Assembly: GCA_031835245.1 (NCBI GenBank) | Contig: JAVKOQ010000023.1 | Location: 101,001-165,000, forward strand | Direction of reading: 5' to 3' | DNA length: 64,000 bases | Source of the DNA: Balamuthia mandrillaris | Taxonomy: Eukaryota; Discosea; Longamoebia; Balamuthiidae | Shown here: one piece after another, positions 1 to 64,000 of the stretch | Layout of the letters: every line of letters starts with the position of its first letter | Numbering within the stretch: the first letter of the stretch is position 1 | Made by a program: the position numbers and the translations under genes | Notes under the pieces: model-generated | Database searches by the model: none | The model's input: only the letters and a program-made list of their open reading frames with translations | Told to the model about the DNA's origin: nothing

Positions 1-60
1 TTTAATTGCTGATTCCTGTTGCAACACGGTATTAGAAGCAAGAAGAAGGAGAAAAAGAGG

Positions 61-261
61 ATGGAAGGAAGGAAGGAAGGAAGGAAGGAAGGAAGGAAGG
101 AAGGAAGGAAGGAAGGAAGGAAGGAAGGAAGGAAGGAAGGAAGGAAGGAAGGAAGGAAGGAAGGGAAGGAAGGAAGGAAGGAAGGAAGGAAGGAAGGAAG
201 GAAGGGAAGGAAGGAAGGAAGGAAGGAAGGAAGGAAGGAAGGAAGGAAGGAAGGAAGGAAG
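61..261. repeat. (GGAA)n microsatellite
   Basis: About 200 bp of almost pure GGAA/GAAG repeat with a few GGGAA interruptions, running into GAAGAACAA repeats up to about 300. It lies where the next CYP51 intron would be (that gene is on the minus strand), so it would be transcribed as a pyrimidine-rich TTCC tract. Its apparent open frames are repeat artefacts. Confidence 0.9.
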
Positions 262-365
262 AACAAGAAGAAGGAAGAAGAACAAGAACAAGAACAAGAA
301 GAATAAGAACGAAAGCCACAAAGAGCAAAAAAAAAACACAGAGAAAAAACAGCAGATATCAAAAC

Positions 366-833
366 CTGTGCCACAAGTCCGCTCCATAAACCACATTCGG
401 TCCAAAAATGGGCACAGAGAACTGGTAAGGCTCATCCTGGCTCAACTCTTTGTCGCTTTTGGCAAAGAAGGGGACGTGGGCCTCCGGTCCCACAAGGAAA
501 GTGAGCCTCTTACCGAAGAGCTTCAAAGTGAAGATCTCTCCTTTCTGCTTGTAGACTTGAGTGGCGTATTGCAACGGGCCGGAAGCAAAGTTGAGCCCAA
601 CGCCAACGAACGGAATCCAGCCGGAGACAATCGGCGGTAGCTGAGAGAGAGAGAGGTGAGAAGTTACAGAAAGAAAGGAGGAGCGACAACCAAACCTTTT
701 GGTTTGTGTTTTTGTACCGCCGGAAGAGAAAGAAAGCGGTTAGGAGCAACAATGTGGGGAGTAATGCCACCTGTAATGGAGGAAGTCCCCCCTCCAGGAG
801 CGACTCTTGCAACAGTCCTGTTGTGTGGTTCAT
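366..833 (-). CDS. CYP51: Lanosterol/sterol 14-alpha-demethylase (CYP51), first two exons only
   Basis: Partial gene reading off the left edge. Exon 1 is 833-696 (46 codons with a hydrophobic N-terminal anchor rich in Leu and Ala, ending in RRYKN). Exon 2 is 640-366, entered after a CT-rich acceptor and left at a GTTTTG donor. Exon 2 holds the conserved N-terminal block of CYP51: PPIVSGWIPFVGVG, then KGEIFTLKLFGKRLTFLVGPEA, SQDEPYQFSVPIFGPNVVY. These match the beta-sheet 1 and B-helix region of CYP51, the ER cytochrome P450 that removes the 14-alpha methyl group in sterol synthesis. The haem-binding Cys region lies outside the window, so completeness cannot be judged. The family call rests on motif recognition and is strong; the exact donor at 366 is inferred. 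Confidence 0.85.
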
Positions 834-1113
834 CCCTTCTCACTGTCAAATAAAATAACAGCGCAGGATGAACTAGTTTCGCCTCGGGCAACTGGTGGCC
901 TAACAACGCGTTCCTATATTAAATCTCCCTGTATTAAAAATGAAATATACCGTTGTTCCCGCGTTTGGTCGGTGCAGTCGTCCAGTTCATTACCATAGAG
1001 ATAGCTTTTAAAATGCTGCTCCATCTATTACTTCATTTTTTTTTTTCATATATTACACCAAGAGAAGAAGAAACAACGAGGAAGCAAACCAAAAGAACAA
1101 CAGGGTAACGAGA

Positions 1114-4100
1114 TCAGGATGGAGCCTCCCTGGAAGGAAACAACGTCCGAAACTTTGCAGCGGTCTTGGTCTTGCTCACCGCCCCTCCCTTCAAGCTCAT
1201 GCTCTTTGTTCTTCCAAGACTAACTATCCGCTGCTGTTGTTGCTGCTGCTGAAGATCACAACCGCAATTCATCATCATCGTCGAGGCACAGATGGGAGTG
1301 TAACTTCGTAACTTACAAACGCTGCTTCGGGACATATGTTTGATGTTCTTTGCCACCACTTCGGCATGTCTCTCCGCGTTGAATGCAAGTTTCTCTTCGG
1401 AAATCCAAACGCTTTGTGCAGACATGGATGAGAAAGACAACGATCTTGACAAGCCTCCAAGAGTGATCCTTCGAAAGGAAGCAGAAGGAGAAGAAGAAGA
1501 TGACGACGACGACAAAGAAGAGGAGGAGGTTTCTAAAGGAGGAGAAGATAGTGATGGTTGACTTGATCTCTGTTTTCGTCTGCGATAACGATGCATGGAA
1601 CCGGATGATAACGTCCGAGACCGTGTGACGAAAGTGGCAGAGGAACTGTCATAGGTGAATGAAGAGGACGATGAAGGAGAAGAAGAAAACAGTGAGGAAG
1701 ATGAAGGAGGTAAACATAGCGTTTCTATGCTAACGATGTCTCCCAGAGCAAAGACATTTGGCATGCCGCCCACCTGGAAGAAAGGATTGACGCGAACTTC
1801 TCCTCGCTCGTTCAACGCGGAGGCAAAGAGTTGCGAGGCAGAGCGGCGAAGAAACTCCGTGTTGGGCGCAAAACCGACTGCAGCATAGATGAGGTCCGCT
1901 GGAACGGATTTTTTGGTGTCTCCTCCGAGCTTGACGAGAACTCGTCGTTCTCGTGTTGGTGGTGATAGCTGTGGTAGAAAGTGTTGGTGCTGGTCTTCTC
2001 CAAGTTCTCTTTTTGGAGATAGGCCTCCGTCATATTGAATCCTAGGTGAAAGAGGACTCCTCCTCTTCTTCCGCTTTTCCTTGTGCTTCTTCTTCTTCTT
2101 CTTCTTTTTGCCAAGGTGTTTCTCGTCTTCTTCCATTTCTGCTTCTGCTTCTTCTTCTTCTTCTTCTTCTTCTTTGGGTTTGTCTCCACGAGCTGAAATG
2201 GAAGTAGACGACGAAGAGGAAGACGAAGAGGTGGAATCATCGTCATCTGCTTCTTCTTGTTCGGTTTCTTCTAGAGGTTGATGTTGCTGTGCTTGCTCTC
2301 GTTCCTCTTCTTCATAGTCAACAAGTTGCAACAAACATCTACCATCGTTCGTAAGTCCAACCACGAGATGATGAAACAAAAATGTGACGTTGTTCGCAAA
2401 GTGCTTTTGAAAGTGTTGCAACGCAAAAGCGGACGCTGAAGCCGGCATTCGGTGCAATAAGCGAGAACGCGGACAGACCAAAGTGAAGTGTTTGTTGCTG
2501 TAACGCGAAGTCAGCTCTCCGAGAAGTTCTATAGCCGTTGGGCCTCCTCCAACGATGACAATATGTTTGGTTCGTTCGTCGTTCAGAATGTTGGAAGCAT
2601 TGATGATGCTTTCAGCGCTTCTGCAATCTACAATCCTTTTGTCTTGAACTTCTTTGTTGAGAAAATCGGGTCTGTCGTTGCGTTTTTCTTGTTTTTCTTC
2701 GTCTTCTTCTTGTTCTTTCTTCTTCATGTTGTGGTCTTCTCCTTGTTCGTGTTTCTTTTTGGTTTGAAGCTGTTGTTGCTGTTCTTCTTCGATGAGCTGT
2801 GTAAGCTTTTCCAATTGTGTTTGTCTTCTATCTTCGGAAGATGGAGAGGCGATAGGTTCGGAAGATTCAGAGGAAGAAGAGGGCGTAGAGGAAGAGTAGG
2901 AGGACAATCCTAAACTAGCGGCTACGTCGTAACGAGACCCTGTACATATGCAGAGGTAGTTATACCGGAAGCATCTGCCATCCATCAAAATGACTTCCTT
3001 TGAAGTCACGCTCGACACTCCTTTTGCAGTTATATGAGAAAACAACAACTAGAAAGAAAGGGGACAAGAAAGAAAGCAAGAATGCTGAAGGAATAAAGAA
3101 AGAAGCGATACCTTCTTTACAAACCACAACTTCAGTCGATCCCAAATAACTCGTATGCTCCTTTCTCACTCTCTCTAATAGAAAGTTTTGTTGCTGCCGT
3201 TCGTTTATCTCTTTATCGTTATTACTTGTTGACGCTGTTACTGCTGTCGCTAGTTCAATAAAACTCGGAACAAACTCAAAGTAGCTTTTGGTGTCGATGA
3301 GCGTCACGTCCAAGTTTCGTTCTAAACGTTTTGCAATGGTGGAGCCGGCAAAACCGCCGCCTATAATGACCAGCTTCGCCTTCTCCACGAACCGATAGAA
3401 GAAGTAATCGTCCTGAAAGCGCTTATCCTGATCCACCACATGAACGATGATCTTCTTGCGAACGAGCCTGTCGCCGAGTTGAACTGCCTCAGCTCTAGTT
3501 TTGACTTTTGTGTTTCGTAATAACCAGTCGACAGCTTCTGAGGCTGATGGTGGATGATATAACAAAATAAAAGAACAATAAGAAGAAGCCAAAATGAAAA
3601 AAATAATAGAGGAGGGAGGAGGAAGGAGAGAGAACTTACCAACGAAGCAACAAGAATAGGTTTTTAAATGCCACCGTCTACTTTGTACATTGAATCCAGT
3701 TACAGTGTTCATAGCTTTCACGACGAGGTCATGCAAGTGCTGTTGATGAAACATAACACAGTCAACATTGTCTTAAAAACAGAACAGAAGAAAGAGTGGT
3801 ATACCTCGTCACTTGCCATGTAATATTCCAAAGTTCCTTCTTGCTCTTTTTCTTGTTCATTCTTGTTGTTATAGTGGTTGTTGTTACTGGCGAATTCGTT
3901 CTCGTTCTTGTTCTTGTGGATCGTTTGTTCGGAGGAAGAACCTGGCAGAGCAGCAACAGCTTCTTCTGAAGCAGCCTTCTCTTGTGCCAACAGCTCTCGT
4001 TTGTAAGTTTCTAATATTTCCAATATCTCTGCAAAACCTGGTCTCTCTAATAATTGCTACATCAACAAGTGATAAAACCATAACAAACAAGAACGAACCC

Positions 4101-5193
4101 ACCTTCAGGATCTTCTTTCCAACACCGAGTCATAAGGTCACGAAAGACTGGAGGACAGTCGGAAGGAATCACTGGCCGTCTTCCTTCTTTCACAACTTCG
4201 AGCGCGACTTTCAATAGCGATTCTTCTGGATATGGCTCTTGCCTGGAGTAACAGAAACAATGGAAGAGGATGGCAGAGAACGAGGAAAGAGAATGATAAG
4301 AGAAGGAGAAAAGAGAGATGAAAGAGAAGCAGAGAAAGGGAACAGTGTGTACATAGTAACAAGCTCATAAAGAAATACTCCAAACGAGAAAGCGTCGCTT
4401 TTTTGGGAGTAGACGCGATTGACGATGGACTCGGGAGCCATATGCTTGACCGGTCCAAAGTTAGTGCCAGTAACGCCTTGGCCGCCTTCCGCCAAAGCCA
4501 AGCGCGAGAGACCAAAGTCTGAAACCATCGCCACCAAGTTACCATCCAACAGAAAGTTACGAGCCGCCAAGTCGCTATGTGCAATAAAGGAGTGAGGTCA
4601 TTCCATTTTCTTAAAAATCTTTCTCACTCTTTTCTTGTTCTCTTTTTCTCTCTCTCTTCTCTGTCCGCTCTATTCCTTCATTCCTTCTTTCCATTTGCTT
4701 CTCTATGTTTCTCTATGCTTCTCTCTCTTTGTTTTGTTTTAAGGCGTTTCTGTACCGATGAACGATGTGTTCGCAATGCGTGTGAAACACTCCGGCAGCT
4801 GCATCACGAGCGAACCCAACTCTGGTCAGCCAATCCACATTGGGATGGGCCTTGAGGTAGTCGTGAATGCTGCCGTTGCGATGATAGGGTGATACCAAAC
4901 ATACGTTTGGTGGTTTTGTACATACACCTTTGTTTTAAAAAAGAAAGGAGAGGACGGGAGGATGAGTGAAGAACGGGAGATAGGGGAAGCGAAGCGAGAT
5001 GATGAGAAGAGAGTGAAGAAACAAGAGATGAGAGAACAACAGAACAAAAGCGAACAGAAGCGATAAGAGAAAGAGAAGAAAGAACCAATCGAACGAACCT
5101 ATGGACTCCAATACATTGGGATGACTGCCTAAGGAACTGTTGGTAACAAGAGCACAAGACAAAAAAAAAGAACGGGTTGCTGTTGTTTAGAAG

Positions 5194-5227
<34 letters not shown>

Positions 5228-5427
5228 GAGAACAGAGCAAAAAAAAAACATTACGCCATGAGACTAGCCTCCCTCCGGATCTGCTCCAACTCCACCTCGG
5301 TAATGCGAACCAGGTTCAGCCTCTTCACCGCCACCTGTGCTCCTCTCCACGTCGCTCTGTAGACCGTCCCAAAAGCTCCTCTGTATTATTGTTTTAACAT
5401 GTTGCAGAAGCCCAGGAGAGAGGAGAG

Positions 5428-5465
<38 letters not shown>

Positions 5466-5799
5466 AAGAAACCGACCGGCCGATCGGTTCGTTGTCAAAC
5501 TGTATTTCGGAAAAGTCTATTTCGCGGTGAGGATACATCTGTCCGAACGACAGAGAGAAAGGCAGTCCTAAAGAGGGTGCCCGTGTGGTCCGCGTGGCGT
5601 GGTTTTCCTCCGGAGAAGCAGCGGAGGCGGAGGAGGAGGCGGTTTGTAAGTAAGGTGAAACGATGAGGCCACCGCCTTCTCGGTTGCTGTCCTCCTCCTC
5701 GTTCAGCAAAAGTGAGTCCTCAAAGTAGGTGGCCAACGCGGCATCGTTCAGGTCGAGGGAGGCGGAACCGAGGGGAGCCTCCTCCACCTCTCTCTGCAT
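1114..5799 (-). CDS. Tyrosine-kinase-like kinase - DEP - FAD/NAD(P) oxidoreductase (AIFM2/FSP1-like) fusion
   Basis: Ten exons: 5799-5477, 5380-5255, 5136-5099, 4927-4756, 4574-4353, 4242-4103, 4046-3805, 3739-3640, 3543-3112, 3020-1114; 3702 nt, about 1233 aa, phases consistent throughout. Residues ~105-355 are a protein kinase: GRGAFGTV loop, VAVK lysine (~127), HRDLAARN catalytic loop (~219-226), SDFGLSR, then APES and a DAFSFGV helix F. Residues ~422-506 are a DEP domain (HLHDLVV, EAVDWLL, AVQLGDRL, DDYFFYRF). From ~507 comes a two-dinucleotide-binding oxidoreductase: VIIGGGFAG, a CTGS strand, a second IVIVGGGPTAIELLGE (~755) and FALGDIV, as in AIFM2/FSP1 and type II NADH dehydrogenases. 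Long Ser, Glu and Lys tracts interrupt the C-terminal half. The fusion rests on unbroken splice phase across both domain borders. A mis-joined pair of genes is the main alternative, but there is no stop or promoter-sized gap between 3048 and 5099. Confidence 0.75.
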
Positions 5800-6426
5800 C
5801 GTCGTCCACGTATTTCTTGTTTGGTGCTATACAAATTCGTCGACAATATTCTCCGTTCTCAATTAATCTGGAAAAAAATCATTTTTCTCGAAATAACCGA
5901 TTATTCCTTTATTTTAGCTGAGCAAGCATTATTTTCGATGATAATCGATAGAAGCTCTAAACAATAGGAAACGGAAAAAAATGTTTGTAGAAGCGTAAGA
6001 AAAATCGCGTGGCAAATTTACCAAACAAGGAAAATCACCTTAATATCCACCTTAATTCATCTTCCCTTAACGTCCACCGGCCGTCCAGCTTCCTGCATGG
6101 ACATCTTTTTGATGCTCCCCACCTTTGTAACGGCAATCCCGATTTGCCTCGAAGTCGTTGTTGCGTTAGCTTTGGTTTAGGTGGGAGAATTAAATTTGAT
6201 AGCCGCAGTAGTGGATAGATTTTCTTCTGCTCTTCTGCTTCCCTTGACGAAACAGACAAACCAAGAAAGAAACCAAGAAAGACGTAACACCATTTTTTTT
6301 TTTTTTTTTTTTGGGGGTGCAAGCAACAAACAAAAGAACCCGACGTCGTTTTTGTGGTGTGGTGGTAAAAACCCCCTTCTCCTCCTCGGTTCCCCCCAAT
6401 TTCTTTCTCTAAGCTCATCTCATCTC

Positions 6427-6474
<48 letters not shown>

Positions 6475-6513
6475 CTTGGCAAAGAAAGACAGAAGAGAAA
6501 GAAAACAAAAGAA
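5800..6513. promoter_or_regulatory. Divergent promoter region between the fusion kinase and MIOX
   Basis: About 710 bp separating two divergent start codons. The part nearest the kinase gene (5820-6010) is AT-rich. The part nearest MIOX carries a T-run (6294-6312) and a 40-bp CT repeat (6429-6468) that probably lies in the MIOX 5' leader. No coding potential beyond simple-sequence frames. Confidence 0.4.
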
Positions 6514-7758
6514 ATGGGCAAGCACAAGGAAAAGAAGAGCGACAGCGTCACCGACGAGCTTCACCTCACCAAAGAGGTCCACCAGTTTCGCAACTACGGA
6601 GTTAACAAGTATGAGGAGCGCGTGAGGAACAACTACCGCCAGAACCACGTCAACCAGACCTACGCCTTTGCCTCCGAGATGAAGAAGAAGTACTCTCAGC
6701 TCAACACAGGCATTGAGATGAGCATTTGGTTTGTTTTTTTTTTCTTCTTTTTCTGTTTTTTTTTTTTCTTTTTTTTTAACGTTTTTTTTTATTTCCTTCA
6801 AAAATATTCTCTCTTTTTTTTTAAAAAAAAAACCAAAACAAAAGGGAGGCAGCCGAGCTTCTCAATGACATTGTGGATGACTCGGACCCCGACCTGGGCC
6901 TCCCTCAAATCGTCCACTTGTTACAAACCGCAGGTATGGGTCTCTCTTTTTCGTATTCTTTTTCTTTGTTTTCATTTCTTTCTTTTCTTTTCTTTTTTTT
7001 CCCTTTTTTCCGTGTTTCTGTCGACTTTCTGTTTTTCTGTCGACTTTCTGTTTTTGTCGACTATTTCTGTCGACATTCTGCGACATATTTTTGTCGACTC
7101 ACCGCACAACAAACTTTGCAGAGGCCCTTCGTGCCCAATTCCCAGGAGAGGAATACGACTGGCTCCACCTGACCGGCTTCATTCATGACCTTGGCAAGCT
7201 GCTCGCTCATCCCCGCTTCCCTCAATGCTTCAACCAACCCCAATGGGCCGTTGTGGGCGATACCTTCCCGCTCGGCTGCCCCTTCTCCGACTCGATCGTC
7301 TACAGAGAGTACTTTAAGGAAAATCCTGACATGAACGTGAGTGAGTACCAACAATCGGAGAACGGCATCTACTCTGCTGGTTGTGGGCTGGAGAACTTGC
7401 TCATGAGCTGGGGCCACGACGAGTACATGTATCAAGTGTGCGTTGGCAATGGATGCACATTGCCGCCTGAGGGACTTTACATCATCCGTTTTCACTCCTT
7501 CTATCCTTACCATCAGGCCGGAGCCTATGCTCAATTCACCAACGAAACAGATCATGCTATGTTCCCTTGGATAAAGGTTTGTTTTGTTTTTATTTTTCAG
7601 TTGTTTTACACTTTGTGTTAACCACTTCCACATAAAAGGCGTTCCAAAAGTGCGATTTGTATAGCAAGGACGAGGAGTCCAAAATCGATGTGGAGGCGTT
7701 GAAACCCTACTACCAGGGCCTCATCAAGAAGTACTTTCCTGAGAAGCTAAAGTGGTGA
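6514..7758 (+). CDS. MIOX: Myo-inositol oxygenase (MIOX)
   Basis: Four exons: 6514-6728, 6845-6933, 7122-7576, 7639-7758; 879 nt, 292 aa, close to the ~285 aa usual for the family. MIOX is a cytosolic di-iron enzyme that opens myo-inositol to D-glucuronate. Diagnostic stretches: QFRNYGVNKYEERVRNNYRQ near the N terminus, MSIWEAAELLNDIVDDSDPD across the first intron, the metal ligands in HLTGFIHDLGKLL, the block QWAVVGDTFPLGCPF, SWGHDEYMY, and FHSFYPYH; the C terminus ends PEKLKW. The N-terminal 20 residues are Lys-rich and family-unlike. The start is the first ATG after an A-rich leader and keeps the whole domain. Introns are T-rich; the second contains repeats of TTTCTGTCGAC. Confidence 0.95.
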
Positions 7759-8284
7759 AGTGTTTTATTTTTCTTTATTTTTTCCCAACAAAAAAATAGA
7801 AAGCAAGAGCAAAGAAGAGATGAGAGCAATAGTTGTTTGTTGCTTTTTTTTAAAATGTTATGTTATTGCGGTTCGCTATGCGACTTGTACACGTTTGTTA
7901 ATGTTTTGTTTTTTTATTCTCGATGTTTATTTTAGATTTTTTTTTAACATAAAAAGACTTTTGTTATCACGAAAGGTTTTATTCTTGGTTTCAGATTTAA
8001 TTATTAATTGAATGAATTAACAACTTCTCTCTTATCGGAAGGCGAAGGGGCTCAATATTGGTGGAAGACGAGATCCAACCCTTCCCCTAAGAAAGGGGTA
8101 CAACGAGGAACAAATGCGTACTGCACAGACCCCGTATCCAGGAACAGGCCACACAACGAGATCTCAATTAATATAGAGTTTTCAGGAAGTAACCGACCTC
8201 AATACCATTTTTCTTGTTCTTTTTTAGCGTTCTCCTTCTTTTTTTGTTTTTCATAACATAACCAACAAACCACGACATAGAAAG
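7759..8284. other. Intergenic, no gene seen
   Basis: AT-rich downstream of MIOX to about 8010, then a more balanced block (8010-8180) without a convincing frame, ending in the leader of the aquaporin pseudogene. Nothing recognised. Confidence 0.5.
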
Positions 8285-8975
8285 ATGGGACTCACTCTGC
8301 CAGTACCAATGCACAAAGTCAGCCTGATGGCGGCCTCCTTCATAGTGGAGTTGAAACCAACCAAAAATGCCGCTGTGTCCTCGGGCAGAGGAAAGCTCTC
8401 CTTGTTTCGTCTGCTGGGTTACTGGCTGGCTCAGCTCTTTGGCGCTCTTCTCGGCGTGTTGGTACGGTTTTGGCTTCCACTTCCTCCACTCACCATTTCT
8501 TTGTTGCTTAAACGCTTTTGTTTATATAAAACAAAGGCGTATTGGGTGATATCATACGAAACGTTCGAGGTCCACCCAGCGGACTGGTTCAACTCAGGAC
8601 AAGCCTTGGCTGCTGAACTGTTCTTCTCCTTTCTTCTGATCAATGGGGTGGTACAAACGGTCGTCACGGACACCCTGGCCTGCAACCCCTTCTTCGGCTT
8701 GGCCATCGGCTTCTGCATTACCGCTGGTGCCATTGCTGTTGGACGTATGTTTTTGATCTTTCATTCAGAGTTAACGGCAAAAAAACTAACGCAACCAACA
8801 AACTAGAACACAGAGGTATGCTGTCATGACCGCTGGACCAAACCGTCCCCCAAATATAGAGGTGAAATTCTAAAGGGCGAGGAGAAGGAGGAGGAAGAAG
8901 ATGAAGTCGTTCGATTCAAGCTCAACAAGTTAAACCAAGTGGAGAGCGAAGATAAGAAGGGCTCAGCTTCGACCA
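8285..8975 (+). pseudogene. Aquaporin pseudogene
   Basis: A decayed copy of the aquaporins at 9420, 18557 and 20403. The start (MGLTLPVPMHK) and first 23 codons match their exon 1, then the sequence jumps straight into exon 2. The first two membrane helices, the first NP box and the intron between them are gone, as is a short stretch coding LGVFL. Exon 3 (8538-8745) is recognisable (NSGQALAAELFFSFLLI, FFGLAIGFC). The exon 4 region (8811-8975) lacks the GGGFNPAV box and has in-frame stops, though the acidic tail can still be traced (FKLNKLNQVE). With half the pore missing it cannot encode a channel. Similarity to the intact copies is direct; the order of losses is inferred. Confidence 0.85.
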
Positions 8976-9107
8976 GGTTTGTAGATAGGAGAAAGGACTG
9001 TATATACAGGTGCAACAAAACAAAGATATATATATATGCTTATTTAACTGTATGAGAACCCGTGAGTCAAGAAGAGTGCCAAAGGGATATACGAGTAAAA
9101 CAACAAA

Positions 9108-9147
<40 letters not shown>

Positions 9148-9419
9148 AAAAGAGGAAAGAGAGAGAAAGGCAGGATGAAAATGTTTGTCACTCTGTTATA
9201 CTAAGGGGAGGTGCTATGTCCAATGTGTCAAAAATACAGAGGAAAGTTGGGGGATAGACCGTTGGCAATCCACGGCTGCTGTATTCTCCAAGGCGAACCT
9301 CTTGATGACTTTGTTAAAAAAGTCCAACAAGCGCCATCTTGCTCGTAAAAAAAAACCAATATCCGAACGAGAGCCCGTCTGCCGTTGTTGCTTGTTGTTT
9401 TGCTGCTTCCTTCCTCGAC
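8976..9419. other. Intergenic with (GA)n at ~9112-9142
   Basis: Separates the aquaporin pseudogene from the next aquaporin. A short GA dinucleotide tract lies near 9112-9142. The last ~180 bp is open in the frame of the downstream aquaporin but does not resemble the N termini of its paralogues, so I treat it as leader. Confidence 0.5.
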
Positions 9420-10543
9420 ATGAAGCTGAGGACGAGGTGGATGGCTGTCCCTGGAGCATTGGACAAGGCCTGCGCCGCGGTGGCTCCGTTCCTCACGGAG
9501 CTGGTGGGCGCCTTCATGTTCATGCTCACCATCGGGCTCTCGGTGCTGAGCGGAGGGGAGCTGGCTCCCCTGGCCATCGGGATCTCCCTGATGATCCTGG
9601 TCTACTGCGGCGGACACATCTCTGGAGGGCATTTCAACCCTTGTATGGTGTACCAGTTTTTTTTTTCTCTCTCTCTTTTCTTTGTGCCTCACCGCAGAGC
9701 GGCTAACTCATGGCTCATGGCTGCTCCGCAACGGATCTTCTCACTAAAGCGGTGTCGTTGGGGGTGTTTCTCACGGACAGAGGCAAGCTCTCCTTCTGTC
9801 GCTTGGTGGGCTATTGGATTGCGCAGTTCTTGGGTGGTTTTCTTGGAGCGTTGGTAAGGCACTTCTTCATCGACGTTCGGTGGAGACCTCCAGGTTTGTC
9901 TGACTCCAACGCTTTAAACAAAAATAGACGTACTGGGGGATGACCTACCGTACCTTTCCGCTCAGGTCAGGAGCTGGGTTCAACGCAGGGCAAGCGTTCG
10001 CGGCCGAGCTCTTCTTCTCCTTCCTGCTGATCCACGCGGTCCTGCAAACGGCAACCACCAAGACCCAAGCCGGCAACTCCTTCTTCGGCTTGGCCATTGG
10101 CTTGAGCGTTACTGCCGGCGGGGTCGCCGTTGGACGTATGTTATTTAACATGGTTCTGTTCTGTTCTGCTTGTTGTTGTTGTTGTTGTTGTTGAAGAACA
10201 AAAGGCCTAAGCAGAAGCAAACAAACCAGAGCACATGCCGATCTCAGGAGGAGGGTTCAACCCAGCAGTCACGACAGGAGCCATCATCGTCAATGCCATC
10301 GCGGAAGGGGCACAGCGGTTAGAGTACATCTGGGTCTACTGGTTGGGTCCCTTCGTGGCCTCCTTTGTTGCCGCTTTGTTGTTCCGCGTGACCAACCGAG
10401 TCGAGTTCAAGAGAGGCTACGAAGACCCAGACGAACAGGAAGATGCATCGCTCAGACCAAAGCGCAAGAAGAAGTGGCGGAAAAGAGTGAAGAGGGAAGA
10501 GCAGCAGGACTCAGGCTCCTCTTTCGCCGACGACCAATTGTAG
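9420..10543 (+). CDS. Aquaporin-family (MIP) channel, copy A
   Basis: Four exons: 9420-9642, 9750-9853, 9928-10135, 10230-10543; 849 nt, 282 aa. A membrane channel with LVGAFMFMLTIGLSVLSGG in helix 1-2, SGGHFNPS(V) as first pore box (split by intron 1), helix 3-5 blocks RLVGYWIAQFLGGFLGAL and AAELFFSFLLI, TTKTQAGNSFFGLAIG, and ISGGGFNPAVTTG as second pore box. The cytosolic tail is charged and ends FADDQL. Both pore boxes are unorthodox: NPS in the first, and Val where most aquaporins have the selectivity-filter Arg in the second. Water permeability therefore cannot be assumed. The N terminus (MKLRTRWMAV) differs from copies B and C; ATG 9441 is an alternative start. Convergent with the JMJD8 gene, 88 bp apart. 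Confidence 0.88.
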
Positions 10544-10631
10544 CTTTTTTGGTTTTGTTTAAAAAAGAAGGTTAGTCGTGCTTCGTTCGTCGTTCGTTTA
10601 TGTTTTGTGTTTTTGTTGTTTGTCAGACGTG

Positions 10632-12085
10632 TTACACAAACGTGGACATGAACACAACGTCATGGCCAATGTTCAAAGTGCTGTGCCACCAATCGGAAGG
10701 AAGGTAGAGCAGCTCTCCTGGTCGCAGCACGCACTCCAACAGTCCTTCCTGCTGTTGGGAGTATTCCTCGTGGAACCACCGCAGAGTGCTTTGGTTCGGA
10801 TCGAACTTGGGAACATGCTCCGGCGGATACAAAAACCATCTCTGCAAAAAGTTTTGTTATAAGCAGACAAGAAGAACAAAAAGATAGCACACAACTAAAA
10901 AAAAAAGTTTAGTACCTTAGAACCATGAAAGACCTCTGCCCAGACAGGACCGTGTTTGTGAAGAGGAACACCGCTGCCCCATCCGCCGAGACCAAAGCTA
11001 AGAGAGGCCTGTTGAGTGGCCGGCACATACGGTGGCTGCACGTAATAGTCAAACAGAGGTTCCCATGCCTTTATCACGATAAAAGGAGGACGCAAAAGGG
11101 GAGGTCAGGAAGATGAAAGAAGAAATAAAGGAGAGACGAAAGAAGCAAAGAGAGAACCTGGTGGTCGTTATCGCCAAAGTGATAAAAGGTTTCGTTGGCC
11201 AACGTCTTAAGGTCTTGGGGCTTCATTCTCTCTTTGATATACTCCGCCAATGTCGACTCCTTCTTCTCATAAGAAAATGTATTGGAGGAACTCAGTATAA
11301 CTGTATAGTTGCCATAGTCCGCCAACAAGCGTTCCTATGAGTTATTATAATGTTTATGAGCGAAAGCAAGAACGAAGAAGGCAAGAAGGGAGCGATGAAG
11401 ATAACATACGACAGAAGCTAGGCTTTTAAAGAGGGAGTTGTCGCTCACGCCCACAACGATCACTGGCTTCTGTTCTTCGTACACTCTGTGTAATGAAGAA
11501 AGAGAGAAAAAGAAAGCATTGTTTGAGAGAGAGAGAAGTTAATGGTGAAGAGAAAAGCAACAGAGAATGAGAGGATAGACGAGCGCAAAGAGCGAAGAGA
11601 GCAGACCAAAGAGGACGACGAATAGAAGAGGAAGGAGCCAAAAGCAGAAACTAAGGAGCATGCGAAGCGAAAGAGAGAGGTTACCTACGAAACTCGCCAA
11701 CGGACAAGCCATGCCTCCTTTCTATGGTACATACCTCACTATCTATCTCGAACGGTTGCTCCCACCCCTTCTCTCCTTCGCCTTCTTGTTCTTGTTCTTG
11801 TTCTTCTTGTTCTTCTTCTTCTTCTTCACATGTCGAACTTGTCACATTGCAACTGTAGGCTCGCTCCGCGACAGCCGTTGTGGCGGTAGCGTTCACCCTG
11901 GTGTCGCATAGGGCAGAAGAAACAGAAGCAGAAGCAGAAGAAGAAGAAGCGGAAGCAACAACTAAAAGCAATGCCACCAACATGCTCGCAATCCACCACC
12001 GCCCAAAGGAAGAAGAACCGGAGAATGCACCGACGCAGCGGATAATCATGAGAAGAGGCCGCCCGCTCTCCGCGCCTTGTGTCAT
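10632..12085 (-). CDS. JMJD8: JMJD8-like JmjC-domain protein, secretory pathway
   Basis: Five exons: 12085-11685, 11485-11410, 11334-11158, 11068-10916, 10841-10632; 1017 nt, 338 aa. The C-terminal ~200 residues are a JmjC fold of the JMJD8 type: EQKPVIVVGVSDN, FYHFGDND, SFGLGGWGSGVPLHKHGPVWAEVFHGSKRWFLYPP (broken by an intron), then PNQSTLRWF and RPGELLYLPSDWWHSTLN near the end. JMJD8 in animals is an ER-lumen protein without proven demethylase activity. The N terminus fits that location: a hydrophobic segment (SMLVALLLVVA) follows a short basic leader, then a Cys-containing stretch and a Glu-rich linker coded by a TTC/TTG repeat. The start could also be the ATG 36 nt downstream. Introns are short (55-120 bp region). 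Confidence 0.88.
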
Positions 12086-12358
12086 TTTATTTTTTTGGTT
12101 TTTTTTTGGACAAGAAACGACGTTTGTCTTTGCTCTTCTTCTTCTTCTTCCTTCCTTCCTTCCTTCCTTCCTTCCTCTGCTTCGCCTCTTTCTTCTCTCG
12201 TCGTTGGTTTCGTCTCTTTCTTCTCTCTCTTCTTTTGCTTGTCGTTGATGTCTGTTCATTATTATTGAATCTTTGGAAAATAATCGATAATTATTATAAA
12301 TTCGTAAAATCTTGAAGATATTTTTCCATATTAGGTTATTTATTGAATATATCCAACT

Positions 12359-14272
12359 TTATATTCGATAATATACTCTCTTCTTCTCCCCTTTCTCTGT
12401 TTGCAGGGAACAAGCAGCAGCAGCAAGGGGCCGGTGGAGGCAGCTCTGGCTGCAACACAACAACTCCCACCAAACTCTTCTTTCCTCGTCCCAATACCGT
12501 CTCACCACTTGCCTTGTTTCTTCTTCTCCCCCCTCCGCCTCTTCTTTTGCACCTTCTGCCTCCAAAAACAGCTGTGCACAGACATCACATCTTCTCTGCA
12601 ATCTTTGCAATCGTTCCTTCACTTCTTCTGGAAGCACCACTTCGGGACCCTCCACACTTCCTTCCTTTTCTGTTTGTTCTTCCTTTGTTTTTTTCTTTTC
12701 ATGGTCCCCATTGAGCAAAGAAGATAGTGAAGTAGTAGTCGTAGTAGTAGTAGAAGAAGAAGAAGAAGAAGAAGAAGAAGAAGAAGAAGAAGAAGAAGAA
12801 GAAGAAGAAGAAGAAGAAGAAGAAGAAGAAGAAGAAGAAGAAGAACAAGAACAAGAAGAAGCAAAAGAGGAACAAGAACAAGAATAAGAACAAGAACAAC
12901 AAGAACAACAAGAACAACAAGAACAACAAGAAGAAGAAGAACAAGAAGAAGAAGATGATGAGCAAGAAGAAGAAGAAGAAACCCAAGTGAAGGGCGGGTC
13001 TGGAACAGGGGTCAACAGGCCAGTGGGCAAAAGCTTGTTCCTCAGCAAAGCCTCTCCACTCAAGTGCCACAAGCTTTTCACAGTGGCCTGGCTGTTTCTC
13101 ATGGGCGGTGATTTCACTAGTTTCTTTTTCTGCTGCTCCTCCTCTTTTCCCTCTTCTTTCTCATTCTCTTCCATTTGTTGGAGAGGTGCTTCTTGCTGGT
13201 GAAAGGGTTGATGGGAGAATGTGTTCAAGGACGGAAGAAGCCCAACCATTGAGCAAGGCAGTGCCGCCAAGGAGTTATCATTCAGCGTGTAACGGTTGAG
13301 AGCGGTGAGTTGGCCAAACTCTCTCGGCAAGGAGGTCAGTTCATTTTTGTGGAGGTTGCACTCAGTGAGAGCAGAGAGCTGGCCAAACTCCCTCGGCAAG
13401 GAGGTCAGTTCATTGTTGTGGAGGGAGCAGCGGGTGAGAGCGGTGAGCTGGCCAAACTCCCTCGGCAAGGAGTGCAGCTTGTTGTTGGTGAGGTTGCACT
13501 CAGTGAGAGCAGAGAGCTGGCCAAACTCCCTCGGCAAGGAGGTCAGTTCATTGTTCTGGAGGGAGCAGCGGGTGAGAGCGCGGAGCTGGCCAAACTCCCT
13601 CGGCAAGGAGTGCAGCTTGTTGTTGGTGAGGTTGCACTCAGTGAGAGCAGAGAGCTGGCCAAACTCCCTCGGCAAGGAGGTCAGTTCATTGTTCTGGAGG
13701 GAGCAGCGGGTGAGAGCGCGGAGCTGGCCAAACTCCCTCGGCAAGGAGTGCAGCTTGTTGTTGGTGAGGTTGCACTCAGTGAGAGCAGAGAGCTGGCCAA
13801 ACTCCCTCGGCAAGGAGCTCAGCTTGTTGTTGTAGAGGTAGCAATCCGTAAGAGCGCGGAGCTGACCAAACTCCCTCGGCAAGGAGGTCAATTCATTTTT
13901 GTGGAGGTAGCAGCGGGTGAGAGCGGTGAGCTGGCCAAACTCTCTCGGCAAGGAGTGCAGCTTGTTGTAGGAGAGGTCGCAGCGGGTGAGAGCAGCGAGC
14001 TGGCCAAACTCCCTCGGCAAGGAGTGCAGCTTGTTGAAGGAGAGGATGAAGCGGGTGAGAGCAGAGAGCTGGCCAAACTCCCTCGGCAAGGAGGTCAGTT
14101 CATTGTTGTGGAGGTTGCAGTGGGTGAGAGCGGTGAGCTGGCCAAACTCCCTCGGCAAGGAGCTCAGCTTGTTGAAGGAGAGGTCGCAGGCGGTGGAGTG
14201 TGCAAAGGGTTGGAGAAGGGAGGGTAGGCCTTTGCGTTTCTCCTCTTTCTCTTTCTTGTCTGCCGGTTCCAT
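12359..14272 (-). CDS. Leucine-rich-repeat protein with poly-Ser tract
   Basis: Single long exon, 637 codons. After a Lys/Glu-rich start come about 14 LRRs of 23 residues, nearly all with the motif LPREFGQLxALTxCxLxxNxL, the Shoc2/PIRL-like (plant Ras-group) LRR class that forms curved protein-binding surfaces. The repeats end at a divergent capping unit (NDNSLAALPCSMVG). A Glu/Lys linker follows, then a 90-residue Ser/Cys/Thr tract coded by a GAA/GAAC microsatellite on the opposite strand, and a C-terminal domain of ~110 residues (VKERLQRLQRRCDVCAQLF, CCSQSCLHRP) I do not recognise. A degenerate second copy of that C-terminal part lies at 52562-52985, which supports it being genuinely part of this protein. 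The opposite-strand frame over the LRRs is a repeat shadow. Confidence 0.8.
   Translation of the reverse strand: MEPADKKEKEEKRKGLPSLLQPFAHSTACDLSFNKLSSLPREFGQLTALTHCNLHNNELTSLPREFGQLSALTRFILSFNKLHSLPREFGQLAALTRCDLSYNKLHSLPREFGQLTALTRCYLHKNELTSLPREFGQLRALTDCYLYNNKLSSLPREFGQLSALTECNLTNNKLHSLPREFGQLRALTRCSLQNNELTSLPREFGQLSALTECNLTNNKLHSLPREFGQLRALTRCSLQNNELTSLPREFGQLSALTECNLTNNKLHSLPREFGQLTALTRCSLHNNELTSLPREFGQLSALTECNLHKNELTSLPREFGQLTALNRYTLNDNSLAALPCSMVGLLPSLNTFSHQPFHQQEAPLQQMEENEKEEGKEEEQQKKKLVKSPPMRNSQATVKSLWHLSGEALLRNKLLPTGLLTPVPDPPFTWVSSSSSCSSSSSSCSSSSCCSCCSCCSCCSCSYSCSCSSFASSCSCSSSSSSSSSSSSSSSSSSSSSSSSSSSSSSSTTTTTTTSLSSLLNGDHEKKKTKEEQTEKEGSVEGPEVVLPEEVKERLQRLQRRCDVCAQLFLEAEGAKEEAEGGEEETRQVVRRYWDEERRVWWELLCCSQSCLHRPLAAAACSLQTEKGEKKRVYYRI
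12749..12960. repeat. (GAA)n / GAACAA microsatellite inside the LRR gene
   Basis: Roughly 100 bp of pure GAA (12749-12843) followed by GAACAA variants to ~12960. Read on the minus strand in frame it encodes the Ser/Cys-rich tract of the LRR protein, so length changes here change the protein without breaking the frame. Confidence 0.85.
13310..14137 (-). repeat. Twelve tandem 69-bp LRR units
   Basis: Twelve consecutive 23-codon units with near-identical DNA (each contains GGCCAAACTCCCTCGGCAAGGAG or a one-base variant on the plus strand). Alternating units repeat as a 138-bp pair three times with almost no change, which points to recent unequal exchange or gene conversion. Confidence 0.9.
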
Positions 14273-14360
14273 TGAACTTGTCGTGAACTCTCTTTTCTTT
14301 TTTTTTCTTTTCTTTTCTTTTTCTTTTTCTTTTTCTTTTTTTCTTTCTTTCTTTCTTTCT

Positions 14361-14372
14361 TTATTTATGGAT

Positions 14373-14431
<59 letters not shown>

Positions 14432-14432
14432 T
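14361..14432. repeat. (TTTA)n microsatellite
   Basis: About 18 copies of TTTA following a TTTC tract, in the gap between the LRR gene start (14272) and the stop of the next minus-strand gene (14496). Confidence 0.9.
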
Positions 14433-14495
14433 TGTTTTATAACAGGAAACAAAGGAGAAATAGGAACGAGAATGTTTCCATGTTTCCTTGTTTGT

Positions 14496-16880
14496 TCAAG
14501 GCGCACCGGTACCCCAGTTCTGCGCCTGCTTTTGTTTCTGTTTGAACAGCTCTCTTTTCCATTGTCGTTGCTCCCATTTGAGCCGTCTCTTTTCCTGTTT
14601 GCTGAGCCCTTCTGTTGCGCTCGTGCTGTTGTTGTTGTTATTCGTCGTCTTCTTATTCGGTCTTGTTGTTGTTGTTGCTTTTAGTTGTGACGAGCTCTCT
14701 TTCTTTTTGTTGTTTGTCTTCTTCGTGTGGTTGACGTTGTTGTTGTTGTTGCAAGAAGATGCTGGGTCAGCGTTGTTGGATTGTTGTTGTTGTTGCTTGA
14801 ACACGTGATGATACTTTCGGTCTTGCATTCGCATGAAGGCGCCAAGGAAAGAAGCTTCATCCTCTTGCACAAGAAGATCGTCTGATGCTGCTTTTTCATC
14901 ATTTCTTGTACTCTTGGTCATGTTGATCGAATGAGAGGAAGATGAAGCGTGTGAAGAAGGGACAGTGAAGCAATCGACGTCAGTGATGGAACGAACGTGA
15001 GGAGAGAGGGGCAAAGAATAGTTCTTGCTGGTTTGGCTCAAGTCCGCGTCGAGAGGCAGTGGCAGAGTGTAACCGCCGTCATCCGAAGCAGATAAGGAAG
15101 TCGCAGAAACGGAAGAAGCGTCGAATGAAGTTCGCAATAACGATGAAGAAGCATGAAGCGGTGGGCCATAGCTTCGTTTCAGTTGCTTCTGTTTGTTCTC
15201 CTCTTCCTCATCAATTTCAATGTCGAAAGAAAAAGAAGAGGAGGAAGGAGAAGACGTTGGAAGAGAAAAAGAGTGCATATTTCTCTCTGCATTTTCCAGC
15301 AAAAGCGAAACTGAAGAAGATGAACTAAAGTCGTTTGAAACAGGAAGAGAATATGAATGAGAAGAAGTAGAGGACGATAATTGAGGAAGATCGTAGCTTG
15401 CGTTGGAAGGAACGAAAGAAGAAGAAAAAGAAAGAGGTGCTGAGGAAGATGGCAAGCCAAAGTCGGTTATCTCTTGATGACGCCCCGAAGAGAGCCCAGG
15501 AACACCAAAGCGGCTGCTAATATCGTTGTTTGTTGTACCGTCAATGTCAAAGTTGATGGAAGATGAAGATGAAACAGAGGTGAAAGAATCTAAGTGAGAA
15601 AAGTTTGGGTGATTGTTTGTTGACTTGTGGTCAAAGCTCCAAACGTTGCTTTCGTCATTTCCCATAAAAAGAAACGAGGAAGAAGCGGAAGAGAAGGAGG
15701 ATGATTGGTATTCTTCCTGTTCTTCTGCTTCATTCAAAGGAGAGAAAAGGTGAAGCGGTTCTTCCTCTCCATCTTCTTCTCCGTAGTCTTCCCTCTCCTG
15801 CGAATAGTTGTGCTCCGTTGTCGCTTCTTCTTTCATTTTATCCTTTTGCGCTGATGATGAAGCAGCACCAGAAGCTTTCACCACTTTCTCCTTTGCTCCT
15901 CTCATCGGCACTCTTTCATAGTCTTCCTCCATTGCCCAAGCGGAACAATCCACATTCTCTTCTTCATAGTCTTCCTCCGTTTCAATGCTCCAACTGTCCT
16001 CCTGTCGAAATCTTCTCGGTCTCCAAACGTTTCTCTCCGCCGTTGCTTCTGCCTGCATTTCGGCTCTTTCTACGTTGTAATACTCAAAGAACTCTCTTCT
16101 CTGTTGCTTAAAGGTTTCCTGTTCGTGTTGACGTCGGGCCTCAATTTCCTGTTTCCACTTTTCGTTGAACTTCATGAACTCTTCCTCAGAAGTGAAGACG
16201 CGACCCTGAAAACGGATCAGCACCGGTTGCTGAGATTTGTTTAGACCAGACGCAAGCGGTCTCCTTGAATAATAAGAAGACGAATAAAAGGAGGACGACG
16301 ATGACGATGATGACAAAGGCGACGAGGTATTATGTTCTTCCTCAGAGTCGTTGTAGTCCTCATCGTGAGAGTAGTCGTCGCGTTCGCGAACAATTCTTGT
16401 TTTCTGTTTCCTGTTCTTCATTCTGCGCTTCTTTGTCTGTTTGTCCTCTACCGGAACTTTTTTCAACAGATCCGAATTGATCGGAACAGCTATTTGTGGG
16501 GGTTGTCATTTGGTTGTGGTTAAAGAAAAAGAAAAAGACGAAGAAAAAGAAGAAGAAGAAGAAGAAGAAGAAGAAGAAGAAGAAGAAGAAGAAGAAGAAG
16601 AAGAAGAAGAACAAGAACAAGAACAAGAAGAAGAACAAGAAGAAGAAGAACTAGACAAGAACAAGAACACGAATAAAGAAGAAGCAGGATAAAGAAGGAC
16701 GATGTATTGAGTCCTACCAGCAATCCAGCACTCCTTGGTATTTCTCCAGCCGCGTGAGCCCCAGGCCACGTAAGCGATGGGCGGTGAGTAACGGGTGTCC
16801 ACGCCTTTGACGATGCCTTGGACCCACACATTGACGCGTCGCAGGAGGACCTCCTCCCCCTCCCTCACCGTTGCCGGCAT
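14496..16880 (-). CDS. Large low-complexity protein with a short N-terminal beta-rich module, function unknown
   Basis: Two exons: 16880-16718 and 16489-14496; 2157 nt, 718 aa. The first 55 residues (EGEEVLLRRVNVWVQGIVKG, then RYSPPIAYVAWGSRGW) look like a small beta-barrel of the Tudor/chromo-barrel sort, but I cannot assign it. The rest is Ser-, Asp-, Asn- and Glu-rich with a basic stretch at the start of exon 2 (KQTKKRRMKNRKQK), a coiled-coil-like segment around FMKFNEKWKQEIEARRQHEQ, and a basic helical C terminus (KQEKRRLKWEQRQWKREL). This suggests a nuclear or RNA-associated scaffold, by inference only. The intron carries a GAA microsatellite. ATG 16922 is an upstream alternative start but would begin in an AC repeat. 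Divergent from the TMX-like gene. Confidence 0.65.
16535..16680. repeat. (GAA)n microsatellite in intron
   Basis: Pure GAA from about 16548 to 16608, then GAACAA variants, all within the single intron of the low-complexity gene (16717-16490). Sense-strand composition is CTT. Confidence 0.85.
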
Positions 16881-16898
16881 GACCGATGATGATGGAGT

Positions 16899-16923
16899 TG
16901 CCACACACACACACACACACACA
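16899..16923. repeat. (AC)n microsatellite
   Basis: A short CA/AC dinucleotide run just upstream of the minus-strand start at 16880. Confidence 0.85.
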
Positions 16924-17085
16924 CCCTTCCCTGCAGTTGTTAAACGAATATCAGCTTTTATTCAGTCGTATAGTGGTTGCTGCTTTGTCTTTCTTGTCTC
17001 TTTCCTTTCTTTTTTGTTCAGCGAATACCCAGGCGCAGGTTCGATCCTCATCTCCTGCCACAATCTTGTTTATTTTCTTTGCCGG

Positions 17086-17194
17086 CAGAAATCAAAAAAG
17101 CATTTCTGCCGACAAAGAGACGACACGTCTACAAAAAAAAAACAAAAATTTGTGTGGTCGGCTGTTGTCGGCAGAAATGCTTTTTTGATTTCTG
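17086..17194. repeat. 28-bp perfect inverted repeat in a divergent promoter
   Basis: Left arm 17086-17113 and right arm 17167-17194 are exact reverse complements (CAGAAATCAAAAAAGCATTT...), with a 53-bp spacer. Each arm itself contains a small palindrome (GGCAGAAAT / ATTTCTGCC). It lies between the divergent starts at 16880 and 17371, so it could be a miniature element, a hairpin or a paired binding site. The sequence shows the symmetry; the role is open. Confidence 0.85.
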
Positions 17195-17370
17195 ATTGGG
17201 ACAAATTCATAAATGAATTCAGCTGGGAAAGCGAAAACGGGTCTCCACGTCACCCCTGTTTCTTTTGTTTGGGTGTTTGTGTGGGGGGAAGAGAGACTGT
17301 AAGAGCAGACGCTGTCACTGTCTTTTGATTGTCGATTTTATTTTTATTTTTTAAAAAAAAGCAATACACA

Positions 17371-17930
17371 ATGGCACAACGGGCGAGCTGTTGGGTGGTG
17401 GTGATGATGATGTGCATGGTGGTGCTGTTCGCGACGGCGGCGGTGGTGATGGTCAGGGCCGACGAACAGGCAGCTGGTGGTGGCGAGGCGGCCGACAGGC
17501 CCAGCGATGTCATCGTGCTGACGGACGACAACTTTGAGCACTTGACGCAGGCCACCACTGGGGCCACCACTGGAGACTGGTTTGTGGAATTGTAAGTAGT
17601 AGCAAATGCCCTTCTCTATTTTTCTTTTTTGATCTTTGCTTTCATTTTTTTTTTTGTGATGGATTGATTTTTTTTGCATTGATTTTTGTTGCTACTCTTT
17701 TTTTTTTGTTTGGCTGATTTTTAAACACTGTAAAAAAAAGTTATGCGCCGTGGTGCGGCCACTGCAAGAGACTGGTTCCAGCTTGGGAGGAGCTGGCCAC
17801 AGCACTCAAGGGAGAAGTGGTCGTTGCCAAGCTGGACGCCACTGTCAACCCCCTCACCGCCAAGCGTTTCAAGATTACGGGCTATCCCTCCATTTACTTG
17901 TGCGTCTTTCCTTCTCTTCACCATTCTCTG

Positions 17931-17961
<31 letters not shown>

Positions 17962-18471
17962 CTTTCTCTCCCTCTCCCTCTTTTCTCTCCTCTCTCCTCG
18001 CTTCTTTCTCTGCTAAAATTTTCTGATTGCTTCGTGTGATGCCATAAAATAGCTTGAAGAACGGAAAGCAGTATCGTTACAGCGGCCAGAGAACTGTTGA
18101 GGACATGAAAGAGTTTGCTCTTGGTGGCTACAAGTCTGTTGACCCTCAGGATATCCAGCACCAACTTTCCATGTTGTAAGTTTTTCTCATCTCCTTTTCT
18201 CTTCTTTCTTCCCCTTACTCACAACAATAAACCTTTGTGTGTTGTGCTTACAAAAAACAGTGAAGCTGTTTTGGAAGAAATCGTCAGCGATTTTAAAGTG
18301 TTGTTTGTCAACAAGAAACTCGCTCTGGGCATCACCTTTGGGGCAGGCGTGGCCACTGCCTCTGTCTTCTTCCTGCTCATGTTCCTCGTCATCAACTACT
18401 TTATGCCTTACCCCGAGCCAGCTGCTCGCCCCGCTGCTGCTCGTCCCTCCAAAGCGAAGAAGGCCGACTAG
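17371..18471 (+). CDS. TMX-like thioredoxin-domain transmembrane protein (PDI family)
   Basis: Four exons: 17371-17591, 17741-17899, 18053-18175, 18261-18471; 714 nt, 237 aa. A signal peptide (VMMMCMVVLFATAAVVM) leads into one thioredoxin domain with active site FYAPWCGHCKRLVPAWEEL, then VAKLDATVNPLTAKRF, the cis-Pro loop ITGYPSIYFLKNGK and YSGQRTVEDMKEFA. A C-terminal membrane segment (GVATASVFFLLMFLVINYF) and a short basic Ala/Lys tail (KAKKAD) follow. This is the layout of ER membrane-bound disulphide isomerases of the TMX group: the CGHC site in the lumen and a small cytosolic tail. The start is the first ATG after an A-rich leader and gives a clean signal peptide. The stop lies 85 bp from the stop of aquaporin B, which converges on it. 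Confidence 0.92.
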
Positions 18472-18556
18472 GTTTCTTTCTTTATGTTTTACAACAAATA
18501 TTTAACTTTACAACACATTTGCTTTTGTCAAAGAGAAACTATAAGCAGAACAACGT

Positions 18557-19604
18557 TTACACTTGGTCGTCAGCCGAATCGGAGTCCGAGTCCTTCTTTT
18601 CTTCGCTCGTTCGCACTCCCTTGTTGAGCTCCTTGAGTTTAATCCGTATTTCATCGTCTTCAGCATCGTCGCCATCTTCTTCTTTGAACTCGACCCGGTT
18701 GGTCACGCGGAACAACAAGCCAGCAACAAAGGAGGCCACGAAGGGACCCAACCAGTAGACCCAGACGTACTCAAACCGTTCTCCTCCTTCATCCATGGCG
18801 TTGGCGATGATGGCTCCCGTCATGACCGCCGGGTTAAACCCTCCTCCTGAGATTGGCATGTGTTCTGTTTTTATGTTGTGTTGTTTTTTTAAACTCTTAG
18901 TCTTTTTTTCAAACACATTTACAAAGCAGAAGACGTACGTCCAACAGCGACGGCACCAGCAGTGATGCAGAAGCCAATGGCCAAGCCGAAGAAGGAGTTG
19001 CCGGCTTGGGTCTTGGTGGTGGCCGTTTGGATCACCGCATTGATCAGCAGGAAGGAGAAGAACAACTCTGCAGCAAATGCTTGCCCGGAGGTGAAGCCAT
19101 CCCCCGGTTTGACCTCAAAGGTTCGGTGGGATATCCCCCAATACGTCTTTGAAACAACGGTTAGAGGAGAGCGAGAAGAGAAGGAGGGAAGAAAGCTGAG
19201 CAAGCAACAGTACCATAGCACCGAGAAAAGCGCCAAAGAACTGAGCCAGCCAGTAACCCAACAGACGAAAGATGGAGAGCTTTCCTCTGCCCGAAAGGAA
19301 CACGCCCAACGACACAGCTTTATGGTGTGATGGTTCAATTCAACAACAAACGGAGTGAGAGGCAACACAAGAAGAGGCGGAGCAGGATGTGCATACAAGG
19401 ATTGTAATGGCCTCCCGAGATGTGCCCTCCAGAGTAGACCAGGATCATCAAGGTGGCACCGATGCTCAGCGGGGCCAACTCCCCTCCGGACAGCACGGAC
19501 AGCCCGATGGACAACATGAACATGAACGTCCCCACCAGCTCCACGACGAACGGGGCCGCCATCACGCTGGCTTTGTGCACGGGTTCAGGAAAAGTCAGGC
19601 CCAT
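18557..19604 (-). CDS. Aquaporin-family (MIP) channel, copy B
   Basis: Four exons: 19604-19397, 19317-19214, 19146-18939, 18864-18557; 828 nt, 275 aa. Exons 1-3 have the same lengths (208, 104, 208 nt) and phases as copy C. It starts MGLTFPEPVHKAS; first pore box SGGHYNPS across intron 1, second GGGFNPAVMTG, and an acidic Ser/Asp-rich tail ending SADDQV. Unorthodox features are shared with the other copies: NPS instead of NPA in the first box, and Val instead of the usual Arg after the second NPA. Same strand as copy C, about 800 bp apart: a tandem duplicate. Confidence 0.9.
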
Positions 19605-20402
19605 CTTTTTTGTATGTTGGTTGGTCTTCAGCACCGTTGCGAGAGTCCGAGTCAAGCCGGGGTTGTGGTGGTGGGTGTAGTTCTTTGTTTGTGGTGTATT
19701 GTGGAGGCGAAAGGAGTTGCGATGGGAAAAGAAAAGAGAAAAGAAAATGGAAGAAGAAAGAACAAAAAGACCCTTTTTAAACAAAGGGAGTACAATTGCA
19801 GTTCGCCTTTATGTGAAAGGACCGTGAATCTCAGAGCACAATCTAGAGATCGGCCTGGTCAAGCCGTAGGCCGGACACCACCGAAAGGGGGTGAAAAGAA
19901 CTGTGCTTCTCACCCTATTGAAAGTCGTTGATATTCGCTCTCTCCTCTGCCCGATACCGCTTTTTAAGAGGGATTTCGCCACCAACAATCCATTCGATTG
20001 GTGTCCGTCTCTAAGCTTTCCATCCCTTTAATATCCGAAATGTCGTCTGGCAACCCTGTTGAACCGCCCTGCCATCGTGGTTGCTTCCAAACAAGGGACG
20101 ATTCCGCATGCCTCCCCTTTTCCAAGCCAGCACTTTTTTTGAGAACAAGGGCTCAAGCCCGAGAATCTTTATGCCCGCACCGGTCGAATAACAACCCGTT
20201 TAAAGAGGAAAAAAAGCGGGGAACGTTGTCGCATAAAAAAAGAAAAAAAGAGATAACAGGAACGACCAGATAACCAATCAATTTTGAAATTAAACCAATC
20301 TCAAAATATTCCTTTTTGGAACAATCTGTTTTAAAATTAAAAATACGAACAACTTTTGTACACGACTCTTTTTTTTTTCTGTGCTTTTGCTCTCTCTCTC
20401 TC
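19605..20402. other. Intergenic between aquaporins B and C
   Basis: The promoter side of copy B is TC-rich on the minus strand. A higher-GC block (~19810-20230) contains short inverted segments (GGCCTGGTCAAGCCGTAGGCC; CACCGAAAGGGGGTG) but no coding frame or RNA family I recognise. The rest is AT-rich 3' sequence of copy C. Confidence 0.4.
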
Positions 20403-21513
20403 TTAAACTTGGTCATCGGCGTCGGATGAAGAGGCCGAGTCCTTTGTGTCCTCGGTGGCCTTGTTCAGCCTCTTGAGTTTCTTTCGCATGGTGTCGGCTT
20501 CTTCCTCGTCATCGTCGTCTCCTTCCACATATTCACCCCGGTTGGTGATGCGGAACAGAAGACCAGCAACAAAGGAGGCCACGAAGGGACCCAACCAGTA
20601 GACCCAGATGTACTCGAACCGTTCTGCCCCCGCGTCCATGGCGTTGGCGATGATGGCTCCCGTCATGACCGCCGGGTTAAACCCTCCTCCTGAGATTGGC
20701 ATGTTTTCTGTTTTGTTTGTTCTTGTGTCAGCCTACTTTGGCCAAACAGTAACCAACAGAGTGCAGAGGGTCCCCAAAAAAAAAACGTACGTCCAACAGC
20801 AACGGCACCAGCGGTGATGCAGAAGCCAATGGCCAAGCCGAAGAAGGAGTTGCCGGCTTGGGTCTTGGTGGTGGCCGTTTGGATCACCGCATTGATCAGC
20901 AGGAAGGAGAAGAACAACTCGGAGGCGAGTGCCTGACCGGAGGTGAATCCAGCGCCGGGTTTGACTTGGAATGTTTCATGTGAAATAGCCCAATACATCT
21001 TTAAGAAACAAACGCAAAAACAATTGTCAGAACGAGTGGGTTAGGGGTGAGAGAATAGGGGCAAAGTACAGCAACGGTTAGAGGAGAGCGAAAAGAGGAA
21101 GAGGGAAGAAAGCTGAGCAAGCAACAGTACCATAGCACCGAGAAAAGCGCCAAAGAACTGAGCCAGCCAGTAACCTACAAGTCGTGGCAAGGAAAGTTTT
21201 CCTCTGCCCGAAAGAAAAACGCCCAAGGATACCGCTGGGAGAAGACCATGAGTCAGACAAGAAAGACCCGAAAGAACCAAAAAAAAAAAGAATGAATTAA
21301 CGCACAAGGATTGTAATGGCCTCCCGAGATGTGCCCTCCAGAGTAGACCAGGATCATCAAGGTGGCACCGATGCTCAGCGGGGCCAACTCCCCTCCGGAC
21401 AGCACGGACAGCCCGATGGACAGCATGAACATGAACGTCCCCACCAGCTCCACGATGAACGGAGCGGCGGCCTGGCAGACTTTGTGAATGGGTTCTGGCA
21501 TAGACAGTTCCAT
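20403..21513 (-). CDS. Aquaporin-family (MIP) channel, copy C
   Basis: Four exons: 21513-21306, 21234-21131, 20998-20791, 20707-20403; 825 nt, 274 aa. It starts MELSMPEPIHKVCQ, then IVELVGTFMFMLSIG. First pore box GGHYNPS across intron 1, second SGGGFNPAVMTG, WVYWLGPFVASFVAGLLF in helix 6, and an acidic tail ending DADDQV. Coding and parts of the intron sequence are close to copy B (for example the 3' side of intron 2), so duplication or conversion is recent. The transported solute is unknown; the selectivity-filter change argues against a plain water channel. It diverges from the secreted protein gene at 22345. Confidence 0.9.
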
Positions 21514-22344
21514 TGTTGTGTGTTATGTGTATAAAGAGTAGGTATACAACAAGAAAAGTATAGTGTGGTAAAGAGAGTTTGTGTTGTTGAAAGTGGAAGA
21601 AGGAAAAAGAAAACCAGCAAAAAAATGTTTGCCATTTATAGTTGGTGGAATTGCGTTGCGGAAGTCTGAAGAATTCCAAATGGACAGTTGGTAGTTCGGC
21701 GACAAGGCCGAGATGCTGTTCTCGTTAATGCCAGCACAAAGGCTAGCGATCGGGTTTCTTGGTTACTCCGTTGAACAGAAATGATGTTGTTCCAGTTCAC
21801 CCAATGAACGAGAGGTTGTGGTATTTTATTACAATCGGAATCGATCGACAGATTGGCTCCCTCTGCCATTGGTTTGCCGGAATCCAGCTGAACGGTCCGT
21901 TTTAGTTAAATTGAAAAAAGAATGAAAATAGCCGTTTTAGTTATACTTGTGTTGCAGTGGTTTTGTTGCTGTTGCGTAACCACAATGAGATTTTGACTTC
22001 AAACGGAAACAATTTTAAAGTGAAGTGAACCCATCGTGATAAGATTGGAGTCAACAGTTTTACTTTACTACTTTGTTTTCTGTCCGTACTCACCCCAAAA
22101 AAGAAGATCCACGGACACAAGATAGAGGGCCAAGTGGGGGGATCTGACGATTCTCCAATTGAGGTATAAGCGAATGAAACTTGCAATAAAAAAAGCTTTA
22201 TTGGTGCTTCCATGACGTGGCCCAGGTCGACACTGCACGAGCAATTTCAGAGGTTTGTTAATAAGCTTTAATGATTGCAGCTATATTGCAACTTAATTCC
22301 CGGACTGAGGCCAACTCATTCAACATAAACGCGCACAGCCCGGA
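21514..22344. other. Intergenic, divergent promoters
   Basis: 830 bp between aquaporin C and the first EGF-containing gene. AT-rich near the aquaporin, mixed composition elsewhere. No frame or repeat stands out. Confidence 0.5.
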
Positions 22345-24249
22345 ATGAAGGGAACCGCTTCTTGCCTCTTTGTCGCTCTCTGCCTCCTCTGCCTTTGTGG
22401 AGGACAGTGCAATGGCCAGCTCGTTGACCCTTCTTTGTACCGAGAGTGCACCGACCAAGACTTTACCGCAGCAGCAGACTGCTTTCAGTTCTGTGACTAC
22501 CTAAAATTCGTTGACTCTACTCTATACCGTCAGTAAGTGTTCTCCATTTCTTTTGTGATTTTTCTTGTTGCTTATTCTTGAGGTTTTAACCTCAGGTGTA
22601 TTGAGACCACTGTAACCCCGTGTCTAGACTGTTATCCAAATGCCACGTACTCGCGTCATTTGCCTGCTTTTGTGCAAGAGTGTTCTCTTCTCGCCGGCAG
22701 TGTCTGCTATCAGGTCGTGGACATGCGTTCCCTTTCAGACTGTAGGAATAACCTCCCTTCGCTTCTGTTTGCTTTCTTGCTTTCTTTCAAACTCATATCT
22801 GGCCTGACCTTGGGGCGTTTTTGTTTGTGTTCTTACAAGTATGGACATTCTACGAGCTCTGTGGTGAAGGATGGTACCATTCCACCAGGGGTGGGGGGTT
22901 GTGCATATGTGCCCCTGGATGGGGAGGGCCTCAGTGTGACTTGGGTACAAAGCATTTTTCTTTGTTACATAGATTATGGTGCTAACTTCTTTTGGAAACA
23001 GAACGAAGCTCTTTCCATTGCGAACACACCCTTTACGTCGGGGGTTGTGTGTCTTTGGTTGATGAGCTGGGTTGTACTTTCAGGTGCGTTGCTATCTATC
23101 TATTCTCCTGCGCCACAAGGGTCTCACGTTCTTCTTACTTGTTCCACTTTATACAGCGAATGTGACAGGGAAAGCGGAGTCTGTACCATCGATGAACTTC
23201 GGGATCTTATTTGCCCGCCCGTTGTCTCTAACACAAACAACTCCACCGAGGATGGTTGCTTTAGCCTCGAATGCATCATCAAGGACGAATCCTGTGATAA
23301 GGCTGGTCCACACGGAGGAGTTATCAACGATATCGTCTGCTCTGATGGAACGTGCGTTGCTATTGCCTCCGAATGTGACGCTTTGGCTCCTTCGGTGGTT
23401 ACTTCTCTCTCTCGCAGCTTTGATCCGGATCGAACAGAAGGTTTGGATGTCCCTTTTCTTTCTGTGGAGAACGGAGAGTTTGTTGGAGCGGTTCAGGTGC
23501 GACCTGGGTCCTTCATGAATGTAACAACAGTTTCGGTCAGTTCCACGTCGTTAGTGAAACTGAAAAGCTATTTGAACGAAAGTTTCAACTGGGAGAGACT
23601 GCTGTCGAGTGTTGTTACGTTGGCGGCCTCTTCGAAAGAAGGACAAGAGCTTCTTCCCAATGAATTCTTGCAACCTGTTCTAGTTGCTTTCCGACCAACC
23701 AAAGATGTCAATTTGGTACTTCTTCATCACTCTTGTTTTTATCTCTTCTTCTTTCATGTCTGTCTTCTCTACATTGCTCGTTTCGTGCTCATGTTCCCCT
23801 CTTCGATCTCGTCTCTGCTGGGCTCTCTGCTCGTCTGCTCCGCTTCAGCTTTACTGCCTTCTTCGTGTTGGCTCTTCAGTCAGTACCTCACTTACATATC
23901 TTCTTTCTAGACAGACGTGTGCGTTGCGTTCTTGAATGAAACTAGAGGAGAGTGGCAATGCTTACCCCAAACTGCCATTGCGAACCAGTACCCGCAAGTC
24001 TTTGCCGCTGAAACTCCCCATTTTACCGACTTTACTCTTCTGCTTACGGGAACGCCAAAGGAGGAAGAGGAGGACGGAGAAGAGGACAATGAAAACATGG
24101 CGCCTGTCATAGGCGGAGCCGTAGGCAGCGTTTGCTTTGTTGTTCTCTTGTTCGCAATTGCGTTGGCATTGATGTGGTATGTTCGAAGAGAAAAGAGGCT
24201 AAAGGGACATAAAGGAGCTGTTAACTTTGTTGGTGAAGATGGCCTATAA
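22345..24249 (+). CDS. Cys-rich EGF-containing type I membrane protein, copy 1
   Basis: Six exons: 22345-22532, 22596-22741, 22840-22944, 23002-23083, 23157-23715, 23911-24249; 1419 nt, 472 aa. Signal peptide (CLFVALCLLCLCGG), then a Cys-rich N-terminal module (TAAADCFQFCDYLKF, TPCLDCYPN), an EGF-like unit in exon 3 (YELCGEGW, LCICAPGWGGPQC), and a larger ectodomain of unknown fold with further Cys pairs (DGTCVAIASECDAL; LDVPFLSVENGEFVGAVQV). After an acidic stalk (KEEEEDGEEDNE) comes one membrane helix (GSVCFVVLLFAIALALMWY) and a short basic tail (RREKRLKGHKG). It is presumably a surface receptor or adhesin; no family recognised beyond the EGF unit. The paralogue at 25056 has the same exon phases, which confirms the hand-built joins. 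Confidence 0.82.
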
Positions 24250-25055
24250 TGTGAATACCTCTAGATTGTAAAGTTTTGTTCTTGATAAACAGACCCATAG
24301 CTGAACAGCAATGAGAGATATTCTAAACGATTTGATGTGAACCTGCCAGTTCCAGCATGCCAAACCAGCTGAAAACTTCTCCACTTTTTAAAAGATTATC
24401 TTTCAAAATGATAACCGTATCACAATGGTGAGGAAATGGAGGGCAAAGTAGGTGAATACAACAACGGGAGTCAACATTGGAGTTGGACTTGGGCGATCGA
24501 AAAAATGAGGAAGAATCAAACCCAGGGCCATAGCATGAAGTCGTGCCTCACTTTGGTATCACCCTCTCTCTCTTTTCGCTTGTTTTGTATGTTTTTCTTG
24601 CTTTTGCGGGGTGATAATGAACGGTGCCATCCGTTTAGCTTTTAAAAACACCCACACAAGGACTCATTAAAACTGATAAAGTACGTAAGAGGCGCCTTTG
24701 TTTAGAAGTCTGCAACGGGTCACACTAAAAGGAAGAGCCCTGGTAAGCGAGCGCGTCCGTGAAGCTTGTCGCATGCTGATAACTATTTTCAACCCTCTTT
24801 TGGCCTTTTAATGTAGCCTAAGATGGTGAACTGTTTAGTGAAAGCCCTAGGTGATCTCATTCATTCATTCATTCATTCATTTGTCATTTTTATCGTTTAT
24901 CGGCTTGCAATACTTCTCCTTGGTTTGTGTTTTCCCTTCAACCCTAACGATAGCCAAAAGGTGAAAAAAACTGTCTTGAGAGTAGAATACCAACAAAACT
25001 ATATATTTATTTATATCTCACAAACGCAACATCGTTACAGGTCACATTGAAAGCA
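24250..25055. other. Intergenic between the two EGF-containing paralogues
   Basis: About 800 bp, AT-rich, with a short ATTC repeat near 24858-24880. No frame, RNA gene or transposon remnant recognised. Confidence 0.5.
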
Positions 25056-26864
25056 ATGAGATCAACGGCAGTTTGTGTCGGGCTTGTTTTTTTTGGAGCG
25101 TTTCTCTCTTGGTTGGTTGCTGGGGAGATAGACTGGAAAACACAGACTTGTTCCGAGAAACAACTGCGTGATGGCTCGGCGAAGACTTGCTATCAGTTCT
25201 GCGACCACTGGAAGTTCATCGATCAACATCTTTACAAAACGTAAACGTTCTCTCTCTCTCTCTCTCTCTCCCCCCTCTTTCTCTTCTTTCAGCTGAGTGT
25301 ACTTCCTCGTGAATTCACTAGTTGCATTACCAATACCGTCCCTCCTTGTTTGGGTTGTCGACCAGCCACCAAGCTGATGGCCGAACCTCCTTCTTACATC
25401 GAACAATGCACTCTGTTCACGGGCTTCAGCTGCAGTTTCTTTGAGGTCAGCGACAGCTCAATGCACGGTAACACTCCGTCTTTATCTTTCGTTGTTTTTT
25501 TTATGGTTAGTTTAACAAAAGCGCCAACTATTTTCCAGTGTGGGATATGTACGCCTCGAAGGGTTGCCAAGCCCCAAATGGCTTTTTGTACAGTTTTAGT
25601 TCTCCGTGGTGTGTCTGCCTTCCCGGTTGGGGTGGACACGATTGTCAAACCGGTAACGTCTTCACGTTTGCTTTCGTCTGCATGTTCCGTTTTCTTTAGC
25701 TTTTTTATTTCCTCCATTCTTCGAGGCGCATGTTCTTCACTGTTCTTATGTGTCTCGTTTTCTTTTTTTATGCCTGAAGAGAGAAGCATGGAATACTGCC
25801 ATAACGACACTCGTTATGTCGGAGGCTGCGCCAAAGCCTTTTCCGACGTTAAGTGCGGCGAGATAAGGTCTTTGCTGTTCTCTTCTGGATAATGCTTTCG
25901 CTTCTCGTTTTTGACTCGTGTCTCTCTCTTCTCGCATTGTAAAACGACAGCAAGGAGGTTGTTGCATGCGAAGGAACCAACATGTGCGCACCCAGCAACT
26001 TCTGCCCCCCAAAGGTGACTGGAGTGCTGGACTCCAACGCATGCTACACCCCCCAGTGCCTCCTGAACGACCCCTCCTGCTTCTCTCCATCCGAGGACCT
26101 GTTCCACTGTGCGGACGGAACATGCGCCAAGGAGGCATCGGAATGCGAGCACCTGGTCTCCCCCATCATCACACCTCTCACCAAAGTCTACCACATGGGC
26201 CAAAAGGAGGATCTCACCATTCCTTTCCTGTCCTACGACAAAGGGGTGTTTGCGGGAGCTCTCCGGATCCCGCCCGGAACGTTCAAGCAGAACACCATCC
26301 TCTCGGTGCAGCCCATGCGCTATGGAGAGGGGGATCTCTATTTCTCCTACCCCGACTACTATGCCGATTACGTGGTGTACCGGGCCATCGTTTCAAGCAC
26401 CCTTTCGCTGAACGCATCCTTTGAGATGGGCGGCAGAGAGCTGGAGGCGGACGAGTTCCACGAGCCCATTGAGATCTATTTTCAGGCCTCACGAGATGTC
26501 CAAAAGGTGCTTCCTCTCTTCCTGCTCGTCTTTTCGTCGTTCTTGTTCTCTTCACAAAAGCTCTTAGTAGTGTTATTTCTGATATCGTTGTCAGGGCGAG
26601 AGAGCCTGTGTAGCGTACTTTGATGAGGAGCTAAGCGCATGGGTTTGTTTGGACGATACTACGCTGGCAAGCGGCGATACATCTCCTCAAGTTTACTGCG
26701 GAGTCACGCACCACTTCACCAACTTTGCCCTTCTCATTGGCACCATTCCTGACAAAGAGGATGGCAACGACGGTGATGATGAAAGTGGTTTTGACTCTTC
26801 CTCGGAAGTGGGTTCGGAGGGTGTCTCAGGTGCCGTCCTGCTTCCTCCTGGACAACTGTGGTAA
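25056..26864 (+). CDS. Cys-rich EGF-containing secreted protein, copy 2 (membrane anchor lost)
   Basis: Six exons: 25056-25240, 25322-25467, 25539-25652, 25780-25867, 25951-26506, 26595-26864; 1359 nt, 452 aa. A tandem paralogue of the gene at 22345: exon 2 is 146 nt in both and the phases match. Signal peptide (VGLVFFGAFLSWLVAG), TCYQFCDHWKFID, PPCLGCRPAT, an EGF-like unit (YSFSSPWCVCLPGWGGHDC), then DGTCAKEASECEHL and LTIPFLSYDKGVFAGALRI in the ectodomain and an acidic stalk (PDKEDGNDGDDESG). Unlike copy 1, the frame ends soon after the stalk (LLPPGQLW) with no membrane helix, and a GAA microsatellite follows at once. Either it is secreted or its 3' end was lost. Confidence 0.8.
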
Positions 26865-26886
26865 AAGACAAGAAGAACAGAACGAA

Positions 26887-26991
26887 GAACAGAAAGAAGA
26901 AAAAGAAGAAGAAGAAAAAGAAGAAGAAGAAGAAGAAGAAGAAGAAGAAGAAGAAGAAGAACAAGAAGAACAAGAACAAGAACAAGAACAA
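26887..26991. repeat. (GAA)n / GAACAA microsatellite
   Basis: A repeat tract directly after the stop of EGF-containing copy 2 and just before the stop of the convergent dehydrogenase gene. Frames through it are low-complexity Glu or Leu runs. Confidence 0.85.
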
Positions 26992-27026
26992 TAATACGAA
27001 CAATGACTGTTTGTAAAAAATGTTCG

Positions 27027-27382
27027 TTACAGGTTGTTAAGTTTTTCTAAGGCAAGTTGAAGAGCATGCGTTCCTTTCTTTCCATGGCCTTGTGCTTTGA
27101 CCGCAAGATAAAGCTGTCTTGCTAAAGCCAAACCCGGAAGACTCAAGTTCATCTTTGCGGCTTCTTCCAAAGCTATTCCCATATCTATGTTGTTCGTTAA
27201 AAAGAGAAGTTAGTTGCTTTTTTTCTGTTTTCTGCTCCTTCAAGCGGCAGAAACATTACCTTTAAGAAAGTGGTCCACAAAGAAACCGGGATCAAAGTTG
27301 CGTTGAACAATGCGCGGCCCCAAGTTGTTTATGCTCCTTTTTGTTGTAACGAAAGAACAAAAGAATATAAAGATGAGGAGGT

Positions 27383-27417
<35 letters not shown>

Positions 27418-27686
27418 ACGAGGAAAAAGCTACCAGGAACCAGCGGCACCACTGCCGACGGCTTTGATGACGGTGTTCAGGTCCAACCCGGCCTTATGTC
27501 CATATATCAATCCTTCACACATTCCAATCTGATGTTTTTATGTGTTTTTTTTTTTTAACAAAATAAAGCCATTACAGCCTTGATACGAAAAGAGTAATGT
27601 TTTACAAACCATGTTGGTGGCAATGAGGATCTGGTTCACCATTTTTGTGTGTTGCCCTAATCAGAACAAAACACCTTAGTTACAAA

Positions 27687-27733
<47 letters not shown>

Positions 27734-28948
27734 GGGAGGAAGAGGGAGGAAGAGGGGGAGAGAGAGAACCCGAAGAAGGAGGGCCAACGTGCAAAATGTT
27801 GGTACCCATCAACTCAAACAGAGGTCGAATGCTATCGATGGCTTCTGCATCGCCTCCCGCCATTATGGACAACCGTCCTTCTCTTGCACCCACGTCCCCT
27901 CCTTTTAAAACGGCAATAATAAAAAAAGAAAGTAAGTGCAAGAAAGAAGGAATGATAAACAGGAAAATAAGTGCTAAATAGAAAAGAAAGACATACCAGA
28001 AACGGGAGCGTCAATGCTGTACACTTCTTGTTCCTTGGCTTTGTGATAGATGTGAAGAGCAAGAGACGGTTCGCTAGTGGTCATGTCGCAAATGATGCCT
28101 CGTTTACTAGCTTTTTCTCTTTGTTGCATGCCCGACAACACTCCATTCTCACCCAGTATTACTTCTCGTACTTAAAAACACAAATCAAAAGAAGTCAGCG
28201 AAGAAGAACGAAGAAAGAAGAAGAAAGAAGAAGAGAGAAGAGAGAAGAAGGAGGAGAAGAGAGAAGAACAAGAACAAGAACAAGAAGAAGAAAGAAGAAG
28301 AAGAAAGAACAACGAAGAAGAAGAAGAAGAAGAAGAACAAGAAGAAGAAGAAGAAGAAGAAGAAGAACAAGAACAAGAACAAGAACAAGAAGAATAACAA
28401 GAAGCAAAAGAAGGACACAAACGACAAGACTCACCATCGGAAGGAAAGCCCACCATCGTGAAAACAACATCAGAGCAAGCGGCCACTTCTCGAGGCGAGT
28501 CCACGATACGTGCACCCAGTTGCCTCAACGGCTCCGTCTTTGCTGCCGTCCTGCTGTAAACGGTGGCCGGATAACCAGCAGCCATGACCCGCTGACACAT
28601 ATGACGCCCCATCACTCTATATATTAGTGGTTTTTTTTTAAAAAAATGTTTAGTCTAGTTTTTTTTTTTTTGTTGTTGTTGTTGGTTGGTTTAGATAGAG
28701 CGAACGAACCCAGTGCCAATCCATCCAACACGAGTATCATTGGGGGACGCTTTTGATGACTTTTTTTTATAAAAAAAAAAGGATATGTGATCCGATGGGA
28801 AAGGAAATTATTAAAAAAAATAGCGCACGTTGAAGCGAATTCCTCCGTTCAGGGTACTGAATGGAGTGTGTGGCGAAAGGAGGCGAACACCGCTTCGACC
28901 GCCTTGCTGATGTTGCACAAAGCCAAGGCCTTGGAGCCAATTCTTCAT
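27027..28948 (-). CDS. 3-hydroxyisobutyrate-dehydrogenase-like / beta-hydroxyacid dehydrogenase, mitochondrial
   Basis: Nine exons: 28948-28829, 28759-28710, 28616-28435, 28170-27997, 27901-27770, 27656-27610, 27528-27434, 27336-27260, 27184-27027; 1035 nt, 344 aa. Exon 1 codes a basic amphipathic leader ([19 protein letters not shown]) typical of mitochondrial import. Then come the NAD(P)-binding [17 protein letters not shown], the strand [24 protein letters not shown], the substrate loop [20 protein letters not shown] and the catalytic-lysine helix [22 protein letters not shown], as in HIBADH and GLYR-type enzymes. The expected lysine is in GQHTKMVNQ. Valine breakdown is the best-known role, but related enzymes act on other short beta-hydroxy acids, so the substrate is left open. 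Introns carry GA/GAA repeats (sense CT/CTT). Confidence 0.9.
28195..28400. repeat. (GAA)n / AAGAAC microsatellite in intron
   Basis: Purine-only repeats filling most of intron 3 of the dehydrogenase gene (28434-28171). Opposite-strand frames here are artefacts. Confidence 0.8.
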
Positions 28949-29137
28949 CTTTTTTGTTTTATTTGTTATTTGAAGAATGTGAATCATATAAATAATGTAT
29001 GGAACGCCAAGCATTTTTGGAATTTTTTTCTTTGCATCCTTTGCATTCTTATCATTCTTACAATAAATTTATTTTTGTTTTTTGTTTTTTTTTTTTTATT
29101 AACTTTTTATTTTTGTGCTTCTTATTCCTCACAGCTT

Positions 29138-31350
29138 CTAGTGTTGCCAAAGAGCTCGTCTTCTTCGCTGTGCCACTTGTTCTTGTTGCTGGTGCTGGTG
29201 GTGTTGTAGCCACTCATCAAGATTGCCAAACATCGCCAACCCTATTGATGTTTCAAAACAAACATGTACATTTAAAAAAAAGACATCAAAGCGAAAGAAA
29301 GAAACGAAAAGAAAGAAAAGAAGAACAAAGAAATGACAACAAATAAAGAGAGTCAGCAAAGGAAGAAATGTATTGTACGTACGAGGACCGCAGGCAATGC
29401 CATAACGAAAGCCGTAAAGGTCTACAACGCCAGAACCAGCATCCACCAGCCATTTCATGCCATGGCAGTGCCTCGCACAGTTCAATTGAGTGTGCGACTG
29501 TAAACAGAGAGGAGAGGAGAGGAGAGGAGAGGAGAGGAGAGAGAGAGGAGAGGAGAGGAGAGGAGAGGAGAGGAGAGGAGAGGAGGAGAGGGAGAGGAGA
29601 GGAGAGAGAGAGGAGAGGAGAGGAGGAGAGGGAGAGAGAGGAGAGGAGAGGAAGAGGAGAGAGAGAGGAGAGGAGAGGAGAGGAGAGGGAGAGAGGAGAG
29701 GAGAGGAGAGGAGAGGAGAGGAGAGGAGAGGAGAGGAGAGAAATAGCAACAGAGATAAAAGACACACAGAGCATACAGTAAAGAGTGAGCAAATACAATG
29801 TAAAAGGCACACCAGAAAAGAAAAGCAGGTGCAAATGAAAACAGGAATGGAGGCGGAAAATAGTGAAAGAAGAAAGAGAGAAACATACTCGGTAGAATAC
29901 ATTTGGAGTGACGTTGCTAGCTATCGGATGAACATTAGTATAAACCTCCGTAGTGATGTGCGGTTGAGAGGGTGGTGCGAGAGTGTACTGCGTCAAGCCT
30001 TTCCATAGCAGCATGTGACAAGTGTTGCACCATACGTCAATGCTTGGCATCATCTCTACTTCGTTCTCTTGTTCTTTTTTGTGATTGAGGGTTTTCTCTT
30101 CCGTCTCTGTTTCTTGTTGTGATTGAGCTTTTTCTCTCCAATCCATTCTTTTGACTCGTCTGTAGAATTGTTGAAGAGCGGAAGCGCCTTCTTCTTTTGT
30201 TTCTTCTTCATCACCCTCTTGTAATGGAACGTTTCTTCTTCTTTGCCGTTGAGTCTCTTCAGGGAAGTTGGTGGTTATGCTCTCTACCAGAGAGAACGGC
30301 GTGAGAGAGAGTTCTTGAAGCGAAGGAGCGTGAAGAAGGATGGATGCGTCTTTTACTCTCGGGCAGTCTTTCAAAACCAGCTTTTCAAGCTTTGGAAACG
30401 CAAACCGTGTTTCCTCTGCTGTATCATCTATCCTCATTTCTTCCTTTACTTTTTCTTTTTCTTGTGTTTCTTCCTCCTTCTCTCCCTCCTCTTCCTCCTC
30501 TTCTTCCTCCTCCTCCTCCTCCTCCTCCTCCTCCTTATCGTTCTTTCTTAGATGTTCATATTTTTGCAGTAGTTCGACGGAAAAGGAAGCTGCGGTGAGA
30601 AATGGACAACCACGGAGAACCAAATGACGCAACGTATTTTTGTTGTGTTGGGCAATCAAAGCCATCGTAGCGTCAGTCACAGTTACTGCCAATAGCACAT
30701 CCACCCATGTTAGGCTATGAGAGAGAAGCAGAGAAGCAGAGAAGCAGAGAGCGAGAGAATAACAGAGAAGCAAAGAGGCAAAGAGGCAACGAAGCCGAAA
30801 AGCAGAGAACCATAAACAGAGAAGCAGAGAACGAGAGAAGAAGAGAACGAGAGAAGAACAGAGAAGCAGAGAGGAAGACTCACTAACCGTAGCTAAGGTC
30901 CAAGCTGACCAAGCGATGAGGCGGCAGGCTCCACGAAGACTGAAACAAGAGGTGCAGCGCCTTGCTGGATATGCCACAACAGCCTCTCAACGACAGCCTC
31001 TGGCAAAGACTCGCTCGGCCCACCACCCCTTGCAATAGGGTTTCATCATTTACTTCCTGCAAACAACAACAACTACGATGTCAACAAGAGGAAAGAGAGA
31101 GAGAGAGAGAGAGAGAACAAACCTTGGAGCGTGTAGAAAGGTCGATGACCGGCCAAAGAGAAGGATGGTAGGCCCACACTTTCCACGACTGACAAACGGC
31201 AGCCGCCCTGGCCAGGTCGGCGGCGGTGTCCTGCAGGTGAGAGAATATTTCCAACAACGCCTCCGGCGGCAAACTATCAAACGGCGAAGAGTCATCCCAA
31301 GCAGCAGCAGCAGCAGCAGTCTCCCATGGCATGCCTCCCCCTTCTGCCAT
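29138..31350 (-). CDS. F-box and leucine-rich-repeat protein
   Basis: Five exons: 31350-31123, 31056-30888, 30685-29889, 29497-29383, 29241-29138; 1413 nt, 470 aa. The N-terminal F-box (FDSLPPEALLEIFSHLQ, CQSWKVWAYHPSLW) would bind Skp1 in an SCF ubiquitin ligase. Exons 2-3 code cysteine-containing LRRs of the FBXL/AMN1 class (ASLCQRLSLRGCCGISS, LVSLDLSYVTVTDATMALI, TLRHLVLRGCPFLTAASF, LEKLVLKDCPRVKDASIL). A Glu-run of ~20 residues interrupts the LRRs. The C-terminal portion (FGNLDEWLQHHQHQQQ) is Gln/His-rich. ATG 31380 is an alternative upstream start. The acceptor at 30685 was chosen because it alone keeps the LRR frame open. The substrate is unknown. Confidence 0.8.
29505..29741. repeat. 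(GAGAG)n minisatellite-like tract in intron
   Basis: About 235 bp of GGAGA/GAGAG repeats with AGGAG and GAGGG variants, inside intron 3 of the F-box gene (29888-29498). It generates long false frames on both strands. Confidence 0.9.
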
Positions 31351-31617
31351 TCTTTTTTTTTTGTTTGTATCATGCACCATTTCTGAAAACTGACGTAGTT
31401 TTTTTCCAAATTAGTGAAAGTGACATCAGAAATTTACTTTAAATGGTATATGTCGACAATAAAATCTGTACAGCACGCGGAGAGAAGCAAGATCAAGAGA
31501 AGAAGAAAGGTGTTTCCATTGGGACTCGACGCGTTGTTGTTTCGGGAGGTCAGGATTGCATGCATCGTCCCCAGATGAATTCTTTGTTCCAACCACCTAA
31601 AAAAAATGGAACCAGTT

Positions 31618-32565
31618 TTACTCGACCGTCTGCCATGCGCGCACGGTTTCCCACTCCGTGTGGACCGTCTGCCCTCCCCAGGTGGTCTTCCTCAACCTCT
31701 TCTGCTCCTCGTGGAACTTGGTGGTCTTGGTGCCCGTCTGGACGTTCTCCGTGGTGTAGCGAGTGACCGTCTCCCAGACGGTCTTTTTCTTGCCAAAGAT
31801 TTTGCCCAGGTCGCCATCCCACTTCTGCCTCGGCTCCTGCACCTGGTAGGCCTTTTGCCGGGTGGTGATGATGGGGACGGTTTCCGTCTTGGCCACGACC
31901 TGACGCGTCTCTTCCTCGATCTTCTCGAACTGCGGATCCGCGTGGTTGAGGAGGTCGGTACGAAGCGGGGAGAGAGAGGCAATCCAATCCTTCAACCTGG
32001 TCAGCTCCTCCTCGTTCTGCGCGGTTGGGGCGTTGTCGTTGTTGTCGAGGAAGAAGCAAGGGATGAGCTCTTCTTGGGGAGGAACGGCCATTCCTGCAGC
32101 GGCGAGCATCTGCTTGAAGACATCGGTGACTTCCTGCTGCTTGCGCTGCTTGACCTCCTCTCTGGTGCGGAAGGAGTGGGTGAAGATGAAGCCCACGCTG
32201 CGGGGGAACTGGCTGCTTCGGAAGATGTAGCAGAACAGCTTCAGCATGTCCTTCAAGGAGGAGGAAAGCCTGGGGTCCTGATAGTTGAGCGCGATGAGGA
32301 CGCCGTGGATGGCCTGGCGGGACCGCAGGTAGACCACCAGCTTGTGGATGTGTTGGCTGTCCATGCCGTCGCTGTCGTTGATGCCTGGAGAGTCGATAAA
32401 GTGGATGGGGAGGCCCTTGAACACCCCATCATTTCCTATCGTCTCCTTGGTCTCTGAGCTGGGGTCGCTGGAGACGTTGAAGTGGTTTTGGCCTGTAATG
32501 GTGTTGCCTAGCGTGCTCTTTCCAACACCGGTGGAACTCAAGCTGACGACTGCCTTTCTATCCAT
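31618..32565 (-). CDS. AIG1/IMAP-type GTPase
   Basis: Single exon, 315 aa. P-loop VSLSSTGVGKSTLGNTITG (G1), a conserved Thr-containing switch (SSETKETIG, G2 region), DSPGINDSDG (G3), and a helical region with LNYQDPRLSSSLKDML and FIFTHSF before the domain end. This pattern fits the AIG1/GIMAP branch of septin-like GTPases. In amoebae, AIG1-like proteins have been tied to adhesion and host interaction, but this copy could do anything. The C-terminal ~90 residues hold a basic segment (KIFGKKKTVWETVTRY) and a T/Q/E-rich end, with no membrane helix. The start is the first ATG; frames extending upstream have no ATG. Confidence 0.8.
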   Translation of the reverse strand: MDRKAVVSLSSTGVGKSTLGNTITGQNHFNVSSDPSSETKETIGNDGVFKGLPIHFIDSPGINDSDGMDSQHIHKLVVYLRSRQAIHGVLIALNYQDPRLSSSLKDMLKLFCYIFRSSQFPRSVGFIFTHSFRTREEVKQRKQQEVTDVFKQMLAAAGMAVPPQEELIPCFFLDNNDNAPTAQNEEELTRLKDWIASLSPLRTDLLNHADPQFEKIEEETRQVVAKTETVPIITTRQKAYQVQEPRQKWDGDLGKIFGKKKTVWETVTRYTTENVQTGTKTTKFHEEQKRLRKTTWGGQTVHTEWETVRAWQTVE

Positions 32566-32882
32566 GGTCTCGTGCTTCTTTCCTTTCGTTGTGGTTTGTT
32601 TGTTTGTTTGTTTCGATGTTTGTAACACTCAAATGGAGAGAACAAAAATGAGTTTCATTTTTATCTTTGGCCAAAACAAAGATATAACCGTCAACGAACG
32701 TCAAACGAGGTGATTTACCAACCAATCAGCTGTTTGCTTTGAATATTTAGACACTGGACCAACCAAAAATCAAAAAGCAATGATCAATAATCGATAAAAA
32801 ATGTAACAATTAAAATAAAACAAAATAAATTTTTGGACAGAGAATAATCGTAATTTTCTCGAACGCTTTGCCTTCTCTTCTT

Positions 32883-35800
32883 TCACTCCTGCTGCAGCTG
32901 CTTCTCAAAGCCAGGCTGCCCTTCGGCCAACACGTTCTTCTGCACCCGATACTCGGCCTCATTCATCTTCCGCATGACCTCGTTCTGCTTCTGCAGCTCC
33001 CGCTCCAGCTCGATGATCTTCTGGGCCTGGTTCATCCTGGCCACCTTGTAGGCAGTGGAGGACATGGAGTTGAAGTTCATGGAGGAGACGGCCTCCGAGT
33101 CCTGCTTGGCGGCAGCAGCGCGCGCCGCCTCGACGAGCTTCTCGGTGGCGGTCCTCACCAGGCCTGAAGCGCGGACGAGGTGCTCCTGGTTCTTGCTGAA
33201 GGGATCGGCTTTGGCCTTGCTGGCGGCCACCAATTGGGCGGTAGCCTGAGCAACAGCCCTGCTGGCAGCAATCAAGCCGGCATCGTCAAGGGAACCCTCC
33301 ACGGTCTTACTGGCGGCGCCCACCAGCTGAGAGACGGCCATGGCCACAAACTTGGCGGCAGAGATGAGGCCCTCCGACCAGGTGGGGTCCCTCTTGTAGA
33401 CGCTGCTGTTGTTGGGGAGCTTGCCCTGGCGGACTCTCTCCTTCTGGCTTTCGGTAGCGGCGGCGACGAGCCTGGCGGCGGCGTCGGTGATGGCGGTGGC
33501 AGCATCGAGGATGGGTCCGGCCACATCGACGGCGCCCTCGGGAAGCTCCTTGGGTCGGGGCCTGGCTCGGGCGGCCATGAGATCCTTGGCGGCCTGCTCG
33601 ATGACCCTAGCGGCAGCAAGGAGCTCCTGCTCTGCCAGCTCCTCCAGGTCCTCCTGTGGCTCGTTGGAGGTAGCGGTCTGCTCCTCCTCCACGCGGCCGG
33701 CCACTTTCTCCAGCTCGGCAAGGATGCGGCGGATGATGTCGGAGCGAGCGGCCAGGTCCTTGATGTCCTTCCAGTCTTCCATGTTTTCCACTGAGTTAAC
33801 CAGCTCGTTAAGGAGCTCGGCCACGGAGCCTCCGGCCTCTCGGGCCATCTTCAGGATGAGTTCCCTCAGCTCGGGGTTCTCGGTGAGGTAGGACAGACCC
33901 TTGGCGTTGTTGAGGAGGTCCCTGTTGCGGTTGATGACAGCTTGAATGGCCTCCCGAATCTTGGTCTCGTCGCCGGAGGCCACGCTTTCCAGCAAGCGGG
34001 AAATCTCCTGGGCGAGGGCGTGGCTCGAGTCCATCAGGATCTGGGTAGTAGCGTTGGCATTGCCGGCGTTGGCAGGACTGTCCAGGTCGAACAGTAGCGT
34101 GTCCACCATCTTGTAGGCTCCATCCAACTCATTAACTGTATAAAAGAACAAAATACCTCACAACCATTAGATATAAGCACTAGTGGATGGAGAGAAAAAG
34201 AGAAAAACATACGCATGCGAGAGCGTCTTTCTTCATCGTGTTCTTCGATGAGGTTAGCAATCTTATCTTTGAGCTCGGCCTTCTCCCTCTCTAATTGTGC
34301 GTTTCTGTTCAACAAGAACCTGTTTTGTTCTGTGGACTCCAGTCAGGGGTGGTTGAAATATTACTTTAAACAAAAAAAAAAAAAGGATAAAAACCTTCTA
34401 GTTCGGCAACGCGCTTCTTGAGTGCTTCGTTTTCTTTGCGCAAATCCGAATCGTCTGCGAAAGGATTGAGGGGAGGTTGTGGCATCGGTTGTGGTTGAGG
34501 CACAAAGGCTGGTTGTGGAATCAACGGACGAGCGAACGGAGAAGAGAATGTGGTCCAGCCCTTCAAAAGAAGAAAAAAGAAAGCAGCAGTTAATAAAGAA
34601 TAAAATTGGAAAAGCCAAAAAAAATGCGAGCGAGAGAGAGAGAGAGAGAGAGAACAAGATCCTCACCTGTGGTCCTGTAGCTTGGTTGGACCTGGGCTCA
34701 AGAGGAAGATCAAACAAGGATGGTGCCTGTTGAACCTTGGGCTGAGGTTGTGGCTGCTCATGTTCACCATTTTCTTCATCCTCTTTCCTCTTCTTGGAGG
34801 GGGCTCTCTTTCGTCTCTGCCTGTCGCCTGCGCGTTGGCGAGGTTTGGCGAATTGGGGAGGATCTACGGGGAGCATTGGCACTGGGATTACTCGGGTGAT
34901 GGCTTGGATATTGTTGGCCTTGAAGTAAAAGTCGCGCAGATCCATGTATTGAGTGTAGTATCGTTTGGCCAAGAAGTCAAACAGTTCCATGTTGTCAATA
35001 GCTGGTAACAATTCCAAAAAAAATAGTTGGGTCAGTTTGACGTGGAGAGATGAGAGAGAGAGAGAGAGAGTGTGTGTGTGTGTGTGTGTGTACAATTGAT
35101 CAGTTGTTTCATAAAGTAAGTGATAACGCTGTAAATGGCATATGACTCCAAAACGCAGGGAATCAAGGCAAAGACTTCCAATTCGTTCAACAACTCACGA
35201 TGAGAAAAGATCAATTTCTCAAACTTAAGCAAGTTTTCTTGGTGATCCAACAAATGAGCAATCATCTCGAAGCTGCAGTAATTGTTGATGTTGATAAGGA
35301 ACCAACAATAAGTGAGAAACAGTTTGTAAAAACTTATTGAAAGACATGAACAGAATAACGCAAGCTAGAAAAGAATATATATACTGACCTCGTGTTGTGA
35401 TCCGGCAGTCGGTTATTGGTCTTGCGGAGAAAGGCTTCCAAAGAGATGTTACCATCAAAAACAGGATGTTTGTTGTGGAAACGAATCTTGCTGATCAGAA
35501 AGTCGATGTAGGCTACGTTTAACACGCCATAGCCGCCTAATGATCATTTTAAAAAGTTATTAAAATGACTCGCAACAAAAAGCAGAAAAGAGGGGCAAGA
35601 AACAAACCCATATCGCGAGCTCTGGCCCAGTTTGCTCTGAGATCCTCAAACATTCTCATTTCATAGGCGCTGTCTTTCAACACCTTTGAAACAAAAACAA
35701 ATAAACATAGAGGAGATGAGAAGGGGAGAGAGGGAGGGAGAGAGAGAGAGGGAGGGAGGGAGGGAGAGGGGGAGAGAGAGAGAGAAGAAATTACCTTGGG

Positions 35801-36097
35801 ATGGCCGTCCATCATCACTCTGTGAATGCAGTTGAGGGCTCTCCAGCACACAACCTGGTCCTTGAATACGGGGCGCTTGGCCACCTCGCGGTAGAAGCTC
35901 ACTCCTCCATGGACGTTGTGCGTCTCCAGCACCAGCCTGCGAATGTGCTTGGTCTTGGGCTGGAGCTCTTTGGACTCGGTGGCTTTGTACAGGGCACGAG
36001 GGAAGGTCACTTTGTACAGTTTGTCCGAGTTGAAGACGTTGATCCTTCCTGTTACGTGCGTTTGCACCTTCTCCATGGTGGTTGTTCTGGGTTTCAT
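32883..36097 (-). CDS. Sla2/HIP1R-type clathrin-actin adaptor (ANTH + THATCH)
   Basis: Eight exons: 36097-35795, 35683-35608, 35536-35389, 35272-35094, 35001-34667, 34560-34395, 34329-34213, 34135-32883; 2577 nt, 858 aa. The N-terminal ANTH domain (TKHIRRLVLETHNVHGGVSF, VFKDQVVCWRALNCIHRVMM, SLEAFLRKTNNRLPDH, YAIYSVITYFMKQL, LFDFLAKRYYTQYMDLRDFY) binds PI(4,5)P2. A Pro/Gln linker and a short coiled coil (RKENEALKKRVAELE; NRNAQLEREKAELKDKI) follow. The C-terminal half is the talin-like I/LWEQ (THATCH) actin-binding module (WSEGLISAAKFVAMAVSQL, GLIAASRAVAQATAQLVAAS). Together these mark the endocytic adaptor that couples coated pits to F-actin. The coiled coil is shorter than in animal HIP1R (~1050 aa total). 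Confidence 0.92.
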
Positions 36098-36793
36098 TTT
36101 TTTTTTGTTTCAATGCTTCTCGCTACTAACTACTGAAAGGAAAAAAAATAATCCCAAAGAGAAGGAAAAAGATTAGGTGAAGCGAAAGAAAGAACGGTAG
36201 AGAGAAAGAAGAAACAGAGAGAAGAGAGGGAAAGAGAAGGGAAAGAGATGAGAAAAAAAAAAGGTACCGCTGATTTAGATTCGAGAAAAATCGTAGCTGT
36301 GGAGCGAATCTACAAAAAAAATAAATCAAGGAACTATTGTATTTTATTCATTTTTTTTTTTGTGTGAGAAAGATCGCCCACTCACTCACACAAAAAATAA
36401 AAATCAATCAATCTTTGGAGTAAAAAGGTCCTTACCTCTTCTCTCTCTCTCTCTTGCAACGCTCACTTCTTTTTTCTCTACTTTTTTTTTTTGGTTCCTT
36501 TCTTTTTCAGGTTTTTTATTTTTCTTCGGGAAAGGACGTCCTAATACAACGCAGAAGAAACGTTTCCGCCCAGCGAACCGTGTCCGCCGCGAAGAGCAGG
36601 CGTTACCGCTCTCATTCGCTGGGACTGTTTTCGCTCTAGCGTCGTGGTTCGAAGAAAACTAACGGAAAAATACTGATTTTCTGTCGCCAATCGGCATTTT
36701 TTAGGTTCAGTTCCACACGAGTTTTCCTCCTTGCTTCCGCCTGTTTTCGGGTCGATTTTCAATAAAAGAAAGTATACCGAAATTTCGACAAAA
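36098..36793. other. Intergenic, nothing recognised
   Basis: About 700 bp between two minus-strand genes. AT-rich with homopolymer runs and a purine-rich tract (36130-36260); no convincing frame, transposon or RNA. Confidence 0.5.
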
Positions 36794-38209
36794 TCACGTT
36801 GTTAATATTTCTGCTTTCTCGCTCCTTTCCATCTTCTTCTTCTTGTTCTCTTCCTCTAGCGCCTGCTCTTCCGCGGTGGCACCCGAAAGCCCTTTCTCCT
36901 TGGCCACAGCGCACAGAACCCGCCATAGCACATCGCTCTTGCTCTCCTCCACAGGATAAAAGTAGGCCAACACGTCGCCATCGTACCGCCACCGCTCCTT
37001 TCCTATGGGACAGGCATCCCTGATCCGCAACAAGGTGGCTGCGTTACGCCATCCTTCCTTGCAGGCTACTGCCGTCCACTGTTTTATCTCCTCTTTGGCA
37101 GCCTCGGGCATGATGGAGAAAAGCAGTTTGGGTGGTTCAGGGAGATGGCTGGGGAATGGGAGGTCAAAGACAACCACGCAGCGGAACACGAACCAGACGC
37201 CGTATTCGGGATGGCAGCACCACATCGTGTCTTGGTCGTACGGAAAATGACCTTTTTTTTTGAGCATTTGAAAATGGAAATGAGAACGTCAATAGAACAA
37301 AGACTAATAACAGCCACGGAAGAACAAATACAATAAAAGATAAAGATAGAAAAAGAAAAATAAAAAGAAAATGAAAAAGAAAAAGACAAAGAAAGAGAAA
37401 GAGAAAAAGAAAAAGATAAAGAAAAGAAAAAGAAAAAAGAAAAACGAAAAAAGAAAAAAGAAAGAAAAAGCAAAATAAAAAGAAAAAATAAAAAGCAAAA
37501 GCAAAAGAAAAAGAATAAACAGAAAAAGAAGAAGAAAAGAACGAACCAGTAACATGTCCAGCCGTTTGTATGTGAACATACTTGCCACCACGAGGGCCAT
37601 GCCAGTCGAACCGCAGGTCATAGCGACGGCTCCCAAAGGGCTCCTCCGCCAGGACGCCCTCCACCGCGGTCTTGCACCACGTGTCGACAGGGTCCTTGAT
37701 GACCGTGCCTCTTCGCAACGTCGGCACCACCACCCTTTGCCTTGGCCCCGTCCCTGCAGTTGTGTTCACTTGTTGCTGTTGCTGTTCTTCTTTTTCATCT
37801 TCTCTGCTTGTGGTTCTGCAGCTCTCGTCGTCTTCTTCAGGGTTTTGTTGTTGATACTGGGCGAACAGCCAGTCTATGAACTCGGGCCAAAAGGTTTTGG
37901 TGCAGCCGATGACCAGGCCCAGGGCGTCGGGCACCTCAAAGTCAGGCAAAGGATGCCTCTTGGCTTTGGCGTTATAGTCGGAGACCTAGAGTTGGTGTTT
38001 GTTTTTTTTTTTTTCGCTTTGGTCAGGCTACCATATTTTTGTTGTCGTTTTCGTTTTGGATCTGTTTTTACCCGAAAGGGAGAGCATATGTCGAAACCTC
38101 TATCCTTCAAACGTGTCTGCAGCTGTTTGACGAAGGCGAAAGCGTCCTCGGACTCCGTGGCCGTCATCGGTGATGATGGGGCAGTGGAAGTCCTCTCGTC
38201 GTGACACAT
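36794..38209 (-). CDS. MMACHC: MMACHC (CblC)-like cobalamin processing protein
   Basis: Three exons: 38209-38072, 37985-37547, 37251-36794; 1035 nt, 344 aa (human MMACHC 282). MMACHC removes the upper ligand from incoming cobalamin in the cytosol and passes it to methionine synthase and methylmalonyl-CoA mutase. Supporting blocks: LKDRGFDICSPFRVSDYNA (equivalent of GFEVYPFQVGWYN), LPDFEVPDALGLVIGCTKTF, KDPVDTWCKTAVEG, HIQTAGHVTGHF, then MWCCHPEYGVWFVFRCVVVF, which matches the family's CIHPRFGGWFAIRGVV strand. The C terminus has a charged extension (EEENKKKKMERSEKAE), and a Gln/Glu insertion sits in exon 2. Intron 2 is a purine (GAAA) repeat on the plus strand. The start lies only ~70 bp from the TTAA-flanked transposon. 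Confidence 0.88.
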
Positions 38210-38281
38210 TCTCTTTCTTTTTAGTGGTCGGCGCAGTTTTTGTCGACGGATTTTAAGGTGTAAAGTCTCTCGCTTCCTTAA

Positions 38282-38426
38282 GGGGGCGTGCTCGGGTTCG
38301 TCCCATACTCGAAGGGCTACTGCAGGGCATTTTAGCAAAAATTATGGGATTTGATTTGTGCTGAGGAAGTGCACCAACTGAGCAATGGATGTTGAGAAGT
38401 GTTTTATTGAGCTACAGCTTTTGTGC
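38282..38426 (+). repeat. Left terminal inverted repeat
   Basis: Reverse complement of 44923-44789 continued at 40338-40325 (the copy split by Copia). Two differences are visible: T/A near 38360 and A/G near 38415. Confidence 0.85.
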
Positions 38427-38428
38427 TC

Positions 38429-38698
38429 TCACACTGCAGAGGAGCGGGAGCGGGCCACAACAACCGCAGAAAAAGGAGCCGAGGGTAAAGGTGAAGAGCA
38501 GTGAGGCGCAGTGGCTCGTGGCTTGTGAGGCCGCAAGTAGTGTTGAAAGGCGCTTTGATCGGAGACGAACTCGGCCAAACGCTTCTTCTGGCCCTCCGCG
38601 GTGGAATCGCCCTTATAGGTCTTGAAGAGGCCGAAGAGAGTGAGTTGTGCCTCAAGCGCTTTCCCTTTGAGCTTGCTCACCTCTTCAACTGTGGACAC
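38429..38698 (-). CDS. Unassigned reading frame inside the DNA transposon
   Basis: 89 codons; MSTVEEVSKLKGKALEAQL then LFGLFKTYKGDSTAEGQKKR and an Arg/Ser-rich end. It could be the last exon of a longer minus-strand gene, since an acceptor-like CTAAAG precedes it and a Lys/Gln-rich coiled-coil frame lies upstream (39003-38677, RKRKQSKAFKKREQELRQQQ). No known domain; the join between the two frames is not established. Confidence 0.3.
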   Translation of the reverse strand: MSTVEEVSKLKGKALEAQLTLFGLFKTYKGDSTAEGQKKRLAEFVSDQSAFQHYLRPHKPRATAPHCSSPLPSAPFSAVVVARSRSSAV

Positions 38699-39249
38699 TT
38701 TAGCAACAGAAAGATCAAGCGCCGTTTTCTGCTTCTTCTGCTTTGTGTGTGTGTCCTCTTCAAAGACTGGAGCAAGGCTCTTTTGATGCTTGTCCAGGTA
38801 AGCGTCCCCCTTTTTTTTTGAGATTTTTTCTCTTGCTCCGCTCTGGCCTTTTGTTGTTGACGCAACTCTTGTTCTCTTTTCTTGAAGGCCTTGCTTTGCT
38901 TCCTTTTTCGATTTCGCTTCTCCTGTTCATCCAAGTTGTCCAAATGTTGCTGGACGCTGGTCGTTATATCAAGTTGAATGGCGAGGGGGCGTGCTCGGAT
39001 CATAAGGATCAGTCGTGTCGTCTTGAAAAAAAGTCGAGTGTTCCGGTCACGCTTGATCTACGTGTGTTTTACTGCTTTTGTTTCCATTCCCCCCGATCAA
39101 GGGGATTTTTTTTTTGTCGAGCAGGAGGGGAGGTGGTGTAGACGGCAACATGGTTTTGTATGGGTTTCCCTGCTAATGGTCCCACCCTCCAAACGTCCCC
39201 AAAAATTTTTTCGTGACGAAAACAACACAAACAAAATAAAAAAGTAAAC

Positions 39250-39414
39250 ATGAAGCGAGACCGAGCTGCATACAAACGTGAGTGGCGAGCAAAAAAGAAA
39301 AGAGAAAGGGAGGAGAAGGAACAGGAGGAACAGGAGCAACTTAAAAAAAGGCGAGAACAAAAGAATGCTTTAGCCCGTCATTGCCGAGCACGGTTATCCG
39401 CAGGAGGAGGCTGA
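39250..39414 (+). CDS. Short basic reading frame inside the DNA transposon
   Basis: 54 codons beginning MKRDRAAYKREWRAKKKRE, strongly basic and helical, preceded by an AT-rich leader. Such Arg/Lys repeats occur in DNA-binding parts of transposon proteins, but nothing specific can be claimed. Confidence 0.3.
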   Translation: MKRDRAAYKREWRAKKKREREEKEQEEQEQLKKRREQKNALARHCRARLSAGGG

Positions 39415-40232
39415 AAATGAACACAGGCTGGGTTTTCCTTCAGGTTTGTCTTTATCTTTGCCTTGCCCTTCCTTGCTTTCTCCTTTGCTCTTTAACCTCA
39501 CCCTCTTCACCCTCAGTTTCACCTTCGTCCTCGCCCTCGCCCTCGACCTCAAAGGAACAGTGCCAGCTCCAGAAAGAAAAACGATGTAAGCAGATGGCAA
39601 AGAGCCAAAGGCGTCTTCGAGCTCAGCAACAACAAGAAAAGGAGGAACAAGAAGCCAAGACACGGCGAAAAAGGCAGCTCCAGAAAGAAAGAACGCAACG
39701 CCACCGAAACAAGTGTCGAAAAGAAGAAGAGGAAAAGAAATCTCAGCAAAAGGAAGCTGCTGAGTCACTGAGCTCTTTGCTTACCCCATTCTCTTCTTTA
39801 ACCATACCTTCGTTTGCACTCCCTGCCTTGCTTCGTCACTCACCAGCAGGCTCCTTGAGCATCCCAGCATGTATGGTACCCTCCTTCTTGAGCCACTTGC
39901 CAACCACTTTTTTGTCAACCTCTTCACTGACCTCTTTGACAACCTCTTCGCCGACCTCCTCTTCGCTGACCTCCTCTTCGCCGACCTCCTCTTCGCCAAC
40001 CTCCTCTTCACCAACCTCCTCTTCGCCGACCTCCTCTTCGCCAACCTCCTCTTTGCCAACCTCCTCTTTGCCGACCTCCTCTTCGTCGCCCTCCTCTTCA
40101 CCAGGCTCCTCATCAAGGCCTACACCAAAAATCGAGTTGAATGGGAACAGATTAATAGCAGATATTGAACCGCCTCTATCCAACACTTTTTATCTAATCT
40201 TACGACCTTACTCCTCCACTCATCTTTCTCTC

Positions 40233-40273
<41 letters not shown>

Positions 40274-40352
40274 TCATTGCTACGAGTTCTTGTTTTCTGC
40301 TCTTTCTTCTTTTCACTGCGCCACCACAAAAGCTGCAGTGTTAGCAGAGTAA
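39381..40352 (+). CDS. Basic and Ser/Thr-repeat reading frame inside the DNA transposon
   Basis: A 323-codon frame with a basic Gln/Lys/Arg portion (QRRLRAQQQQEKEEQEAKTR) and then a tandem (T)SSPTSS peptide repeat coded by 15-bp units at ~39930-40115. The last codons run into the Copia LTR at 40339, so the original C terminus is cut. A possible 65-bp intron (39443-39507, GTTTGT...CCTCAG) would change the N-terminal part. The product is unknown. Confidence 0.3.
39930..40115. repeat. 15-bp tandem repeat (CGCCGACCTCCTCTT variants)
   Basis: About a dozen head-to-tail copies of a 15-bp unit with CCGACC/CCAACC variation, open in several frames on both strands. Confidence 0.85.
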
Positions 40353-40528
40353 ATAGGTATATGGGAAAAGAGTATGTATTGTAGTCTGTAACTGTAGAGA
40401 TAAACATAAAGATAGTGTTGGTATAAAAAGGATTGGTATCGTGGTCCTTATGGTGGTTTCGTGTTATCGTGTTCGTGTTCGTTCCTTCCTTATGTGGGGT
40501 AATGAGATGAGGGGTCTCTCAATTAACA
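40339..40528 (-). repeat. Copia 3' LTR
   Basis: 190 bp, TGTTAGCAG to CAATTAACA on the plus strand. 189 of 190 positions match the other LTR. Confidence 0.95.
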
Positions 40529-42668
40529 CTCCCACTTGATCCCGATTCTCTTGTCTCATTCCGATGTCCGTGATTAGTTTGACGTGTTTGTCTCGCGGTA
40601 GGGGTTTGGTCAGAACATCGGCGGGCATCTCGTCGCTGGCCATGTACTCCAGCTTGATGGTACCCTTCTTGGTTTCTTCCCTGATCTTGTGGTGTCGAAT
40701 GTCGATGTGCTTTGTTCTGGAGTGGTTTCCTGGGTTCTTGGACAGTTCGATACATCCAATGTTGTCCTCGTAGATGATGGTAGGTCCCTCTTGGGTTTCT
40801 CCGATATCGTCTAGCAGTCTTCTTAACCAGATAGCTTCTTTGGTTGCTTCGGTGATACTCATATATTCGGCTTCGGTTGTAGATAGCGCGACGGTCTTCT
40901 GTTTTCTCGATTGCCATGATATTGGTCCTCCGCAGAATTTGAAGACATATCCCGTGGTCGATCTTCTTGAGTCGATGTTGTTGGCGTAGTCGGCGTCGGC
41001 GTATCCAATAAGTTTCGAAGCGTTAGCGTCGTTGGTGTCGAAGGTGATACCGTGGTTTCTTGTTCCGTTGAGGTAGCGAAAGATTCTTTTTAGGGCTTTC
41101 CAGTGTTCCACTTTGGGGTCAGCTGTGAATCTAGCGAGCTCGTTAACGGCAAATGCTATGTCGGGTCTGGTTCCGGTGGCTGCGTACATTAAGCTTCCGA
41201 TTGCGTTTCGGTAAGGAACCTTGGGGTCGAGCTTCCTCGAATTGCTATACTTCGTTAGCTTTACTCCCACTTGCGTTGGGGTGTCGATTGGCCTGCTTTT
41301 GTGCATGTTGTACTTCTCGAGCATATTGCTGATGTAGGTAGGTTGGAGTAGTGTTGTGCGTCGGTTCTGTCGGTCGCGTTTGATCTGGATTCCGAGGATG
41401 AATTGGGCTGGTCCCAAGTCCTTCACGTCGTAGTGTGACTTCAAGTCGTTCTTGAACTTGTTGATGTTCTCGGTTGTTCCCGCGATCAGTAGGTCGTCAA
41501 CGTACAGTCCGATGATGATGATGTTGTTGTTCTCCCATTTGAAGTAGATGCAGCAGTCGGCTGATGCTTTTTCGAAGCCAAGGTCAACGAGAGTGCTATC
41601 AAATTCTCCGTTCCACTCTCTTGCTCCTTGCTTCGTGCCGTATAGTCCCTTTTCTAAGAGGCAGACGTCGTCGGGATGCTCGGGGTCGACGAATCCTACA
41701 GGTTGCTCCATGTAGATGACTTCTTTCATGGTAGCGTTGAGGAATGCTGTGACAATATCCAACTGGTGGAGTTCTAGGTCGTAGAATGTCGCAAAGGCTA
41801 TGATGATTCTAATCGATGTCATTCGAACGACTGGTGCATAGACTTCGAAGTAGTCGACTCCTTTCACTTGAGTGAAGCCTTTGGCAACGAGTCGGGCCTT
41901 GTATCGTTCGATCTCGCCGTGGGCATTCCGCTTAATTCTGAATGTCCATTTGTTCTTGACGATGGTTCTCTCTCTTCCGGGTCGTTTAACGAGTCGCCAA
42001 GTTTTGTTCTTCATCAGAGCTTCGAACTCTTCTGACATCGCCTTAAGCCACTTCTCTCGATCTGGTCCGTTGATTGCTTCTTCGTAGGTTTTTGGTTCCC
42101 CGATGATTGCTGTGATCAGCGCGTAGGTGACCAGGTTGGCACTCTTCTTCTTGGGATCCTCTTCGATGAGTCGCGAGGTTATCGTGATAGCTCGTTTCCC
42201 GTCTGCTCGTGGCTTTTTGAGGAATGAAAATGCAGGGTTGGTTGTCTTCTTATCGATGATGGCTTTGCCGTTTCCGTCGCTGCTGTTGATAGGTTGCTTG
42301 CCTTTGGTTTCGCCTGCGTTCTCATCAGCCTTAGTTTCGCTGTCTTCGCCTTCCTCCTCTTCATCTTCGCTTGAGTCAGAGTCTTCTTTGTCGCTTAGGT
42401 CTGAAGTTTGCATCCTCTTCGGTTGCTCAGGCTTGTTTTTGATGGAGGTGAGTTTTTCTTTCTCATCGTCCATTGTGCTCCGTTCAGGTTGGATGAACTT
42501 TACGTTGCGTGAAAGAGTAATTCTCTTTGTCTTTGGGTTGTAGAGGGTATGTGCCTTAGACGTTTCGCTGGGTCCAAGGTAGATGAGCTCCTTCGCTTTG
42601 GCATCTAGTTTCTTTCGGTCGTTACTGGGTATGAGCGTCCACGCTCTGCTTCCAAAGATTTGGATGTG
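40464..42668 (-). CDS. Copia integrase C terminus, reverse transcriptase and RNase H
   Basis: Open in the same frame as the upstream part, beginning directly after the TGA (HIQIFGSRAW). The first ATG in this stretch is at 42473. It carries an acidic linker, then RT blocks (KNKWTFRIKRNAHGEIERYK, EVYAPVVRMTSIRI, QLDIVTAFLNATMKEVIYM, GLYVDDLLIAG with the YVDD catalytic motif, YRNAIGSLMYAATGTRPDI) and RNase H (GYADADYANNID, STTEAEYMSITEA, HIDIRHH). The frame reaches into the 3' LTR, ending at 40464. Confidence 0.92.
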   Translation of the reverse strand, partial: HIQIFGSRAWTLIPSNDRKKLDAKAKELIYLGPSETSKAHTLYNPKTKRITLSRNVKFIQPERSTMDDEKEKLTSIKNKPEQPKRMQTSDLSDKEDSDSSEDEEEEGEDSETKADENAGETKGKQPINSSDGNGKAIIDKKTTNPAFSFLKKPRADGKRAITITSRLIEEDPKKKSANLVTYALITAIIGEPKTYEEAINGPDREKWLKAMSEEFEALMKNKTWRLVKRPGRERTIVKNKWTFRIKRNAHGEIERYKARLVAKGFTQVKGVDYFEVYAPVVRMTSIRIIIAFATFYDLELHQLDIVTAFLNATMKEVIYMEQPVGFVDPEHPDDVCLLEKGLYGTKQGAREWNGEFDSTLVDLGFEKASADCCIYFKWENNNIIIIGLYVDDLLIAGTTENINKFKNDLKSHYDVKDLGPAQFILGIQIKRDRQNRRTTLLQPTYISNMLEKYNMHKSRPIDTPTQVGVKLTKYSNSRKLDPKVPYRNAIGSLMYAATGTRPDIAFAVNELARFTADPKVEHWKALKRIFRYLNGTRNHGITFDTNDANASKLIGYADADYANNIDSRRSTTGYVFKFCGGPISWQSRKQKTVALSTTEAEYMSITEATKEAIWLRRLLDDIGETQEGPTIIYEDNIGCIELSKNPGNHSRTKHIDIRHHKIREETKKGTIKLEYMASDEMPADVLTKPLPRDKHVKLITDIGMRQENRDQVGVLIERPLISLPHIRKERTRTR
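40529..40538 (-). other. Copia polypurine tract
   Basis: The element strand reads AAGTGGGAG immediately before the 3' LTR, the usual plus-strand primer of Copia elements. Confidence 0.75.
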
Positions 42669-44534
42669 TCAGAGAAACGGTTTCTTTCCAGTCCAAGCTT
42701 CTTCTGGCGTCATTCCGTTGACTGCGCTGGTGCCAGTGCGGTTCGTGATAGAGTTCGCCATGTTGATGGCTGGCCCCCAATATTTCTCGTCCAGGTCAGC
42801 GTGTTGAAGCATACATCGTGCTTTCTCCATAAGCGTCCTGTTTTTTCTTTCAGCGACTCCGTTCTGCTCCGGTGTATGGGGTGCAGACGTTTGGGTTTGT
42901 ATACCGTTCTTGTGTAGGTGGTTTCTGAAGTTTTTGCTAATGTATTCGCCGCCGTTGTCGCTTCGTAGTGCCTTGATCCTTTTGCCGCTTTGGTTGGTGG
43001 CCAAAGCTTCGAATTCTTGGAATCGTTCCAGTGCACCGTCCTTCGTGGCCAGTCCGTAGACCCAGGTTCGTCTGGTCAGGTCGTCCGTGAAGGTAATGAA
43101 GTATCTGGACCCTCCGATGGAGGTCTGCATTGGTCCGCATATGTCCGTGTGCACTAATTCGAGCTTCTCTGTGGCTCGAGTGGCTGGTTCTGTACTAACG
43201 GGGTTTCGGGATTGCTTGCCCTTGAGGCAGGCAGTACACGGTGCGAGGGTTGCGCCGCTGGGTATATCAATTCCGTTCGTGATCTTCGGTAGTTCCTTCA
43301 GCTTTTCAATGCTGATGTGGCCCAAACGTTTGTGCCATTCGTCCACTGCGGTATTAGCGTGCTCTTTTCGCGGCTCTGGTTTGCCTTGGAGGTGGTATAG
43401 TCCGTCTTCCTCCAATATTCCGATACCGATGACCATTCCGTCCTGTTTGAGTCTGGTGACTCCGCCGGATGAGGAAATGGTTATTCCTCTTCGGTCCAGG
43501 GTCGTCGTGGATATTAGCGTTTTGTCGAATCCGTCGACGTAGAGTACATCTTGGAAAACACACGTTTCGTGTCCGTACTTTGTCTCTGTTATATAACGTA
43601 GGTTACCAGCTTCCGTGGCGGTTATCTTTTCGCCGTTTGCAAAGTAGACCTTGGTTGGTTTTGTTGGCTTACAGTCCGTTAGCAGGCCTTTGTTACCCGT
43701 CATGTGGCAGGATGCTCCGGAGTCCAAGATTATGTCTCCGGTTGGTGATCCTCCTTTGAGCGACACGTTCATCATTCGCTCTCCTTTCTTTTTCTTACTA
43801 CCGTTCTGACTGCGGCAGTTCTTCGCTATGTGTCCAAATCCATGGCACTTGTAGCACTCGATATCTTTATCTTTCTTCTCTCGGCGACCGTGGTCCTTTC
43901 TGTTTCCACGTTGTCTATGGCGTCCGTACATGATTGATTCGCCTTTGCCGTCGAACTTGCTTTTCTTTCGGGCAGCTTCGAGTCTAAGTTTGTCCAATAT
44001 CTCCTCGTAGGTGCTGCTGTCCTTCAAGGATAGCGTTAGCGAAGAAGAGACGTGCTCCAGGCTTTCTGGTAAGCTGTTTAGGAGGTAGTGGATCTTTTCG
44101 TCCTCAGGTATCGAAGCGTTGCTGAAGATTAGGTCCGCCTCGCCGATCAAGCTGTCGAACTTATCGAGGTGTTTGTCGAGGTCCTGATTGTCCCTCATTT
44201 TCGTAGCAAGTTTGGTGCGGAGCTCGGTCCTTCTAGTGGCGTCGGCCTTGTCGTATTTCTCGCAAAGCCTATCCCACTGTTCTTTCGCGCTTTCAAGGTT
44301 CGTCACCCGTCTCAAGAGTGGTAGGGTGAGACAGCTACAGATCAAACCGCTGGCTATGGCGTCGTTCGCCGGATTAAACTCGATGTCTTCCTGCTTTTTG
44401 CTGCTGCTGGCTCCTATGGTTATCGTTCCGTCGACGTAGCCCCATACGCCCTTGCTCTTCAAGAGCGTTCTCATCTGGCATTTCCAATCCTGGAATCCAT
44501 GTCCGTCGAACGGTTTGATTTTCAACTTGCCCAT
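42669..44534 (-). CDS. Copia Gag-protease-integrase part of the polyprotein
   Basis: 621 codons from ATG 44534 to the in-frame TGA. Gag of the UBN2 type (DGHGFQDWKCQMRTLLKSKG), zinc knuckle CYKCHGFGHIAKNC, aspartic protease DSGASCHMTG, the integrase pre-core HKRLGHISIEKL and core DDLTRRTW, LRSDNGGEY, PEQNGVAERKNRTL. It stops within the integrase C-terminal part at a TGA, and the same frame continues on the other side. Single exon, as expected for a retrotransposon. Confidence 0.92.
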   Translation of the reverse strand: MGKLKIKPFDGHGFQDWKCQMRTLLKSKGVWGYVDGTITIGASSSKKQEDIEFNPANDAIASGLICSCLTLPLLRRVTNLESAKEQWDRLCEKYDKADATRRTELRTKLATKMRDNQDLDKHLDKFDSLIGEADLIFSNASIPEDEKIHYLLNSLPESLEHVSSSLTLSLKDSSTYEEILDKLRLEAARKKSKFDGKGESIMYGRHRQRGNRKDHGRREKKDKDIECYKCHGFGHIAKNCRSQNGSKKKKGERMMNVSLKGGSPTGDIILDSGASCHMTGNKGLLTDCKPTKPTKVYFANGEKITATEAGNLRYITETKYGHETCVFQDVLYVDGFDKTLISTTTLDRRGITISSSGGVTRLKQDGMVIGIGILEEDGLYHLQGKPEPRKEHANTAVDEWHKRLGHISIEKLKELPKITNGIDIPSGATLAPCTACLKGKQSRNPVSTEPATRATEKLELVHTDICGPMQTSIGGSRYFITFTDDLTRRTWVYGLATKDGALERFQEFEALATNQSGKRIKALRSDNGGEYISKNFRNHLHKNGIQTQTSAPHTPEQNGVAERKNRTLMEKARCMLQHADLDEKYWGPAINMANSITNRTGTSAVNGMTPEEAWTGKKPFL

Positions 44535-44585
44535 CGTGCAGTGTGTTTGAAGGAGATTGTGAGTGTAGCGGTTTTAGTTTGACTG

Positions 44586-44598
44586 TGGGCCCATAACC
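44586..44598 (-). other. Copia primer-binding site, half-tRNA type
   Basis: Directly inside the 5' LTR the element strand reads GGTTATGGGCCCA. This is complementary to the anticodon stem-loop of eukaryotic initiator tRNA-Met (GGGCCCATAACC), not to a tRNA 3' CCA end. Drosophila copia and yeast Ty5 prime from such cleaved half-tRNAs. Confidence 0.75.
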
Positions 44599-44788
44599 TG
44601 TTAGCAGAGTAAATAGGTATATGGGAAAAGAGTATGTATTGTAGTCTGTAACTGTAGAGATAAACATAAAGATAGTGTTGGTATAAAAAGGATTGGTATC
44701 GTGGTCCTTATGGTGGTTTCGTGTTATCGTGTTCGTGTTCGTTCCTTCCTTATGTGGGGTAATGAGATGAGGGGTCACTCAATTAACA
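44599..44788 (-). repeat. Copia 5' LTR
   Basis: 190 bp, the transcription-start-side LTR of the minus-strand element. Confidence 0.95.
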
Positions 44789-44923
44789 TGCAGCTCAATA
44801 AAACACTTCTCAACATCCATTGCTCAGTTGGTGCACTTCCTCAGCACATATCAAATCCCATAATTTTTGCTAAAATGCCCTGCAGTAGCCCTTCGAGTAT
44901 GGGACGAACCCGAGCACGCCCCC
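44789..44923 (-). repeat. Right terminal inverted repeat (outer part, interrupted by Copia)
   Basis: Outer ~135 bp of the right TIR. Its inner end lies on the other side of the Copia insertion at 40325-40338. Confidence 0.85.
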
Positions 44924-44928
44924 TTAAG

Positions 44929-45371
44929 ATAAATCATGTCGTCGTGAATTCCTCAAATTCCGCCAAGATTGTGGGAGGCCTTCCTCTGCCTGGTTTTGCT
45001 GTTGGGGTTGCGCTCCCTCGCCCATCTCTCCTTGTTTTGCTGTCGAACAAAAAGTGTAGCGAAACAAAACAAAAGAAGAAGAAAGTGGATAAACATGACT
45101 TCTTTCCCTCGTGCACAGCAAACCTTGCCGTGGTACACCCATCTTCCTCTTTGTTCGTGCGGCAGGTTTTTGGCGCCAAAATGCAAACCAAACCAAAAAA
45201 ATTAAAAATAAAATAAAAAATAAATTCAAAATATGCTCAATTATACAGGCAAGTTGTCGCACAGCAAAAATCGGTGTGTGGCCCTCACGTTATCGCAGGA
45301 AGCTCGCCGCCCCATCGATGTTCGCTTCGGCCCTCCCTATCGTCGGTACGACGTGGTCCCCGCAAAAGTCT

Positions 45372-45444
<73 letters not shown>

Positions 45445-45941
45445 GAATGAGACCCAAGAAGAAGAAGAAGAAGAAGAAGAAGAAGAAGGGAATCCCGTCC
45501 GATTCAACTTGTTCGCTATCTCTTTGACAAAAAATAAAAAGGAAAGTTTTCACCGCAACCAGTGGCCCCGGAGGGGGGAGGGGGGAGAGGTCCCCGAGTT
45601 TTCGACGAGGACCATCGCTTGATTGTGGCGGTGTCATACGATCGCCGCTTCCCTGACCCCCCCCATGACCGACCCACCTGACCGGAAACTTGGAAAAAGA
45701 AAGTCAACGAAGAATGGGAACGACGAGTTGTGGTGTGCGTTTGTTGTTGTTTTTTTCTAAAAGGTTTGGTTTAGGCTGGTTTGACAAGCGTACCCCTTCC
45801 CTCCCCCAACAAAAAGGACAAAAAACCCGAGTACTCTCTCCTCTCCTCTCCTCTTTTCTCCTCTCCATTTCTCTTCTCATCTTCTTCTTCTTCTTTTTTT
45901 TTTTGCAACTGAACACACACCATACACCAAGGAATGAAAAG
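44929..45941. other. Unresolved gene-poor interval
   Basis: About 1 kb between the DNA transposon and the adenylyl cyclase. It contains a 65-bp GA repeat (45376-45442) and a GAA tract, a balanced plus-strand frame (see 45233-45622), and splice-like signals on the minus strand (CGGCAAG/GTTTGC near 45131; CGACAG near 45043) but no minus-strand ATG in the right place. A small spliced gene may lie here; I cannot build one. Confidence 0.4.
45233..45622 (+). CDS. Possible small gene, uncertain
   Basis: ATG 45233 opens a frame MLNYTGKLSHSKNRCVALTL then EARRPIDVRFGPPYRRYDVV of ordinary composition, which then runs into the GA repeat coding RERERER and a Glu run. The repeat may be intronic. A second ordinary stretch in another frame (DEDHRLIVAVSYDRRFPD, 45600-45655) could be a further exon. 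No homologue recognised. Confidence 0.25.
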
Positions 45942-47888
45942 ATGAGCTCAAACACAACAAGCAGCGAGGAGCGCATGCTGAGGAAGAGGGGCAGGAGACG
46001 TTCCTTCGATGGCCTCCAAAGCGGCACGCTGGAGGAGATGCTCTCGCCCTACGTGCCCTGGCTCGTCAAGAAGAGATGCCTTTCCCTCTCGCGCGAACGA
46101 CTCCAGAAGAAGAAGACCAAAGTGACGCAGAAAGAACAGGCGGAGGAAGGAGAGGAAGAGGAAAAAGACTGTCCGCGTTGCTTTGCCTTTGCGGGAGCGG
46201 TTGTCTTTGTGGATATCAGTGGCTATACTCCGTTGACAGAAGCGCTTTGTCGGTCCAGTGCTGAGGTTCTCTCGTCTCTTTCTCTTCTCTCTGATCTCTT
46301 TCTTGTTCTCGTTGCGTGTCAAGCTCTTCTGCTCTTTGCTTTACTGTGTCTTTCCTCTGCATCTTCCTTCTCTCTTCTCGTTGTTGTTCGCTTCTTTTCT
46401 CTTGTACTCTTCCCTTTCTCCATTTTGATGTTTTTGTTTAAATTGTTTGCAGAAAGGAGGAGAGTTGATGCATTTGGTCTTGAGGCGATTCTTCACGGAA
46501 CTGTTGAACTTGGTGGAAGAGTATGGTGGTGATGTCATAAAGGTTGTTCTTCTTTATTTCTTTCATTCTGTATTCTTCCTTTGTCTTCTTCTTCCCTTTT
46601 CTCTCCTCTCTTCTTTCCTATCTCTTCTCTCTTCTTATCCTTTTCATTCTGCTACCTTCGTCTTATTCCTTGTTTTCGTGCCTGCAGTTTGCTGGTGATG
46701 CTTTGCTGATAGTGTGGAGCTCACAAGAGGAAGATGATGGCAGTCACAAAGACAGCTCATCCTCTTCACCTGATACCAGCAACACCAACCATAGATCGAC
46801 GTTGGCTGCAACCGTTCGTTTGGCTACCCGCTTTGCAATGGCTGCTTCCAAGTTCGAGTGGAAGATGAACCTGGAAGCAGAGGAGGAAGAGGATATCTTG
46901 ATCAAGGACTTTGTTACTGATACAACCGTTCTCTCCATTCTGGAAAACATCACGTTGCGCGTTAAAGTCAGCGTTAGCGCTGGTATCTCTTCAAGCTCTC
47001 CCACAACGTTTTTCTTGTTCTGTTTCTTTTCTTCTGCGTTCTTTCTCTCGTTTAACTCTTTTGTTTGTTGTCGTTAATTGTGGTATAGGAGACGTAGTGG
47101 CGATGCAATTAGGCGGAGTGAATGGGCGATGGGAATACCTTTTGGCTGGAAAGCCGCTGGAGGAAATAGCAGCAACAGAGCAAGATGCTGCCGTTTCCAC
47201 TGTTGTCGTCACCTCATATGTTTGGTCCATGTTGAAGCCAAACAACAACCAAAAACCACAGGAAGCAAAAGAAGTATCACAAGAGCTAGAAGCTCCAACG
47301 GCAGAAGGAAACGAAGAACAAGATGAGCGAGGAGAATACTATGCCAAACAAATTCCATCTGGCAACTTCATCATTCGGAAAAAATACCAACCAAATGAAG
47401 ATGTCTTCTCATCAACTCAGACCACGATGCAAGATTCAGAAGACTATGAACAAGACGAAGATCAACAGCTTCTTCCAACGAGAAAGTTTCGTTCCAACGC
47501 CATAGTTGGGAGTGCATTATCGCCATCTTTTTCTCTCATGCGCATACGTAAAGAACGAGCCCTCATCAAACTTTCCATATCTTCCGAGCAACAAGGTCGA
47601 TTCAATTGGATGCAAGGTTATGTGCCTGAACCTCTACGAAAATGGTTGGAAGAAGGGTATAGTCTCCATCACTTGGCCGACATACGTCAAACCACGGTTT
47701 TGTTTATCGGATTGTGTGGACGTGCGTATTTTTTTTTCTTTCATTCGTTCTTTTGCTCCTTTATTCCAGAACTCCACCCTTCTACTATCGCTTTCTTCTT
47801 CACTTCACTTATCCTTTTTTTCTAAAGTGGACACCACCACTATGAACTGTTTCGAACCGTTGCAAAAAGCATTAACCAGTGCCGAAGT

Positions 47889-47920
<32 letters not shown>

Positions 47921-50772
47921 GCTAACAACAATAAACATCTCCTTCCTTTCATTTACAGGAAGTGTTGTTGCATTACAAAGGAGCATTACGACAATTCATC
48001 ATCGATGATAAAGGAGCCGTTCTCATCGCTGTCTTTGGTTTGCCTCATATGACTTTGGAAGATGACGCCGTTCGTGCTGTGAACGCCGCCCTCGTCATCA
48101 ATGCACGATTGCACGCATTGAACTTGTTCAACTCGATTGGTATCGCTACTGGCAAAACGTTTTGTGGAAATGTTGGAAGCTCCAAGCGGTGTGAGTATTG
48201 TGTAGTTGGAGATTCAGTCAATCTTAGTGCCAGGCTCATGGTCGCTTCTGCAAAGTTTGTTTCTACTTTAGTTTCTTCCTTCTCTTCCTTATTTCTTCTT
48301 TTCGTATTACAATGAATGTACTCATACCAACAACTGAAGAGCATCGAATGGAGGGAAGGCTTCTGGCGCTATCTATGTTGATGAACAAACCTATCGTGTT
48401 GTTACAGAATCCGAAAGCCGTTTTTTGTTACAACCACTAGAACCTATTCTCGTTAAAGTCCGTTCTCTCTCCTCTGCTATGTTCTCCTCTTCTTATCACC
48501 GTTTCGTCATTCTCATCTCTTCATTGTTCTCTTTTCTTGCTAACGTGAAATACCACAAACAAATGAAACTACAAACAGGGGAAAAAAAATCCAATACCAA
48601 TCTACACACCCATTGAAGGAAGACGAAAGTCCCTCCGCGAAGCTATCATAAGCCCCAGACAACTAATTGGCAGAACTCACGAAATGAATCTCTTTCGCAA
48701 CGCCTTCGACACTTTCATGCATCAAGAACATCATCCCTTCAAAGTGGTATTCATCAAAGGTCAAGCAGGAATGGGAAAGACAGCAATGGTTCGAGAGTTG
48801 CTCAACTGGACTACTTTCCAGGAGAATGGCAAAGAAGAAGTGCTGATCATCGACGGACAAGCACCAGAGGTAGAAAAGAACACGCCTTACTTCATCTGGC
48901 AGGAAATACTGAGCACCGCTTTTGACTTTCCGGTCATAATGCAAGATGAGAGTGTATGCCGTTCTTCCGATGAGAGCTACCTCAAAGGCTTTCTTAGCAA
49001 AATGGATCCAGCGCTTGCGAAGTATGTTGCAGTGTTGAATCCTTTGCTTGTGACTCAGTTTCCGGAAACAGACGGTTCGCATCTCTCTCTCTCTCTCTCT
49101 CTCTCTTGGGGTATTTTCTTTGTGTTGATTGATTTGTACAGAGTCCAACCAACTAAAAGCAAAAGAACGGCGTGATATACTTCATGCATTTTTATCGTTC
49201 ATGTTCCACGAGTTTCGTTGTGCCAACGGCAACCGACCCATTGTGTTAGTCATGGAGAACTGTCACTGGTTGGACAGCGCCAGTTGGGGCGTCGTCGCCC
49301 ACATGCTCAACGCAGCGGACGCGCACCATGGTCTTTTCTTGGTACTCACATCGAGGCCTCCGCAAGAACGAACTTTCTCAACAAGCATGGTAGTTTGCTT
49401 TTGCTTCTTTCTTCTAGTTTTTCTCTAGACATTGTTCTTGCTGTCTTTATGTACTTATGGTCTTATTCCACTCCAAAGCATGAAGAGGTGGATGTAGTAA
49501 TTGAAGAAGAAGTTAGGCAAGAAGCCACAGCACTTGCTGCAAACATCAAGTATCTGGAAGAAGCTCACGCGGAGGTTGTTTTAACCATCGAATTAAACCG
49601 AATGAGCAACGAGCAAATTGCAGAATTGGCCAAAGCTGTGATGCAAACATCGGAACTAAACGAAGCGGAAGAGGGAATTCTATTCTCCAAGTCACAAGGC
49701 AATCCTATGATCGCCATTTCTTTAGGTTTCTGTTCCTCCATGCTTTCTCTAGAGTTCTGTCACTCACGTTCTTGCTATTTTTTTTTTTGTAAAACGTGCC
49801 AAAAGCGTCAACACTCCCGAAACTCAAACTAGTGTGCAGCGAAGATGTCTGTTTCATGGATCCCTCCACCATTCGTCAACTTCCAAGCTCAGTGGAGAGT
49901 GCTATAACGAGCACTGTCGATAAACTTTCCGTCAACCAACAAATCATTTTAAAAGTAGCTTCCGTCATCGGCTCTCGTTTTTCGGCTGCTCAGCTGCAAA
50001 CCGTTCTTACGAAAGCAGGAAAGGATGAACTCGGACAGGAACAGTTCTTGAAGGAACTGGATGCGTTAAGGCAGATGGCCATTTTGTCGGTGTCTTTGGA
50101 TCGAGAGGACTTGCTTTATTTCTTTGATAACGCGTTTGCTCAGAGTAAGTTTGTCATGCGTGTTCTCTCTCTTTCCAGAGTTCTTTGTTATCTCTCTTTT
50201 GTTGGTCTCTTTCTGAACCGTAGCAACATAGAAACTATATATGACATGATGCCCTTTTCGGAGCGATACAAGTACCATGCCATCATTGCTGATTGGTATG
50301 AACAACGTTTCTCCACAAACAGCGCGCCTCATTATCCTGTGCTGGCCTACCACTGGCGCCGAGCCCAAGACTTTCTCAAGGCCATTCGTTACTACGACCT
50401 CGCTGGCGAGTTTGCGTACACCAATTATGCAGGAAAAGAAGCTTCTTCTAGTTGGCTACAAGCCATAAAACTTCACGAACGCATCTTAAACATGTGCACT
50501 TCAGCTTCAGCTTCAACGAAGAGCGAGAAACAAGAAAAAGAAGAGAAAAGACATCGATATGAAAAGTACCTGATGGAGCAAGATTCGGGGTTGAGGGTGG
50601 GACGATGGTATAGAATGGTTGGTTTGGCTAAAGGACAAGTTGGTAATCTGTTGGATAGCGTTAGCTTCACCAAAAAAGCGCTTCAAATTTTGGGAATGCC
50701 GGTGCCTGAAACGGATGAAACAACGGTTGAAGGTTTTTGTCTTTTTGGTCTCACTCTTGATGTCACGCTTAT

Positions 50773-50823
<51 letters not shown>

Positions 50824-52456
50824 AAAAGCGATTCATCGTTTGTTGAAGCAAGTATTGGTGCATCACATGTATTCTTCACGTCTCATTGGAAGGCTCAAGG
50901 ATGACCCTAAGAACAAAGAACTACTTTACGCGTATAAACGCCTTATGGTGTACGTTCTTTTATCAGAAACTTCTTCTGTTTCTCCTTCTTGTTCAACATT
51001 GCTTCCTATCTTCACGATAAAGTTCAGGGATCTTGTTATCATGGGACAACAAAATTTTCACTGTGTTAACTTTACAACTGGCGGTTTTGGCGGAACAGTG
51101 CGACATTCTGCTGGAAAGAGCTTTTGCCTATTCCTTTGTTCTCATCAATGTCAACCGTTTCTACCACAATTGGAACAAGTTTGCTGGGTATCATTGGGGC
51201 TGGCTGCACAACCTGTTTCAGCGAAAATGCAATGCTCTCATTCAACGCATCGACCAAGAACTGCAACAACATTCAGCCGAGACGAAAGAAGAAAAGGAAT
51301 CGAGGAAACTAAAGCTCATGACAAGGGCAATGTTGGAGTTGAGAACTCAGTTTCTTCTGATGGGCGAACCTGGCTGTTCTCTCACCTACACAATTCAACG
51401 TTTAGAAGCGCTGAACACGGCTTTGACGGAAGTTGGAGAACACTCTGAGAGCGACAGCATGAAAACGTTGTTGCTCGTCATTTTGTACTTGCAGGGAGAG
51501 TTGGAGAGAGGCATTCGACTCGCAGACGAGCTTCTGGAGAATGTCAAAAAGCGCAAATATCCGACTCATGAAGAAGCTACCATTCGTATGAAGTCAATGA
51601 TACTCATTCGGTTTGTTCTTTGCCTTTCTTTTCTGCTGTTTCTTTTTCTTTACTCTTCTAACTCTTTTAATCACAGAAAGGGCAACTGGGAAGCGGTGAA
51701 GCATTACAACGAAGAAATGGTGGAAAAGAAACTGCACAAAATTAGTCCTTCCGTCCATTTCGCTTTCTTGCTTCGTGTGGCCTACTGCCATTTGGCCAAC
51801 GGCCAAATGGACGCCCTTCGTGAGAATTTGACCCAAGCTCTTTCGCTCTGGGAAGATGCCTTCTTGCAACAGATGCGAATCTTGGCTCCCTTGCAACTCG
51901 CTTTCGAGGAGAGCATTGCGCTATGGGAGTACGAAATCGCTGTTAGAGAGAAACAGAAAGAGAACAATGACAATGCTGAACTGGAGGAATGTGAAAGACG
52001 ATGTGAGTTTGTGTTAGGCATATTCTGGAAGATGAGCGCCATCTTCACGCTCGGCCGATGTGGAGCTTGGTACTCTCAAGGCATGTTCTTTGCTCTTTCT
52101 GGAATGATTGACAAGGTTAACCCTCCTTCTCTTCTCTCCTTTCCCTTTCCTCGTCTTTTTACCGCTGACAACCAAAAAACAAACAAAAGGCTCATATTTG
52201 TTGGGATCATACAAAGCAACTGTACAATAGCGCACCGGACTTTTTCCCAGTGGAACGAGCGCTGGTTCTGCTCGCCAAAGCACGTTTTCCTAGGCCATCT
52301 TCACAAGAAACAGCAGAGCGCACAAACGCAAAAAGAGTTCGACGAGCAACGGCAGCAATGAAGGCCTTCCAACGCATGGATTATCAACCATTTGCTCAGC
52401 AATGCAAGCAGCTCCTTCATTCTCTTTCTTCTTCTTCTTTTTCTTCGTCTTGTTGA
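45942..52456 (+). CDS. Soluble adenylyl cyclase (ADCY10/sAC type)
   Basis: Sixteen exons: 45942-46265, 46453-46542, 46688-46982, 47089-47721, 47828-47886, 47959-48254, 48340-48457, 48579-49074, 49142-49389, 49479-49725, 49806-50144, 50232-50732, 50829-50949, 51023-51610, 51677-52115, 52190-52456; 5061 nt, 1686 aa (human sAC 1610). Two class III cyclase domains: C1 with VVFVDISGYTPLTEAL (metal Asp) and FAGDALLIVW, and C2 with KGAVLIAVFGLP, GIATGKTFCGNVGS, YCVVGDSVNLSARL. Then an AAA-like NTPase with Walker A KGQAGMGKT (~666) and VLVMENCHWLDS, and a long helical TPR-like tail (MPFSERYKYHAIIADWYEQ, HWRRAQDFLKAIRYYDLAGE). sAC makes cAMP in response to bicarbonate, calcium and ATP. Pyrimidine repeats fill several introns. 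A four-codon uORF (45934-45945) overlaps the start. Confidence 0.92.
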
Positions 52457-52561
52457 GTGAGCAATAAAAACAAGACAAGAAAAAAAAAAAAAAAAGAGGA
52501 TTCCCCTTCGTTTTTGTTTTTCTCTCTCACTCTTTTCGAACAAGCGAATCACCGGCAAGGG

Positions 52562-52985
52562 GTAGGTGGAGGCAGCTTTGGCTGCAACACAACAACTCCC
52601 ACCAAACTCCTCTCTCCAAGCCCCAAAACCTTCTCAGCATTTGCCTTCATTGTACTTCCTCCTCCTCTGCCTCTTCTGTCTCCAAAAAAAGCTGTGCACA
52701 GAGCTCACATCGTCTTTGCAATCGTTCCTTCGCATCTTCTGGCAGCACCACTTCCGCACCCTCCACACTTTCTTCCGTTTCTGTTTGTTCTTCTTTTGTA
52801 CCTTTCTTGTCATGTTCTTTATCATGTAGAGAAGCAGATGATGATGAAGGAGGAGGAGGAGGAGAAGAAGAAGAAGAAGAAGAAGAAGAAGAAGAAGAAG
52901 AAGAAGAAGAAGAAGAAGAACAAGAACAAGATCAAGAAACAAGGCAAGGGAAAGGAAGGACTGGAACAGGGGTCATAAGGAACAC
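52562..52985 (-). pseudogene. Copy of the C-terminal part of the LRR gene
   Basis: Plus-strand 52562-52830 aligns clearly with 12427-12710 (shared GGAGGCAGCT, CTGCAACACAACAACTCCCA, GCTGTGCACAGA, CTTTGCAATCGTTCCTTC). It continues through a shortened GAA repeat into sequence like 12990-13015 (GGAACAGGGGTCA). It lacks all LRRs and a start. It lies just after the cyclase stop, in the opposite orientation. A partial duplication; no function implied. Confidence 0.85.
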
Positions 52986-53215
52986 ACTTTTGCTCTCTCT
53001 CGTCCCCTTGCCACGTGTTGTCTTCTCCCCTCTCTCCTTTCTGCGCTGCTCTCTGCTCTCTCCTCTCTTTCGTTACACCACCCCCCGATACCACCATCCC
53101 GAGCACATTATCTCTCATCGTTGGACCAAAAGGAAGCAATGGTAAGACAAAGTTTTCTGCAAGGAGGTAAACGAAGAGAAAAAGCGCCACATGGAATACT
53201 GAGCAGGACCGTTTG

Positions 53216-53265
<50 letters not shown>

Positions 53266-53572
53266 AGAACTTTCTGTGGTGTTGATTGTCTTGCACATTG
53301 CTTTCAAGTTGTTTGGACAGAGACGGAAAGAGACGAGGGATGGAAGCGAAAATTCCTTACCTTGGACCAAGGGGGAAAGCCGATGAAGAGGAAGCCCTGC
53401 TATAATACTAGCCCCTTTTAGCTAGAGGAAACGTCGCTTCGCCAAATGCAACAGCATGACGTTGTTAAATTCCATAAATGGAAAATGTTACGTCACACCA
53501 CGGATGACGTTTGAATTTCCAAAAATAGACAAACATCACATCATCCAAACAAACGAAGAAAGAAAGAAAGAA
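52986..53572. other. Intergenic with (CT)n
   Basis: Includes an approximately 45-bp CT repeat (53218-53263) and the leader of the SAE1 gene. The SAE1 frame stays open back to ATG 53456, but that part resembles no E1 sequence. Confidence 0.5.
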
Positions 53573-54724
53573 ATGCAAAGCGGAAAGAGAAAGCTGCCAG
53601 CCGAGGAAGAGGAAGCGGGAGAGCACAGGACGACGAACGTAAGGCATGACGCTGCTTCCTCTTCTTCCTCTTCTTCTTTGGTCTCTCCTCCTCCTGCCAT
53701 TTCAGAGGAGGAGGCCGCTCTCTACGACCGTCAAATCCGTCTGTGGGGCGCGCAGGCCCAACAACGGATGCGCGCCTCTCGCGTTCTTCTGTGCAACCTT
53801 CGCGGTCTTTTAGTAGAGGTTTCTTTCTTTTCTTTTCTTTTCTTTTTTTGAGAAAAACGTTGTCCTGTTTCCCTTTTCTTCTGATTTTTTTTTGTTTGTT
53901 GGTTGACGAAAATCTTTGTATATTTAAAAATAAAGGTAGCGAAGAACATCGTGTTGGCGGGGGTTGGTTCTGTGACGCTGTTGGATGCTGCCACTGTTTC
54001 GGAGGCTGACCTCAGCGCTCAGTTTTTTCTTGGCGAAGCCGACATTGGCAAAAACGTAAACACACTTCTTTGCCACCTCGTCCTTTTACTCTTTCTCTTT
54101 CTCTTCTCTCTGTCTCCTTCTTCTCTGCTCTTCTCCTTTCGCTCCTCTTCTCTGTTCCATTGCCTCTTCCTTCTTATCGTTTCTCTCTTTCTTGTTTCGG
54201 TTTCATTTTCTTCTTTCTTCTTTTTCTTTTCTTCATTTTTCTTTCTTCATGCTTCTTTCTTCCGTTTTAACTGTCTACTAACTCGTTTTTTGTTGAATAT
54301 AATAATAATAAGAGAGGAGAAGCGTGTCTCGAAAAAATCAAAGCGTTAAACCCCAAAGTGGAGGTGCGGTGTGAGGCGGTGGACCTCGACTCTAAAACAG
54401 AGGAAGAATTGTGCAGTTACAACGTCATATGTCTTAGCAACTGCTCCCTAAGCTCCATGGTACCATCTCCTTTCTGCTTTCTGCTCTTTTCTCCTTTCGG
54501 CTAACGCGTGGTCGTCAAGTTACGAGTAGATAAGATCTGCCGGAAGCACAAGATACCACTCTTCATTACGGATTCTTTCGGCTATCAGGCCTTCATCTTC
54601 TCTGACCTGGACCGTTACGTTTACATAGAGTTTGTTTCTCCCTTTCCTTCCCTTTGTTGCAGTTTTTGTTTCTCCTCCTGACCTTTTTTGTCTTGTTCTT
54701 CTTGTTCGTCTTCTTCTTGTTCTT

Positions 54725-54755
<31 letters not shown>

Positions 54756-54760
54756 TTCTT

Positions 54761-54791
<31 letters not shown>

Positions 54792-55515
54792 AAGTTTTTT
54801 CTCCTTCTCCCTGTCCTGTCTGTTCCAAAAGTCTAATCCACAAATAACAACAGAGAAGAAACAGATGAAGAAAAAAAGTATAGAAAGAAGCAAAACAAAA
54901 ATAACAACAACAATACCGAACCGAAGAAGCAAAGAGCCATGCACACAAAAGAAATCTCTTCGCCCAGTTTAGAAGATGTCTTCTCCACAAAAGTGAATTG
55001 GGCAGATTCTACCCTTCAACGAACTCCAAAACTCTTTTTCACTCTCCCCATTCTCTCACAATGGAGCGAAGAGAACGGAGGGCGCTATCCCACAAGCAAA
55101 GAAGAGGAAGAAAGTCTGTTGAAGTTTGCTCACGAGATGTTGAGCGCTCGCAATGTGCCTTCTTCATTTTTGTCAGATGAGTTCATACGGTAGCTTTTTT
55201 TTTGTTTCTTTGTTTCTATGTTTTATATTTTCTTAACCTTCTTTGTTTCTTCCTCCCTTTTACACAAACACAAATAACAGAACAACAGCAAAAACAGCAA
55301 TGGCAGAGCTAAGTCCAGTGTGCGCTATAGTGGGCGGCATATTAGGGCAACAAGTCATCAACGTCCTGTCCGGCAAAGACGAGCCGCTCCACAACTTCTT
55401 CTTCTATGACGTTCAACGCGGTGTTGGCTTGGTGGAAAAGATTGGACCTACCTCTTCTTCGTCTTCCTCTTCGTCACCAAACAACGAACAACAAAGTCTC
55501 GTTATTGAACTTTGA
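53573..55515 (+). CDS. SAE1: SUMO-activating enzyme subunit 1 (SAE1/AOS1)
   Basis: Six exons: 53573-53818, 53936-54055, 54313-54459, 54520-54629, 54854-55189, 55281-55515; 1194 nt, 397 aa (human SAE1 346). It pairs with UBA2 to adenylate SUMO. Landmarks: ALYDRQIRLWGAQAQQRMRASRVLLCNLRGL, VAKNIVLAGVGSVTLLD, SAQFFLGEADIGKNRGEACLEKIKALNPKVEV, the strand NVICLSNCS, CRKHKIPLFITDSFGYQAFIF, and near the end PVCAIVGGILGQQVINVLSGKDEPLHNFFFYD. A lysine/asparagine insertion (KKYRKKQNKNNNNN) in exon 5 could act as a nuclear signal. As in other AOS1 proteins, the catalytic Cys sits on the partner. The N-terminal Ser/Glu tail and a poly-Ser run near the C terminus are lineage-specific. Intron 4 carries a CTT repeat. 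Confidence 0.93.
54710..54790. repeat. (CTT)n microsatellite in intron
   Basis: CTT repeats in intron 4 of SAE1 (54630-54853). Confidence 0.85.
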
Positions 55516-55658
55516 AATGCTGACTCGCTCTACTCCCCTCTTCGCTTTCTCTGCATGCAACAACCTACGGTCTCTCTTTCTCTCTCGCACACGCTCTAAG
55601 CAAATTCGTTTTACTTTGAACAAAAACAAAAAAATAAAGAGAAGAAGAAAAGAAAAAA

Positions 55659-55768
55659 AGCCTGGAGTGGATTTAAACCACCATCAACCCGGATTTGAGG
55701 ATGGATCTTCCTCATGGAGCAGCGTGCGCTGCGTTAGACGGATCGGCTGACTGTTGCCGCGCCAGGCT
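55659..55768 (-). ncRNA. tRNA-like noncoding element, copy 1
   Basis: 110 nt on the minus strand. The ends pair perfectly (AGCCTGG with CCAGGCT) and a run of seven T follows, as at a Pol III terminator. Inside are a D-arm-like hairpin (CGGC...GCCG), a hairpin GCAGC-GCAC-GCTGC and a T-arm-like hairpin (GTGG-TTTAAAT-CCAC) whose loop resembles a B box. A GATCC / GGGTT pairing could form an anticodon-type stem with an inserted arm. Copy 2 keeps these pairings with compensatory changes. It could be an intron-bearing tRNA pseudogene, a tRNA-derived SINE or a distinct small RNA. It does not fit a normal tRNA, having no GG in the D loop and a C-to-T change in the T loop. Confidence 0.5.
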
Positions 55769-55829
55769 GATTGGAGAACAAGGAGCCTCAGCCCCTCCTT
55801 GTTTCCCTGCGCGTGCCCTTGGCCACACG

Positions 55830-55837
55830 ATTGTGGG
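55830..55837 (-). promoter_or_regulatory. Conserved upstream box of tRNA-like copy 1
   Basis: CCCACAAT on the element strand, 62 bp upstream of the RNA 5' end. The same octamer is 62 bp upstream of copy 2, while most of the sequence between has diverged. The position recalls the proximal sequence element of snRNA-type promoters. Confidence 0.4.
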
Positions 55838-56114
55838 TGAGGGCATCAAATAATATTTGACCGACGCGCAATGGTTTGGTATGGCGGTGGTCCTTGTCGA
55901 CACTAATTTTCCCCCGCTAAAAGTAGCAGGGAAGCGCAGGGACCTTTTTTGCTGCCCTTTTTGTCCCTTGCCGTTTCTTTTCGGCCATTTGTAGACAAAA
56001 TTTCTTTTTGTCGACCCAACAAGAGAGGAGAGGAGAGAAGAGAGGGAGAAGATAGGAGAGAGAGCAGAGAGAGCAGAGAGGGAGGAGAAGAAAAAGAATG
56101 GTTGAAAAAAAAAA

Positions 56115-56238
56115 AGCCTGGAGTGGGGAGTTTAACCACCATCAACCCGGATTTCTCATGTTTTAAATAAGAAGCGGCTTGCGCCGCATCCACCTGTGGG
56201 TAAGACGGGTCAGCTAACAGCTTGTGCTGCACCAGGCT
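56115..56238 (-). ncRNA. tRNA-like noncoding element, copy 2
   Basis: 124 nt, same orientation as copy 1 and about 350 bp away. It has the same 7-bp terminal pairing, an 11-nt T run after the 3' end, a D-arm-like hairpin CAGC...GCTG, a hairpin GCGGC-GCAA-GCCGC with a GNRA-type tetraloop, and the shared block AATCCGGGTTGATGGTGGTT. Relative to copy 1, paired positions change together: GCGGC/GCCGC versus GCAGC/GCTGC, and CAGC/GCTG versus CGGC/GCCG. An A-box-like TAGCTGACCCG is present. Same alternatives as for copy 1. Confidence 0.5.
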
Positions 56239-56299
56239 GAACTTGGGAAAACCTCACAAACCCCATTTTCAACCCCATAGGCCCACCATAGGCCGCTCC

Positions 56300-56307
56300 A
56301 TTGTGGG
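56300..56307 (-). promoter_or_regulatory. Conserved upstream box of tRNA-like copy 2
   Basis: CCCACAAT, 62 bp upstream of the element, exactly as in copy 1. Confidence 0.4.
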
Positions 56308-56575
56308 AGAGAGGAGATTTGATGCCCACACACAACCAGCTGTGGAGTTCGGTTTGAGGCAGAGATATCTTCTCTCGTGTTTTAAAAAGGTTGTTAGTTT
56401 GTCTCCCGAGCGCACACCGTCACCGGAGATGCCTTCTTCCTCTTTATCTCCTTATTGTTGACACGAGACCACCTCACCTTCGTTTGGTGTTCTTCTTTTG
56501 CTTCTGGCTTGCTTGGCATCCATCTTCTCCTTCTCTCCTCCTTCTCCTTCTTGTTAACCTCCGCTGCATCGAACA

Positions 56576-57260
56576 TCAAAAAGCGGCTAACATGTTGTTG
56601 ATGCCTTCTTCCAAGGTCCCATCGTTGCTGACACGAACCACTCGCACCTGCCCGTCCCCTCCTTTGCGTCGCCACTCCTCCAACAGCCCCTCCAGCTCCT
56701 TCTCCTTCTCCTCGTTTCTCTGCAGGCGTTCCAGCAGCTCGGCCTCGCTTTCGGTGGCCCTGCCTCGCAGCCGCCGGGCCAACGTCTCCGGCTTGGCGGT
56801 GAGGTGGAGCACCAGCATCCTGTACCCACCGGGGAAATAGGTCTCCAGTATCCGCTGCAGGCTCTCTCTGGAAACGCTCAACAACACTTCTTTGCCTACT
56901 GCTTCCATAGGTTCTTCTTCTCCTTCCTCTGCTTCACTATGTTCTTCCTCCTCTGCTCCTTCGTCCAAGGCTCGCTTCACCTCCGCCTCGCGAATGCCGT
57001 AGCGAAGGCCATGCGCCCGCCAGTGAAGGCACGCGCCAAAGGCGCCTTCCTCCAACAGCCGCTGAAAGGCCTCCTCGGAGACGTGCTCGTTGTTCTCTCT
57101 GCCCTCGGCGGCCTCGCGCGTTAGACTCGTTAGAACAACAAAAAGAAAAGTTTTGGTCACAGAAACGAACCAGAGTATCTTTACCAACGCCGCTGGGACC
57201 GATGACCAGACACAAGCGTCCTCTGTTGGGCTCTCCCTTCTTCTTCCTCTGCTGTTGCAT
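56576..57260 (-). CDS. phnN: PhnN-like ribose 1,5-bisphosphate phosphokinase, frame broken once
   Basis: Starting at ATG 57260, a P-loop block GRLCLVIGPSGVGKDTL reads to ~57171. The remainder (from ~57160 to the stop at 56576) is in a frame shifted by one base: LTREAAEGRENNEHVSEEAF, FGACLHWRAHGLRYGI, then KEVLLSVSRESLQRI, MLVLHLTAKPETLARRL and RVVRVSNDGTLEEGI. This is the order and spacing of bacterial PhnN (ITRPA..GENHEALS; LSWxAHGLxYGI; NDG), which phosphorylates ribose 1,5-bisphosphate to PRPP in phosphonate use. An acidic insertion (~30 residues) lengthens the middle. A GTTCGT donor at 57170 and the only nearby AG give the wrong phase, so this is either an inactivating frameshift, a sequencing error or an unusual splice. 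Confidence 0.65.
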
Positions 57261-57649
57261 GATGATCTGTTTCGGCGTTTGAATTCGTATTGAAGCAAAA
57301 GTAACGATGGGGGGGGGGGGGTCGAAGATTCCTGTCCTCTGACAGAGGTGCTTATCTTTTGGACACATTTTGCCCTTCTCTGTATAAATTTAGGTTGAAT
57401 GTTAAAACATGGTGGAAAATTTTTTTGGTTGAACAAGCCAAGTCCTCCTCTCCTTGCATGCTTCTTCCTTCTGGGCAAGCCCTCAAGACCCCTCCTTCCG
57501 AGTATATCGTTGCTCTCGCTATAACGGTTTTGTTGTTACCACCAAAACAATTCATAAACGTTCTTGTTGGCAGAGAAAAAACCTTTGTTGTTCTAGGGAC
57601 CCGGTCAAGGTACCTTGGTTTTCTCCGTGTTGGATCCCTTGTTCGTGGG

Positions 57650-58356
57650 CATCGCGGCCAGTGCTTGGTACGCCTGCGCTCCGCCGTCTCTCCGCGACCA
57701 GTTTTAACAAAGCGGCTGCCTGCAGCTCCATCTCGGTGCTGGAATGGGCTGTGGAGGAGAATGGCTGTCCTTTTAACGCCCGCCTGACTTCTATGATGGC
57801 CAAACAGGGCAAACTGGGAGTACTGAAATGGGCTCGAGAGGGAATGGGTTGTACAGGTGCTGAAGTGGGCCAGAGAGAACGGGTGCCCTTGGGGTGGCGA
57901 GACTTGTTGTTCCGTGGCTGCCTATCAAGGCCGTTTGGAGGTACTTCAGTGGGCCAGAGATAACGGATGTCCTTGGAACCACGAAACTTGCAACTGGGCA
58001 GCATCGAATGGACATTTGGGGGTGCTGAAATGGGCAAGGGAGAACGGATGCCCTTGGGAAGCCAACACTTGCGCCCATGTACCAAGGCAGCCCAGTGGGT
58101 CCATTTGGAGGTGCTGGAATGGGCACGGGAGAACGGGTGCCCTTGGGGTGAGCAAGCTTGCACCAGGGCCGCTGAGCATGGCCGTTTGGAGGTGCTGAAA
58201 TGGCTGAGAGCCAACGGATTCCCGTGGGACAAGAACACCTGTCACGCTGCTGCGTTCGGCAACCGTTGGGAGATGCTGCGATGGGTCAGGGTGAACGGAT
58301 GCCCTTGGGGCAAGTCCGCGAGGAAGTGGGCTGCGGAGAACGGGTATGTGGAGTAG
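57650..58356 (+). pseudogene. Ankyrin-like repeat gene with WARENGCPW units, frameshifted
   Basis: About seven ~26-residue units of the form LEVLxWARENGCPWxxxTCxxAAxxGH are visible, as in ankyrin-like repeat families common in large DNA viruses, brown algae and amoebae. The frame changes at least twice: near 57850, where KWAREGMGC breaks off, and near 58070 (ANTCAHVP to CTKAAQWVHLEV). It ends cleanly at a TAG at 58354-58356 after RKWAAENGYVE. An upstream stretch (from 57359) is open but does not look like repeats. No start is obvious. Probably a pseudogene; sequencing errors cannot be excluded. Confidence 0.7.
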
Positions 58357-58591
58357 CAGAGCTGTCCCATCATGGGAAGGAAGCCAAGGTCGGTGGTGGA
58401 GGCACCTCTTACGATGTAGCGTAACGTATATTAGTCTTGTGCAGGCCATATCGAGCAACGGACATGGGTGTCGAGCAAAAGAGCTTTGTCCACGTGAATA
58501 TGTGCTTTTTCGTGAAGACATAATTTGCCCTTCCCAACAGAAGAATCCCAATAAAAATTGAAGAAAGAAAAAAAAAATAAAGCGAAAAGAG

Positions 58592-59889
58592 ATGAAAAGA
58601 GGTGAAGAGAAAGACGACGCTTTGATGGAAGTTGAAGAGGAGGCGGAGGAGGAGGAGGAGGAAGAGGAGGAGGAGGAAGAAGACGAGGTGGAGGAAGGAG
58701 CAGAAGCGGAGTCGGAGGACGAAGAAACCAAAGAAAGAAAGAGACAGGAGCTCAAGCAGCTGCTGAACCAGGAGCTCCGCGCCCTCCCCGCCCTCAAAAG
58801 CGGCACCCTCGCCAACGGCCTTCGCTACTTCATCCTGCCGAACAGAACGCCGCCGCAGCGCTTCGAGGCACACCTGGAGGTGCACGTCGGCTCCGTCGAT
58901 GAGGAGGACGACGAACAGGGTCTCGCTCACTACCTGGAACACGCTGTCTTTCTCGGTATGTTTTTGCGCTCGCTCATTCTCATCTCTCTCTTTCTCTCGC
59001 TCTTCTCTCTCTCTTACCTCTCTCACGCACTCTCGCCACAGGAACGGAAAAGTATCCAAACGCAGAGCTCATGCGAAACCTCTTCGCCGCATGGGGGTAT
59101 GCTACTTTCTGCTCTGTCTCCTCTCTCGTTCTCTCGTCTCTGTCTCTGTCTCTGTCTCTGTCTCTGTCTCTGTCTCTGTCTCTGTCTCTGTCTCTGTCTC
59201 TGTCTCTGTCTCTCCTCTCTCTCTCCCTCTCTCCCTCTCTTCCTCTCTCTTCTAGATATCTCTTTGTTCCACACTAAAAACAAAACAAGAATGTCATTTG
59301 GTGGAGACACGAATGCATACACAGACTTTCGAAACACTGTCTACACTTTCAACGCCCCGACGTCCTTGAACAAAGAAGGAGAAGCGGAGAATGCAAAACA
59401 ACCGGACGACAAAGAGATAGAAGATCACAGTGACAAAAACTTATGGAAGGTATTGGATGCCATACATCAGCTGGCGTTCAAAGCTCTATTGCAGGCAGCT
59501 CCTATTGACAACGAACGTGGCCCGATTCTTTCAGAGGTGGCTTCTCTCTTCCTTCTGTTCTAAGCCTTTCGTTTCTTACTTTCTTCTTTCTTGTACAGGC
59601 TCAAATATCAAACAGCATTGGTTATCGAGTGGAATACCAGGTACGCTCTTCTTGTATTTTGGTGTTGCTCATGAGACTTCTAACTTGCAACAAATGGTTT
59701 TGTCTTTCACAAGGAATACCAACAAATACATGCCACGAACCGACTCTGTCAACGGTTTCCAATTGGCAAAGTGGCACAAATCCAAAGTTTTGCCAGAGAA
59801 GACTTGTTGCGTTTCTATCAAAAGTGGTATCGCCCCGATAACATGTCACTATTTATTGTTGGTTCGTTTAGTTTTTCAGCTTCTCTTCT

Positions 59890-59928
<39 letters not shown>

Positions 59929-60251
59929 CATCCGCAGAATATCTCACTTATCCTTCTCTATTTGTTATCTTGTTTTGCTTTCGTTTATCATCACCACAAA
60001 AGGCGATGTGGATGCGGAAATATCAACGAGTTATATTCATCAAATATTTGGCTCAACTCTACAACCTTCTCTTCCTCTTCCTTCTCGGGTGGCTCCACAG
60101 TTTGGACCACCTGCAGAACCCATCCACATTTTTCAACACGAGCTCTTGCATCAGTTTTCTCTGACGATGAATGTTTTGTTCCCGATCACTGGTTATCGGA
60201 CAGTTAACGACATCAGAGAAGAACTTATTTGGTCGCTGCTGGGTATTTATC

Positions 60252-60288
<37 letters not shown>

Positions 60289-63200
60289 TCCTTCCTCCGT
60301 TTCTTATTTCCCACAACAAAATAACTTTTCACATTGTTAAAAGGTATCGTGTGGGACCTGAGGATTTATGCGTTGAAACAAGCGCAACTCAAACCAGTTT
60401 TCTCATCCATATCGTGGCAATTTTCGGATTCTTTTCGCGACAACTGCGCTTTCAGTTCACTGTTTGTCATTTCTAATCCTTCCACCTGGAAAGAAGCTGT
60501 CTCGGTATCTTTTAGTTACCTCTTCTTTCGTTTCATTCTGCTTTCGTGTTACATTCTTAACAAATGTTTCCTTCACTATTTCATTTCCTCAAACAAAAAC
60601 AGTTAACCTTTCAAGAAACCGCAAAAATGGCACTGTACGGAGTTACTCAACAAGAAATGGAACGCAGTTTAGCTGCTCTTCTTCGCGATATGCAACAACG
60701 CGCCGAACAACAGGACACCACATTTTCTATTTGGCACCTGGAAGACATGATGGAGGACAATCAACTGAAGCGTGTTTTTATGTGCAAACAAGAAGCCTAC
60801 TCTATAGCTCTCAAACTTGCTCCAACCATTTCTTTGGAACTTGTCAACAAAAGAGCTTCTGAGATATTCTCTCCGATGATACTTCCCTTCGTCAACAATG
60901 AAGGAGAAGAAAAAGAGCATAAACAGAAGAAAACTAAGAAAGAAGGAGAAGATGAAGCAGAGGAAGACGACGAAAATGTTTTGAAGAAAAGAGAAACGAG
61001 CGTGTTTGTAACGGCTCCGATTTGGTTGGGCGACAACAATAGCAACAATGACGTCGATGCGGAGGACGAACAGCAAGCAGCAGATGAGGAAGAAGAGGCC
61101 ATTCGTTCTTGCGTTTTGGAAAGACGTTCAATGCGAGACTTGTTGACTTCTTCGTGTTCATCTTCATCCTCTTCTCTACTTGAACAACACATGGAACTAG
61201 AACAAAAAGAAGAACACGAAGAAACGAAGAAAGCCAAGTTTAACGTCAACGAGACGGAAATTGGTCAAGTGATAAGTAATGCTGTAAGCAACGTCAAGCC
61301 ACCAGAAGATGTTATAGTTCCAGAGGATCTATTGGAAGAAAGGGAGTTGCTTGCCAAAGCGGATGAACAAAAACCTCATTGGGTGCCTGTACAATTGTAC
61401 GACGACCTCTTTCGCTTTGTACAAAAAGATGAAAGCAGCTCAATGAATGAAGAGAAGAGGATAAGAGCTATGCATAAAGCAACGAATGTTACTTTGATGG
61501 AGTTGAATAACGGCATTCGAGTGAACTACCTCAAAACAAGCTTTAGAAAGAATCATTGCAGGTAACTCTCCCTCTCTCCCTCCCTCTCACATACATCTTT
61601 TTGCTTTCTTCTTTAGTCTTTTTCTATGCTATACATACTTTCATAGCTTTTCCCCTTCTAACGTCTTCCTTTCCCTTCTACCCTTCTCTTTTGTTTCTTC
61701 TTTCTCCCTCAAGTCTTCGGATAAGCTGCGTAGGCGGGATGTGTTGGGAAACGGAGGCGCCCTTTGGCGGCATCACCGAGCTCACCTTTGAGACGCTCCT
61801 CGACAGCGGGGCCGGACCCCACTCCTCCCAAGTGATTGCTGAGTATTGTGCCCGGTGGGGCATCGCCACCTCCTCCGCCTCCACCGCGGAGGTTGTGGCC
61901 ATCGATCTTAGCTTCAGCATGACGGATGGAGGCTTGAGCAAGGCCTTACAGCTGGTTCACCTTGTGTTAAGCGCTCCCAATTGGGACTATCTGTCCTTTG
62001 AGAGAGCTAAAATGAACGCCATTCTGCAGGCTGAAGGATGGAAGAAGGACCTGCAAAGTGTTGCTGTGGATTTGTTGATGAAGATTTCCATGAAGCGATG
62101 TTACAATTTGAAAGAAGATGGAGAAGAAAGCACTGAAGGTGAAGAACCGAAGAACAGGAAGACAACTACGAAGAAAAAAGAAGACGATATGGATTATCGA
62201 TTCGTGCAACCAACCAATTGTAGGCTGCTTGGAAATGCGAATCCGGCTTTGGCAGTTTCCATCTTAGCGCAACACGTTTGCCGAGCAAAGAACTTGACAG
62301 TGAGCATCGTGGGAGACTTTGGGAGTGAGGAGCAGTTAGAAAGCGAGCTGCTCAAGTATCTTGGAACTATTCCGTCTACCACCACTGTTCGTCTTTTGAA
62401 TTTCCCTGCTGCTTCTTCTTTATCATCATCTTCTTCATTATCTACCTCCTCTTTGTCGTCATCAGTCTCTTCTCCTTTAAGATCTTCTTCATCTTCAGCT
62501 AAAACGCGATTGAAACTGAGCGATCCGTCTTCAGTTTCTTCGCCTCTACGAGCTTCTTCTGCCTCTTCCATGAACGATTCTGTTTCTTCTTCAGCTCCAT
62601 CTTCTTCGCTGCACGCTAACGCAATGAAAGCTGCAAATCTAGAGGGCATTGGCTGCGATTTTCCTGATGTTTTGGGCCTGTTTTCTGAGGGAGTTTTGCC
62701 AACAAGGTTTACTCGTCCTCCTGTTTCAAAATGGTGGGTATTCCTGCAAAGAGAGAAAAAAGAATGAGAGAAAGAGAAGAGAAAAAATTGTTATTAACAT
62801 TTTCCCACCTAAAACAGGTTTCATATAACCGACGAGGAAGAAAGAGCGTTCGTGTGTATAGCTTTTCCTACTTTTAACCGATGGGGACAACGCTCAACTT
62901 CAATTCGCTTGACAACAACAACAACACAAAAGAAAGACCGTGAAGACGGAGAAGAAAGTGTGAGTTTTGCCGTTGAAAATGGAGGAGAAAGCAATCATAC
63001 ACGAAGACAACACCGTCTCTGGCAAAGTCGTTCTGCCTTTTTGTTAACTGAAGTACATCTTTTCTATCTCGTTCTTTTTTTTGCCCTTCTTCTTTTTTGG
63101 TATAACTTTGCCCTATTCATCAGATACTTCAAAATCGATTATTCGCTGTCATTCGAGAGAAACTTGGACTGGTCTACAGCGCTGACGTGGAGCTCACTCT

Positions 63201-63777
63201 CACCGACTTTTACGACAGCGGCACTCTCTTCCTGATGTTGACAGCTTTTCCTCACTCCATAGCAGTCACCGTGGAGCAGGTGTTCAACATTTTTCAAGAC
63301 TTTTTCGATGGGGAGAGAAAGAAAAAAGATAAGAAGATTACGAAAGAAGAATTCGTGGAGGCGCAAGTTCCCTTTGTGCAGCAACAAAGAGCGAGCCTTC
63401 ATCGGAATAGCTATTGGCTGAGCTTGTTGGAGTACTTGCAGCTCTTCCCTCCACACCTTCCTCGTCACCCTCCACCTCTCCAACACGATCGCAACAAACG
63501 AAAAGAGAGAAAGAAGGAAGAAGAAAAGGAAGAAGAAGAAGAAGAGAGAAGGTTACAAACGTACGACTTGAGCTGCATCGAAGATATTCCAGGACACTTT
63601 GCGAGCATCACCTACGAGGACGTGTTGTTGGTGACGGAGGAGCTGTTTGCCGGGATGGCGGAGCACGTGTGCGTCGCGGTGGGCACGGCCGGAGCGATCC
63701 CGCCCGCGGACATTCACCTCCAGATGCAAAGGATTGATGCGTGCTTGAAAGCGTTGTCTTCCTCTGCTCGAAAATAA
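58592..63777 (+). CDS. M16-family (pitrilysin/insulinase) zinc metallopeptidase
   Basis: Eleven exons: 58592-58955, 59042-59096, 59290-59536, 59599-59640, 59714-59861, 60003-60242, 60344-60504, 60603-61561, 61714-62733, 62818-63052, 63124-63777; 4125 nt, 1374 aa. Zinc-binding HYLEH (inverted HxxEH) lies at ~112 in LAHYLEHAVFLGTEKYPNAE, after the family strand NGLRYFILPN. The second half has the related inactive fold (EAPFGGITELTFETLLDSGAG; VCIAFPTFNRWGQ; QNRLFAVIREKLGLVYSADV). The pattern is closest to the plant/bacterial pitrilysin-like M16 proteins of ~950 aa, enlarged here by an acidic N terminus and Glu- and Ser-rich insertions in exons 8 and 9. It would degrade peptides, perhaps organellar transit peptides; no clear targeting signal is seen. 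Introns carry CT and CTCTGT repeats. Confidence 0.9.
59135..59240. repeat. (CTCTGT)n / CT repeat in intron
   Basis: About twelve copies of TCTCTG within intron 2 of the M16 gene, followed by CTCTCTCC variants. Confidence 0.85.
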
Positions 63778-64000
63778 TCGAATAGTTTTGATATTTTATC
63801 TTAAATTTGGAAACATTTGCATATTTCAATATTATCGCAATAGGATTGAATGAATTAATACTTATTGAAAAACTCGATAATCTCTGAATCTTGTTCAACA
63901 TTATCGAAAATTAACGCATATTCGCGTTAAGAAAAGAAAAATGCAGGAAAGATGCTAAAGCGACACCAAACGTGCAAGTACCATGCGCGAGGCTATTGCC
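63778..64000. other. AT-rich 3' flank
   Basis: Downstream of the M16 stop. AT-rich to about 63920; nothing recognised before the window ends. Confidence 0.5.

What the first reader, a model, noticed from the sequence alone, without database searches (positions are those of the whole stretch)
1114..5799. Kinase-DEP-AIFM2/FSP1-like oxidoreductase in one gene
Ten exons join in unbroken phase to give a complete tyrosine-kinase-like kinase (GRGAFGTV, HRDLAARN, SDFGLSR), a full DEP domain and a two-Rossmann FAD/NAD(P) oxidoreductase (VIIGGGFAG, IVIVGGGPTAIELLGE, FALGDIV). I know of no described protein with this order. DEP domains dock on membranes or receptors, and FSP1-type enzymes reduce quinones at membranes, so this could be redox enzyme control by phosphorylation in cis, or kinase control by redox state.
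Basis: partly seen in the sequence, partly recalled or inferred. Interest (0 to 1): 0.88.

Follow-up and report, generated by a model that had tools for sequence, protein, structure and literature searches.

The report
Kinase–DEP–FSP1-like oxidoreductase fusion gene
In the amoeba Balamuthia mandrillaris one gene appears to encode a tyrosine-kinase-like kinase, a DEP domain that may dock to membranes, and an enzyme of the kind that recycles membrane antioxidants, so signalling and redox chemistry may be wired together in a single protein.

Summary
A ten-exon minus-strand gene (5799–1114) encodes 1233 residues: TK-like kinase (104–352), full DEP domain (437–506) and a FAD/NAD(P) oxidoreductase closest to FSP1/AIFM2 among solved structures. 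The genome is Balamuthia mandrillaris, probably strain ITSON01. A diverged second copy (contig C240) keeps all ten exons and splice sites; its 8 coding indels are all multiples of three, and kinase and oxidoreductase core are under purifying selection. In that copy a stop at the exon-8 acceptor closes the frame of an intron-7 start. GenBank holds the C240 product as one 'DEP domain-containing protein'. No transcript was seen here.

The DEP+FSP1 half also occurs without a kinase: in a Balamuthia paralog (C31) and four other proteins. These oxidoreductases form one clade (99/94). Only the Balamuthia gene was found with a kinase too. The kinase is the most constrained part (dN/dS 0.015). The oxidoreductase keeps most tested FSP1 residues but has three low-complexity inserts, GxGxxA and a shorter C-terminal hairpin.

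My favoured reading is a membrane-docked kinase carrying a redox module. Activity and direction of control are inferred. New variant of a known kind; interest 0.5.

The parts
5477..5799 (-). exon 1: start ATG, N-terminal region, start of kinase
   Evidence: aligned in C240 (91.7%, indels 3, 12, 9)
5255..5380 (-). exon 2: kinase Gly-loop end, VAVK lysine, alpha-C
5099..5136 (-). exon 3: kinase
4756..4927 (-). exon 4: kinase, up to HR of HRD
4353..4574 (-). exon 5: kinase DLAARN, DFG, MAPE
4103..4242 (-). exon 6: kinase C-lobe
3805..4046 (-). exon 7: end of kinase, linker with TLEYYM motif
   Evidence: no indel against C240
3740..3804 (-). intron 7 (kinase/DEP join, 65 nt)
   Evidence: in the C240 copy the exon-8 frame read backwards meets TAG at the acceptor
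3640..3739 (-). exon 8: DEP N-terminal part
3112..3543 (-). exon 9: DEP C-terminal part running within a few residues into the FAD-binding Rossmann fold
1114..3020 (-). exon 10: rest of oxidoreductase (NAD motif 2515-2556, GD motif 1735-1752), low-complexity inserts, C-terminal domain, stop
2605..2895 (-). low-complexity insert 1 (about aa 641-737), dN/dS 1.35
1927..2211 (-). low-complexity insert 2 (about aa 869-963)
1396..1713 (-). low-complexity insert 3 (about aa 1035-1140)

Best explanation
A real single Balamuthia mandrillaris gene for a three-module protein: N-terminal TK-like kinase, DEP domain, C-terminal FSP1/AIFM2-type NAD(P)H oxidoreductase. Shown: the reading frame and its conservation in a second copy, the domains, the kinship of the parts, selection on kinase and enzyme core, and that the DEP+FSP1 unit exists without a kinase. 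Inferred: that one transcript carries it; that the DEP domain docks the protein at a membrane; that the directly fused FSP1 module binds FAD and NAD(P)H and passes electrons to a membrane quinone; that the kinase phosphorylates partners at the same membrane and perhaps itself, the TLEYYM motif before the DEP (kept in both copies) being one candidate site. Because the kinase is by far the most constrained part between the two copies, I favour kinase output with the DEP+FSP1 unit as membrane anchor and redox input, over a quinone reductase controlled by its kinase.
For: Exons and domains. Second copy with conserved frame and splice sites, collinear flanks, GenBank protein identical to it; that annotation may be the RNA-seq-aided one of ITSON01 (PMC10471605; my inference). 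dN/dS kinase 0.015 (19 synonymous, 1 other change), pooled oxidoreductase core 0.133. In-frame TAG against an intronic start. DEP+FSP1 without kinase on C31 and in others. The six DEP-bearing oxidoreductases plus P0099 form one clade, 99/94. FSP1 is the best solved relative of the oxidoreductase half, 2e-52; next kind 5e-23 (4NWZ, named NDH-2 in a passage). Equivalents of human FSP1 E156, E160, D41, G244 and D285, reported as needed in passages of PMC10643123, are kept. At least 72 SH2 matches in the uncollapsed genome show that phosphotyrosine readers exist.
Against: No transcript or protein was seen here. Kinase activity, substrate residue type, DEP membrane binding and quinone reduction are untested. 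The kinase activation segment (SDFG to APE) has no tyrosine. Third Gly of the NAD motif is Ala, the residue after GD is Ile where FSP1 has C286 (also Ile in P0003-P0005), and the C-terminal domain is about 7 residues shorter than in its nearest relatives. DEP dN/dS is 0.39 on only 5 changes. The enzyme's end branch (1.12) is no longer than those of P0005 (1.12) or P0006 (1.25), so the tree does not show that it is degenerating. Differing constraint does not by itself tell which module controls which.
Confidence: 0.48

Rival explanations
1. The same single protein, but the enzyme is the output: a membrane FSP1-type quinone reductase whose activity or location is switched by its own kinase in cis.
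For: Most residues reported as needed in FSP1 are kept; oxidoreductase core under purifying selection; its end branch is like those of other clade members; DEP+FSP1 without kinase exists as a stand-alone enzyme candidate.
Against: Kinase far more constrained than the enzyme; GxGxxA and a shortened C-terminal hairpin, the region that forms the quinone pocket and dimer in FSP1 (PMC10516921 passages).
Confidence: 0.24
2. The oxidoreductase is a non-catalytic or changed-specificity scaffold: it holds FAD or NAD(P)H but no longer reduces quinones, and only anchors the kinase.
For: GxGxxA in place of GxGxxG, LAQ to LAF, loss of about 7 residues in the C-terminal domain; three low-complexity inserts.
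Against: The 28 columns invariant in the nine-row alignment, which includes it, hold both NAD-motif glutamates and the GD motif; dN/dS 0.133 in the core; branch length not unusual for the clade.
Confidence: 0.2
3. Two genes: a kinase ending after exon 7 and a DEP+oxidoreductase starting near 3700.
For: A DEP+FSP1 paralog without kinase exists; in the C22 copy an ATG in intron 7 is in frame with exon 8.
Against: In C240 that frame is closed by TAG at the acceptor; exon 7 has no stop before its donor in either copy; only 65 nt separate the exons; GenBank annotation joins them. A start at Met431 (window 3712-3710) would cut off the stretch before the DEP core that aligns with its relatives.
Confidence: 0.05
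4. Assembly or gene-model artefact.
For: The assembly is uncollapsed and seems to hold a bacterial contig.
Against: Two diverged contigs carry the same exons and collinear flanks.
Confidence: 0.01

Closest known systems
FSP1 / AIFM2 (NAD(P)H:quinone oxidoreductase)
   Same: Best solved relative; equivalents of E156, E160, D41, G244 and D285 kept
   Different: No N-terminal MGxxxS motif; joined behind kinase and DEP; three low-complexity inserts; GxGxxA; no C286 equivalent; shorter C-terminal domain
Balamuthia C31 paralog P0003 ('Pyridine nucleotidedisulfide oxidoreductase family protein')
   Same: DEP directly followed by the FSP1-like enzyme; 45% identical over 103 query residues across the DEP/FAD join
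   Different: 480 aa, no kinase, no large inserts; an actin-related-looking gene (by eye) lies upstream
Amoebozoan tyrosine kinases (22 reported in Acanthamoeba castellanii, PMC4053784 passages)
   Same: HRDLAARN loop, PVK-MAPE; nearest kinase in this genome outside the two copies is C122/C256, 48% identical
   Different: No tyrosine in the activation segment; joined to DEP+FSP1; C122/C256 shows no match to the DEP or oxidoreductase part within the 10 kb fetched
DEP-DEP-kinase proteins P0007, P0164 (sources jgi, lgn; AGC-type is my reading)
   Same: DEP and kinase in one protein
   Different: Two DEP domains before the kinase, a different kinase kind (Pkinase_C over cut-off in P0007 only), no oxidoreductase
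RGS + FSP1-like proteins P0023, P0033, P0035
   Same: FSP1-like enzyme joined to a G-protein-signalling domain
   Different: RGS instead of DEP, no kinase; in P0023 the RGS match lies inside the oxidoreductase; P0033 and P0035 are close kin

Membership tests
FSP1/AIFM2 | Sequence closest to FSP1 among solved oxidoreductases | tested here: met
   window part, FSP1 best at 4.7e-10; four-protein profile without the window protein, FSP1 2e-52; next kind 5e-23
FSP1/AIFM2 | NAD motif GXGXXGXE with E156 | tested here: inconclusive
   GGGPTAIE: glutamate kept, third glycine is alanine; motif definition passages
FSP1/AIFM2 | GD motif (D285), G244 and D41 | tested here: met
   FALGDI, AAVGFAPN, LIDTK aligned (short stretches, weak on their own) and; the WXXG motif as such was not tested
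FSP1/AIFM2 | C286 next to GD | tested here: not met
   Ile here and in P0003, P0004, P0005
FSP1/AIFM2 | N-terminal MGXXXS myristoylation motif | tested here: not met
   protein starts MQREVEE
FSP1/AIFM2 | C-terminal domain forming dimer and quinone pocket | tested here: inconclusive
   present but about 7 residues shorter than in P0003 and P0004; K355 equivalent not tested
FSP1/AIFM2 | NAD(P)H-dependent quinone reduction | not testable with these tools
   needs recombinant protein
Tyrosine kinase group | Complete catalytic residues (Gly loop, Lys, Glu, HRD, DFG, APE) | tested here: met
Tyrosine kinase group | Closer to TK than to TKL or Ser/Thr kinases | tested here: inconclusive
   designed SRC-ABL ancestor 5.9e-49 and ABL2 2.6e-43 above the TKL kinase CTR1 at 7e-42, a small gap; no tree made
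Tyrosine kinase group | Phosphorylates tyrosine | not testable with these tools
   needs assay
DEP domain | Full-length Pfam match over cut-off | tested here: met
   82.9 bits, cut-off 32.7, profile 2-72 of 72
DEP+FSP1 clade | Oxidoreductase part groups with other DEP-bearing ones | tested here: met
   clade of 7 rows at 99/94, 6 with Pfam DEP and P0099 without; counting P0099 as non-DEP the label needs 2 changes, not 1

The most novel reading that the evidence does not exclude
A redox-gated tyrosine-kinase-like enzyme: NAD(P)H and quinone binding in a directly fused DEP+FSP1 module changes kinase output at the membrane, so the cell's antioxidant state is read out as phosphorylation in one polypeptide.
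Probability: 0.25. Interest if true: 0.8.

Novelty: new variant of a known kind. Interest (0 to 1): 0.5.

Why it matters
FSP1-type enzymes protect membranes from lipid peroxidation, and how they are controlled is an open question in ferroptosis research (my framing). A natural fusion to a kinase and a DEP domain would be a ready-made test case for direct coupling of phosphorylation and membrane redox chemistry. The DEP+FSP1 clade and the separate RGS+FSP1 proteins suggest that such enzymes were joined more than once to domains of G-protein signalling.

Tried and rejected
Chimeric assembly: rejected, two diverged contigs agree. Separate oxidoreductase gene: disfavoured. Kinase+DEP+FSP1 in other organisms: not found (2 hits at E<=1e-3 among 1484 candidates of about 0.55-1.75 times 1233 aa: the C240 product and a Syncephalis DEP protein), (95 hits among 2472 candidates: 4 with DEP and Pyr_redox_2, none with a kinase as well), or among the 120 listed of 319 hits (5 with DEP and Pyr_redox_2, none with a kinase as well; only 7999 candidates were scored). 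These searches need shared five-residue words, so absence is not proof. Kinase+DEP hits P0007 and P0164 first looked like partial copies but have two DEPs before a different kinase. Nearest kinase kin C122/C256: no DEP or oxidoreductase match of the window protein in the 10 kb fetched, and neither contig is in the DEP list. A possible DEP...kinase gene on C19 and a DEP/kinase pair on C33 were looked at and left unresolved. An extra 3' intron at a GTGAG in exon 10 was considered by eye and dropped: no homologous C-terminus was seen downstream, and the GenBank C240 protein ends as modelled. My first thought that the oxidoreductase sits on an unusually long branch did not hold: it was 1.15 against 1.11 for P0005 and 1.05 for P0099, 1.12 against 1.12 and 1.25 (P0006); I lowered the main reading from 0.50 to 0.48 and raised the first rival from 0.22 to 0.24 for this. 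In one search the label DEP (five rows, P0099 counted apart, P0006 left out) needed 2 changes, and 85 of 500 shuffles did as well, with P0006 in and all other rows as contrast, 0 of 500 did, and with P0099 counted as DEP the group is one clade. Structure prediction: tool switched off, so no fold comparison was made. Literature: searches (15 of 36 listed; 2 of 2; 12 of 56; 1 of 1; 10 of 14; 6 of 129; 8 of 26; none); no listed title or abstract start spoke of a kinase+DEP+FSP1 or DEP+FSP1 protein. Papers: PMC10471605, outline with abstract, sections 4 and 15, part 1 of section 16 and passages; PMC8569187, outline with abstract only; PMC4053784, PMC10516921 and PMC10643123, passages only. The library lacks most subscription journals.
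Full report
What it is. The window lies in a 64.8-Mb, 775-contig genome as C22:101001-165000. A protein search names the organism: the only close hit is a 1230-aa GenBank entry 'DEP domain-containing protein [Balamuthia mandrillaris]' on a 79,226-base contig, the length of contig C240 here. The size is near that of strain ITSON01 (65.2 Mb; but 841 scaffolds there, 775 contigs here; PMC10471605, section 15), whose annotation used RNA-seq reads with Funannotate (section 4). That this is that assembly, and that P0001 comes from that annotation, is an inference.

Gene model. Ten exons on the minus strand (5799-5477, 5380-5255, 5136-5099, 4927-4756, 4574-4353, 4242-4103, 4046-3805, 3739-3640, 3543-3112, 3020-1114), all GT-AG, join to 1233 codons plus stop. 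Introns are 56-181 nt. Pfam finds PK_Tyr_Ser-Thr at 104-352 (2.7e-63), DEP at 437-506 (1.5e-23) and Pyr_redox_2 (5.3e-28, three stretches).

Independent copy. C240 holds a second, collinear copy; flanking stretches on both sides also align (78% and 83%). Exons are 91.7-99.0% identical, introns 72.7-94.7%, gaps aside. All 8 exon indels are multiples of three; 7 of 9 introns have an indel that is not (introns 5 and 6 do not). Substitutions fall 27/24/79 on codon positions 1/2/3. The translated C240 model equals GenBank P0001 letter for letter. Nei-Gojobori dN/dS by part: N-terminus 0.31, kinase 0.015 (19 synonymous, 1 other change), linker 0.36, DEP 0.39 (2 and 3 changes, too few to weigh), FAD part 0.24, NAD part 0.09, core 964-1034 0.07, C-terminus 0.13, pooled oxidoreductase core 0.133, low-complexity stretches 1.35, 0.15 and 0.21, whole 0.181. 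Whether C22 and C240 are alleles or duplicates was not settled.

One gene or two. Only 65 nt lie between exon 7 and exon 8. In the C22 copy the intron has an ATG in frame with exon 8; in C240 the exon-8 frame read backwards meets TAG at the acceptor, so a start there cannot give the DEP protein in that copy. A start at the next ATG (Met431, window 3712-3710) would remove the stretch before the DEP core that aligns with its relatives. No transcript was examined; this remains the main gap.

The DEP+FSP1 unit. The C31 paralog (498 aa in my model; 480 aa in GenBank P0003) is DEP+oxidoreductase with no kinase; its upstream neighbour on the same strand resembles an actin-related protein (my reading of the frames). 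P0004 and P0098 (source jgi, probably metagenomic) and P0005 and P0006 (EukProt, species not shown) have DEP plus Pyr_redox_2 over cut-off. With P0001 and P0003 that is 6 proteins seen. In these the DEP end and the FAD Rossmann strand are only a few residues apart (for all but P0098). In a tree of the oxidoreductase part alone (30 rows, that is 28 of the 208 proteins held, the window part and a C24 frame), the window part, P0003, P0004, P0005, P0006, P0098 and P0099 (no Pfam DEP; its N-terminus looks like a worn DEP by eye) form one clade at 99/94; an earlier tree without P0006 gave 98/93. The window row is the outermost of the clade (95/82), with an end branch of 1.12, like P0005 (1.12) and P0006 (1.25) and longer than P0003 (0.37). 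One gain of the kinase in the Balamuthia gene is the simplest history; an early gain with later loss is not excluded.

Is the enzyme competent. The window part's best solved relatives are FSP1 chains (4.7e-10). The profile of four DEP+FSP1 proteins gives FSP1 2e-52, the next oxidoreductase kind 5e-23 (4NWZ, called NDH-2 in a passage), and for the DEP half DEPTOR 5e-30. Passages of PMC10643123 name GXGXXGXE, WXXG (G244), GD (D285), D41, C286, E160 and K355. Here both glutamates and the G244, D285 and D41 equivalents are kept; the third glycine of the NAD motif is alanine; C286 is isoleucine, as in P0003-P0005; K355 was not tested. The C-terminal domain, which makes the dimer and quinone pocket in FSP1 (PMC10516921 passages), is about 7 residues shorter than in P0003. 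So FAD and NAD(P)H binding is likely, quinone reduction plausible but less sure.

The kinase. All catalytic residues are present; the activation segment has no tyrosine. Single-domain PDB hits lean to tyrosine kinases (designed SRC-ABL ancestor 5.9e-49, ABL2 2.6e-43) with the TKL kinase CTR1 close behind (7e-42). HRDLAARN and the PVK...APE segment favour tyrosine kinases; that is a motif reading recalled from general knowledge. The nearest other kinase in the genome is 48% identical, on C122/C256 (141 of 866 candidates scored), with no DEP or oxidoreductase match in the stretch fetched. The genome has at least 72 SH2 matches, both haplotype copies counted. Acanthamoeba castellanii is reported to have 22 tyrosine kinases and 48 SH2 proteins (PMC4053784 passages).

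How it most likely works. Shown: one open, selected three-module reading frame in two copies, and a DEP+FSP1 unit that also exists alone. Inferred: one transcript, DEP docking, electron transfer, phosphorylation, and coupling. The constraint pattern makes me favour kinase output with a redox/anchor module (0.48) over enzyme output under kinase control (0.24) or a non-catalytic scaffold (0.2). The linker motif TLEYYM, kept in both copies, is a candidate autophosphorylation site and nothing more.

Known or new. Each module is known. The DEP+FSP1 clade and the three-module order were not found described in the paper searches listed under Tried and rejected, and the three-module order was found only in Balamuthia in the protein searches, within their limits. 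I file it as a new variant of a known kind.

Noticed in passing
G000 contig C3 (L035; C3:419500-421000): Intronless dihydrolipoyl-dehydrogenase-looking frame (by eye; Pyr_redox_2 match) with 2 in-frame TGA read as Trp under code 4; the contig looks like a mycoplasma-type bacterium, perhaps a culture contaminant.
   Followed up: partly
P0023, P0033, P0035: RGS domain joined to FSP1-like oxidoreductases in a EukProt entry and in Umbelopsis fungi: a second signalling domain fused to this enzyme kind.
   Followed up: partly
L036 2561-6858 (C19): A DEP match followed about 3 kb later on the same strand by a TK-like kinase; could be a DEP...kinase gene of reverse order.
   Followed up: partly
L023, L024, L025, L026 (C24, C261, C136, C264): FSP1-like oxidoreductase frames with no DEP match; the C24 frame has a hydrophobic N-terminal stretch.
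   Followed up: partly
window about 1-830 (minus) and 6520-7740 (plus): Neighbour genes that look like a CYP51-type P450 and a myo-inositol oxygenase (recalled likeness, not searched).
   Followed up: no
window about 60-260: Long CCTT repeat, apparently in an intron of the P450-like gene (by eye).
   Followed up: no
L022 4669-7486 (C31): Two neighbouring actin-related-looking genes in a row upstream of the DEP+FSP1 paralog (by eye).
   Followed up: no
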